From contig JAFDGA010000020.1 of assembly GCA_019309545.1 (NCBI GenBank), forward strand, positions 1-46,651: a stretch of DNA of 46,651 nucleotides. The letters are read 5' to 3'. The notes under the pieces are model-generated. The model worked only from the letters and a program-made list of their open reading frames with translations. It was not told the origin of the DNA and did no database searches. Shown piece by piece: positions 1 to 46,651 of this stretch. This DNA comes from Deltaproteobacteria bacterium (GTDB taxonomy: Bacteria; Desulfobacterota; Desulfobaccia; Desulfobaccales; Desulfobaccaceae). The position numbers were made by a program, and so were the translations under genes. Each line of letters begins with the position of its first letter. Positions within the stretch are counted from its first letter, which is position 1.

Positions 1-2
1 AA

Positions 3-188
3 GGTACCCAGCTCCTGGAAAGTGACCACGCCCATACGCGCCATCGTGTCGCTCGCTTCACGCGTCGGACCAAGGTGGTCTCCAAATCGGAGAAAATGGC
101 GGACCTTACAATGCGATTGTGGTCCTATTTTGAACAACCTGACAATTTCGCCGCCTATCAGGAGGCATTTATATCTATATTAGGATAA
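3..188 (+). CDS. IS1-family transposase, C-terminal part (cut by window edge)
   Basis: The plus-strand frame starting at base 3 is open to a TAA at 186-188. It reads as the C-terminal end of an IS1 InsB-type transposase, with the typical stretch RRTKVVSKSEKMADLTMRLW followed by YFEQPDNF and a short tail. Only about 61 residues lie in the window, so the upstream catalytic region and the left end of the element cannot be judged. A hairpin and the tRNA-Ala gene follow directly. It may be the end of an intact IS or a remnant. The family call rests on remembered IS1 C-terminal sequences, not a search. Confidence 0.72.
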   Translation, partial: GTQLLESDHAHTRHRVARFTRRTKVVSKSEKMADLTMRLWSYFEQPDNFAAYQEAFISILG

Positions 189-220
189 CACTCCCCTGCA
201 AAATAGTTAAAAGGTGAGCT

Positions 221-257
221 AGGGATTAGCCCAAGAAAAGCTAACCCTTGATTTTTC
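221..257 (+). terminator. Probable terminator hairpin between IS1 end and tRNA-Ala
   Basis: AGGGATTAGC at 221-230 pairs with GCTAACCCT at 240-248, with one bulged base and a 9-nt loop. It is followed on the plus strand by TTGATTTTT, a T-rich tail suited to stopping transcription coming out of the IS1 fragment. Read the other way it lies just behind the tRNA and could also help end that transcript, although the minus-strand T-tract is poor. Confidence 0.45.
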
Positions 258-333
<76 letters not shown>

Positions 334-354
334 ACGACTTCCTTGACATTTTTT

Positions 355-383
355 TATCTAACAGATATAAAGGCTTCTGTCAA
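355..383 (-). promoter_or_regulatory. Sigma70-type promoter of tRNA-Ala
   Basis: On the minus strand a perfect -35 box TTGACA (383-378) and a -10 box TAGATA (360-355) are separated by exactly 17 bp. The predicted start falls near base 348, about 15 nt before the mature tRNA 5' end at 333. This is the expected arrangement for a stable-RNA gene. Confidence 0.75.
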
Positions 384-598
384 GGGTGGCCGCTTACCGT
401 TCAACACTTTAATTTTAAATTTCCTAAAAGCAATTATCCGGGGATAGTTCTGCCTTCTGGCTATAAGGGAGCCGGAATTAGGAAAATCCATCACCCCCTT
501 TTTTACCTATGCTGCTGGTCGTTGCCAATATTGATTTGATTGGATGGAAAATTCCAGATGGGTTTAGTTAACCACAAATTGAGCAGACGGATTGCCAA

Positions 599-1435
599 AT
601 GATTAATTCATCCCGGAGGAAAAACTCAGCTCTTCTGATCATGATAATTCTCTGCCTATCTGCCTGTAATTCTCTGAGTAATCGCCAGTATGCGGAACGA
701 TGGTCCATGTACCGCCATATCCAGCGGGTGGCGGTTTTTGTGCAACGATTTCCGGTTTACCTCCAGATGCAGGGCGCGAACCGGTTGGGGGAGGATTTTA
801 TCGAGGACCGGACCATTTTTGTCGGACCATGGGAGCCTGCCGAACAGATAAATCCTAGAGCCGTGGATGTTAGTGATATCGATGATGAGCTGATGGGCAA
901 AATAATTGTCCGGGCCCTCGAGAAAAAGGGCTATCAGCCGTTTTTTGCCGACTTTACCACTTTTGGTTCGAAAGCTATGGATGTTGGCGGCATTATGACG
1001 AGGTATCGTCTAGTTGATCCCTCGGTGGAGGCCTTTCTATTCTGTTTCTATTCTCCTACCTTGTATTTTGCCGATGTCCAAGCCACTCCCTCGGACCACG
1101 CGCAGCGTTCTTATAGCCTGGGAGAGGTTGTTCAACTTCTCAATCCTGGAGGTTCATCGGTCATTTGGGCAGGCCCCCGAGCGGCCCGAGCGCCTGGACA
1201 GGCGATCTCGCATGCCTTTATCTATGTGTCTATGACCTTTTTTACTGCTCGGGATTGGCGGCCCCTCTGGAAAGTGGCAGATTCCCATGTCGGAGGCCGA
1301 GTACGGGTGGCCCTAACCAGGTGTCCCCCGGCACCCACCGAAAAAAATTACCCGGCTGATGCTGGAGTCATTAAGCGTTTGATGTGTCAAAATCTCGCTT
1401 GCCGATTGCGACACCTGATCCCCGACGCCTTTTGA
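599..1435 (+). CDS. Putative lipoprotein of unknown function upstream of the SLBB exporter
   Basis: A 278-residue protein with a basic start, a hydrophobic stretch (residues 11-20) and a lipobox LSAC with Cys23, so it is probably an outer-membrane lipoprotein cut by signal peptidase II. I recognise no domain in the remainder. Two Cys near the C terminus (in MCQNLACRLRHL) could form a disulfide. The gene lies 126 bp upstream of the SLBB export gene on the same strand, so a role in the same envelope process is possible by position only. No strong ribosome binding site precedes this ATG, so the start is uncertain, although the signal peptide fits well. Confidence 0.6.
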   Translation: MINSSRRKNSALLIMIILCLSACNSLSNRQYAERWSMYRHIQRVAVFVQRFPVYLQMQGANRLGEDFIEDRTIFVGPWEPAEQINPRAVDVSDIDDELMGKIIVRALEKKGYQPFFADFTTFGSKAMDVGGIMTRYRLVDPSVEAFLFCFYSPTLYFADVQATPSDHAQRSYSLGEVVQLLNPGGSSVIWAGPRAARAPGQAISHAFIYVSMTFFTARDWRPLWKVADSHVGGRVRVALTRCPPAPTEKNYPADAGVIKRLMCQNLACRLRHLIPDAF

Positions 1436-1561
1436 GGGAGGCTTTCTTTAACCGCGGATTTTGAGTTTTGGTTGGACTTTTAGAAAACACTTGCGAAGCC
1501 ATTGGCTTTACAACATAATACAAGCGATCTCCCAAGAAAATGCCATCGGATGAGGAAGTAA

Positions 1562-3832
1562 ATGTTGACGTCCTGGAACAAGCTGATTAGTTCGATATTG
1601 ATAATTTTATTTGTATTATCGCCATTTCAGGTATTCAGTCAACAAGAGTCAGGTCTGCAAAGTCAGGCCAAATTTTATGTACAGAACATTGGGCCTGCCC
1701 CGACATCTTCAGGGCCGGGAATAGGTACCGGGACCGAGGGTGAGGCCAGGCCTAGCATGACCAGTCCGGCGCCGACTTCAGTCCTGCCGGGAAGTACCCC
1801 TGCTCCGGTGACACCGGGTGGGCCCCCGACTCCGGAAGTGACCATTGAATCAAAACCAGAGATGACTGCGGAGGAGCCAGAAAAAATAACCGAATTAGAA
1901 AACCGGGCCAAGGTTCATGGCCTGGACCTGAAATTATTCGGATATAATTTCTTCCGCCAACCGCCTTCCTCTTTTTTGCCGGTCCAGATGGTGCCGGTGG
2001 GGCCGGACTATGTAGTTGGTCCCGGCGATACCGTGCGCATTGTTATCTGGGGCAATGTCCAGGGTGAATACCGGGTTACCGTGGATCGGGATGGCCAAAT
2101 TTCCATCCCCCGAATCGGCGTCGTGCATGTCAGCGGGCTCACCTTCAAACAGTTGCGTCAGGTTTTGGACCGTGAGTTCGAGCGCCAATATACCAACTTC
2201 CAGATGAACGTCACCCTGGATAATTTACGGACTATTCGGGTCTATGTGGTCGGGTGGGCAAAGGCCCCGGGGAGCTATGAAATATCTTCCCTCTCCACCC
2301 TGGTGAACGCCCTGTTTGCGGCTGGTGGACCGAGTGGCGCTGGTTCCATGCGCAATATTCAGGTTCGCCGAGGGGGGCGGGTAATTGTCCACTTTGACAT
2401 GTATGATTTTCTCATTCACGGCAACAAAACCAAGGACATCCGCCTGATGTCGGAGGATGTGATTTTTATTCCCCTGGCCGGGAAACGAGCCGGGATCGGG
2501 GGTCCGCTGAAGGCCCCGGCGATCTACGAACTCAAGGGAGAACGAACATTATCCGAGCTTATCCATCTGGCCGGAGGGCTGGCGGCTACCGCCTTTAAAA
2601 GTCGGGTCCAAATATTGCGAGTCCAGGATCGGCGGGAGATGGTGTTGTTCGAGGATGATCTGGAAAAGGTGCTAGATGACTGCGGTACGGATATTTCATT
2701 GGTGGATGGCGATCTGGTCAAGATTTTCCCGGTGTCAAGTGTGGTGGCAAAAGTGGTGCGGATTGCCGGAGCGGTCTCTACTCCTGGAGAATTCGGATTA
2801 CGGCCGGGTATGCGGATCAAAGATTTGTTGAATTATGCCGGGGGGCCGTTATATATGGCCAACCTGGATCAGGCCGAGTTGACCCGGGTAACTGTCACCC
2901 CGCAGGGACCGGAGACCAGGCGGATTAATGTTAACTTACGCCAAGCCTTGGCCGGCAATTCCCGCGAAAATATTCTTCTCAAACACGATGATTATCTCTT
3001 TGTCCGCACCGTGCCGGAATGGGATCTGTATAAATTTGTGGAAGTTAATGGCCAAGTTAAATTCCCTGGGCGATATACCATTACCGTGGGAGAAACCCTG
3101 AGTTCGGTGTTGCGCCGGGCCGGAGGCTTCACCGACAAAGCCTATGTCAAAGGAGCATTTTTTACCAGGCAATCAGTAAAAGAAACCCAACAGGCCCATT
3201 TGAACAAGGCCCTTGACCGCATTGAAGCCGAGATGCTGGCCTTAGCGACAGAAGCCACTCACACCGAGCTAGAACCGGAAGAGGCCAAGCGCCAGGCGGA
3301 GTTCATCAGGCAGCAGAGAGCGCTGTTGGCCAAACTAAGAGAAATTCAGGCTCTGGGGCGGATCGTGGTCCGCCTCGATGACCCGGAGCGGATGCGGGGG
3401 ACCCCAGAGGATATTGAGCTTCAGGACGGGGATACCATATATATCCCACAGATCCAGCAGAGTGTCAATGTCCTGGGGGCGGTCTACACCCCGACCGCGG
3501 TCATTTATGATCCGTATCGAACCGTTAAAGAATATATCACCATGGTCGGTGGACCCACTGATATCGCCGATGAAGATTCTATCTATATAATCAAAGTCAA
3601 CGGTTCGGCGGTAGGAAAAAACACGGTCAAGTGGTTCGGCACCAGTTGGGATGGCACTGATTACACTTTCCATATCGGTGGGCTCAAATCATTAAGATTA
3701 GATCCGGGCGATTCCATCGTAGTTCCAGAAAAGTTGGAACGGATTGCCTGGCTGCGGGAAATTAAAGATATTGCCACTATCTTTGGACAACTGGCCCTTA
3801 CTGCCGGGGTAGTAGTGGCCGCGGCCAAATAA
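1562..3832 (+). CDS. Wza-like polysaccharide export protein with several SLBB domains
   Basis: A 756-residue protein with a signal peptide (about 1-26), a Pro/Thr/Gly-rich low-complexity spacer (about 45-105), a Poly_export domain (about 145-225, containing YVVGPGDTVRIVIWG) and a series of SLBB repeats marked by motifs such as GSYEISSLSTLVNALFAAGG, GERTLSELIHLAGGL and GRYTITVGETLSSVLRRAGG. A coiled region (about 545-600) comes before the last SLBB unit. The C terminus ends in a hydrophobic helix (DIATIFGQLALTAGVVVAAA), which may span or anchor in the outer membrane. The family forms the periplasmic/outer-membrane conduit for polysaccharide export. It is longer than classical Wza (about 380) and more like multi-SLBB deltaproteobacterial versions. 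The barrel gene follows after 9 bp, so the two are probably co-transcribed. Confidence 0.9.
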   Translation: MLTSWNKLISSILIILFVLSPFQVFSQQESGLQSQAKFYVQNIGPAPTSSGPGIGTGTEGEARPSMTSPAPTSVLPGSTPAPVTPGGPPTPEVTIESKPEMTAEEPEKITELENRAKVHGLDLKLFGYNFFRQPPSSFLPVQMVPVGPDYVVGPGDTVRIVIWGNVQGEYRVTVDRDGQISIPRIGVVHVSGLTFKQLRQVLDREFERQYTNFQMNVTLDNLRTIRVYVVGWAKAPGSYEISSLSTLVNALFAAGGPSGAGSMRNIQVRRGGRVIVHFDMYDFLIHGNKTKDIRLMSEDVIFIPLAGKRAGIGGPLKAPAIYELKGERTLSELIHLAGGLAATAFKSRVQILRVQDRREMVLFEDDLEKVLDDCGTDISLVDGDLVKIFPVSSVVAKVVRIAGAVSTPGEFGLRPGMRIKDLLNYAGGPLYMANLDQAELTRVTVTPQGPETRRINVNLRQALAGNSRENILLKHDDYLFVRTVPEWDLYKFVEVNGQVKFPGRYTITVGETLSSVLRRAGGFTDKAYVKGAFFTRQSVKETQQAHLNKALDRIEAEMLALATEATHTELEPEEAKRQAEFIRQQRALLAKLREIQALGRIVVRLDDPERMRGTPEDIELQDGDTIYIPQIQQSVNVLGAVYTPTAVIYDPYRTVKEYITMVGGPTDIADEDSIYIIKVNGSAVGKNTVKWFGTSWDGTDYTFHIGGLKSLRLDPGDSIVVPEKLERIAWLREIKDIATIFGQLALTAGVVVAAAK

Positions 3833-3841
3833 AAGAAGCTG

Positions 3842-4675
3842 ATGATCAGGGTTTACCGGGGGCTGCTGATTTTGGTGATTATCTTTGGACTTTCTGGGCC
3901 AGGGAGCGAATCACCGGCCTGGGCCCAATCCGGGGACCGGATCCTGCAATTAAGCGTTCCAGTCATTGGCATCATCGGCACTTCGGCTATCGCCTACTAT
4001 CTCTGGAAAAACAGCCCGGCCCAACGCGCTAAAGGCTATCGGGAAAACTTGGGGCCAGGAGAGTATTACCTAGCGGCTTACACCGGATTGTCTTACCTGC
4101 CCGAGGCGGATTGGCATTTTTATCGTAGATTTTCCAGCCCGCTAAAAGGGCGTACTGCCCAGAATGTTTCTTATGATCCCAACATCATCGGCGGGCTTAA
4201 ATTCGGGCATTATTTTGACAGCCTGCCCTGGCTGGGAATGGAACTAGAAATGAACTTTTCCCGCCATGCCATCCGCAAACAAGAGGTATCTATTTCCCCC
4301 TCTTTGCCCGGGGGTCCCAATAAACTGACCTTGCCGAGCTATCGGATCTATTTCTGGGCGTTGCAGTACAATATACTGGCCCGCTATGGTTTCCTTCAGG
4401 ATAAAGAGGTCCCCTTTGGCCGCTTACAGCCCTATGTGGGAATCGGTCATGCCTTTGAAGTGTTGTACGGCACCACTGACTCAGCGAAGAATTTTGCCAT
4501 CGCCGCCCAAGCCGGCCTGCGTTATATGCTTACCAATAAAATCGCTGTGTTTTGGGAATACAAATTCAGTCAACAGTTTGCGGTGGAAATTGAGAAAGTA
4601 GCCATTACCCCTTATGAAAAGGGACTTGCCATTTCCCTGGAAAAGCTTGCTCGTCATCCGGATACTCTGAAATGA
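3842..4675 (+). CDS. Outer-membrane beta-barrel protein, paralogue of the protein at 42898-43755
   Basis: A 277-residue protein with an N-terminal signal sequence (AWA cleavage region near residue 28) and then a short hydrophobic helix (about 38-55). Alternating aromatic/hydrophobic strands follow, typical of a small 8-10-stranded barrel (OmpA-like or Omp_b-brl fold). The C-terminal half shares clear blocks with the minus-strand protein at 42898-43755: LPFGRLQPYVGIG, DSAKNFA, GLRYM and EYKFSQQ. It starts 9 bp after the SLBB export gene, so it may act with that conduit in the outer membrane. That is inference from position. Its substrate is unknown. Confidence 0.72.
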   Translation: MIRVYRGLLILVIIFGLSGPGSESPAWAQSGDRILQLSVPVIGIIGTSAIAYYLWKNSPAQRAKGYRENLGPGEYYLAAYTGLSYLPEADWHFYRRFSSPLKGRTAQNVSYDPNIIGGLKFGHYFDSLPWLGMELEMNFSRHAIRKQEVSISPSLPGGPNKLTLPSYRIYFWALQYNILARYGFLQDKEVPFGRLQPYVGIGHAFEVLYGTTDSAKNFAIAAQAGLRYMLTNKIAVFWEYKFSQQFAVEIEKVAITPYEKGLAISLEKLARHPDTLK

Positions 4676-4703
4676 CCTGGACATCTTGACGGGAGGAGTG
4701 ATC

Positions 4704-5822
4704 ATGAATCTAGAGGAGGTTATTTTCAACCAATTCGGAGATGAGTGGGGACCTCATAAAATAATCCACCTCTACAAACCATCGATTCCCTTGCAGGCCA
4801 TTGTAGTGGTAGATAATATTGCCCTGGGACCGGCAATCGGGGGCGTCCGCTTGGCCCTTGAGGTGACCACTGAGGAAGTCTTTCGTCTGGCCCGGACCAT
4901 GACCTGGAAGAATGCCGCTGCCGGACTCGCTCATGGCGGTGCTAAGGCCGGGATCCGGATGGCGGCCGATAGCCCGGCCGAACTCAAAGAGCGGGCAATT
5001 CGGGCCTTTGCGAATGGCATCGCTGAGCTGCAGGAGTATATCCCGGGTCCGGATATGGGTACCAACGAAACCCATATGGCCTATATTTATGACGAGATCG
5101 GCCGCAGCGTTGGCAGGCCCAAGGTAACCGGCGGAATCCCTCTGGACGAACTGGGGGTTACGGGCTACGGCCTGACGGTGGCTGCTGAGATACTGGCACC
5201 GGAGGTGGGTTTGCGCCTGGAAGGGGCCCGGATGGCAATTCAGGGATTCGGTAATGTCGGCAAAGCCGCGGCCTTTTATCTGGCCCAAAAGGGGGTGCTG
5301 CTGGTGGCGGCCAGTGACAGCGCCGGGGCGATTTATAATCCGGCCGGGATCGACGTCAACCGGCTGACTGCCATCAAAAAAGGCGGCGGCAAGGTGTTGG
5401 ACTACCGAGAAGCCGAAATTATCCCCCCGGAAACCCTCTTCGCTCTTCCCTGTGACCTCCTCATCCCGGCGGCCCGGCCCGACGTCATCACCCAGGCAAA
5501 CATGGATCAGATCAAAGCTTCTCTGGTCCTTGAGGGGGCCAATCTGCCGGTCACTCCAGAGGCGGAAAGCTACCTGCACGACAGAGGCATCTGCGCCATT
5601 CCGGATTTTATCGTCAATGCTGGCGGCGTCATCGCCTGTGCCGTAGAATACCACCACGGCACTGAAGCGGAAGCATTCCAAACCATCGCCGCCAAGATCC
5701 GGGACAATATCCATGCCCTCCTGCCCATGATTCGGGAGGAGAAACTCTATCCCCGGCAAGCCGCGTTCCGATTGGCCCAACAACGGGTGAAGGAGGCCCA
5801 GTCCTATCGGCGGACCTTTTGA
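4704..5822 (+). CDS. Glu/Leu/Phe/Val dehydrogenase family protein
   Basis: A 372-residue NAD(P)-dependent amino-acid dehydrogenase that oxidatively deaminates an amino acid to a 2-oxo acid. The N-terminal catalytic domain has KNAAAGLAHGGAKAGI with the conserved lysines, and PDMGTNETHMAYI. The Rossmann domain has GFGNVGKAAAFYL with an acidic residue (ASDS) at the end of the second strand. The length and the KNAAAG motif recall leucine/valine dehydrogenases, while PDMGTNE is glutamate-dehydrogenase-like, so I leave the substrate open. I chose ATG 4704 because GGGAGG sits 8 bp upstream. A TTG 18 bp earlier is in frame but less likely. Confidence 0.88.
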   Translation: MNLEEVIFNQFGDEWGPHKIIHLYKPSIPLQAIVVVDNIALGPAIGGVRLALEVTTEEVFRLARTMTWKNAAAGLAHGGAKAGIRMAADSPAELKERAIRAFANGIAELQEYIPGPDMGTNETHMAYIYDEIGRSVGRPKVTGGIPLDELGVTGYGLTVAAEILAPEVGLRLEGARMAIQGFGNVGKAAAFYLAQKGVLLVAASDSAGAIYNPAGIDVNRLTAIKKGGGKVLDYREAEIIPPETLFALPCDLLIPAARPDVITQANMDQIKASLVLEGANLPVTPEAESYLHDRGICAIPDFIVNAGGVIACAVEYHHGTEAEAFQTIAAKIRDNIHALLPMIREEKLYPRQAAFRLAQQRVKEAQSYRRTF

Positions 5823-5911
5823 TCGCCTTGGTCGGGCAGTCAACTTCCCTACAACTCTGTTTGCTGGTATCTTCATCTTTAGCATAAGATACTATTGTTT
5901 TGGGAGGCGCG

Positions 5912-6628
5912 ATGATCGGCTGGATAGTGCCGCCCCCTAAACCGCCCACCAAAACTCCTCAGGAGTTCGCTCAGGAGCGCCAGGCAAAAGTGCGAGAACT
6001 TCGGGCTCAGGGGTTTTTGCGCTCCCCCCGGCTGCAAGCCGCCATGGCCAAAGTGCGCCGGGAGGAATTCATCCCGGAGTTATATCGGGATTATGCCTAT
6101 CTGGAGGTGCCTTTGCCCCTGCCGGGTGAGGCCACCATCTCCTGTCCGCACAGCTACCCGCTGTTCTATGAGGCCTTGGAATTGGCTCCGGGACAGCGAT
6201 TTTTAGAGGTTGGCAGTGGTTCGGGCTATGGCGCAGCCTTGGCCTGGGAAGTAGTGAGGCCCAGCGGCTTGGTGGTGACAATCGAGATCGCCTCCGACAC
6301 CTTGGCCTTTGCTCAGGATAATTTATGGCGTCTGGGTTATCTCCAGGTGGTGATCGTTCCAGGCGATGGCTCGCAGGGTTATCCGCGCCTGGCTCCTTAT
6401 GACCGCATCTGTTTCACTGCCGCCGCTCCCCTAGTTCCGCCCCCCCTCATGGAGCAATTAGCCCTGGGAGGACGACTTATCGGTCCGGTGGGTAAACCGG
6501 GGCAAGTCCAGGATCTGGTGCTGGTGGTGCGAAAGGGCCCCCGCCAATGGCAGCAGAGGATTTTGGAAAAGGTGGCTTATATCCCCCTCCGGGGGCGGTA
6601 TGGCTATCCGAATGGGATATTATTCTAG
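5912..6628 (+). CDS. pcm: Protein-L-isoaspartate O-methyltransferase
   Basis: A 238-residue cytosolic SAM-dependent methyltransferase that starts repair of isoaspartyl sites in aged proteins. The PCMT signature regions are visible: RSPRLQAAMAKVRREEFIP near the N terminus, ATISCPHSYPLFYEAL in the substrate region, the SAM-binding LEVGSGSGYGAALAW and VVTIEI, then GDGSQGYP and the C-terminal LGGRLIGPVG block. ATG 5912 is preceded by GGGAGG at the right distance. A TTG at 5900 overlaps that site and is rejected. The radical SAM gene follows after 32 bp, so the two are probably co-transcribed. Confidence 0.9.
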   Translation: MIGWIVPPPKPPTKTPQEFAQERQAKVRELRAQGFLRSPRLQAAMAKVRREEFIPELYRDYAYLEVPLPLPGEATISCPHSYPLFYEALELAPGQRFLEVGSGSGYGAALAWEVVRPSGLVVTIEIASDTLAFAQDNLWRLGYLQVVIVPGDGSQGYPRLAPYDRICFTAAAPLVPPPLMEQLALGGRLIGPVGKPGQVQDLVLVVRKGPRQWQQRILEKVAYIPLRGRYGYPNGILF

Positions 6629-6660
6629 GTCAAATACTGCTTGGTCATAAGGAGAAATTT

Positions 6661-7683
6661 ATGATCCATCCGGCCCGGCTGGTTGAAAAACTGGCGGAGC
6701 AGCAAGTCCGCTGTCTGGCCTGCATCCGGCGCTGCCTGATTCGGCCTGGAAAACGGGGCTGGTGCCACACCCGGGAAAATCGCCAGGGCCAGCTTTATAG
6801 CCTGATTTATGGGCAGGTGGCGTCGCTCTCGCTCAATCCCATTGAGAAAAAGCCAGTGTTTCACTTCCTCCCCGGTAGCCGCTGGCTGTCGCTGGGCAGT
6901 TTAGGGTGTAATTTCCGCTGTCCCGGCTGCCAGAACTGGCAACTGGCCCATGCCGATCTGGACCAAGAGTTGCAATCCACCCGTTACTTGAGTCCGGCGG
7001 ATCTGGTGGAGCTGGCCCGGCAACACCAGGCAGTGGGAATCTCCTGGACCTTTAATGAACCCACCCTGTGGGTCGAATATATTCTGGACAGCGCGCCTTT
7101 GGCCCGGCAGGCCGGCCTGTACACCAACATCGTCACCAACGGCGCTCTGACCCAGGAGGCGCTGGATGCCCTGGGCCCTTGGCTGGATGTCTACCGCAGC
7201 GATATCAAAGGCTTTTTTAAGCAAACTTATGATGCTCTGGCCCAGCTGCCGCATCATCAGGAAATCTTCGCGGCGGCCGAGCGGGCTTTGCACCATTGGG
7301 GGATGCATGTGGAACTGGTCACCAATATCATCCCCGGACTCAACGACAATGAAGCCACCCTTGAGGGCATCGCCAAGTGGATCGCCGCTCGCCTGGGACC
7401 GGACACTCCCTGGCATCTGACCCGCTTCTACCCGGCGTATGCCTTCCAGGACCGGCCCCCCACCCCTGTCCCGACCCTGCTTCGGGCCTATGAGATCGCC
7501 CGGGCGCAGGGCCTCAGGTTTGTCTATCTGGGCAATGTCCCGGGCCACGACCTGGAGAATACCTATTGCCCCCGGTGTGGGGCGCTTCTCATCCGCCGCA
7601 GCATCTTTGATATCCTGGAATACCGCCTTAAGGCAGGCCGCTGCCCGGATTGCGGGACCGTGATTCCGGGGCGGTGGAGTTAG
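6661..7683 (+). CDS. amrS: AmmeMemoRadiSam-system radical SAM enzyme (PflA-like)
   Basis: A 340-residue radical SAM protein. The N-terminal part has a CLACIRRCLIRPGKRGWC cysteine set. The radical SAM cluster motif CNFRCPGC (CX3CX2C) lies near residue 82 and is followed by QNW, as in the AmmeMemoRadiSam subfamily. The C terminus holds a zinc-ribbon-like pair, CPRCG and CPDCG, another mark of this subfamily. These enzymes occur with AMMECR1 and Memo domain proteins, but neither is in the window, and the substrate is unknown. ATG 6661 is used because AAGGAGAAA lies just upstream. An extended reading from 6547 would overlap pcm and is not supported. Confidence 0.85.
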   Translation: MIHPARLVEKLAEQQVRCLACIRRCLIRPGKRGWCHTRENRQGQLYSLIYGQVASLSLNPIEKKPVFHFLPGSRWLSLGSLGCNFRCPGCQNWQLAHADLDQELQSTRYLSPADLVELARQHQAVGISWTFNEPTLWVEYILDSAPLARQAGLYTNIVTNGALTQEALDALGPWLDVYRSDIKGFFKQTYDALAQLPHHQEIFAAAERALHHWGMHVELVTNIIPGLNDNEATLEGIAKWIAARLGPDTPWHLTRFYPAYAFQDRPPTPVPTLLRAYEIARAQGLRFVYLGNVPGHDLENTYCPRCGALLIRRSIFDILEYRLKAGRCPDCGTVIPGRWS

Positions 7684-7782
7684 GTAGTTGTGATAACCAA
7701 GATTTTTTCAAATATATTCTAATTCACTGCCTTGAAATTTGTGATTGTCGGATGATTGAGCGGAGGGTCATGGAGACGACCT

Positions 7783-8010
7783 TTAATTTATTGGTAATTT
7801 ACTGGCCCACGGCGTCTTGGCGCGGGCGCGGCCCTTGGTCACGTCAACAAAATGTTTCTGAGCCTATGTTGTAGGCCGACGTTTTCCGCTGGCTAATTCC
7901 TCATAAAACCAAAGATATTTATTTAACAACGCCTTTTCCTTATCATCGATTTCCAAAGATCCAGACTTACTCCTGATATTCCTCAATATTTTACTAGTCC
8001 CAAGTTTGGA
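7783..8010 (-). pseudogene. Decayed small gene resembling DUF413 proteins, with an in-frame TAG
   Basis: This 343-bp gap has no intact gene. On the minus strand, directly behind polX, one frame reads a recognisable small protein: DDKEKALLNKYLWFYEELAS then GKRRPTT, a TAG at 7867-7865, and AQKHFVDVTKGRARAKT up to a TAA at 7785-7783. The pattern of a short helix, 'ASG', then 'P.T(E)AQKHFV.V..G' recalls the DUF413-like family, where a Glu would be expected at the stop (GAG to TAG). There is no clear start codon or ribosome binding site, so I read it as a pseudogene. The family call is from memory. Confidence 0.45.
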
Positions 8011-8026
8011 AAAAATATAGAGAAGT

Positions 8027-9751
8027 CTACTTCAGCATCTTCAACATCTCCGCTACCGGCCAGGCGTTGACGATGTCCTTTTTCTCGGCCCAGCCGCGGC
8101 GGGCCTGGCCGATGCCATACCTCATATAGCGGAGCTGATCGATGTGATGGGCATCGGTATTGATAATCAGTCTGACCCCGGCATTTTTGGCTTTAAGAAT
8201 ATTGAGATCATCCAGGTCCAATCTTTCCGGATAGGCATTGATTTCCAAGATGGTGCCGGTTGCTTGGGCTACCTTGATGATCTGATCTAAAATAATTTCA
8301 AACTCGGTCCGCTTCTTCAAGATGCGGCCGGTGGGATGGGCGATGATATCGACATGCGGGTTGTGCATGGCTTTAATGATCCGGTCGGTCATCTGTTCCC
8401 GGGTCATCTTGAATTGATGGTGCACCCCGGCAATCACAAAATCCTGCTGGGCCAAGGCCTCATCGGTGATATCGATCGAACCATCCGGCATGATATTGGC
8501 CTCGCACCCTTTGAGGATGGTTAAATGGTGTCCCGAGTCTTTAAGTTGGTGATTGAGTCGATCAATTTCTTTATTCCGCTCTGCCAGCGCCGCCTCGTCC
8601 AGCCCCCGCTCGATGCGCAAAAACTTGGTGTGGTCGGCAATCCCGACGTATTCGTATCCCATACTGAGGGCGGCCTGGGCGATCTCGGCAATGGGGTTGG
8701 CGCCGCCGTTCCAATTGCTGTGGACATGCAGGTCGCCCTTAATGTCGGTATAATCTATCAATTCCGGCAGTTTAGCAGCCGCCGCGGCTTCGATTTCGCC
8801 CCGGTCCTCCCGCAGTTCCGGGGGAATCCATTGCAGTCCCAGGGTCCGGTAAACCTCTTCCTCGCTGATGGCGGCGATGGCTTTAGGACCTTTGAACAGC
8901 CCGTATTCGCTGAGCTTATAGCCTTTATCGATGGCAATTTTGCGCAAGGCGATATTGTGCTCTTTGGAGCCAGTGAAGTACTGCAGGGCGGCGCCATAGC
9001 TTTCAGCCGGGATAATCCTCAAGTCCATGTCAAAGCCCTGGGTGGTGCGCACCGAGGACTTGGTGTAGCCCTTGCCCCAGACTCTGACCACCTCCGGCAA
9101 AGACACAAAAAAATCCATGACTTTCTCGGGGTCTGGAGAGATTGCCAGCAAATCAACATCCCCGATAGTCTCTTTCATGCGCCGCACCGAACCCGCGGTA
9201 GTGATCTTTTCCACTTCCGGCAGGCTGGCCAGCCTGTCGCGCACTGCGGTAGCAACGGGCAGAATTTCTCCCAGCAGAAATCTACCCTTGCTGCGTTTGA
9301 CGAATTCAATGGCTTCCAGAATATTGGCTTCGGTCTTGGGGCCAAACCCAAACAGCGGCGCAATCTGATGGGCTTGGGCGGCAGCTTCCAGATCGGCTAA
9401 GGTCCTGATGCCCAACTGCTCATAGAGAATTTTGGCCTTTTTAGGCCCCAGTCCCTCCACCGCAATGATTTCGTCTAACTCAATGGGCAGTCGCTGTTTA
9501 AATTCTTCATAATACTGAATCTTACCGGTTTTCAGGTATTCCTCGATTTTTAAAGCAATGCTTTCGCCTACGCCGGGAATCTTCTTGATCGCCTTGAGGC
9601 CGCCCTGGTGGTATAATTCCTCCACGTCGTCTTTTAGATTTTCCAGGGTAATGGCGGCTTTTTGATAGGCATAAGGTTTAAAGGCGACGCCTTCCATCTC
9701 CAGGTATTCGGCGATCGCATAAAAGATTTTGGCGATCTCTTTATTTTTCAT
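8027..9751 (-). CDS. polX: DNA polymerase X with PHP phosphoesterase domain
   Basis: A 574-residue bacterial/archaeal-type family X polymerase for gap-filling DNA repair. From the N terminus: the 8-kDa-like domain (IAKIFYAIAEYLEMEGVAFK), helix-hairpin-helix motifs (KKIPGVGESIALKI, EGLGPKKAKILYEQLG), the nucleotidyltransferase palm with its catalytic Asp pair in ETIGDVDLLA and third Asp in GFDMDLRII, and then a C-terminal PHP domain. The PHP metal ligands look complete: DLHVHSNWNGG, IADHTKF, GCEANI, AGVHHQF, IAHPTGR and NTDAHHI. PHP domains in this family give 3'-5' exonuclease and phosphoesterase activity. The length is typical. Expression is probably monocistronic. Confidence 0.96.
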   Translation of the reverse strand: MKNKEIAKIFYAIAEYLEMEGVAFKPYAYQKAAITLENLKDDVEELYHQGGLKAIKKIPGVGESIALKIEEYLKTGKIQYYEEFKQRLPIELDEIIAVEGLGPKKAKILYEQLGIRTLADLEAAAQAHQIAPLFGFGPKTEANILEAIEFVKRSKGRFLLGEILPVATAVRDRLASLPEVEKITTAGSVRRMKETIGDVDLLAISPDPEKVMDFFVSLPEVVRVWGKGYTKSSVRTTQGFDMDLRIIPAESYGAALQYFTGSKEHNIALRKIAIDKGYKLSEYGLFKGPKAIAAISEEEVYRTLGLQWIPPELREDRGEIEAAAAAKLPELIDYTDIKGDLHVHSNWNGGANPIAEIAQAALSMGYEYVGIADHTKFLRIERGLDEAALAERNKEIDRLNHQLKDSGHHLTILKGCEANIMPDGSIDITDEALAQQDFVIAGVHHQFKMTREQMTDRIIKAMHNPHVDIIAHPTGRILKKRTEFEIILDQIIKVAQATGTILEINAYPERLDLDDLNILKAKNAGVRLIINTDAHHIDQLRYMRYGIGQARRGWAEKKDIVNAWPVAEMLKMLK

Positions 9752-9879
9752 GATCCATCGCCCTATTGATTAAGCGGCCCCGGTTGCTTTTGCAGTTGCC
9801 CCTGAACCACTCATGGGTTATGATTATTATCAATAACTTGCCTGGAGTTGAGAACACTGGCTCTACCTAGATATTACTT

Positions 9880-10028
9880 AGGGTTATAAAATAATTGACA
9901 TGGGTCCAGAAAAAACAGCTTTCCCCCACCCCTTAGGGGGATTGGGAGGAGAGCTTGAGAGGAGAGGGGGGGCATTAGGTCCCTCGGCTCCCCCCTCAAA
10001 TTAACCTTCAGAATGCTCGGAGTAATAA
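9880..10028 (+). repeat. Dispersed palindromic intergenic repeat, copy 1
   Basis: One of four related intergenic blocks (others at 11893-12094, 22193-22370, 39931-40027). It starts GGTTATAAAATAA, passes AAAAAACAGCT, holds a G/C-rich segment with runs of C and G that can pair, and ends in CTCAAATTAACCTT followed by TGCTCGGAGTAATAA. The right-hand end is the best conserved part in all copies. It lies against the stop codon of the PC4-like gene (minus strand) and upstream of polX, so it may act in the 3' untranslated RNA. Confidence 0.75.
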
Positions 10029-10030
10029 GT

Positions 10031-10291
10031 TCAATCCGACGGTTCCAGATCTTCGGGGTCCAGCAGACCCTGGTCAATCAGGGCGGTTTCCAAGCGGTTG
10101 AGGGCCCGCTTGAAGGCCGGATATAATCCTACCCCCAGGGAAATGCCTTTGCGGGTAGGAATCCACTCGCCTTCGGCGTCACCTGGCACATGGACCCTTA
10201 GATCGATAAGACGGTGGCCTTTATATTCGGACAGCGACAGGAAGATTTCTTCCCGTGCATTCTTGCTGAAGTGTTCTATAACGGTGCTCAT
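10031..10291 (-). CDS. PC4/YdbC-like ssDNA-binding protein
   Basis: An 86-residue protein with the PC4 (transcriptional coactivator p15) fold signature: NAREEIFLSLSEYKGHRLID, then VHVP, GEWIPTRKGISLGVGLYPAF, and a C-terminal helix. Bacterial members bind single-stranded DNA and may help transcription or repair; which applies here is unknown. GGGGGGAG lies just before ATG 10291. It is divergent from cysS and ends next to a dispersed repeat. The position beside polX, and near uvrB, fits a nucleic-acid role but proves nothing. Confidence 0.82.
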   Translation of the reverse strand: MSTVIEHFSKNAREEIFLSLSEYKGHRLIDLRVHVPGDAEGEWIPTRKGISLGVGLYPAFKRALNRLETALIDQGLLDPEDLEPSD

Positions 10292-10405
10292 GCTCCCCCC
10301 TGATCAGTTAACCAGCCGGTTCGCCCCGGCTTGGTGAAAGACTTCTCTGATCTTGGCCAGCAAGTCAAGTTTTTTTTACACCACTCAGCAAAGGGGCTTT
10401 TAGCA

Positions 10406-11884
10406 GTGCGGGTTTACAATACCTTGGGAAAACGGAAAGAAGAATTTATCCCCCAGTCGGAGGGCCAAGTAGGGATTTATGCCTGCGGGGTCACCGTCTA
10501 TGATGATTGCCACATTGGCCATGCCCGCTCCGCGGTGGTTTTCGATGTCATCGTGCGCTATCTGCGGCATCGGGGCTGGGCGGTCACCTGGGTGCGCAAT
10601 TTTACCGATGTCGATGATAAGATTATCAACCGGGCCCGGCAGGAAAATACTTCCTGCGAGGCCATTGCCGAAAAATATATTACTGCTTTTCAACAGGATA
10701 TGGCGGCCCTCGGGGTGGCGCCAGCGGATATCGAACCCCGGGCTACCCAGCATATTAAGGAAATTATCGATCTGATCCGCCGGTTAGAGGTCAAGGGTTT
10801 CGCCTACCAGCGCGGCGGCGATGTCTATTTCCCGGTGGCCCGTTTTCCGGGCTACGGCAAACTCTCGGGCCGTAGTCTGGAAGACATGCAGGCCGGAGCC
10901 CGGGTGGAAGTGGATGTCCACAAAGACAATCCTCTGGATTTTGTGCTATGGAAAGCCAGCAAGCCTGGCGAACCGGTCTGGGACAGCCCCTGGGGTCCGG
11001 GCCGTCCGGGTTGGCATATTGAATGTTCGGCCATGTGCATGCGTTACCTGGGAGAAACCGTGGATATTCACGGCGGCGGCCAGGACCTGATCTTTCCCCA
11101 CCATGAAAACGAGATCGCCCAATCCGAAGCGGCTACGGGGCAACCTTTCGCCCGCTATTGGCTGCACAACGGCCTGGTCACCATTAACCAGGAAAAAATG
11201 TCCAAGTCCCTGGGCAATTTCTTTACGGTGCGCGAGATTTTGGCCCGCTTCCATCCGGAAGTGGTGCGCTTTTTCCTGATCCACAGCCATTACCGCAGTC
11301 CTCTGGATTTTTCGGATGCCGGCCTGGCGGAGGCCGAAACCGCGTTGCTGCGGCTTTATACGCCGCTGGCCAAAATCCGGCAGATAGCCGGGGTTAATCC
11401 GGTCCCGGCCTTGGAAGTTCCATCTGACATGGTGTCTTCAGCCCTCACCCCGGAAGAGCAGGAGCGCCTGCTAACCTTGCGAGATCGGTTTCAAGCCGCC
11501 ATGGATGACGATTTTAATACCGCCCAGGCTTTAGGACATCTATTTGAGGCGGCGCGTCTGCTCAACCGGGTGTTAGAGCAATCGCCCACTGAGACCGCAA
11601 GTTTGGCCGTAGTGCGCCGGGTGGGAGAGGAAATGGTTGCCCTGGGCGGCACCCTGAATCTTCTCCAGGCCGAACCAGCCGAGATGGTGCGTCACCTCCG
11701 TCAAAAAACCTTGGATTTAAAGATTTCCCCGGAAGAGATCGACAGACTTATTGAAGCAAGAACCCAGGCGCGCCAGCAAAAAGATTGGACCCGGGCCGAC
11801 GCCATCCGCCAGCAGTTGGCGGATTTGGACATCCTTCTGGAAGATACCCCCCAGGGCACTATTTGGCGGGTCAAAAGCGGGTAA
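10406..11884 (+). CDS. cysS: Cysteinyl-tRNA synthetase
   Basis: A 492-residue class I aminoacyl-tRNA synthetase that charges tRNA-Cys in the cytosol. Visible features are the zinc-site Cys in YACGVTVYDDCHIGHAR, the HIGH sequence in the same block, the second zinc-binding region (WHIECSAMCMRYLG, DLIFPHHENEIAQSE), the KMSKSLGN loop and the C-terminal anticodon-binding helices (WTRADAIRQQLADLDI, DTPQGTIWR). I take GTG 10406 as the start because it gives the family's usual opening RVYNTLGKRKEEF and has AAAGGGG about 9 bp upstream. The longer in-frame reading from 10331 adds sequence unlike the family. Confidence 0.96.
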   Translation: MRVYNTLGKRKEEFIPQSEGQVGIYACGVTVYDDCHIGHARSAVVFDVIVRYLRHRGWAVTWVRNFTDVDDKIINRARQENTSCEAIAEKYITAFQQDMAALGVAPADIEPRATQHIKEIIDLIRRLEVKGFAYQRGGDVYFPVARFPGYGKLSGRSLEDMQAGARVEVDVHKDNPLDFVLWKASKPGEPVWDSPWGPGRPGWHIECSAMCMRYLGETVDIHGGGQDLIFPHHENEIAQSEAATGQPFARYWLHNGLVTINQEKMSKSLGNFFTVREILARFHPEVVRFFLIHSHYRSPLDFSDAGLAEAETALLRLYTPLAKIRQIAGVNPVPALEVPSDMVSSALTPEEQERLLTLRDRFQAAMDDDFNTAQALGHLFEAARLLNRVLEQSPTETASLAVVRRVGEEMVALGGTLNLLQAEPAEMVRHLRQKTLDLKISPEEIDRLIEARTQARQQKDWTRADAIRQQLADLDILLEDTPQGTIWRVKSG

Positions 11885-11892
11885 ACTTACTC

Positions 11893-12094
11893 AGGTCATA
11901 AGATAAATGAATTGGGGTTAAAAAAAACAGCTCTTGGGAGAGGGGGTTAGGGGGCGCAGCCCTCTACCCCCTCTCCCAAATCCACTACCCCAACCTCTTA
12001 AAGGGGGTAGGGAGGGGAGCTTGAGGGGAGGGCGGGGGCTGGCGGTTCCCTGGCCCTCCCTTCAAATTAACCTTTTAAGTGCTCGGAGTAATAA
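11893..12094 (+). repeat. Dispersed palindromic intergenic repeat, copy 2 (longest)
   Basis: It starts GGTCATAAGATAAATGAATT, then AAAAAAACAGCT, and ends CAAATTAACCTTTTAAGTGC followed by TCGGAGTAATAA. Inside are two hairpins. TTGGGAGAGGGGGTTAGGGG (from 11934) pairs with CCCCTCTCCCAA (to about 11980), and a second G-rich/C-rich pair lies around 12010-12066. It fills the gap between cysS and uvrB, so it could fold in the cysS 3' RNA or act on uvrB expression. Confidence 0.82.
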
Positions 12095-12168
12095 CTCAAT
12101 TAGACTTTGCCCTGAGACACCAACAGCCAAATAAACAATTAACAACTGAAACTAACACCCAAAATCCA

Positions 12169-14163
12169 ATGGCCGACAGCTTCAAACTCGTCACTGCTTT
12201 TAAGCCCAAAGGCGATCAGCCCCAGGCGATTAAGCAACTGGTGGCCGGGGTGCGGACCGGTCATCCCCATCAGGTGCTGTTGGGGGTTACCGGTTCGGGC
12301 AAGACCTTCACCATAGCCAAGGTTATTGCCCAGTTGAACCGGCCCACCCTGGTTCTGGCTCCCAACAAGACCCTGGCTGGTCAGCTCTACGGTGAATTCA
12401 AGGAATTCTTTCCGGAAAACGCGGTAGAATATTTTGTCAGCTACTATGATTACTACCAGCCGGAAGCCTATATTCCGCAGGCCGATCTTTATATTGAGAA
12501 GGATTCCTCGATCAACGATGCTATCGACCGGTTGCGTCATTCCGCTACCCGCTCCCTGTTGGATCGCAATGATGTCATCATTGTTGCCAGCGTTTCCTGT
12601 ATTTATGGGTTGGGGTCCCCGGAGGCCTACCAGGGCATGCTGCTCTATCTGGAAGAAGGCATGGCCAAGGACCGGCAGGAAGTGCAGCGCAAGCTGGTGG
12701 AAATTTTGTATGAGCGCAATGATGTCGATTTTCACCGCGGCACCTTCCGGGTACGGGGTGACCGCCTGGAAATTTTCCCGGCTTATGAAGAGGAGCGTGC
12801 TATTCGGGTGGAGTTCTGGGGGGATACAGTGGAAGGCATCCGGGAGATCGATCCCTTGCGGGGGCAGACCCGGCGCAAGCTCAAGAAGGTGACAATCTAC
12901 CCCGCCAGCCACTATGTCACCCCGGACTGGCGCCGGGAGCAGGCTTTGGCCGCCATCGAAGCCGAGTTAACCGAGCGGCTCAAGTGGTTCCAGGCTCAAG
13001 GGAAGCTCCTGGAGGCCCAGCGATTGGAGGAACGGACCCGCTTTGATCTGGAGATGCTGCAGGAACTGGGGTTCTGTCACGGCATTGAAAATTATTCCCG
13101 CCATCTCACTGGCCGAGGGCCGGGAGAGCCGCCGCCCACCCTGATCGACTATCTGCCCCGGGAGTCCCTGGTAGTGATTGATGAAAGCCATATTGCGATA
13201 CCCCAATTGCAGGGCATGTACCGGGGCGATCGGTCCCGTAAAGAGACCCTGGTGGAGTACGGCTTCCGCTTGCCCTCGGCGCTGGATAACCGCCCGTTGT
13301 GTTTTGAGGAATTTGCAGAACGGGTGCAGCAGGTCATCTATGTCTCGGCCACCCCGGGGCCTTATGAACTGGAGAAGGCCAACGGGCGGGTGGTGGAACA
13401 GATCGTCCGGCCGACCGGGCTGATGGATCCTCAAATCATCGTTAAGCCCGCCATGCACCAGGTGGATGATCTCCTGGGAGAAATTCGGACCCGTCTGGCG
13501 CAAGGCGAGCGGGTGCTGGTCACCACTCTGACTAAGCGCATGGCGGAAGATCTGACCGAATACTTCCAGGAAGTGGGGATCAAAGCCCGCTATCTGCATT
13601 CCGATATTACCACCTTGGAGCGCATGGAAATTCTGCGCCAGCTAAGGTTGGGGGTGTTCGAGGTCCTGGTCGGCATTAATCTGTTGCGGGAGGGCCTGGA
13701 CCTCCCGGAGGTGTCTCTGGTCGCCATTCTGGATGCCGACAAGGAGGGGTTTTTACGTTCCGAGCGGTCACTCATCCAGACCTGCGGTCGGGCGGCACGC
13801 AATGTCCATGGCCAAGTGCTGCTCTATGCCGATAACACCACGCCCTCGATGCAAGCCGCCATCCAGGAGACCAATCGCCGCCGCCAGGTTCAGGATGAAT
13901 ATAACCGCCGCCATCGCATCACCCCCACCTCAATCCAAAAGGGCATTCAAAACATCATGGCCTCGGTTTATGAACGGGACTATGTCACCGTGCCGCTGGT
14001 TCGGGAGGAAGCCGCGCCCTATCTTTTGCCCCAGGATCGCAACCGCCGGATTGCCACTCTGAAGAAAGAAATGCGGGCCGCGGCCAAAAAACTGGAATTT
14101 GAGCGAGCGGCAGCCTTGCGGGATCAGATCAAGGCTCTGGAAGAAGCCGGTTTGCAGCTCTAG
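12169..14163 (+). CDS. uvrB: Excinuclease ABC subunit B
   Basis: A 664-residue UvrB, the damage-verifying helicase-like subunit of nucleotide excision repair that works with UvrA and UvrC. Visible motifs are Walker [11 protein letters not shown], the beta-hairpin block [14 protein letters not shown], the helicase motif II-like DESH ([12 protein letters not shown]), SATPGPYEL, motif VI-like [11 protein letters not shown], and the C-terminal UVR domain ([18 protein letters not shown]) that contacts UvrC. I start at ATG 12169 ([18 protein letters not shown]), which gives the family length. The 30 residues further upstream read into the dispersed repeat. No clear ribosome binding site is seen. 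Confidence 0.96.
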
Positions 14164-14210
14164 TTCGGCTGAAACCGGGGCGATCCGGGTATCCGGGAAC
14201 GGCTATCAGG

Positions 14211-15329
14211 CTAACTGAAGATGGAAGGGGACTGACGGGGCCGTTTTTGCCGAGAGCCGGAAGGGCTAGATTGTTCCGACTTTTCCAGTTTGAGAAATTC
14301 TCGCAGCAGCTCTTCCTGTTTTGGAGTAAGCTCCTGGGGGGTCTTAAGATCTAATTCTACTACTAAATCTCCCCGGCTGTTGCCGCGCAGAGTGGGGACT
14401 CCTTCCCCAGGCAGGCGAAAGCTGGCTCCCGGTTGGGTTCCAGGGGGGATAGTTAACCGACTCTGGCCCGTAAGGGTAGGGACCTCAATCTCGGTCCCCA
14501 GAGCGGCCTGGACAAAGGACACTTCTACCCGACAGATCAGGTCAGAACCCTCCCGGCTAAACCGTGGATGCGGGGTAACCCGCAAATCTATGTAAAGATC
14601 TCCTGGTGGCCCGCCATATTCCCCGGTTGAACCTTCGTTGCGCAGCCGCAAGCGGGTGCCGTTGTCGACCCCCGGGGGTATTTTTAGATTAACCTTCTTT
14701 TTCTGTTTGACTCTGCCCCGGCCCTGGCATTGTGTACAAGGATCGGTGATCATGCTACCGGTGCCGCGACAATGAGGACATGTGGTATTGACTCGAAAGA
14801 AGCCGCGTGTCTGGCTGACCTGACCTCGGCCGCCGCAAAAGGAGCAGGTCCGCCTCTGACTGCCGGGTTTGACCCCGCTGCCTCTACAAGTTTCGCAGAT
14901 GACTGACTTTGAGATCTCAATATCAGTTTCTAAACCAAAGACGGCGTCTAAAAAGCTGATCTCTAAATTATAAAGTAGGTCAGCCCCTTGCCGGGGTTGG
15001 CGCCGCGCCTGACGTCGGCCAAAGCCGAAAAAATCTTCGAAAATGTCATCGAAGCTGGAAAAAATGTCTGCGAAATCGCTGAAGCCGCCAAACTGCACAT
15101 CCCGCAGCCCGGCATGGCCATATTGGTCATATAATCGCCGTTTTCCAGGGTCAATCAATACTTCATAAGCTTCGGCCGCCTCCTTGAATTTTTCTTCGGC
15201 CTGTTGATCTCCGGGATTGCGATCAGGATGATATTTTAAGGCCTGACGGCGATAGGCCCGCTTGATCTCATCGGCATCAGCATCCCGGTTAACTCCCAAA
15301 ACTTCATAATAATCCGCCTTCCCGTTCAT
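14211..15329 (-). CDS. dnaJ: Chaperone DnaJ (Hsp40)
   Basis: A 372-residue type I DnaJ, the co-chaperone that stimulates DnaK ATPase. The J domain carries HPD in [13 protein letters not shown]-rich linker rich in Asp and Phe follows (about 75-110). Four zinc-finger repeats CXXCXGXG are complete: [24 protein letters not shown] and CTQCQGRG. The C-terminal substrate-binding domains follow ([32 protein letters not shown]). The gene is convergent with uvrB and last in a minus-strand run with the YggU/DivIVA/YggT genes, 149 bp downstream of yggU. No dnaK or grpE is in the window. No CIRCE element was seen upstream. Confidence 0.95.
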
Positions 15330-15478
15330 TCTGCGTTATGCTCTTTCCCAGATGTGCAGCCCTGTTAGCCGTCTGTTTTTATATTTTATCGTAAATTTTG
15401 GTAATCATCTTAAGAGTATTTGTCAAGAGACAAAATCAACCCCCTGGTTAGTTTGTCCCGTCTTGCCCTTTAATGATG

Positions 15479-15796
15479 CTAAACCGAGGAATCAGCACCC
15501 GTCGCCGGCGTCAGGTTGCGGAGCCTGTCTCTCAGCTCGGGGCTGGAAATTAACACCTCCACCACTTTAGACCGGTCCCGGGCCCCGCTTCTTAGTCGCA
15601 TCTGGCTTTTGGAGATCTGCAGTTTTCGGGCCAGAAAGGCTAACAGGGCCTCATTGGCCGCCCCTTTTTGGGGTGGGGCGGCCACCCGGATTTTTAATTG
15701 ATCGCCATATACTTCGGCTATCTGAGTCCGTCTGGCGCCAGGGACGATTTTCAGTCTTAAGAGATAGCCGTTTGTTGTAGGCTGAAAAAAAGACAT
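15479..15796 (-). CDS. DUF167/YggU family protein
   Basis: A 105-residue protein of the conserved DUF167 (YggU) family, with the typical order LRLKIVPGARRTQIAEV, LKIRVAAPPQKGAANEALLA, FLARKLQISKSQMRLRSGA and RSKVVEV. The molecular role is not established. It often lies beside yggT and cell-division genes, as here: DivIVA is 22 bp upstream and YggT just before that, so the three are likely one transcript. Confidence 0.9.
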   Translation of the reverse strand: MSFFQPTTNGYLLRLKIVPGARRTQIAEVYGDQLKIRVAAPPQKGAANEALLAFLARKLQISKSQMRLRSGARDRSKVVEVLISSPELRDRLRNLTPATGADSSV

Positions 15797-15818
15797 GAGG
15801 GGTAATCTTATTGGCTGC

Positions 15819-16292
15819 TTAACCGGATTCCGGCGATTGGGTTTCTCCCTCTGACTCTAACAGCCGGAGGTGGTTATCAATAATGCCCCTGAGCTGAGCG
15901 TTAAGAGTAGCCTTGAATTTCTTCAGTTCCTCGATTTCATTTTTGATACGTCCCTGACGGGTGTACGAATCCTGCAAAATTTTTTCGGCTTTAAGTTCCG
16001 CGTCGTGAATGATGATCTCCGCTTCTTTCTGGGCATTGGCCTTCATGCTTTCGATTACTTTCTGGGCATTGATGAGCGTATCTTTCAGAAGTTGTTCACG
16101 CTTTTTGAATTCGCTTAACTCCGCCTGAAGTCGTTGTAACTCAGCCCGAACTGCCTCATTTTCTTGTCTGACCAAGTCCAGCGTTTCGGCAACCTGTCCC
16201 AGGAAGGATTCTACTTCTTGGATATTGAACCCTCGAAAGGAAACTCTAAACCGCTGTTGTCGGATATCTGCTGGAGTCAGTTTGGCCTCCAT
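15819..16292 (-). CDS. DivIVA-domain protein
   Basis: A 157-residue protein starting with the DivIVA lipid-binding/crossed-loop region (TPADIRQQRFRVSFRGFNIQ, then EVESFLGQVAETLD), followed by a long coiled coil (about 40-140) rich in Glu, Lys and Gln. DivIVA proteins mark curved membrane at the poles and septum. In deltaproteobacteria the exact role is unclear. It starts 11 bp after the YggT gene, and YggU follows after 22 bp, a common cell-division/envelope neighbourhood. Confidence 0.9.
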   Translation of the reverse strand: MEAKLTPADIRQQRFRVSFRGFNIQEVESFLGQVAETLDLVRQENEAVRAELQRLQAELSEFKKREQLLKDTLINAQKVIESMKANAQKEAEIIIHDAELKAEKILQDSYTRQGRIKNEIEELKKFKATLNAQLRGIIDNHLRLLESEGETQSPESG

Positions 16293-16303
16293 CCTTATTC
16301 CCT

Positions 16304-16615
16304 TTAATATCCCGGACTAATCAACCACCTGGCTAAATCCCGCAGCGTCTGCACCACAAAATAGTTAGCAAAGACTATTACTAACAATACTACCAGCGGC
16401 GATAGATCTAAACCACCGTAAACCAGAGGTAAGCGGCGGCGGAAAAAACTTAATGCTGGTTCGGTAATATTGTAGAGAAAACGGACAATGGGGTTATACG
16501 GATCAGGATTGACCCAGGAAAGGATGGCCCGGGCAATGATCAGCCACATGTAAACCGTCAGCACCAGGCTCAGGACATAGGCCAGGGCATTGAGCAAGTT
16601 GGCCAAGATAAACAT
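16304..16615 (-). CDS. YggT family membrane protein
   Basis: A 103-residue integral membrane protein with two hydrophobic segments (about residues 1-25 and 70-92) around the conserved loop SWVNPDPYNPIVRFLYNITE, the YggT hallmark. The family is linked to osmotic tolerance and, by context, cell division. Its activity is unknown. I start at ATG 16615 (MFILANLLNALAY), which has GGGGATGG upstream. The upstream extension to 16672 overlaps the -35 box and has no family resemblance. First gene of the YggT-DivIVA-YggU run. Confidence 0.88.
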   Translation of the reverse strand: MFILANLLNALAYVLSLVLTVYMWLIIARAILSWVNPDPYNPIVRFLYNITEPALSFFRRRLPLVYGGLDLSPLVVLLVIVFANYFVVQTLRDLARWLISPGY

Positions 16616-16643
16616 ACACCATCCCCTGTTAGATTTTCGGAGT

Positions 16644-16672
16644 AGTTTATGTTTCCCCCTGGTGGATGTCAA
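16644..16672 (-). promoter_or_regulatory. Sigma70-type promoter of the YggT-DivIVA-YggU operon
   Basis: On the minus strand TTGACA (16672-16667) is followed after 17 bp by TAAACT (16649-16644). The predicted start is about 20 bp before the YggT ATG at 16615, leaving a short leader that contains the ribosome binding site. Confidence 0.6.
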
Positions 16673-16911
16673 GTTATTAAAGACCGATTGAAACGGATTT
16701 TAACAGCTCTCCTGTTATGAGGTAAACCCTATTATAATGGGACTTTAAGCCGTTTCAGGGCGATTTCACTTGAAGCTTGGATGGGAAGAAAAATCCCCTA
16801 AAAGGGTAAACCTGCCAAACCAGTCTTGCCAACCGGCTGCCTTACCGTTATGATAGAAACACAATTCAACCCCAGCAGGTTGATCAAAATTTCAAACCAA
16901 GGAGCTGGCCT

Positions 16912-18150
16912 ATGGAGCGGGACCGTCAATTTGAACTGGTAAAACAGCGGATCGCGGGATACCGGGAAGAGATGGTAAATTTGCAACGGGAGTTGGTCCG
17001 TCGGGTGGCCGTAGGGCCAGATCATGACGGTCCGGGCGAGGGCGACAAGGCGGCTTTTCTTACCGAGATTTTGACCCAATGGGGTCTCAAGGTGGAAAAC
17101 TACCCTGCCCCCGATGAGCGGGTGAGTGGGGGCAGCCGCCCCAATCTGGTGGCTCTGCTTCCTGGCTCGCAACCAGAAAAAATCTGGGTTTTAAGCCATC
17201 TTGACGTCGTGCCGCCGGGGGAGTTGAATCTCTGGGAATCCGATCCTTTTACATTGCGGGTCGAGGGCGATCGCCTTTATGGACGGGGCACGGAGGACAA
17301 TCATCACGGCATAATCATTTCCTTGTTCGCGGTTAAGGCGCTGATTGAAGCTGGTCTGACCCCCACCCGCCAAGTCGCCCTGGCTTTGGTCTCAGACGAA
17401 GAAACCGGCAGCCATAAAGGCCTGGCTCATCTGTTGGAACACCACCGGGAGCTGTTTTCGGAGCGCGACCTGATCATTGTGCCGGATGCCGGCAATGCCG
17501 ATGGCACCCTGGTCGAGATTTCCGAAAAAAGCCTCCTCTGGCTGCGGTTCGAGATCAAAGGGCGTCAGTGTCATGCCAGCAAGCCGCACCTGGGAATCAA
17601 TACCCTACGGGCCTGCGCGCATTTGATCGTAGCTCTGGAAAGCCTCAGGAAAGAATTCAACCACACCGACCCCTTATTTTTTCCGCCGGTCAGCACTTTC
17701 GAACCGACCAAAAAAGAAGCCAATGTCCCCAATATCAATACGGTTCCGGGCCATGATGTTTTTTACCTGGATTGCCGGATTCTGCCAGTCTACGATCTGA
17801 GCCTGGTCAAGACCCGGATCACCGAAATTGCCTCTAATATCCAGATGCGTTTTGGGGTGGAAATGAGTATTAAGCCGGTTCAGGAGGTGCAAAGCCCCCC
17901 GGCGACGCCGGTCGAAGCCCCCGTGGTTCAAGCTCTGTCCCGAGCAATTGAGGCGGTGTATCAGCGGCAGGCCCGGCCGGGGGGAATCGGCGGCGGGACG
18001 GTGGCGGCTTTTTTCCGTCGGGCCGGATTACCAGCAGCGGTGTGGAGTACAGTATGCGATACTGCCCACCAGCCCAATGAATACAATTTATTGCCGAATC
18101 TCATCGGCGATTGCCAGGTCCTGGCCTACGTTATGCTTGATGCCGAATAA
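16912..18150 (+). CDS. M20-family metallohydrolase (ArgE/DapE-like)
   Basis: A 412-residue zinc-dependent hydrolase of the M20 family, which cleaves amide bonds of small N-acyl amino acids or peptides. Metal-site motifs are visible: SHLDVVPPGE (first ligand His, catalytic Asp), the bridging Asp in YGRGTEDNHHG, the catalytic Glu pair in SDEETGS, a further ligand Asp in IVPDAGN, and a late His region DTAHQPNEY. The lid domain is in the middle (about 210-330). The substrate cannot be told from sequence; no arginine or lysine biosynthesis genes are nearby. AAGGAGCTGG lies before ATG 16912. Confidence 0.87.
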   Translation: MERDRQFELVKQRIAGYREEMVNLQRELVRRVAVGPDHDGPGEGDKAAFLTEILTQWGLKVENYPAPDERVSGGSRPNLVALLPGSQPEKIWVLSHLDVVPPGELNLWESDPFTLRVEGDRLYGRGTEDNHHGIIISLFAVKALIEAGLTPTRQVALALVSDEETGSHKGLAHLLEHHRELFSERDLIIVPDAGNADGTLVEISEKSLLWLRFEIKGRQCHASKPHLGINTLRACAHLIVALESLRKEFNHTDPLFFPPVSTFEPTKKEANVPNINTVPGHDVFYLDCRILPVYDLSLVKTRITEIASNIQMRFGVEMSIKPVQEVQSPPATPVEAPVVQALSRAIEAVYQRQARPGGIGGGTVAAFFRRAGLPAAVWSTVCDTAHQPNEYNLLPNLIGDCQVLAYVMLDAE

Positions 18151-18263
18151 GGATGACCAGTGGCCGATTTAGGCTGCTGAGGGAGGTTAATGAGACGCAG
18201 GCAATAATTCAGGCGGACCCTGGACTCGGGTAAAAAATTTAGTCCTTTAATGTCGGCTGATAA

Positions 18264-18539
18264 TTAATATGGCCAGCTGCATTCATCCCACAAGGATTTA
18301 TCGGTGGTATAATCCAAATGCTCGTCAGTAATGATCAGATAGATATCATCGAGGGGACTTTCTCCCATCATTTCAGCCCATTGTTCCAATGCATCCCAGA
18401 CGTCCGTGGAACCATACCAGCGGCGGATTTCAAACTCGGCCTGAAAGCCGCGATGGCGCAGTAGCTCCCGCGGGTAGTCATCCAACACCAGGTAAGATTG
18501 AACGCCATCATGACGGCGAATAATCACCGGGTGTGACAT
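18264..18539 (-). CDS. Conserved-looking hypothetical protein, 91 aa
   Basis: A soluble, acidic and aromatic-rich protein with no signal or membrane segment. I do not recognise the family. It has an excellent ribosome binding site (GGAAAGGAGAG) before ATG 18539 and a coherent composition, with Trp/Tyr-rich motifs RRWYGSTDVWDALEQWAEMM and LDYTTDKSLWDECSWPY, so it is very likely a real gene. It is convergent with the M20 gene and divergent from the small lipoprotein gene at 18690. Confidence 0.7.
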   Translation of the reverse strand: MSHPVIIRRHDGVQSYLVLDDYPRELLRHRGFQAEFEIRRWYGSTDVWDALEQWAEMMGESPLDDIYLIITDEHLDYTTDKSLWDECSWPY

Positions 18540-18632
18540 CTCGTCTCTCCTTTCCTGGACTTTTTCTATATTTAACCGACAACTTTCAGTAATTGCAAGC
18601 CGGCAATTTAAGCCCTGGTTGGTTAAAAAGGG

Positions 18633-18662
18633 TTGTCAAGAATCGAAACTACCGGTTATACT
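18633..18662 (+). promoter_or_regulatory. Sigma70-type promoter for the 18690-19911 gene pair
   Basis: TTGTCA at 18633-18638 and TATACT at 18657-18662 are 18 bp apart. The predicted start near 18669 gives a leader of about 20 nt ahead of ATG 18690. Confidence 0.55.
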
Positions 18663-18689
18663 GGGCATAGAAGCTGAGGGACAAGTGCC

Positions 18690-19154
18690 ATGTCTGCCAA
18701 GGAATTGATCTTCATAATCTTTTGCCTGACCGTGGTGCCCTTGGGAGGGTCTTGTGGACAGGTGCGGCCGGTGCCTGCCTCCTGGGACGCGACAAAATAT
18801 GCTCCTATTCCCTTTAGCCAATTGAAGTCTGGGGTTCCTGCTCTCAGCCCCGGCCAGCAGGTCAGGTGTCGGGCTTATTTCTGGCAATTCCTGGAATACG
18901 ATCCGGCTCCAGGCTACTATTATTTCAATCAGCTCCGTCACCCCCTGAGCTGGGGTGATCTGCAGTGGTTTGCTCTCTATGGCAGCCCTGAGATGCATGA
19001 CTATTTTGACCGGGTCGCCATGGATTCCGCCCAAGAGCGCACTTACCAATTACACCGGTTAGACCCCATTATCCTCTACGGGGAGCTGGTGCCGTTGGGG
19101 GGCCGCCAACTCTATCTCCGAGTCCACCATATCCAGAAAGATGAACCTTACTAA
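18690..19154 (+). CDS. Putative lipoprotein, 154 aa
   Basis: The N terminus has a hydrophobic stretch (about 6-18) and a weak lipobox GGSC with Cys22, pointing to an exported, perhaps lipid-anchored protein. The body is rich in Tyr, Trp and Pro (YDPAPGYYYFNQLRHPLSWG, LQWFALYGSPEMHDYF), and the C-terminal half reads ...DPIILYGELVPLGGRQLYLRV. I do not recognise the family. It overlaps the next gene by 14 bp, a strong sign of co-translation, so the two products probably act in the same envelope process. Confidence 0.62.
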   Translation: MSAKELIFIIFCLTVVPLGGSCGQVRPVPASWDATKYAPIPFSQLKSGVPALSPGQQVRCRAYFWQFLEYDPAPGYYYFNQLRHPLSWGDLQWFALYGSPEMHDYFDRVAMDSAQERTYQLHRLDPIILYGELVPLGGRQLYLRVHHIQKDEPY

Positions 19155-19911
19155 ATCCTGCGGGATTTTTATTCTTCTGGGGTTGGTCTCTTTCCCGGCC
19201 ACATCAGCTTTACCTCCCCATGCCGGCCAGTGGGCCGAGGCCGAAAAGCTTTTAAAAAGTCCTGAGTTAAATTTTGCCAAGGCCCGCCAGGCCCTGACCA
19301 TTTACCAGGGGTTGTTGCCGCCAGACGGGAAAGAACGGGTTGGTTTATTAACCCGATTGGCGCAGGTCTGCTTTATCCTGGGGGATCTGGCGGAAGAGGA
19401 TCAGCGGCACCAGTTTTATAAACAGGGGCGACGCTATGCCGAGTCGCTGCTCCAGGACCGGCCTCACGCCGTCGAGGGTCATTACTGGCTGGCCATGCAT
19501 CTGTGTGGCCTGGCCGACGTCGGCAGCGTCTTGCAAGGACGGCGGTTATTGCCGCGCATTTTGCAAGAACTCCATCGTGCCCTGGCCCTGGACGAGACCT
19601 ACGACCAGGCCGGGGCCCATCGGGTATTAGGACGCATCTATTATGAAGCGCCGGGCTGGCCCTTTTCGGTTGGCAACCTGGATAAATCTCTCCATCATCT
19701 GAGCGCGGCGGTGCGCCTGGCCCCGGAGACCAGCACCAATCACCTCTATCTGGGCGAAACTCTGCTGCGACTGGATAAGCCCGACCAGGCTCGCCGGGAA
19801 TTCGAGGCGGTGCTCAAATCAACTCGCCATGCCATCCAGCCCCACGGTCTGGAAGATGACCGGCATAAGGCCCAGCGTTACCTGGATGAACTAAGGTTAT
19901 CTGCTAAATAA
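19141..19911 (+). CDS. Exported TPR-repeat protein (TatT-like)
   Basis: A 256-residue protein with a cleavable signal peptide (about 1-23, ending ATSA) and then helical repeats of TPR type. Recognisable units include ARQALTIYQGLLPPDGKERV, VEGHYWLAMHLCGLADVGSV, RALALDETYDQAGAHRVLGR then IYYEAPGWPFSVGN, and TNHLYLGETLLRLDKPDQAR. The 'GRIYYEAPGWPFSVGN' region resembles the periplasmic TRAP-associated TatT family, but no TRAP transporter genes are next to it. It overlaps the upstream lipoprotein gene by 14 bp. Confidence 0.72.
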   Translation: MNLTKSCGIFILLGLVSFPATSALPPHAGQWAEAEKLLKSPELNFAKARQALTIYQGLLPPDGKERVGLLTRLAQVCFILGDLAEEDQRHQFYKQGRRYAESLLQDRPHAVEGHYWLAMHLCGLADVGSVLQGRRLLPRILQELHRALALDETYDQAGAHRVLGRIYYEAPGWPFSVGNLDKSLHHLSAAVRLAPETSTNHLYLGETLLRLDKPDQARREFEAVLKSTRHAIQPHGLEDDRHKAQRYLDELRLSAK

Positions 19912-19959
19912 CCTATAGGCAAGACATCTTATTCTTTAGGAAATTTTTAGAGTTCAAAC

Positions 19960-22146
19960 ATGTTTAAACTCACGGCTCAAACCCGGGCGGGTAAAATAAC
20001 CGCAGGTCTGCTGATCGGTCTGCTGGTCGGGATGCTGACCCTGGGTTTGGACGCCAGCGGTCTATTAGAAGGTTATAGCCTCAAAACCCTGGATCTGTTA
20101 TTTCAGAAGGCTCTGCCTTCCCAGCCGGGTCACGCCGATATCGTCATAATTGAAGTGGACCAGGCCAGCCTGGAATTTTATCAGAACCAGGGCATCACCT
20201 GGCCCTGGCCCCGGCAGATGTATGGGCCGATCATAGACTATTGCCGCCTGGCGGGGGCTCAAGCGATCATTTTTGATGTTTTGTTTACTGAGAGCTCATC
20301 CTATGGCCTGGACGATGACCTGAGGTTGGCCCACAGCCTGAGCCAGGCGGGAAATGGGTTTCTGGCGATGTTTCTCACTCGCAACCCCAGGGAAAACAAC
20401 GCCCCAGATCAAGACTGGCTGCAAAGCCAGAGCCTGACCGTGGCCGGGGTGCCGCCGATGGTCAATCCAGGCTATCGTTCGGTCATTCTACCCATTCCAT
20501 CTTTGCGGAAGGCCGCGGCGGCCCTGGGCAATGTCGAGTGTTGTCCGGATAATGACGGGGTTTATCGACGCCTGCCGGTCCTGGTCCCTTTTCAGGGACA
20601 ATGGTGCCCGCAACTGGCGATGTCAGCCTTCTTATACCAACGCCAGCCGCTTACCCTGACCTGGCAGCCGGATGGCCTGATGATCAAAGGCGCGGCAGGC
20701 TCGGAGGCAAATCAACCGTCGTCCGCCGAATTGATTCCGCTATTGCCCGACGGCAAATTACTGCTCAAGTATCGTCCTGGGGCGCGGCCTTATCGGCGCT
20801 ATCCGGCAGCCAATGTGATTCAATCATATGTCCAATCCCAGGCCGGGCAGAAGCCTTTGCATCCCTTAAGCGAATTTTCCCAGAAATGGGTGCTGGTCGG
20901 GTTCACTGCTCCCGGCCTCTATGACCTCAAGCCCACGCCCTTGTCACCCATATATCCCGGGGTCGCCATTCAGGCTACCTTGTTGGATAACTTGTTAACC
21001 CGCGACTTCCTGATACCGATGGGAAGGGGAGGGGCCCTAATGCTGACCCTGGGGTTAGGCCTGGCCTCGGCTCTGACCGTGTTATGGGTTCCGGCGTTGT
21101 GGCTGACCTTGCTGTCGCTGATCGGTTATCTGGTGCTGACCATAACCCTGGCAGTGGTGTTGTTTGTCAGCGGGGTGTGGATGGATGCGGTGCCCCCCCT
21201 GGTAGCGGTGGTGTTTGGTTTCGGAGTGAGCGCGGCTTACAGCTATTCCACCGAAGGCCGGCAAAAACGTGCTATCCGGCGCATGTTTGCTCATTACATG
21301 TCCGAGGCCCTGATTCAGGATCTTGTCAAAAATCCGGGTAAACTGCGGTTGGGCGGGGAACGCCGGGAGATGACCATATTTTTTTCCGATCTGGCCGGTT
21401 TTACCGGCATCTCTGAGGGGCTCAGCCCCGAAGCGCTGGTTCCCCTGCTTAATGAATACCTGACCCGGATGACTGACATCATTATGGCCAGTGGAGGCAT
21501 CATCGATAAATACGAGGGTGACGCCATTATGGCCTTCTGGGGGGCTCCGGTTTTCCAGCCGGACCACGCCGGCCGCGCCTGCCTGGCGGCCCTGGAACAG
21601 CAACGGCAGCTTGAATTGTTGCGCTCCCAGTGGCAGGCTCGAGGATTACCCAACTTTGCCGCCCGCATGGGCATCAATACCGGGGAGGTAGTGGTCGGCA
21701 ACCTGGGGTCGGATACCCGCTTCGATTTCACTGTTATTGGCGACGCGGTCAATCTGGCTTCCCGGCTGGAAGGGGCCAATAAAAGTTATAATACGACCAT
21801 CCTGATCAGCGAAACCACGGCGGAACAGGCCGCGGCCCAGGTGGAGTTGCGAGAGATCGACCTGATTGCGGTCAAAGGTCGGGCGGCTCCGGTCCGGGTC
21901 TATGAGGTGTTGGCTCCGAAAGGACAGATAGTCGCAGAAATGGTCCAGGTCCGTGAACTCTTTGCCCAGGGGCTGGCCCGATACCGTCAGCAACGCTGGG
22001 CTGAGGCCCAGGAGTTGTTTCAGCAGGTGCTGGACCACCGCCCGGGCGATGGTCCGGCTCAGGTGTTTTTGGCAAGGTGTCAGCGTCTGAGTGGGCAGGA
22101 TCTGGGTCCGGACTGGGACGGGGTCTTCCGCCTGACCAGCAAATAG
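19960..22146 (+). CDS. Adenylate/guanylate cyclase with CHASE2 sensor
   Basis: A 728-residue membrane signalling enzyme. After one N-terminal membrane helix (about 12-32) comes a periplasmic CHASE2 domain (about 40-340; DIVIIEVDQASLEFYQNQG, RLAGAQAIIFDVLFTE). Three membrane helices follow (about 350-430). The cytosolic class III cyclase domain (about 465-650) keeps both metal-binding Asp (FFSDLAGFTG and KYEGDAIMAFWG) and the later DFTVIGDAVNLASRLE block. A TPR-like tail ends the protein. It should make a cyclic nucleotide in response to an unknown periplasmic signal. cAMP versus cGMP cannot be decided here. It starts 48 bp after the TPR gene. Confidence 0.92.
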   Translation: MFKLTAQTRAGKITAGLLIGLLVGMLTLGLDASGLLEGYSLKTLDLLFQKALPSQPGHADIVIIEVDQASLEFYQNQGITWPWPRQMYGPIIDYCRLAGAQAIIFDVLFTESSSYGLDDDLRLAHSLSQAGNGFLAMFLTRNPRENNAPDQDWLQSQSLTVAGVPPMVNPGYRSVILPIPSLRKAAAALGNVECCPDNDGVYRRLPVLVPFQGQWCPQLAMSAFLYQRQPLTLTWQPDGLMIKGAAGSEANQPSSAELIPLLPDGKLLLKYRPGARPYRRYPAANVIQSYVQSQAGQKPLHPLSEFSQKWVLVGFTAPGLYDLKPTPLSPIYPGVAIQATLLDNLLTRDFLIPMGRGGALMLTLGLGLASALTVLWVPALWLTLLSLIGYLVLTITLAVVLFVSGVWMDAVPPLVAVVFGFGVSAAYSYSTEGRQKRAIRRMFAHYMSEALIQDLVKNPGKLRLGGERREMTIFFSDLAGFTGISEGLSPEALVPLLNEYLTRMTDIIMASGGIIDKYEGDAIMAFWGAPVFQPDHAGRACLAALEQQRQLELLRSQWQARGLPNFAARMGINTGEVVVGNLGSDTRFDFTVIGDAVNLASRLEGANKSYNTTILISETTAEQAAAQVELREIDLIAVKGRAAPVRVYEVLAPKGQIVAEMVQVRELFAQGLARYRQQRWAEAQELFQQVLDHRPGDGPAQVFLARCQRLSGQDLGPDWDGVFRLTSK

Positions 22147-22192
22147 AGAATAGTGTCCGGGTTCGGACGGATGATCAATCTGCTGGACAGAA

Positions 22193-22370
22193 TTATTACT
22201 CCGAGCATTGAAAAGATTAATCTGAGGGGAGGGCCGGGGGACCGCCGTCCCCTCCCAACCCCCCTTAAGGGGTTGGAGGAGTGGGTTTGGGAGAGGGTTA
22301 GGGGGTCTTCGACCCTAAACCCCTCTCCCCAGAGCTTTTTTTCTAAACCCCATTCATTTATTTTATGACC
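22193..22370 (-). repeat. Dispersed palindromic intergenic repeat, copy 3 (inverted)
   Basis: This is the reverse complement of copies 1 and 2. Read on the minus strand it starts GGTCATAAAATAAATGAATG, has AAAAAAAGCTCT, two G/C-rich hairpins (one is GAGAGGGGTTTAGGG pairing with CCCTAACCCTCTC), and ends CTTTTCAATGCTCGGAGTAA. It sits between the cyclase and hpt. Its ends match copy 2 at both sides, which defines the unit as about 180-200 bp. Confidence 0.8.
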
Positions 22371-22454
22371 CGAGTAATATGTTTGACAAAGCCTAACTGA
22401 TTATCTAAGCTGCAATATCTAGCTAATCCGATTTTTACTTTTCAGGGAGAAGGG

Positions 22455-22976
22455 ATGACCGGTCAGAAACGCCTGCTGCTCTCCAAGCAAGTCATTGATC
22501 AGCGGGTCCGTCAACTAGCCGCGCAGATCAGCCAGGATTATGCTGGGAAAAATGTTCTCCTGATCGGCATTTTAAAGGGTGTGTTCATCTTTATGGCTGA
22601 TTTGGTGCGGGCCCTGGAATACCCGGTAGAGGTAGATTTTGTCCGTTTGCGAAGCTATGGGGCAGGCTCCGAATCGGCCGGTGAAGTATGGATCAGTAAG
22701 GACATCGAGCTTCCCATTCGCGATCGGCATGTCCTGGTCGTAGAGGACATTATCGATGTGGGCTTGACCCTGGATTTCTTGATCGGCCACCTGCGGAGCC
22801 ACCGCCCCAAATCTTTAAAAATCTGTTGTCTGATTGATAAAAAAGAGCGCCGCCAGGTAGAGGTCCCCCTGGATTACGTTGGCTTCGTGGTCGAGAAGGG
22901 TTTTCTGGTCGGCTATGGGTTGGATTGCGGCGAGCAGCACCGCACCTATCCCGAGGTCTATGAGCTGGAACTTTGA
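22455..22976 (+). CDS. hpt: Hypoxanthine phosphoribosyltransferase
   Basis: A 173-residue purine salvage enzyme that makes IMP/GMP from hypoxanthine/guanine and PRPP. The PRPP-binding motif VLVVEDIIDVGLTLDFLIGH lies near residues 97-116, and the N-terminal block VLLIGILKGVFIFMADLVRA matches the family. The C-terminal metal/substrate loop is DYVGFVVEKGFLVGYGLD. Cytosolic. AGGGAGAAGGG precedes the ATG. guaB lies about 2 kb downstream on the same strand, so purine functions cluster loosely. Confidence 0.95.
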   Translation: MTGQKRLLLSKQVIDQRVRQLAAQISQDYAGKNVLLIGILKGVFIFMADLVRALEYPVEVDFVRLRSYGAGSESAGEVWISKDIELPIRDRHVLVVEDIIDVGLTLDFLIGHLRSHRPKSLKICCLIDKKERRQVEVPLDYVGFVVEKGFLVGYGLDCGEQHRTYPEVYELEL

Positions 22977-23107
22977 CCCCCCGCGGCTTAATGAGCTAAT
23001 AGTGGTGATCCGGTCTCCATCTTGCCTTAAGGTCTGGCAATGGTTAGAATTTCGTAAAACGACCGCGGCAACCGTTATATTAACTCCCGAAGAAGGAGGA
23101 GAGACCT

Positions 23108-23680
23108 ATGGCATCGAAAATTAACTGGCGGAGCGACCTGGACCAGGCCCAGAATTTGGCCCGCCAGGAGAATCGACCCATCCGGTTGGATTTTTTCAAT
23201 CCCTTGTGAATCGGCTGTCAACAGATGGATGCAGTTACGTATCCCCAGGAAGAAATTTTCAGATTTATTGAGGAAAATTTCATTCCGGTTCAGATCGAAT
23301 CCTCCAACCAGGAAGCGATGGATAAATTTAAGGTAAAATGGACCCCCATGCTGCTATTACTGGACGCTGAAGGAGGGGAACATTACCGCACTGTCGGCTT
23401 CCTGGCCCCGGAAGATTTTATCCCGACCTTCATGGTGGCCCAAGGCAGGTGGAATCTCGATATCGAGCGCTACCCGGAAGCGCCGAATTGGTTTGACCAG
23501 GTCATTGAGCATTATCCCAACAGCGAGGCGGCGGCGGAAGCGATCTTTTTCCGCGGCGTGGCCAGGTATAAAAAGGACCATGATCCTAATCCGTTGAAAG
23601 AGGTTTACGCTGTCCTGACCGAAGAATATCCACAGAGTAGCTGGACTAAGAAGGCCGCGCCGTACCGCCTGATTCCTTGA
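23108..23680 (+). CDS. Thioredoxin-like selenoprotein with UxxC motif (in-frame TGA)
   Basis: One reading frame from ATG 23108 (strong GGAGGAG upstream) to 23680 is broken only by TGA at 23207-23209, codon 34 of 191. The product reads RPIRLDFFNPL-[TGA]-IGCQQMDAVTYP, then ENFIPVQIESSNQEAMDKFK and VKWTPMLLLLDAEG. This is a thioredoxin fold in which the TGA stands exactly where the first Cys of a CXXC pair belongs (U-I-G-C). The cis-Pro region WTP is present. After about residue 115 comes a TPR-like helical tail (EAPNWFDQVIEHYPNSEAAA). A SECIS-like hairpin follows the TGA at the right distance. I read the TGA as selenocysteine. The alternative is a nonsense mutation or sequencing error, or a start at 23225, which would lack the active site. 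Confidence 0.85.
23207..23244 (+). promoter_or_regulatory. Candidate bacterial SECIS element
   Basis: Downstream of the TGA (23207-23209), GGATGC (23227-23232) pairs with GTATCC (23239-23244) in a 6-bp stem, with one G-U pair, around the loop AGTTAC. The apical loop starts 24 nt after the TGA and has G at its second position. Known bacterial SECIS rules ask for an apical loop about 16-37 nt from the UGA with a G in the first two loop positions, so the fit is good. A smaller hairpin CTGT/ACAG lies between. Confidence 0.65.
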
Positions 23681-23785
23681 AACATGACGAAACTACTCCA
23701 GGGAAGTCGGATTGCTCCTTGGAGTAGATGCATCGCCTCCCACGGCGATTTATTAATCCTGTGCCGAGACAGAAGGCCCAAAGCT

Positions 23786-23984
23786 ATGTTTGGTTATGAT
23801 CTCTCTACCCTGATTATTATCCTGTTGGCTATCGGGATTTTCTTCCTGCTGAGGGAAGTCAATTGCTGGTATTGGAAAATTAATGAACGGATTATTCTGT
23901 TGGAGGAAATTCTAACCCGGTTGGAAAATATGGAGAAAGGCCGACCACCTGCTGAAGCGCCAGAACATTTGTCTGAGATTTCCA

Positions 23985-23992
<8 letters not shown>
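23786..23992 (+). CDS. Small single-span membrane protein, 68 aa
   Basis: A short protein with one membrane helix (LSTLIIILLAIGIFFLL, about residues 5-22), then a WYWKIN motif, an amphipathic helix (INERIILLEEILTRLENMEK) and a Pro/Glu-rich tail. I do not recognise a family. ATG 23786 is preceded by AGAAGG and opens directly on the membrane segment. An upstream in-frame ATG at 23684 gives an unlikely Arg/Cys-rich leader. It overlaps the Ppx/GppA start by 8 bp, suggesting co-translation. Confidence 0.55.
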
Positions 23993-26559
<2,567 letters not shown>

Positions 26560-26778
26560 CCAGTTATTACCTCCGAGGAACCACGAAACGGGCGGGAAAA
26601 TGCCTCTCGATGACACGGGCGGAGATATCTGTGAATTGCCGAACCTGTGGTTATAATTATGGTCATTAGGAGCTAATTATGCTACTGCCGTGCCGTCAAG
26701 TTAAGGCCGTCTATCCTCCGTCGGACTGCCGACGGCAAATAGGCCTGGCGAAATTCCATAAACTGGTGGAGGTTAATC

Positions 26779-27051
26779 ATGGCCAAGATCACGGTGGAAC
26801 AACCTTCCCCGGAACAGCTGCAATCTTTAGGGGTGGAAAACTGGAGTCCTTGGGAATGTGAACCCAGCACCTTTGATTGGTCTTACGACACCGATGAGAC
26901 AGCCTATGTCAAGGAAGGCCTGGTCACGGTCCGGTGCCCGGACGGCGAGGCGGTGGAAATCAAGGCTGGTGATTTAGTAAAATTCCCCCAAGGCCTAAGC
27001 TGCACCTGGGAAGTGAAGCAAACTATCAGAAAAGTCTATAAGTTCGAGTAA
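26779..27051 (+). CDS. Small cupin-domain protein
   Basis: A 90-residue single-domain cupin of the Cupin_3 (DUF861) kind: WSPWECEPSTFDWSYDTDET, then AYVKEGLVTVRCPDGEAVEI, KAGDLVKFPQGLSCTWEVKQ, and the end IRKVYKFE. This is the beta-barrel order known from ureidoglycolate-type and other small cupins. Metal-binding His are mostly missing, so catalysis is doubtful. GGTGGAGGTT lies before the ATG. It is convergent with trmO, 9 bp between stops, and has no metabolic partner nearby. Confidence 0.85.
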   Translation: MAKITVEQPSPEQLQSLGVENWSPWECEPSTFDWSYDTDETAYVKEGLVTVRCPDGEAVEIKAGDLVKFPQGLSCTWEVKQTIRKVYKFE

Positions 27052-27060
27052 GGGATTGCC

Positions 27061-27498
27061 TCAAGGGGTAGAAGGCCGCCGTTCGCCGGGGAAACTCGGT
27101 AAGCTATGCTTGTCTTCTATGTGGGGTTTGATGTCCAGAATCGGGGTGCCATCCAGCATGTCCAAGCCCTTGACCTGGATTACATGGCCTTCGATCCCTA
27201 AGACTTCCACCCGCGACAGGCCAATGGGATTGGGTCGGATGGAGGAGCAGATGCTGAACACCCCCAGTCGCTCCTGTCGATGCGGCGGCGACTGGGTCAG
27301 GAATTGGGGGGTAAACATCGGGCTTTTATGGAAATGGAAAATAACCAGGATCCGTTGGCCAGGTTTAATATCTTTAAGACCTTGCTGATATTGAGGGTCG
27401 ATTTCTAAGGTGCCGGTTACTTCCGAGACGGTCCAGTGGCGGGGAATGGTTTGAGAGGCCGTGCGCACATATCCTATGGGTTTAAAATTGATCTTCAT
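27061..27498 (-). CDS. trmO: TsaA-family tRNA (N6-threonylcarbamoyladenosine37-N6)-methyltransferase
   Basis: A 145-residue protein of the TsaA/TrmO family, a SAM-dependent enzyme that methylates t6A37 in some tRNAs. The family core is clear: FKPIGYVRT at the start, LVIFHFHKSP, the signature ERLGVFSICSSIRPNPIGLS and the C-terminal GLDMLDGTPILDIKPHI. The length matches the core domain. It lies 48 bp behind metV and may share the hdr transcript, but no functional link is apparent. Archaeal-type relatives of this family are also tied to molybdenum/tungsten genes, so the tRNA role is the most likely but not proven here. Confidence 0.85.
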   Translation of the reverse strand: MKINFKPIGYVRTASQTIPRHWTVSEVTGTLEIDPQYQQGLKDIKPGQRILVIFHFHKSPMFTPQFLTQSPPHRQERLGVFSICSSIRPNPIGLSRVEVLGIEGHVIQVKGLDMLDGTPILDIKPHIEDKHSLPSFPGERRPSTP

Positions 27499-27546
27499 AA
27501 TATAATCTGTGCCAAAGGATGACCACGGTATCCGACCAGTTTACCT

Positions 27547-28221
27547 TTATTGCGGTCGCTCGAATTTTTTCTTGTAGGCCGGGTGGATAAATCGGGTAGG
27601 TTTGTGACGGAACTCCCGCGCCGGGATCACCCTGGTCAATAAATCCAGGCGTCCCTGTTGTTTCAAGCGCTCGTAAATCTGGCACCAGGCGCAGGGCCGG
27701 GTCCGATCCACCTCACACATGCCGTCAATCGGGCCGCCACAGGGGCCGTTCAGTAGGCCTTTGGAACACATGGTCACCGGACAGATACCGCCGGTAAGGG
27801 CTAAATAACAGGTACTGCAGGCGGAACAGCGCTCGGTGTAGAAACCGATATCTTCGTTGGCCCCCAGAAAGGTGGTATTAACCGCGGGATAGACCGGTTT
27901 TTCCGGATACATCTCCGCCAGAAACTGCACCCCCACGCCGCAGGCCATGGAAATAACTGCGTCATATTGCTCCACCTGGCCGGCGATGGCCTCCAGAAAT
28001 TCCCGATCACACTGCCGTTCCACGGTGGTTTCGCCGATCTCAATATTCTTATCTTCCAGTTCCAGGGCTATCCGAAGCTCGGCGGCCAGGATGCCCACTT
28101 CTTTTTCACCGCCGGTCAGGCAGACGGCCACGCAGGTGCCGCAGCCGACGATCAGCACCTTATTATGGTCGTTGATCATTTGTTTGATTTCATCGAACGG
28201 TTTTCTCTCAGCAATAATCAT
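27547..28221 (-). CDS. metV: MetV-like zinc/iron-sulfur protein (methylene-THF reductase C-terminal domain)
   Basis: A 224-residue protein of the family called MTHFR C-terminal domain (MetV). MetV partners the MetF methylene-tetrahydrofolate reductase in acetogens and joins it to Hdr proteins. Visible are GCGTCVAVCLTGG near residue 27, a middle MACGVGVQFLAEMYPEKPVY, and the Cys-rich end CSACSTCYLALTGGICPVTM then CSKGLLNGPCGGPIDGMCEV and CAWCQIYERL, which bind zinc and probably an iron-sulfur cluster. It overlaps mvhD by 4 bp (ATGA), so the two are translationally coupled. A metF gene is not present in the window. Confidence 0.85.
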   Translation of the reverse strand: MIIAERKPFDEIKQMINDHNKVLIVGCGTCVAVCLTGGEKEVGILAAELRIALELEDKNIEIGETTVERQCDREFLEAIAGQVEQYDAVISMACGVGVQFLAEMYPEKPVYPAVNTTFLGANEDIGFYTERCSACSTCYLALTGGICPVTMCSKGLLNGPCGGPIDGMCEVDRTRPCAWCQIYERLKQQGRLDLLTRVIPAREFRHKPTRFIHPAYKKKFERPQ

Positions 28222-28661
28222 GACTTCTCCTCAACCTGGACCTCTGCCCGGCGCTTTAAGGTCAAGGGATTGGGCCCCAGGGCTTGGACTCGTTCGGTCA
28301 TTTGGCGGACGGCTTCGGCCCATTTGGGAGCATCGGAAGCGCCGATGTGAAACATTTCCAAACGCTCCCCGCCGATGCCGATTTCATCGAGCAGCTGTTT
28401 GGTATATTCTACCCGTTCTTGGGCCCTAAGATTGCCTTCCAGGAAGTGGCAATCCCCGACTTCGCAGCCACTCACCATGACGGCATCGGCTCCGGCCTCA
28501 AAGGCCTTGAGTATATGCAGGATATCAATCCTACCGGTGCATAAATATTTTACAATCCGGACCGTCGGCGGATATTGCATGCGGGCCGCGCCCGCCATAT
28601 CCGCGGCGGTATAGGTACAATAAGTACAGATCAAAGCTTCTATTTTGGGATTGAAGGTCAT
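28218..28661 (-). CDS. mvhD: MvhD-type hydrogenase iron-sulfur subunit (electron-transfer adaptor)
   Basis: A 147-residue MvhD/delta-family protein that carries electrons to HdrA through a [2Fe-2S] cluster. The family's Cys set is present: CTYCTYTAADMAGAARM near residue 11, then YLCTGRIDILHILKAFEAGA, SGCEVGDCHFLEGN, and the end motif. No hydrogenase large or small subunit is encoded nearby, so electrons probably come from another donor, as in Hdr systems where MvhD links to formate dehydrogenase, Flox or MetFV. It lies 64 bp after hdrA and overlaps metV. Confidence 0.9.
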   Translation of the reverse strand: MTFNPKIEALICTYCTYTAADMAGAARMQYPPTVRIVKYLCTGRIDILHILKAFEAGADAVMVSGCEVGDCHFLEGNLRAQERVEYTKQLLDEIGIGGERLEMFHIGASDAPKWAEAVRQMTERVQALGPNPLTLKRRAEVQVEEKS

Positions 28662-28725
28662 CGTCTTTTAACTGATTTTCATTATGAAGTTCAATCTCAG
28701 AACGCTCAGCATCCGGGCAGATCTG

Positions 28726-31700
28726 TCAAGCCCCGGCAATGGCGGCAATCTTGGCCAGACATTGAATATCCCGGCTATGTTTAACTTCAATGGCCTTACG
28801 GGGGCAGGTGGCGGCACAGATACCACAGCCCTGGCAGGAGGCCGGGTCGATGGTGACCACTCCATCTTCTGGAACAAAGCGCGGCACTCTAAAGGGGCAG
28901 ACCCGCATACAGCTCAGGCAGGCGACACAGTGCTCCGGGTCGACCTGGGCCACGGCCCCGCTGACAAACATCTGCTGTTTGGAGAGGATAGCCATGGCCC
29001 GCGCCGCCGCGCCTTTGCCCTGAGCGATGCGCTCCTCAGAGAATTTGGGACCGTGGGCCAGTCCGGCCAGGAAAAACCCGCTATTGGCAAAATCGAGCGG
29101 CCGGAGCTTAAGATGCGCCTCCATGAAAAAGCGATCGGCGTCAAAGGGAAGCTTATAGACCCGGGCCACTTCTTCCGCCCAGGGATTGGGTCGAATAGCG
29201 ACCGACAGGGCCACAAAATCCGCCGGCAAGAGTATGGGCACCCTGAGATTCTGGTCGAAGACCTTGACCTTCAGGCCCTCATCCTCCGCCAGGACCTCGG
29301 GTTTCTGATCGCGGTCAAAGCGAATAAACTGCACCCCCAATTGGCGGGCCTTCTGATAGTAGAGCTCCTTGAAGCCAAAGGTGCGGATATCCCGATAAAG
29401 TATATAGACGTTGGTCTGGGGACTGAGTTCCTTAACCTGGATGGCGTTCCTTATCGCATATGAGCAGCAGACCCGGGAGCAATAAGGGTAATCCGGCTCC
29501 CGGGAACCCACGCATTGGATCATGACGATGTTGGCCGTGGCCTGAACGGACTCCGGCTCATTTACCAGCATGTCCTCAAATTTATGCTGAGTGACGACCT
29601 GCGGATGTTGCCCATAGAGATATTCTTCTGGTTCGTATTCCACTGCGGCAGTGGCAATAATGGTCGCCCCATGCGGAATCTCCCGGCGGCCGTCTTTGGT
29701 TTCCACTATGGTGGTAAAGCTGCCGATGTGGCCGGAAAAATCGACAAGCCGGGCCTCGGTGATAACCTCGATGCGGCTATGATTTTTCACCCGCTCCACC
29801 AGCTTTGCCACATACGGCCAGACCAGGAAGCCCTCCAGGGTATAATGCCGCTTCCAAGCGATTCTGCCTAATTGTTTCTCGTGTTCCACCAGGGTCGTAT
29901 CATACCCGGCCTCGGCCAGGGTCAGGGCGGCGGTCAGACCGGCAGGCCCGCCCCCTACTACCAGGGCCCGCTGGACCACGTCAAACGGCAGTTCCGGCAA
30001 GGGCTCCAGCTTGGCAGCCCGCGCTACCGACATCCTGACCAGTTCCTTGGCCTTTTCCGTCGCCCTCTCGGGTTCAGCCAGGTGCACCCAGGAGTCCTGA
30101 TCGCGAATATTGGCCATCTCGAAGAGATATTTATTGAGACCGGCCTGGCGGAGGTTATCCTGAAACAGAGGCTCATGCGTGCGAGGACTGCAAGAGGCTA
30201 CTACTACTCGATTCAGACGATGTTCTGCGATGACCTCCCGCATGCGCTGCAAAGAGTCAGTGGAACAGGAAAAGGTGTAATGATCAGCATAGACCACCGA
30301 AGGCAGGGTCCGGGCATACTCCGAAACGGCTGCCACATCGACTACCCCCGCAATATTGATGCCGCAGTGGCAAACAAACACCCCGATCCGGGGGTCTTCA
30401 TAAAGAACTTCGCGTTCCGGCGGATATTCCTTAACCGTGAGCATGGTATTGCGGGCTTCCGCTAACAGCGCTCCGGCGGCCGCGGCCGCGGCCGAGGCCT
30501 GGGTTACGGTTTCAGGAATATCCTTGGGGGACTGGAATACCCCGCAGGTAAAGATCCCCTCCCGAGTGGTGGAAACCATCTCCAACGGTGGGTTCTCAAC
30601 AAACCCCCAGCGGTTAGTGTCAAATCCCAGCTTTTCTCCCAATTTGACGGCGGCCGGATGAGGGGCCAGACCGACGGAGAGGACCACCAGGTCGAATTCC
30701 TCGGTCTGGAATTCGCCGGCGGCATCTACATAAGATATCAGCAAATTTTTACTTTTGGGAATTTCGGCCACCCGGGAGACCATGGAGCGAATAAAGCGCA
30801 CGCCTAATTGGTCTCGGGCCCGCTCATAATAGCGGTCAAAGCCTTTACCCTGGGCCCGCATATCAATAAAAAAGATGGTTGCCCCCACCTCTGGATCGTG
30901 TTCTTTGGCAATCACTGCCTGTTTGGTGGCATACATGCAGCATACAAAGGAGCAATATTCCCGGCCAATCGAGGCGTCCCGGGAGCCGACGCATTGAATC
31001 CAGGCCACCTTTTTAGGAGGGCGGCCGTCTGAAGGCCGCTCGACATGGCCTTCGGTGGGCCCGGTAGCGGACAGCAAACGCTCGAATTCCAGGGAGGTGA
31101 TAACATTGGGATAACGGCCATAGCCGTATTCGACTTTTTCCCGGGCATTAAAGGGGCGAAAGCCGGGAGAGACAATCAGCGCCCCGACCTTTAGCCTCAA
31201 AGTCTGAGGCTGCATAAAATGATCTATTGCTCCGGCCTGGCAGGCCTGCACGCATAGCATACACTCGGCGCAAACCCCACACTTGAGACAGCGGGCCGCC
31301 TCGGCCTGGGCCTGGGCTTCGGTATAACCTCGGGCCACCTCTTCAAAAGTGGAGCACGAAACATCAGCCGCCAGGAAAGGCATGCGCTCCCGATCTCTTT
31401 TTTCCTCGTCCAACGGGATTTCTACCCACTTCTGCATGGCCTGGGCGGCTTCACCAGGGCCGCGGCCCGCGGCCAGATCGACTCCTTGCAGATAACGGTC
31501 GATGGATTCGGCTGCTTCCATACCGCCGGCAATAGCGCCGATAGCCACCCAGGGCCCGGTATGGACATCGCCGGCGGCAAATACTCCGGGCATGGAGGTC
31601 TGATAAGTTACCGGGTCCAATTCCAGGGTCCCGAAGCGGGTGGTTTTAAGGCCGATATTTTCCAGATAAGAGAGGTCGGCCATTTGCCCGATAGCGGGAA

Positions 31701-33162
31701 TGATCATATCGACGTTCAGGACAAATTCGGAACCAGCGATCGGGATGGGGCGGCGGCGGCCCGAGCTGTCGGGTGGTCCCAGTTCCATGCGAATGCAGGC
31801 CAGGCCTGCCACCTGGCCATTTTCGACAAGCACCCTTTCCGGGGCCTCCAGATAGCGGATATTAATGCCCTCGCAGATGGCTCCTTCGATCTCCTCCCCT
31901 AAGGCCGGCATCTCCTCCTGCGAGCGTCGATAGATGATGGTAACGCTTTCTGCCCCCAGACGGCGGGCGGAGCGGGCCACGTCAAAGGCCACATTGCCGC
32001 CGCCGATAACCGCTAGGTTTTTGCCCACCTTTGGGTTTTTCCCCAAATTAAGCTGACGCAGAAAATCGACTCCCTGGATGACCCCCTGGGCATCTTCGCC
32101 GGGAATGCCCAGGGAGCGTCCCAGATGACAACCAAGACCTAGAAAAACCGCCTCATAATGCCGGTGTTGAAGGTCTTCCAAAGTAAAGTCGCGGCCCAGG
32201 GCCGCGTTGGTCTTGATTTCCACGCCATAACGAGTAATGTTATTGATTTCGGTCTCTAATACCTTTTTGGGGAGTCGAAAATCCGGGACTCCCACCCGCA
32301 GCATGCCCCCTGTTACCGGCAGAGCTTCGAAAACGGTGACCTCGTACCCCCGCAAGGCCAGGTGGTAAGCACAGGATAAGCCCGCCGGGCCGGAACCGAT
32401 GACTGCCACCCGCTGGTTTTTCCTAGGAATCTCCGGCAGGGGCAGGTTTAAGATATCTACCCGGTCGCCGGCAAACCGCTTCAAGTGGCAGATGGCGATA
32501 GGTTCATCCAGTTCCTTGCGCCGACAGCGGTATTCACAAGGGTGGGGGCAGATACGACCCAATACACTGGGTAAGGGCAGCCGCTCCATAATAAGTTGCA
32601 CTGCTTCGGCGTACTTGCCGACCTTGATAAGTTGGACATAACCCTCGACATTTAGCTTGGCCGGACAGGCTGCCACACAAGGGGGGCGATCCAATTTTTC
32701 AATGGCAAAGGCTGACGGAATGGCCTGAGGGAAATGCCGATAAGCAGCGTGCCGGGTTCCCAATCCCTCATCAAAGATTGAGGGCAGCTCCACCGGGCAG
32801 ACATCGGCGCAGGCCCCACAGGCACTACACTTATCGACATCAATATAACGCGGGGTCTGACGGACGGTGACAGTGAAATTCCCGGGCTCGCCCTCCAGGG
32901 CCTGCACCTCGGTTTGAGTCATGATCTCAATGTCCGGGTGCATGGCCACCTCAATTAATCGGGGGGAGAGCATACAGGTGGAACAATCATTGGTGGGGAA
33001 GGTCTTGTCCAACTGGGCCATGACCCCCCCCAGCGAAATATCCTGTTCCACCAGATAGACCTTATAGCCAGCATTGGCGGTGTCCAGCGCGGCCTGCATG
33101 CCGGCGATGCCGCCGCCGATGATCATCACCGCCCCAACCTTAGGGTTTGCTTCAGTTGCCAT
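28726..33162 (-). CDS. hdrA: HdrA-GltD-HdrA fusion flavoprotein (1,478 aa), heterodisulfide reductase subunit A-like
   Basis: A very long HdrA. Residues 10-125 are an HdrA FAD half (IIGGGIAGMQAALD, CSTCMLSPRL) with a ferredoxin motif (Cys112-Cys122). Residues about 155-565 are a GltD/NfnB-like NAD(P)H-binding flavoprotein (PPCVAACPAKLNVEGYV, CPHPCEYRC, FAD loop IGSGPAGLSCAYHL, NADPH loop VIGGGNVAFDVARSARRLGA, AAGDVHTGP). Then comes a CLKCGVCAECMLCVQAC cluster (625-641) and the rest of HdrA unit 1 (CVGSRD at 724). Unit 2 begins near 925 (VFVCHCGINIAGVVDV) with its own FAD loop (1068-1076), CVGSREPDYPYC and two C-terminal [4Fe-4S] motifs (1412-1453). HdrA is the bifurcating flavin subunit of Hdr complexes. 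This one should add a pyridine-nucleotide site. Cytosolic. It lies 106 bp after hdrB. Confidence 0.93.
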   Translation of the reverse strand: MATEANPKVGAVMIIGGGIAGMQAALDTANAGYKVYLVEQDISLGGVMAQLDKTFPTNDCSTCMLSPRLIEVAMHPDIEIMTQTEVQALEGEPGNFTVTVRQTPRYIDVDKCSACGACADVCPVELPSIFDEGLGTRHAAYRHFPQAIPSAFAIEKLDRPPCVAACPAKLNVEGYVQLIKVGKYAEAVQLIMERLPLPSVLGRICPHPCEYRCRRKELDEPIAICHLKRFAGDRVDILNLPLPEIPRKNQRVAVIGSGPAGLSCAYHLALRGYEVTVFEALPVTGGMLRVGVPDFRLPKKVLETEINNITRYGVEIKTNAALGRDFTLEDLQHRHYEAVFLGLGCHLGRSLGIPGEDAQGVIQGVDFLRQLNLGKNPKVGKNLAVIGGGNVAFDVARSARRLGAESVTIIYRRSQEEMPALGEEIEGAICEGINIRYLEAPERVLVENGQVAGLACIRMELGPPDSSGRRRPIPIAGSEFVLNVDMIIPAIGQMADLSYLENIGLKTTRFGTLELDPVTYQTSMPGVFAAGDVHTGPWVAIGAIAGGMEAAESIDRYLQGVDLAAGRGPGEAAQAMQKWVEIPLDEEKRDRERMPFLAADVSCSTFEEVARGYTEAQAQAEAARCLKCGVCAECMLCVQACQAGAIDHFMQPQTLRLKVGALIVSPGFRPFNAREKVEYGYGRYPNVITSLEFERLLSATGPTEGHVERPSDGRPPKKVAWIQCVGSRDASIGREYCSFVCCMYATKQAVIAKEHDPEVGATIFFIDMRAQGKGFDRYYERARDQLGVRFIRSMVSRVAEIPKSKNLLISYVDAAGEFQTEEFDLVVLSVGLAPHPAAVKLGEKLGFDTNRWGFVENPPLEMVSTTREGIFTCGVFQSPKDIPETVTQASAAAAAAGALLAEARNTMLTVKEYPPEREVLYEDPRIGVFVCHCGINIAGVVDVAAVSEYARTLPSVVYADHYTFSCSTDSLQRMREVIAEHRLNRVVVASCSPRTHEPLFQDNLRQAGLNKYLFEMANIRDQDSWVHLAEPERATEKAKELVRMSVARAAKLEPLPELPFDVVQRALVVGGGPAGLTAALTLAEAGYDTTLVEHEKQLGRIAWKRHYTLEGFLVWPYVAKLVERVKNHSRIEVITEARLVDFSGHIGSFTTIVETKDGRREIPHGATIIATAAVEYEPEEYLYGQHPQVVTQHKFEDMLVNEPESVQATANIVMIQCVGSREPDYPYCSRVCCSYAIRNAIQVKELSPQTNVYILYRDIRTFGFKELYYQKARQLGVQFIRFDRDQKPEVLAEDEGLKVKVFDQNLRVPILLPADFVALSVAIRPNPWAEEVARVYKLPFDADRFFMEAHLKLRPLDFANSGFFLAGLAHGPKFSEERIAQGKGAAARAMAILSKQQMFVSGAVAQVDPEHCVACLSCMRVCPFRVPRFVPEDGVVTIDPASCQGCGICAATCPRKAIEVKHSRDIQCLAKIAAIAGA

Positions 33163-33268
33163 TAGGTAAAGATGTCCTGATCACTATTGTTCTTAAGTTC
33201 TAGGGCCTTATGAGTTCCTGCCATACCATAATTATTGGCCCCAAATATATTCGGCTGACCTACAACTC

Positions 33269-34198
33269 CTATTCCAGAAATCCTTTGCGCATCAGCAAGG
33301 GGAAGGGATTGACAAAATGGCGTTTCAGCCAGGTGCGGACCTCGGGATGGCCCAGCGCCAGGCCGATCAGTTCGGTAAAATAAAGGACCGGCAGGTAATA
33401 ATGTTTCCCAAATTTGTGAGAAATCCGGCTTTGCACCATGTCCAGATTTGCCTGACACATCTGACAAGAGACCACGAAACACTCGGCGTCGGCCTCCAGG
33501 GCCCGCTCATAGAGCCGCTGCACCAGAGTATCGATGATGTCTGGTCGGCTGACCGCCAATCCCGCCCCACAGCAGTCGGTTTTATAGGACCAGGGATAAG
33601 ACTTTGCCCCCAGCAATTCCACCAGTCGATCCATATTAGTGGGATCTTCATAATTTTGGCTATCGGTTACCCGCGGCGGGCGAGCCACCAAACAACCATA
33701 GTAGCATACCGTCTTCAGACCCTGTAAGGGACGCTTGAGCTTTTCTTGGATGCGGGCCAGGACCGCTTCCTGAGTAAAATAATCCAGTAGATCCCAGATC
33801 TTAACTTTACCTTGGTAGATTTTACTATTGATCGCCGCTTCCGGCTCTGCACCGGTTTCCAGATGGTTCATATGAGGCATATGAGTTAGGTAACGCGATT
33901 CAAATTTAGCGGCCTCTGGCCCCAGCAGGACTTTTTCGGCGGCCTTTAACCGGTTAAAACACAAGGCGCAGGGGACTACTACATCCTGCCCGATGGCTTC
34001 GGCTAACAGCAGGTTACGGGTCGGCAGGGCTATGGATAGAAACTCATTCAGACTATGTGCCGCAGTAGCTCCACAGCAGCTCCAATCGTCGATTTCCTCC
34101 AACTGGATGTCCAACCGGCGGGCTATGCCTTGAATTGATTCGGCATAGTCACGGGCGGTGCTTTCCAGGGAACATCCGGGATAATAAGAAACCTTCAT
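33269..34198 (-). CDS. hdrB: Heterodisulfide reductase subunit B-like
   Basis: A 309-residue HdrB with two CCG domains, which bind the noncubane iron-sulfur clusters that reduce disulfides. The first shows YYPGCSLESTARDYAESI, DDWSCCGATAAHSL and VPCALCFNRLKAA. The second shows YYGCLVARPPR, KTDCCGAGLAVSRPD and VSCQMCQANLD. Both CCG sets look complete, so the active site is probably functional. The ATG overlaps the hdrC stop by one base, coupling their translation. The C-terminal tail (about 25 residues after GLALGHPEV) is slightly longer than usual. Confidence 0.93.
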   Translation of the reverse strand: MKVSYYPGCSLESTARDYAESIQGIARRLDIQLEEIDDWSCCGATAAHSLNEFLSIALPTRNLLLAEAIGQDVVVPCALCFNRLKAAEKVLLGPEAAKFESRYLTHMPHMNHLETGAEPEAAINSKIYQGKVKIWDLLDYFTQEAVLARIQEKLKRPLQGLKTVCYYGCLVARPPRVTDSQNYEDPTNMDRLVELLGAKSYPWSYKTDCCGAGLAVSRPDIIDTLVQRLYERALEADAECFVVSCQMCQANLDMVQSRISHKFGKHYYLPVLYFTELIGLALGHPEVRTWLKRHFVNPFPLLMRKGFLE

Positions 34199-34791
34199 TA
34201 CCCCCAGACCTTGGCTTTTTTAAATAGTTCCATGAATTCCTCAATATCTCTCACCCGTTGCGGTGGCTTCAACCGCAGTCGGCCTTTGCGGAAAAGCTCG
34301 AAGCCCATCTTCAGGTCGCCCATGAAGGTCCCGTTTACCAGTTTGGCCATGGCTCCGCCACTACGGCTGGTATACATCCGCAATAATAACGCCTCATGCA
34401 GGCGCCCTCCGGAAAGCCGGACATCATCCAGGAAAACCTGGTGGAAAGTCGCCACCTCTTTTTGGGGAATAGACCGATGCGTGGAAATGGCTTTTTCTTT
34501 AAGATAATCCATCACCCCGGCAATATCGATATCATTGGGACAACGGGTGGTACAGGTCTGGCAGGAGGCGCAGACCCAGATAGTATTAGACTCCAGGACC
34601 AAATCCTCCTGACCCAGGGCGGTCAAGCGGATAATTTCGTGGGGGTAGAAGTCCATGGCAAAGGTGAGTGGACAGCCCGCTGTACACTTTCGACACTGGT
34701 AACAATCAAAAACCGAGATTCCCCGCTCCTGATGTAGCTGCTCCCCTAGCCCTGGATTAGGGCACAGGGGTTCACTCGGAAGCTCTCGCAT
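34198..34791 (-). CDS. hdrC: Heterodisulfide reductase subunit C-like
   Basis: A 197-residue iron-sulfur subunit passing electrons between HdrA and HdrB. It has two complete [4Fe-4S] motifs: CYQCRKCTAGCPL near residue 30 and CASCQTCTTRCPNDIDI near 72, followed by the helical end with the typical HEALLLRMYTSRSGG region. I start at ATG 34791, about 30 nt after the predicted transcription start, with TTGGAG nearby. A TTG at 34806 would add five residues and has no better site. First gene of the operon hdrC-hdrB-hdrA-mvhD-metV. Confidence 0.92.
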   Translation of the reverse strand: MRELPSEPLCPNPGLGEQLHQERGISVFDCYQCRKCTAGCPLTFAMDFYPHEIIRLTALGQEDLVLESNTIWVCASCQTCTTRCPNDIDIAGVMDYLKEKAISTHRSIPQKEVATFHQVFLDDVRLSGGRLHEALLLRMYTSRSGGAMAKLVNGTFMGDLKMGFELFRKGRLRLKPPQRVRDIEEFMELFKKAKVWG

Positions 34792-34828
34792 TACAATGGG
34801 CTCCAATCCATATTAAGATCAAAAATTT

Positions 34829-34857
34829 AATATAAATCCGAAAAAAATAAATGTCAA
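34829..34857 (-). promoter_or_regulatory. Strong sigma70-type promoter of the hdr operon
   Basis: On the minus strand a perfect TTGACA (34857-34852) and TATATT (34834-34829) are exactly 17 bp apart, in an A/T-rich stretch. The start should fall near 34821, giving a leader of about 30 nt before hdrC. No -24/-12 (sigma54) pattern was found in this gap, even though an NtrC-type regulator is encoded next door. Confidence 0.75.
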
Positions 34858-35094
34858 TTTTTGATTCCAGATTTCTGACCGATTAAGGAAGGCTTGAATA
34901 ACCTTGGTTATCTCAACAAAACAATGCCGACACCGGTTCTGATGTTTCCTTCTAAAGTAAATTAAGGCTGTTGTCTCTCCCGGCGGCTAAGCTGATAAAT
35001 TCCGGTTCCTGCTTTTTCCAATTTTTAAGTCGTCAGTTTGGCCAGGAATTTTCCAAGGCAAGCTTGCTGGCGGCTACTAATCTAACTTTAGATG

Positions 35095-35103
35095 TGATAT
35101 AAT
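35095..35103 (+). promoter_or_regulatory. Extended -10 promoter of the sensor-kinase gene
   Basis: TGATATAAT at 35095-35103 holds a perfect TATAAT preceded by TGN, the extended -10 form, which needs no good -35 box (none is seen at the right distance). The predicted start lies about 28 bp before the first usable start codon. The rest of the 34858-35131 gap holds no gene or repeat I can see. Confidence 0.5.
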
Positions 35104-35137
35104 CTTTTAAAAATTTCCTTATCTTGTCGCCGTGGAA

Positions 35138-37435
35138 ATGACAGCCAAACAGAGCCAGTATAAAGTGGCCATTGTCGGGGCCGGCCGTCAGGGTATGGCC
35201 CTATTAGAAGCCCTGGTACCCTCTCAGAACAGCCACCAGTATCTCCAGGTAGTCGGAGTGGCGGATGTTAACCCCGAGGCACCTGGCCTGTTGTATGCCC
35301 AACGGCATGGTATCTTCACTACCAATAAATACATTGAGTTGCTTAAGATTGAAGGCCTGGATCTGATTTTTGATGCCGCGGGCCAGCCCGAGGTGTCTCA
35401 GGCCCTGGAGCGGCAACGCCCGCCCCAGGTTACCGTCCTGACCGGCGAACGTCCTTATCCCTGGGATGATTTTTGGGACCTGATCGCCAAAGGTTTTGCG
35501 CCGCCCAAGACCCCGGAGCCCTTGAAGGTCGGGCTGGTGGGCGCAGGTAAGGGAGGCTCGGAAGTTCTGCGGCTGATTACCGGGGATCGCCATCGCCAGG
35601 ACCGGATTCAAATCTTAGGGGTGGCCGATCGAAATCCCCAAGCTCCGGGGATGACACTAGCCCAGAATCTCGGCCTTTCGACTTTTCTCAATTATCGTGA
35701 ATTGTTACAGCAAAACCTGGATCTGGTAATGGAACTTACCGGTGATCCCCAGGTGCGGGAAGAACTGATCCGCCTCAAGCCGGCCACCACCCAGGTAATT
35801 GACCATGTGGAAGCCCAGCTTTTCTATGAACTCCTGCGGCTGGCCGAAGACCAGTTCCGCCAAAAGATTGAGAGTGAGATTCGGTTGTCCACCCAGCGCA
35901 ACCGGTTTCAACGCATATTTGATCACTTGCCTGATCCGGTGCTGGTGCTCAATCCCGATTATTCGGTGGAATGGGTCAATCTCACCTTTTTGCGCCGCTT
36001 CCAGACCACCGAGGGTCTGGTCCAGGGCCAGCCCTGTTACCAGGTGCTGCGTCAGTTGGATGCTCCGTGCCACCAACGCGGTCTCTTCTGTCCTTTAGAA
36101 GAAGTATTGGAAAAGGGTACCACGACTCAGGTAATTCATCGTTATCTTGGACCGGATGGGCAAGTCAGATTTGATGAAATCAGCATGGCCCCGTTGTTTC
36201 CGCGCGAGGGCGGGACCAGGAAACGGGTAATTGAAGTCATTAAAGACATCACCCCCCAGAAACGGCTGGAAGAAGAGCTGCAGGAATCGGAGGAAAAGGC
36301 CCGACGATTGTTCAAAGAAGCCAATGCCGGGAAAGTCTTCTTGGAGACCATCCTCAACGGAATTCAGGATAATATGGTGGTGATTGATGGGGATTACCAC
36401 ATCATTGAGGTTAACCGGTCCTATCTGGAGATGGCAGGGCTGTCCCGGAGCGAAGTGGTAGGGAAATTTTGCTACCAGATCTCCCATCACGTCGATCAAC
36501 CGTGTTCTACCCCAGATCATCCCTGTCCTCTTAAGGATGCCCTGCGCACCGGCAAACCAGCTGCAGGTACGCATGTGCATTATGACAAACATGGTCAGGA
36601 GCGCTATTATCACGTGGTCTGCCATCCCCTGTTTGATGAGACCGGCCAGGCCACCCGGGTGGTAGAACTATCACAAGACATCACCAAGGAAGTCATGGCC
36701 CGCTCCCGGATGCTGCATGACGACAAGATGACCTCCTTGGGGAAACTATCGGCCAGCGTGGTGCACGAAATCAACAATCCGCTCACCGGCATCCTGACAT
36801 TTATCAAACTGTTGCAGCGCACCTTGGCGGAGGGCCTGGCCACTCCACAGGAATTGCAAGAATTCCAGCGTTATTTAGGGCTGATGGAAAGCGAGACCTC
36901 CCGGGTCAGCCGGATCGTCTCCAACCTGCTGGCCTTTTCCCGCAAGACCAGGCCCGAATTTAAACTGGTCAATGTAAACCAGATTATCGATGAAACCCTG
37001 TCACTGTTAGACTATCAGGCCGGTTTACAGCGGATTAAAATCAAACGCCGGTATGACCCTGCACTGCTGCCGGTGTTGGCTGATCCGGCCCAACTTAAAC
37101 AGGCCTTTCTCAACCTGTTCATGAATGCCCAGGATGCCATGCCCGATGGCGGTGATCTATCCATCCGAACCCGAAACCTGGGAACCAAAGCCGTCCGCAT
37201 TGGGATTTCAGATACCGGAGTCGGCATCCCCAAGGAACACTATTCCCAGATTTTTGAACCCTTTTACACCACCAAGAAAGGCGGCGGCGGCGCGGGACTG
37301 GGCCTGTCAGTGGTCTATGGCATAATCAAGGAAAATCAGGGCACTATCAGAGTTGATAGCGTGGTCGGTCAGGGGACCACTTTTACTATCCGTCTGCCGG
37401 CTCGGAGGCCAGACGAAGATGTTGATTCCGCATAA
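35138..37435 (+). CDS. PAS sensor histidine kinase with two N-terminal Rossmann-like modules
   Basis: About 765 residues, with no membrane segment. Two nucleotide-binding-like modules come first: VAIVGAGRQGMALLEAL with VVGVADVNPEAPG (about 8-105), and VGLVGAGKGGSEVLRLI with ILGVADRNPQAPG (about 130-235). Two PAS domains follow (about 260-375 and 400-515), each with a Cys set of the kind CYQ...PC....CPL. The kinase part has the phospho-acceptor His in ASVVHEINNPLTG, the N box NAQDAMPDGG, G1 DTGVGIP and G2 GAGLGLSVVYG. Autophosphorylation should pass to the NtrC partner whose gene overlaps by 17 bp. The start could also be GTG 35132. Cytosolic redox or dinucleotide sensing is my inference. Confidence 0.88.
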   Translation: MTAKQSQYKVAIVGAGRQGMALLEALVPSQNSHQYLQVVGVADVNPEAPGLLYAQRHGIFTTNKYIELLKIEGLDLIFDAAGQPEVSQALERQRPPQVTVLTGERPYPWDDFWDLIAKGFAPPKTPEPLKVGLVGAGKGGSEVLRLITGDRHRQDRIQILGVADRNPQAPGMTLAQNLGLSTFLNYRELLQQNLDLVMELTGDPQVREELIRLKPATTQVIDHVEAQLFYELLRLAEDQFRQKIESEIRLSTQRNRFQRIFDHLPDPVLVLNPDYSVEWVNLTFLRRFQTTEGLVQGQPCYQVLRQLDAPCHQRGLFCPLEEVLEKGTTTQVIHRYLGPDGQVRFDEISMAPLFPREGGTRKRVIEVIKDITPQKRLEEELQESEEKARRLFKEANAGKVFLETILNGIQDNMVVIDGDYHIIEVNRSYLEMAGLSRSEVVGKFCYQISHHVDQPCSTPDHPCPLKDALRTGKPAAGTHVHYDKHGQERYYHVVCHPLFDETGQATRVVELSQDITKEVMARSRMLHDDKMTSLGKLSASVVHEINNPLTGILTFIKLLQRTLAEGLATPQELQEFQRYLGLMESETSRVSRIVSNLLAFSRKTRPEFKLVNVNQIIDETLSLLDYQAGLQRIKIKRRYDPALLPVLADPAQLKQAFLNLFMNAQDAMPDGGDLSIRTRNLGTKAVRIGISDTGVGIPKEHYSQIFEPFYTTKKGGGGAGLGLSVVYGIIKENQGTIRVDSVVGQGTTFTIRLPARRPDEDVDSA

Positions 37436-38768
37436 AAAGTTTAACCTGTTGGTGGTGGATGATGAGCTCATTATCCGAGAGTCGCTGGCCGGGTGGCTGC
37501 AACGGGACGGCTACCAGGTAGAAACAGCTGACAGCGGTCCTCAGGCCTTGGAAAAAATCCAGGCCAAACACTATGATATCATGCTGATCGACGTCAAGAT
37601 GCCGGAAATGGACGGCCTCACCCTGCTGCAACATTTGAAAGAGCGAGACCCTGACACCGCCGTGATTATGATGACGGCCTACGGGTCCATCGAAGACGCG
37701 GTCGAAGCTATGAAGAAGGGGGCCTTTGACTATTTGCTCAAGCCTTTCGACCTGGAGGAACTTAGCCTGACCATTGAGAAACTGGTGCAGATTCAAACCA
37801 TGACCATGGAAAATATCGTCCTCAAAGAGCGGGTGGACAAGATCGATCGTTTTGAAGAATTGGTGGGCCTATCCGAACCCATGCAAAAACTCTATGAGAC
37901 CATTATGGACGTGGCCCAATCAGATGCAACGGTGCTGATTACCGGCGAAACTGGCACCGGCAAGGAGTTGGTGGCGCGGGCCATTCATGCCCAAAGCCCT
38001 CGTGGTTTTGCACCGTTTATCGCAGTCAATTGCGGGGCCTTTACCGAACAACTGCTGGAAAGTGAGTTGTTCGGACACGAAAAAGGGGCCTTTACTGATG
38101 CCAAGTTTACCAAAAAAGGCCGCCTGGAACTGGCGCATGGGGGGACGCTGTTTCTGGATGAAGTCGGCGATATCACTATGAAAATGCAGATTGACCTCCT
38201 TCGGGTGCTGGAAACCCATGAATTCACCCGGGTCGGGGGGACGATTCCCATTCACAGCGACTTCCGGGTAATTGCCGCCACCCACCAGGATCTGCTGGCT
38301 GCCATCCAGGAGGGCACCTTCCGCCGGGACCTGTACTACCGCCTCAACGTGGTCCACATCCCGGTGCCGCCTTTACGGGAACGCCGCGGCGATATTAAAC
38401 TGCTGGCCGAACACTTTCTGGTGCATTATGCCGCCGAGACCAACAAAAAGATCGATTCCATCCATCCCGATGCCCTGGAGGCCATGCAGCACTACGACTG
38501 GCCCGGCAATGTGCGGGAATTAGAAAACGCCATCGAGCGGGCAGTGGTGATCGGCAAAGGCCGTCAGATTCAGCTGGCGGACCTGCCTCTGTTTGGTCCG
38601 AGTGACCGGACCGCGGCCCTTGGGCTTTCTCTGGAAGAAATGGAGCGGGAGCACATCGCCCAGGTCCTGGAGGCGGAAGGCGGCAACATTTCCCGGACCG
38701 CTCAGGTTCTGAAGATCAATCGCACCACCCTGTATCACAAGCTCAGAAAATACGGCCTGAAATCTTGA
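37419..38768 (+). CDS. NtrC-family sigma54-dependent response regulator
   Basis: A 449-residue regulator: receiver domain with LLVVDDE and phospho-acceptor Asp58 (MLIDVKMPEMDG); AAA+ domain with Walker A GETGTGKE, the loop GHEKGAFTDAKF and Walker B LFLDE; C-terminal Fis-type helix-turn-helix (GNISRTAQVLKINRTTLYHK). The sigma54-contact loop reads GAFTDA, where the classic form is GAFTGA; Asp is a known variation in some relatives but worth noting. ATG 37419 lies inside the kinase gene's end, with GGAGG upstream, showing coupled expression. The targets are unknown; the divergent hdr operon is a candidate only by position. Confidence 0.93.
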   Translation: MLIPHKKFNLLVVDDELIIRESLAGWLQRDGYQVETADSGPQALEKIQAKHYDIMLIDVKMPEMDGLTLLQHLKERDPDTAVIMMTAYGSIEDAVEAMKKGAFDYLLKPFDLEELSLTIEKLVQIQTMTMENIVLKERVDKIDRFEELVGLSEPMQKLYETIMDVAQSDATVLITGETGTGKELVARAIHAQSPRGFAPFIAVNCGAFTEQLLESELFGHEKGAFTDAKFTKKGRLELAHGGTLFLDEVGDITMKMQIDLLRVLETHEFTRVGGTIPIHSDFRVIAATHQDLLAAIQEGTFRRDLYYRLNVVHIPVPPLRERRGDIKLLAEHFLVHYAAETNKKIDSIHPDALEAMQHYDWPGNVRELENAIERAVVIGKGRQIQLADLPLFGPSDRTAALGLSLEEMEREHIAQVLEAEGGNISRTAQVLKINRTTLYHKLRKYGLKS

Positions 38769-38813
38769 AGTTAACCCTGTTAAAAACCCTGCATTGACAG
38801 CTGCGATTGCTAC

Positions 38814-39386
38814 ATGCCGCCGCTTCCCAGTATAGGAATCATCCCTTTGGGGCCAATTGATCCCAAGCTCTTGCGTTATCTCAAGACTGAGCTGCCCAAG
38901 TTCCTGCCTTTGCCGGTGCAATTATTGAAAGCCCGACCGATCCCTACTCACACCTATCATATCGTCCGTCAACAATATAATTCCACCCAACTGTTGGAAT
39001 ACCTGTTGACAGACCGGCAGCCGGGGCTGTTCAAAATACTGGGGGTTACAGGGGTGGATCTATACATCCCGATCTTGACCTACGTCTTCGGAGAAGCGCA
39101 AGTGGGGGGAACCGGAGCGATAATCTCCTTATATCGCTTGAACCAGGGGTTAGATGGACTGATGGCCCCTCCGCAGGTTTTCTGGCCGCGGATCATCAAG
39201 AGCGGATTGCATGAACTGGGACATACCTGTAACCTGAAACATTGCCGGCAGCCAGACTGTATCATGCGGTTTTCCGGCAGCCTGGAGAAATTAGACCAGA
39301 AAAACCCCCATTTCTGTGGTTATTGTCGGGTCCTGTTGAGCGATTACTTTAATCAGAACGGCATAACTATCATGCTCGACCGTTAA
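38814..39386 (+). CDS. amzA: Archaemetzincin-type zinc metalloprotease
   Basis: A 190-residue protease of the archaemetzincin family. The zinc-binding motif is HELGHTCNLKHC (HEXXHXXXXXH), followed by the family's second zinc cluster Cys: C in KHC, DC in QPDCIM, and CGYC about 20 residues later. Asp152-type spacing is as expected. The N-terminal part (IGIIPLGPIDPKLLRYLKTE, VTGVDLYIPILTYVFGEAQ) also matches. Substrates are unknown in bacteria. The start has little ribosome binding site, but the N terminus fits the family. It lies 45 bp behind the response regulator. Confidence 0.92.
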   Translation: MPPLPSIGIIPLGPIDPKLLRYLKTELPKFLPLPVQLLKARPIPTHTYHIVRQQYNSTQLLEYLLTDRQPGLFKILGVTGVDLYIPILTYVFGEAQVGGTGAIISLYRLNQGLDGLMAPPQVFWPRIIKSGLHELGHTCNLKHCRQPDCIMRFSGSLEKLDQKNPHFCGYCRVLLSDYFNQNGITIMLDR

Positions 39387-39418
39387 CCGATTTGCCCATC
39401 TTCGGACATCGTTAACGG

Positions 39419-39757
39419 CTAAAAATCCCGAACCGGAAGGTTGGGGTAATTTGGGTTTTTGGCAGGTGTACTTGAATTCCGGTAGGGGGGACCCGGTGGG
39501 TCGCTTCTGCCACCGATTAAGCTATCGCGGCCCTGTTCATGAAATCGTTTAATCCAATTGGCTAAGGTCTGACGGGTGATACTGAACAAAGCCGCTAGCG
39601 GATCATGACCGCTGCCTAAAAATAGGGCTCGGATCGCCATGAGGCGAAGATGGCGGCGTTTGGTCGCCGCGGCTTGCGCCGCGCGCCCTCCGGTTCGGGA
39701 GCAGTTTTCGGCATGGGGCATGTTCGGCAGGCTGGCCATAGGCCGGTTAAAGGACAA
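39419..39757 (-). pseudogene. IS630-type transposase, N-terminal HTH remnant
   Basis: On the minus strand, AIRALFLGSGHDPLAALFSI then TRQTLANWIKRFHEQGRDSL matches the N-terminal helix-turn-helix of IS630/Tc1-mariner-type transposases. After 'DSLIGG' the frame runs into unrelated sequence and stops, and no DDE domain follows, so the gene is truncated. The upstream 240 bp, including the start of this frame, is repeated at 42533-42776. This fragment together with the repeat copies fills the 39387-40042 gap, which otherwise holds no gene. Confidence 0.65.
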
Positions 39758-39833
39758 TCTTCACAAGAGGACAAGTAAAAATTTGCTTCTATTAAGGAAA
39801 AATTTCGAGAATCGCTATAACCGAGAGAAGCGA
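39593..39833 (-). repeat. 240-bp duplicated block, copy A (IS630-associated)
   Basis: This block and 42533-42776 are the same sequence at roughly 80% identity by eye, both read on the minus strand. Shared stretches include CTAGCGGATCATGACCG, GGCTCGGATCGCC, CGCCCTCCGGTTCGG, GGAGCAGTTTTCGGCAT, CAATCTTCACA and GAGAATCGCTATAA. It covers the 5' end and upstream region of the IS630-type transposase. In one frame of copy A it encodes a Cys-rich string, SSCEDCPLTGLWPACRTCPM, which is broken by a stop in copy B. Confidence 0.75.
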
Positions 39834-39930
39834 GGCCGGATTGGCGACATCGCGCTCCTGCTGGAATTATCCCGGGCAATTCTTGTGGTTGGTTTCTTCC
39901 CTTCTTTTCGGCCGTTAAACCCACTTCCAT

Positions 39931-40027
39931 AAGCCCTAAAGTGGTTGAGAAGTAAGCTTGAGAGTATAGTAGGGGGACCGTTGGCCCCCGTTCTCCTATC
40001 AAATTAACCTTTCATTGCTCTGAGTGA
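39931..40027 (+). repeat. Dispersed palindromic intergenic repeat, copy 4 (short)
   Basis: The right-hand half of the repeat only: GTAAGCTTGAGAG, a short hairpin TAGGGGGACCGTTGGCCCCC, TCAAATTAACCTTTCATTGC, and TCTGAGTGA in place of TCGGAGTAA. It lies just past the stop codon of the minus-strand metalloprotein gene, the same position relative to a gene end as copy 1. The left-hand AAAAAACAGCT end is missing. Confidence 0.6.
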
Positions 40028-40042
40028 CGATTCGGAGATTTC

Positions 40043-40459
40043 TCAAAGTTGGGTTTTGACCCAGGCCACCAGTTTGGCAAAGGTCCGGGCCCATTCTTCG
40101 GTATGATCATGGCCGGTGAAGATATGGGCCAGTTCATGGCATAAAGTGGGAAGGCGATAACCAGGGGGGTAGAGGAGGATACAGCGTTTCTGATGATCGG
40201 CCTCGGCTAACAAAAAGGTGGAATCCTGCCAATAAATTCTGGGATTGGTAAGGGATTTCAAGTTCTGCTGCAGAGGCACCGGTTCGTAGCCAAAGGCCGC
40301 ACAGATTTTTTGGGTCCAGCTTTCCATGTCGGCAAAGTCACGGTGCCGAAACAATTCTTCGTCATACTGATGGCAGTCCGAGCACCAGACCTGACCATCA
40401 AAAGTCAGGTCGGCATGCTGAGCAGGGTCAATGGTCTTGCCACACTTGGGACATTTCAT
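40043..40459 (-). CDS. Zinc-ribbon plus HELAH putative metallopeptidase
   Basis: A 138-residue protein with an N-terminal zinc ribbon (MKCPKCGKTIDP ... VWCSDC, residues 3-28) and a C-terminal zinc-peptidase-like helix CHELAHIFTGHDHTEEWARTF containing HEXXH and a downstream His. The arrangement recalls SprT/WLM-like minimal metallopeptidases, but I cannot assign a family, and the activity is inferred from the HELAH motif only. No signal peptide. It has no clear operon partner; a repeat copy lies behind it and a pseudogene upstream. Confidence 0.7.
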   Translation of the reverse strand: MKCPKCGKTIDPAQHADLTFDGQVWCSDCHQYDEELFRHRDFADMESWTQKICAAFGYEPVPLQQNLKSLTNPRIYWQDSTFLLAEADHQKRCILLYPPGYRLPTLCHELAHIFTGHDHTEEWARTFAKLVAWVKTQL

Positions 40460-40480
40460 GTTCAGGACATCCGAGCACGT

Positions 40481-41028
40481 TTAATTTAAAATACCGCAAC
40501 TGAATATCTTATCTTTCTTTCCGGTCATCATTTCCAGACCTTTAACTATGGGCTTGCCAGTGGCCTGGGCCAGAGCGTGGACCATGCCCTGATAAATCCA
40601 TTTGTGGAACAGATAAAGGCTGTCGGCTATACCTCCCAGTCCGCGGGGCAAAAAGCGGGCAAGTTGCTCAAGTAGTGCATCACCGACTCGCAACTCGTGG
40701 GGATGGCATCGACCGCCCCGATAACCCATGCCACCCAGTCTCGCAATTGCCATAAATAATTGCCGAAATACCACCCAGTGGCCCCGCCGATTTTAACAAT
40801 AGGCTGTCCGACCTCTTCCGGGTTGGCCTCTAGGACGATGCGATAGCCACATTCCAGGATAGTACCGCTGGCATAATCCGTCCACCAGATAGCGCAGGAT
40901 CTCAAATGAGGCGCTGCCTGAACCCAAATCATCGCCGCCCGCAGAATGGTAGCCGGCACCGGGCGTCCCCCCACATATCTCGTGGCCCAGGTGACCAATA
41001 CCGGCTTGGCTGACTCAGGTTGATTCAC
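40481..41028 (-). pseudogene. Degraded SDR/DUF2867 oxidoreductase gene
   Basis: Two minus-strand frames together resemble a fused NAD(P)-binding/DUF2867 protein (normally near 480 residues). The N terminus keeps KPVLVTWATRYVGGR, a damaged GATGYVGG loop. It jumps straight to the DUF2867 part: VGQPIVKIGGATGWYFGNYL then WQLRDWVAWVIG. The frame then shifts near 40730 and continues as GMGYRGGRCHPHELRVGDAL. The middle of DUF2867 is missing, and the end ARFLPRGLGGIADSLYLFHK then WIYQGMVHAL remains. With two internal deletions, a frameshift and a lost nucleotide loop, it cannot be functional. Confidence 0.72.
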
Positions 41029-41234
41029 CTTAAATTATCCTCAATTGTGGCTTCGCTAGTCAAATTTATTTTAGTATATCTGATGCGCTGCTGATTTTAC
41101 CAGCAATTTAACCGGGCTCGAGCGAGTTCATAGATTTCCTCCTGGACATCGCAGGAAAGAATATATTATGATGCCCGGGAGGGTAAAAGGAAATAGTAAA
41201 GGTAACCGCATAATCATAAAGATACGGTGGTCTT

Positions 41235-41567
41235 ATGACTAGATTTATTCCTTTGCTGGTAGTGGTTTTTTGGGTTTTTAGTGGCTGTGCCGGGCTCAAG
41301 GAGGAATGTCAGGTTCGCAAGGAAAAGGCCGATTCGGTGGCCGCGCTAGTCCCCCAAGAACTAAGGGTCGGCATGAGCCTGGAGGAGGTGAGGGAGCGGT
41401 TGGACCCTCCGGATGAAATCAAAATCAACTCTGATGAACCTGGGAAGCCGACAACTTGGAGATATTATGTTTATCCTGACTGCGAACGTCATCTGGGAAT
41501 TAGTGCCCCGACCACTATATTGCGTTTCCGTTACGACAGATTGGAAAAATGGGAGATAACCGATTGA
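41235..41567 (+). CDS. Small lipoprotein with SmpA/BamE-like pattern
   Basis: A 110-residue protein with a signal sequence and lipobox FSGC (Cys18). The mature part contains LRVGMSLEEVRERLDPPDE followed by a Trp/Tyr strand region (TTWRYYVYP, TTILRFRYDRLEKWEI). The 'GMS.EEV...LG.P' helix and then strands is the pattern of SmpA/OmlA (BamE-like) lipoproteins, so an outer-membrane assembly or stress role is possible. I am not sure of the family. A terminator was not seen behind it. The next 200 bp are A/T-rich and hold nothing I can name. Confidence 0.65.
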   Translation: MTRFIPLLVVVFWVFSGCAGLKEECQVRKEKADSVAALVPQELRVGMSLEEVRERLDPPDEIKINSDEPGKPTTWRYYVYPDCERHLGISAPTTILRFRYDRLEKWEITD

Positions 41568-41775
41568 TTATATATAGCTCTCTTCGATTAAATTTTTTAA
41601 AATCAATATTTTTGGGGAAAGCCGATTTTTTAAAGAAAAATTTATTTTTTGGCAAAGATTTATTTACATCCGGTTAAGTTTTACGGTAAAATACTCAAGT
41701 TTTTTTGCCAACCAGGGCATCGATGCTTTTACCCATCTGAATTTACTATCTTTCTCTTAGGCGAGGTAGCTATCT

Positions 41776-42408
41776 ATGCAGTCGCAGATCTGCTCAAGTT
41801 ATATGGAGCGCCTTTATTCTTTCTATTCTCCTTTTTATGATTTTTTCTTTGGCAAATTACTGGAACCAGGACGGCGGAAAGCCTTTCGTTATCTTTCACC
41901 CCGGCCTGGCCAAAAAATTTTGGAAATCGGGATTGGCACCGGTTCCAGCCTGGAACTCTATCCTCCTTATTCCCGGGTGGTGGGCATTGATATATCTCCG
42001 GGGATGATTGAGCAGGCCCAGAAACGAGCTGCGGCCCTGAGAAACGGCACCGAGATCAATCTTATGGTTATGGATGCAGCGCAGTTGGAATTTCCTGATA
42101 ATCATTTTGATGCAGTAGTGGCTTCCTATGTCATCACCACGGTTCCCGATCCGCACCAGGTCTGCCGGGAAATTTTGCGGGTCACGCGTCCCGGCGGCCA
42201 GATCATTGCCGTCAACCATACCCGCTCAGAGAATGGCTGGTATTTAGGTCGAGTGGAAGATCTCTTAGCCCCGCTCTGCGTCCGCATCGGCTTTACCACC
42301 GACCTGGATGTGTTAAAGGTTATGCGGGAAAGCGGAGTACATATTCAGAGTACCATTAAGTGCAATCTGCTGCACCTGCATCGGATAATCACCGGGACTA
42401 AAAAATGA
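41776..42408 (+). CDS. SAM-dependent methyltransferase, PmtA-like
   Basis: A 210-residue class I methyltransferase with motif I ILEIGIGTGSSLELYP, motif II VVGIDISPGMIEQA, NLMVMDAAQLEFPDNHFDAV and the post-motif III LRVTRPGGQIIAVNH. The N terminus (YSFYSPFYDFFFGKLLEPGR) and the overall pattern resemble PmtA phosphatidylethanolamine N-methyltransferases, which make phosphatidylcholine, though UbiE-like relatives look similar. A peripheral membrane location would be expected. A good terminator follows, so the gene is probably transcribed on its own. Confidence 0.8.
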   Translation: MQSQICSSYMERLYSFYSPFYDFFFGKLLEPGRRKAFRYLSPRPGQKILEIGIGTGSSLELYPPYSRVVGIDISPGMIEQAQKRAAALRNGTEINLMVMDAAQLEFPDNHFDAVVASYVITTVPDPHQVCREILRVTRPGGQIIAVNHTRSENGWYLGRVEDLLAPLCVRIGFTTDLDVLKVMRESGVHIQSTIKCNLLHLHRIITGTKK

Positions 42409-42458
42409 GGGGCTAAGTTGGTCAGATAGCCTTTAAACTAAGAGGCATATAACTTTTT

Positions 42459-42491
42459 AAACCCGGGAGAGGAATGCCCGGGCTTTTTTTA
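42459..42491 (+). terminator. Rho-independent terminator after the methyltransferase
   Basis: CCCGGG at 42462-42467 pairs with CCCGGG at 42477-42482 around a 9-nt loop, followed by CTTTTTTT. The flanking AA and TT can extend the stem. This is the clearest terminator in the window. Confidence 0.85.
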
Positions 42492-42532
42492 AGGTAATTT
42501 CGTTTCTCAAAAATAATTTCTCCTTGAGCATG

Positions 42533-42776
42533 TCTAGCGGATCATGACCGATGCCTAAAAATAAGGCTCGGATCGCCGTGAGGCGGAGAAGGCGGCGTCT
42601 GGTAGGCGCGGCTGGGGGCGCCGCGCCCTCCGGTTCGGCCCGCGGGAGCAGTTTTCGGCATAGGGCATGTTCGGTAGCCTGGCTATAGCCCGGATAAATC
42701 ACAATCTTCACATCAGAACAAGTAAAATTTTGCCTTATATTAAGAAAAAATTTTTGAGAATCGCTATAATTGAGAT
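42533..42776 (-). repeat. 240-bp duplicated block, copy B (IS630 remnant)
   Basis: The second copy of the block at 39593-39833, same orientation. On the minus strand it encodes the start of the same HTH transposase (RRRLLRLTAIRALFLGIGHD) but breaks off at 'GHDPLDMLKEK', and the rest of the element is missing. It is slightly longer than copy A through small G/C-rich insertions (around 42609-42650). With the terminator it accounts for the 42409-42897 gap; the remaining 42777-42897 shows nothing recognisable. Confidence 0.72.
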
Positions 42777-42897
42777 CGCCGTAAGAAAGGCGGTCGCTGG
42801 CAGTGGAGTCGGATCGTGAAGCACTGGAGCGCTGGTCATGACTCCGGCCCATATGATTGGTTGACAAACAGTTTCGGAAACATCCTTGGATGGCTGG

Positions 42898-43755
42898 CTA
42901 AAAATGATATGCCAAGCCCACCACCACCTGATGTCGGTCGAAGTCAAAGACTGCTTTGTTGGCGGTAACGCCGGTGTTGTTATAAAAGAGTTGTTGGGAT
43001 TCTAATTCAACACTCCATTGCTTACTGAATTTATATTCCAAAAAGCCGCCCACATGTTTAGTGAACATGTAGCGCAGACCGCCTTCCAACTCCAAGGCGA
43101 AGTTCTTGGCGGAATCAGCGTCGCCATAAAGGATCACTAGGCCCGGCCCCAGCCCCACATATGGTTGCAAGCGACCGAAGGGCAGTTCCTTGTCCTTTAG
43201 AAAGCCATAACGGCCCACCAGGTGAAAGGCCATGGTCCAAGCCAGGATAGTTTGTCTGGACACCCGGCCAGCAGTAGCCCCGGCCAGTGGCGGATGCAAA
43301 GCCACGCTCTGGGAGGGTTGGGGATGGTTGCCGATGCTGCCTTCTGCTTCCACTCCCAAATAGGGAATACTATCAAAAAAATATCCCAATTTGATGCCAC
43401 CCGTGACTCCTGGATCGATGGTCAGATTCCGGGCAATGTAATTTTGGCTGCCTACTTGATATTTCCAATCGGTATCAGGCACAAAGGCACCTCCGAAAAA
43501 GCCCCCTATGAAAAATTCCCCTGGGCCCTCATACCCCAAGCGACCCATGACACCAGCGTGTTCAGAAAGGCGATTCTTATAAAGCAGATAGCCGGCCGCG
43601 GCCACGGCCACTACTGAACCCAGGGGCACGGCAGTGACGACCAGGGTGTCACCGGAGGACAACGCCAGCATTGGTTGGGGAGAGGCAAAGACCAAACAAA
43701 GAACCATCACCATCAGAACCATAGGCTTTAGCCGATTTTTTCTATTTCTTTTCAT
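42898..43755 (-). CDS. Outer-membrane beta-barrel protein, paralogue of 3842-4675
   Basis: A 285-residue protein with a signal peptide (about 1-30), then a hydrophobic helix (VAVAAAGYLLYKN), and strands of an outer-membrane barrel ending in the C-terminal Phe of HQVVVGLAYHF, the classic BAM recognition end. It shares blocks with the protein at 3842-4675: LPFGRLQPYVGLG, DSAKNFA, GGLRYMF and EYKFSKQ, plus DPGVTGGIKLGYFFDS against the other's DPNIIGGLKFGHYFDS. The two are clearly paralogues about 38 kb apart. No exporter gene lies beside this copy. Function unknown. Confidence 0.78.
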   Translation of the reverse strand: MKRNRKNRLKPMVLMVMVLCLVFASPQPMLALSSGDTLVVTAVPLGSVVAVAAAGYLLYKNRLSEHAGVMGRLGYEGPGEFFIGGFFGGAFVPDTDWKYQVGSQNYIARNLTIDPGVTGGIKLGYFFDSIPYLGVEAEGSIGNHPQPSQSVALHPPLAGATAGRVSRQTILAWTMAFHLVGRYGFLKDKELPFGRLQPYVGLGPGLVILYGDADSAKNFALELEGGLRYMFTKHVGGFLEYKFSKQWSVELESQQLFYNNTGVTANKAVFDFDRHQVVVGLAYHF

Positions 43756-43949
43756 GTGTTAGTCTCCGAGTTGTTTTACTGTTGAGTAGAACACTTTAAA
43801 GAGCTTTTCGGGAGCCGGACAGATCTCGTTGGCAAGCCCCACCACCTCTGGAACGTTGATCTCCACCTTCACGGTATATCTTGTTTTTGGTATTTTTGCC
43901 AAAACTCAGTCTATTGGAGATAGGCTTTTTTTTCTACCCTTTTTTAGTA

Positions 43950-44195
43950 CAGTCCCATTTTCAGGGAGGACCTCATCAAACGCAGGGTATCATCCTGGAG
44001 GACCAGGATGGCCAAACCCCAAAAGAAGATTATCACCACCGACAACCAGAAGCCGGTTCGCCCTCATCCCCATCTTTTTTGCTCCAAATAAGCTATTGGG
44101 GCGAATGAGCAGGACCAGGACAAACAGGCCGAATTCTACCACCGGAACCCAACTGACGGGCATAAAGGTAGGGATAATACCGATTACTTTCAAAT
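43950..44195 (-). pseudogene. livH/livM (branched-chain amino-acid ABC permease) remnant
   Basis: The 43756-44270 gap holds no intact gene. On the minus strand, MPVSWVPVVEFGLFVLVLLI then RPNSLFGAKK matches the C-terminal end of LivH permeases (usual end '...VLLIRPNGLFG'). Directly behind it MGMRANRLLVV, and then in a shifted frame VIIFFWGLAILVLQD, looks like the membrane-inserting start of LivM. Both are fragments joined by frameshift, with no stop between. Family assignment from memory. Confidence 0.45.
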
Positions 44196-44209
44196 GAGTA
44201 ATTTTATCC

Positions 44210-44258
44210 TTTATCCCCTCTCCCCCGCTGGCGGGGGAGAGGGCGAGGGTGAGGGGCA
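44210..44258. repeat. G/C-rich palindromic repeat unit
   Basis: CCCCTCTCCCCCGC at 44216-44229 pairs with GCGGGGGAGAGGG (44231-44243) around a 1-2-nt loop, followed by CGAGGGTGAGGGG. It is a compact REP-like hairpin of a type common in many proteobacterial genomes, unrelated in sequence to the four-copy family. It separates the livH/livM remnant from the IS630 pieces. Confidence 0.55.
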
Positions 44259-44270
44259 TTTTAACTCTTT

Positions 44271-44288
44271 GATCGCAACTGGGTATGA
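44271..44288 (+). repeat. IS-end-like motif, copy A
   Basis: GATCGCAACTGGGTATGA. It differs by one base in the first 16 from the motif behind the transposase stop (45060-45078, GATCGCAACTCGGTATCAG). Related copies are at 45385-45403 and 45878-45895, all in the same direction. Confidence 0.6.
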
Positions 44289-45060
44289 GTTGGAACGAGG
44301 AGGTGGCGCTGTTGGAATCCTTCCGGCAGCAAGCTCTTACCGGCCAGGTGGCGACGGTTGCCGACATCAAGGAAACGCTGGAAAGACGGGTAGGGCATAA
44401 AGTTCATAAAACCACGGTATATAGGTTACTGAAACGACATGGCTGGCGGAAAGTGTTGCCGCGGCCGTTTCATGTGAATGCTGATCCGGCAGAGCAATAA
44501 GGGCGGAGAAACTGGCTGACCTGGACCTTGAAGATCACCGGCCGGTTTTACTCTTCGCTCAAGACGAGGGGCGCTTTGGCCGCATCAGTGATACCCGACG
44601 AGCCTGGTCGCCCCTGGGGACCAGGCCGCAAGCTCCCAGGCAGATCGTGAGAACTTATCTTTATGTTTTCACCGCCGTCTGTCCCGCCCTGGGGAGGATG
44701 ACCTCATTAATCCTGCCCAGGGCGAATACGGAGATGATGGATATCTTCCTAAGGCAGGTTTCCCAAGATGTTCGGGACTATTTTATCCTGATGCTGGTAG
44801 ATCAAGCGGGTTGGCACGTTTCCCAGAAACTGCCGGTGCCGCAAAACATCAGGCTAATCAAACTCCCACCCCGCAGCCCAGAGTTAAAACCGGCCGAACA
44901 TATCTGGGAAGAGCTGCGGGAGAAACATTTTGCCAATAAGGCGTTAGGAAGCCTTGCTGAGGTGGAGGATAACCTTTGCCAGGGCTTAAACAGTCTCGCT
45001 GGCAATCCCGAAAAACTCCGGTCGATGACCAATTTCCCTTATTTTATTATTACTTGGTAG
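44285..45060 (+). pseudogene. IS630-type transposase, C-terminal (wHTH + DDE) half, frameshifted
   Basis: The first frame (44285-44500) has the winged-helix region VATVADIKETLERRVGHKVH then KTTVYRLLKRHGWRK. It hits TAA at 44498. The DDE domain continues in the -1 frame to 45060: LLFAQDEGRFG (first Asp), LMLVDQAGWHV (second Asp) and SPELKPAEHIWEELREK (Glu). So all three catalytic residues survive, but a missing base near 44494-44497 breaks the gene, and no slippery A-tract is there to suggest programmed frameshifting. The N-terminal HTH is missing on this strand; it lies on the minus strand at 45078-45336. Nearly identical 16-bp end-like motifs flank the half (44271 and 45060). Confidence 0.82.
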
Positions 45061-45078
45061 ATCGCAACTCGGTATCAG
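45060..45078 (+). repeat. IS-end-like motif, copy B (right behind DDE stop)
   Basis: GATCGCAACTCGGTATCAG directly follows the TAG of the DDE half, where an IS630 right terminal repeat is expected. On the other strand it directly follows the point where the HTH half breaks off (GGRRRSYL). Confidence 0.6.
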
Positions 45079-45336
45079 ATAGCTACGTCGGCGTCCGCCC
45101 TTCCCCGGCCCTTCCACTGGTACCGGTCCCTGGCGATTATATTGGGAAATCAGATTATGGACGGTTTGCTTGGCCAGGCCCGTATGCAAGGCAATTTCTG
45201 CTGCCGGCCGCGGGTCTACCAAGGCGTTAAAAACAACCAGCCATTTTTGCACCCGCCAAAACCCCACCCTGGCCTTGATCCTCTCCAGAATATCCTCTTT
45301 GGAAAAATGAGGAAAGCTCTTGGTATTCTTCCCCAT
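45079..45336 (-). pseudogene. IS630-type transposase, N-terminal HTH half
   Basis: From ATG 45336 (CAGGGGGCAG upstream) the minus strand reads SKEDILERIKARVGFWRVQK, then the helix-turn-helix AAEIALHTGLAKQTVHNLIS and the linker VPVEGPGKGGRRRSYL. At that point it runs into the end-like motif at 45078-45060. In intact relatives the linker is followed by the 'SWNEEVALLESF' segment, which is found instead on the plus strand at 44288. So the two halves fit each other but point in opposite directions. Confidence 0.78.
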
Positions 45337-45374
45337 GACTGCCCCCTGTAATATTTTCGGAGCAGTTTTTTATA

Positions 45375-45587
45375 TTACTTATTTGAAAGCAACTTTGTAT
45401 CAGACACCTTGACGGGCTTGGCCCGAACCGTAAGCTTGTCAAAATAAGGCCCAAACAGATCATGGTCCAGACGAATCATCAGATGCCGGCAACGCGCACA
45501 TATGGCCAAATGGTCATCAACCCCAGCAATGCGGGTTTCCGTAACCTGACAATTCGTGCATTGGTAGTGGTATACGGGCATACTCAT
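45375..45587 (-). CDS. Small FmdB-like zinc-ribbon protein, 3' end replaced by IS sequence
   Basis: A 70-residue protein starting MSMPVYHYQCTNCQ and continuing to CARCRHLMIRLD: two CXXC pairs forming an FmdB-type zinc ribbon. ATG 45587 has AGGGGG just upstream. The last ten residues (SDTKLLSNK plus the stop) are encoded by the IS-end-like motif and its neighbour, so the natural C terminus was probably cut off by the insertion. The ribbon itself is intact. Function of this family is not established; some act as regulators. Confidence 0.65.
   Translation of the reverse strand: MSMPVYHYQCTNCQVTETRIAGVDDHLAICARCRHLMIRLDHDLFGPYFDKLTVRAKPVKVSDTKLLSNK
45385..45403 (+). repeat. IS-end-like motif, copy C (probable left terminal repeat)
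   Basis: GAAAGCAACTTTGTATCAG, the third copy, 49 bp upstream of the HTH half's ATG (minus-strand orientation). On the minus strand it reads CTGATACAAAGTTGCTTTC, the expected place and direction for the element's left end. It also codes for the last residues of the zinc-ribbon gene at 45375-45587. Confidence 0.58.
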
Positions 45588-45608
45588 CCCCCTGCGACTG
45601 TTAGATCT

Positions 45609-45633
45609 GTCCCCGGGATTGCAAGCCGGGGAT
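45609..45633. repeat. Inverted repeat between two small genes
   Basis: TCCCCGG and CCGGGGA form a 7-bp perfect stem around an 11-nt loop, between the stop of the 73-aa gene (45641) and the start of the zinc-ribbon gene (45587). There is no T-tract on either strand, so it is more likely an mRNA structure or processing site than a simple terminator. Confidence 0.5.
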
Positions 45634-45640
45634 AGACCTA

Positions 45641-45862
45641 TTAATCTTGCAGATATTCCACGTAAGCCTTGGTAGTCAGATGGCATCCCAGGAGATGCTC
45701 GCGTTCGCCTACCCGAACCAGGAGCGGGAATGGGTCTCTCTCCAGGCGTTGCAAGACCTTGAGTTCGCTATCCGGCTTGATCCAATGGCGATCAAATTCC
45801 TCCAAATGGGTGCCGGTGGCCAAGACTTGCGTAATTAACCCAACTTCGCCGACTAATTGCAT
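45641..45862 (-). CDS. Hypothetical protein, 73 aa
   Basis: A small soluble protein, VGEVGLITQVLATGTHLEEF then DRHWIKPDSELKVLQRLERD and PFPLLVRVGEREHLLGCHLT. The composition is coherent and protein-like, but I do not recognise a family. There is no good ribosome binding site before ATG 45862, and a stop codon lies a few codons upstream, inside a perfect palindrome (45865-45887). It precedes the zinc-ribbon gene on the same strand by 53 bp. It could be the rest of a longer gene whose start was lost. Confidence 0.5.
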   Translation of the reverse strand: MQLVGEVGLITQVLATGTHLEEFDRHWIKPDSELKVLQRLERDPFPLLVRVGEREHLLGCHLTTKAYVEYLQD

Positions 45863-45864
45863 AT

Positions 45865-45887
45865 CAGTTGCATTTTAAATGCAACTG
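45865..45887. repeat. Perfect 11-bp palindrome just upstream of the 73-aa gene
   Basis: CAGTTGCATTT and AAATGCAACTG flank a single T. The right half runs into GCAACTGCGATACAG (45881-45895), a weak fourth copy of the IS-end-like motif, so the palindrome may be two abutting IS tips or an operator. There is no T-tract. Confidence 0.55.
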
Positions 45888-45994
45888 CGATACAGAACCA
45901 ATTATATCGACCCCGATGATTAATCTTTTCAAGCTTTTTTTTCACCGTTATGAGAGGTCAGAACCATCTCTCCTAATTTTATCAAGGATAACCA

Positions 45995-46393
45995 TCACTC
46001 CCGACCTCGGCCGGGTTTTACATTTTTTTGGTTGACGATTTCGGCAGGCTTATGATGCTGACACGGACAATTCTGACAATTGCCCCCGCACGCGCACTCC
46101 GATTCGGGAAGTGGTAATTTATGCACCGTCCAGCGTAATTGAGGACGCTCAGCAGATAGGGCAAACTTTCTCTCTCTGATGATTTGCGCCAAGCCCTTCT
46201 CCAAGAGGTCGAGATTATAATCGTCCACTTTTCCCACCTCTTCTAAATCAATAATAATTACCGGAAAAAACCCCAAGCCGGAACGGGCCGCCCCCAGCAG
46301 CAGATCAACATCTAAATTATTGAGTTTGCCCTTGGGCAACAATCTTAAGTGCCCGTCTGTTACCTGTAAGTGGAGCTTTAAAGCTTTAGACAT
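45995..46393 (-). CDS. STAS-like protein with Cys-rich C-terminal tail
   Basis: A 132-residue protein. Residues about 3-85 alternate strand and helix in the way of STAS (anti-sigma-factor antagonist-like) domains: LHLQVTDGHLRLLPKGKLNN, FPVIIIDLEEVGKVDDYNLD. The last third holds a dense Cys/His group, ECACGGNCQNCPCQHH (four CXXC-like spacings), then AEIVNQKN. I know of no STAS protein with such a tail; it could bind zinc or an iron-sulfur cluster. ATG 46393 has GAAAGGTG upstream. It lies 33 bp after the DUF2325 gene and is probably in the same operon. Confidence 0.6.
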   Translation of the reverse strand: MSKALKLHLQVTDGHLRLLPKGKLNNLDVDLLLGAARSGLGFFPVIIIDLEEVGKVDDYNLDLLEKGLAQIIRERKFALSAERPQLRWTVHKLPLPESECACGGNCQNCPCQHHKPAEIVNQKNVKPGRGRE

Positions 46394-46426
46394 GGGCTTC
46401 ACCTTTCTGACCAATAATCCCCAGGA

Positions 46427-46651
46427 TTATTGATGGTTAGAATTATTTCCTTGGTCAGCAATCTTCGCTAACGCCTGGGAGACGCTTTCCAGACTGGAGC
46501 CGGGAAGCGTATAAAATGGTTTGTTATATTTGCGACACAGTTTGCGCACACAGCGGCGGGCGGTGTGGCTATTGCAACTTAACGGACAAAGCACGGCATC
46601 AGAATATTTGATGCGATCTTCCAGGTTTTTTTGACCCTGTTGCATGTAGCC
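46427..46651 (-). CDS. DUF2325 domain protein, C-terminal part (cut by window edge)
   Basis: The open frame reaches the window end, so the start is outside. The visible 75 residues match the end of DUF2325 domains: LEDRIKYSDAVLCPLSCNSH, then ARRCVRKLCRKYNKPFYTLP and SSLESVSQALAKIA. DUF2325 proteins are of unknown function, often with metal or regulatory context. The gene is upstream of and close to the STAS-like gene, so the two are likely co-expressed. An internal ATG at 46645 is not taken as the start. Confidence 0.7.
   Translation of the reverse strand, partial: GYMQQGQKNLEDRIKYSDAVLCPLSCNSHTARRCVRKLCRKYNKPFYTLPGSSLESVSQALAKIADQGNNSNHQ

Follow-up and report, generated by a model that had tools for sequence, protein, structure and literature searches.

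A predicted UxxC thioredoxin-like selenoprotein with a TPR-like tail in a Desulfobacterota genome

In the window, by which we mean the whole 46.6-kb stretch of DNA that was analysed (46,651 nt), a reading frame opens at an ATG (position 23108) directly downstream of the ribosome-binding site AAGGAGGAG, meets a TGA after 33 codons, and then runs on for 156 codons in the same frame to a second TGA (Table 1). The ribosome-binding site was rated strong, in agreement with an earlier note on this DNA, and an AGGAG-type motif likewise precedes the ATG in nearly all orthologues. Translated with the first TGA as U, the product reads MASKINW...FFNPLUIGCQQMD..., with U34 where a thioredoxin CxxC motif has its first Cys, and a Cys three residues further on, at codon 37, as that note had proposed. 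The interval it had given for the feature, 23108–23244, was correctly positioned but covers just the beginning of the gene, whose frame ends at 23680. It had also anticipated that standard ORF calling would begin at the next in-frame ATG, 23225, and the mechanical ORF list does give 23225–23680 only; with gene callers that stop at UGA, the active site would be lost and the gene cut in two. When all six frames of the window were scanned for TGA codons with 100 or more open codons after them and, in the same frame at least 20 codons upstream, a start with a Shine–Dalgarno match, TGA 23207 was the sole site returned. A scan for sigma-70 promoters gave results at chance level, and Rfam at gathering thresholds found a tRNA and nothing else in the window.

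Table 1 Coordinates of the features of the predicted selenoprotein gene within the window
Feature	Positions	Strand	Details
Selenoprotein gene	23108..23680	+	190 aa with Sec34; stop TGA 23678–23680; translation with TGA = U
Shine–Dalgarno region GAAGGAGGAGAG	23091..23102	+	5–6 nt ahead of the ATG; read from sequence
TGA read as selenocysteine, codon 34	23207..23209	+	First position of the U-I-G-C active site
TGT, Cys37	23216..23218	+	Second (resolving) residue of UxxC; invariant in alignment A2
Bacterial SECIS-type hairpin	23227..23244	+	6-bp stem, 6-nt loop AGUUAC; fits the bSECIS model
Thioredoxin-like domain	23108..23437	+	Residues ~1–110 (to ~118 in the AlphaFold model); Pfam, AlphaFold, PDB matches DsbD-gamma, DsbH, 3f9u
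W-T-P, cis-Pro position	23339..23347	+	Residues 78–80; W78, T79 and P80 invariant in alignment A2
Helical TPR-like tail	23480..23671	+	Residues ~125–188; AlphaFold helices, sub-threshold TPR matches

The thioredoxin fold and the TPR-like tail suggested in the earlier note found support in Pfam, in a PDB profile search and in AlphaFold. Two Pfam families matched above cut-off (Thioredoxin_2, E = 1.6e-10; Thioredoxin_7, E = 6.3e-9), AlphaFold run on the alignment returned a model with pLDDT 93.4 and pTM 0.89, and PDB profile and structure searches identified DsbD-gamma, DsbH and a Bacteroides disulfide isomerase as solved relatives of the first part. We take P80 of the W-T-P motif to be the usual cis-Pro of the thioredoxin fold. 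In the tail, AlphaFold places helices at residues 125–135, 140–157, 161–173, 178–182 and 184–188; the solved relatives of this part were TPR segments of CpoB/YbgF and BamD, with model matches falling below threshold. Neither a signal peptide nor a membrane segment was seen when the protein was inspected by eye.

The in-frame TGA is shared by relatives across the phylum. A first protein search of 59 relatives' genomes gave 25 matches over the full or nearly full length, of which 24 had exactly one internal TGA and one had none. In a wider profile search of 395 Desulfobacterota genomes, matches were found in 96 at E ≤ 1e-18 and in 85 at E ≤ 1e-36, the latter being about a fifth of the phylum's sampled genomes. 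When 98 distinct Desulfobacterota relatives were read codon by codon (two of which, L097 and L098, align over the first 145 positions only), the codon aligned to TGA 23207 was TGA in 87, TGC (Cys) in nine, ACG in one and GAG in one. The homologues for which the earlier note had proposed to search, aligned across the TGA with U or C in that column, thus make up all but two of the set. Identity of the TGA-bearing relatives, which belong to many genera, ranges from 78% down to 35%, and a codon shared by relatives this far apart rules out, for practical purposes, a sequencing error. Across six ortholog pairs, dN/dS ranged from 0 to 0.20 in the part upstream of the TGA and from 0.07 to 0.31 in the part downstream; since these values are low on both sides, the two halves are, as judged from sequence, under purifying selection as one protein.

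Sec forms span nearly the whole group in a quick tree of the relatives, which has long branches, and the Cys cases L037 and L084 are nested inside it. Family f58 consists of Cys or no-Cys forms, most of them also without the second Cys (C-x-G-S). In its full-length members L085–L093, Cys stands in place of Sec and, in most, Ser in place of the second Cys, two members having neither Cys; a loss of redox function in these relatives is possible. Full-length copies were absent from the same-genus genome G002 and from the sister genus (G003–G006), and the protein is therefore dispensable in close kin.

The host genome (2.43 Mb in 96 contigs, 99% complete) contains all four genes that the earlier note had listed for checking: selA (614 bits), selB (376 bits, the top hit within the translation-factor family and alone in exceeding the cut-off), selD (369 bits) and the tRNA-Sec gene selC (77 bits, anticodon TCA). 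With all of these found, the Sec trait is complete. The selD gene has one in-frame TGA of its own (L054, G000:C16 28979–29896), and so does a formate dehydrogenase alpha-subunit match that lies below its family cut-off (L143, G000:C23 22084–22812); both are probably selenoproteins as well.

These observations bear on whether TGA 23207 could be a real stop, arising in a pseudogene or from a sequencing error, with the frame from 23225 translated alone or dead. The downstream ATG is there, and a standard ORF finder reports it. A protein started at that codon, however, would be deprived of the first strand, helix and active site of the thioredoxin fold, the same TGA recurs in many genera, the 33 upstream codons are conserved with low dN/dS, and the genome has the Sec machinery; we regard a real stop as having a negligible probability.

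Downstream of the TGA, a 6-bp hairpin lies just where the earlier note had described it, with a stem of GGATGC (23227–23232) and GTATCC (23239–23244) enclosing the loop AGTTAC (23233–23238), which opens at the 24th nt past the TGA. The published bSECIS model specifies a loop of 3–9 nt, a stem of 4–16 bp and a G at loop position 1 or 2, together with a UGA–loop spacing of 16–37 nt and a minimum free energy of −7.5 kcal/mol or lower (PMC13188914). Comparison with this model, for a hairpin that the note had wanted checked by a bacterial SECIS search, showed agreement on every point: six base pairs, a loop of 6 nt with G as its second base, 23 nt between TGA and loop, and −8.2 kcal/mol over 50 nt. 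For the single sequence, this energy is no better than that of shuffles (z = −0.05), so that the case for the hairpin rests on cross-species comparison. A hairpin that obeys the rules, with an energy no higher than −5 kcal/mol, was present downstream of 79 of the 87 Sec codons (the remaining eight Sec genes missing the energy rule) and of none of the 11 non-Sec codons, and it occurred in 13% of control windows drawn from these genes. Two silent sites within the hairpin are conserved in the closer relatives, with Gly41 encoded by GGT in 19/19 and Thr44 by ACG in 23/23, while Gly and Thr codon use elsewhere in the same genes is mixed. RNAalifold on 23 sequences recovered the same six pairs, and two of these show changes in both partners. 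Codon 41 covaries with the Tyr45 codon in the wider set (GAT with TAT 43 times, GGT with TAC 24 times, GGT with TAT twice), GAA or GAG on the codon 41 side pairs with TTT in a paired codon change, and GAC occurs with Ala44 GCG in 8/8 cases; these counts are inflated by kinship, and the tree allows just 2 to 4 independent contrasts between codon 41 and the Tyr45 codon and 1 for GAC with GCG. Almost all of these contrasts, if not all, go the way that is expected. The family thus offers a natural experiment, in which Sec forms retain the SECIS hairpin and its codon pairing and Cys relatives have lost the hairpin. In family f28 (L133–L136, L138–L141), the motif after Sec has become NTGPYS and a perfect AATACG-GGTC-CGTATT hairpin is kept, predicted to be an alternative SECIS architecture within the same gene family.

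Translation of the TGA as an amino acid other than selenocysteine, by Trp recoding or plain read-through, would leave the frame open, as would any reading of the codon. Against this, the gene and many of its orthologues themselves end in TGA, the column's alternative residue is Cys (9/98) and never Trp, and both the Sec machinery and a SECIS are present, leaving such recoding with a vanishingly small probability. Selenocysteine insertion at TGA 23207 can accordingly be ranked, in silico, as a near-certain prediction.

Thioredoxin-fold selenoproteins are known to abound in Desulfobacterota (PMC1794560, PMC9312934). The closest known kind to the protein described here is the predicted 'thiol:disulfide interchange protein' selenoproteins, a UxxC family with the PF13098 domain (PMC13188914 Table 1, PMC1794560) whose counterpart 'Trx-like 2' corresponds to cd02953, DsbD-gamma, also with UxxC (PMC2398784); PF13098/cd02953 UxxC selenoproteins have been reported in Geobacter and Syntrophus (PMC13188914, PMC1794560, PMC2398784), which, like the genomes analysed here, belong to the old Deltaproteobacteria. 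Our protein shares with this family the domain (PF13098, 41.7 bits versus a gathering score of 27), Sec at the first UxxC position (U34-I-G-C37) and a DsbD-gamma-like fold. If the PF13098 UxxC representatives, such as WP_011366075.1, have a TPR-like tail, the gene is an ordinary member; if they do not, it belongs to a separate subfamily. Distant thioredoxin-domain similarity (E from 8e-12 to 1.5e-6) was seen to the NCBIfam models TsoB (NF045694), VPGUxxT (NF041382/NF041383) and Trx7/PDZ (NF041199), whose motifs and architecture differ and which gave 27–44 bits versus curated cut-offs of 275–805; no NCBIfam selenoprotein model reached its cut-off, the best scoring 44 bits versus 805. The C-terminal (gamma) domain of DsbD and DsbH have the same fold and CxxC position (Z 12–13), whereas our protein has Sec for the first Cys, an extra helical tail and no export signal. 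A search of the open-access literature, where absence is no proof, returned no paper naming a Trx-TPR selenoprotein, and there is a modest chance that the thioredoxin-TPR architecture constitutes a distinct, unnamed subfamily. That it represents a phylum-wide unnamed family, in which a UxxC thioredoxin joined to a partner-binding, TPR-like module would serve specific clients as a selenium-dependent redox chaperone or reductase in anaerobic bacteria that metabolise sulfur, seems to us decidedly unlikely. The gene adds a widespread thioredoxin-TPR selenoprotein to the Desulfobacterota and leaves the picture of how selenocysteine works unchanged.

Our overall explanation, to which we assign a probability of roughly 0.95, is that of a 190-aa selenoprotein with Sec34, made by SelB- and hairpin-dependent insertion and serving as a cytosolic UxxC reductase with a partner-docking tail. 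SelB with Sec-tRNA(Sec) would bind the hairpin just downstream of UGA 23207, and Sec would be inserted at position 34 in place of termination, as the comparative evidence indicates. The product is probably cytosolic, because no signal peptide or membrane segment was seen. For the reduction of disulfides or related oxidised sulfur species, Sec34 would supply the attacking selenol(ate) and Cys37 the resolving thiol, a reaction that we infer from the UxxC motif, the fold and the known chemistry of UxxC thioredoxins. The helical TPR-like tail would most likely dock a protein partner. The Sec codon, the SECIS and the fold are supported by computation, and the role is most likely that of a cytosolic UxxC disulfide reductase with a partner-binding tail.

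We also considered that the protein might be the Sec counterpart of YbbN/CnoX, a redox chaperone passing its clients to GroEL or another chaperone, instead of a general disulfide reductase. Both have a thioredoxin domain followed by TPR helices, and YbbN provided the second and fifth whole-length Foldseek matches (3qou, 3qdn). The full-length superposition is nevertheless poor (rmsd 11–12 Å, TM 0.38–0.41) and full-length similarity low, the tail is far shorter than the TPR part of YbbN, the redox motif differs, and the thioredoxin domain is nearer to DsbD-gamma and DsbH than to YbbN; we consider a YbbN-like role unlikely.

The resemblance to DsbD-gamma, which is the closest relative of the thioredoxin domain, and a host group that is sulfate-reducer-like both fit another role, as an electron-transfer partner of a membrane DsbD/CcdA-like protein or a specific reductase of sulfur metabolism whose tail recognises its partner. 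This alternative is unlikely, given that DsbD-gamma is periplasmic while our protein has no signal peptide, and that no neighbouring gene is conserved across the order. Within the window, the gene is flanked by purine-salvage and phosphatase genes; in relatives from the order, a macro-domain-like gene lies downstream in 16 loci, and the window's own neighbours differ. A conserved operon was rejected on these grounds, and no functional link was drawn from the neighbourhood. The genes surrounding the window's copy keep their order in one relative alone, L043 of the same genus. The nearest relative with a name is a contig of Desulfobacca sp. STE_27, on which the protein is 78% identical and gene order is kept, so that the window comes from a Desulfobacca-like member of the Desulfobacterota. 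Scanning contigs with the single protein returned only the same-genus relative and, in an Acidobacteria contig, a short match to the tail, which the family profile did not confirm; a plasmid search gave no match.

Elsewhere in the window, a 728-aa ORF (19960–22146) looks, by eye, like a membrane sensor to which an adenylate/guanylate cyclase domain has been fused. The same order also contains a second, tail-less thioredoxin subfamily of ~110–125 aa with a TGA at the same active-site position (EGUPHC), represented by L154, L152, L150, L151 and L041 (genomes G017, G023, G018, G026 and G022), in which a possible GGTC...GACC hairpin lies downstream of the TGA. The host genome's own tail-less form is a Cys version (CPHC, L142).
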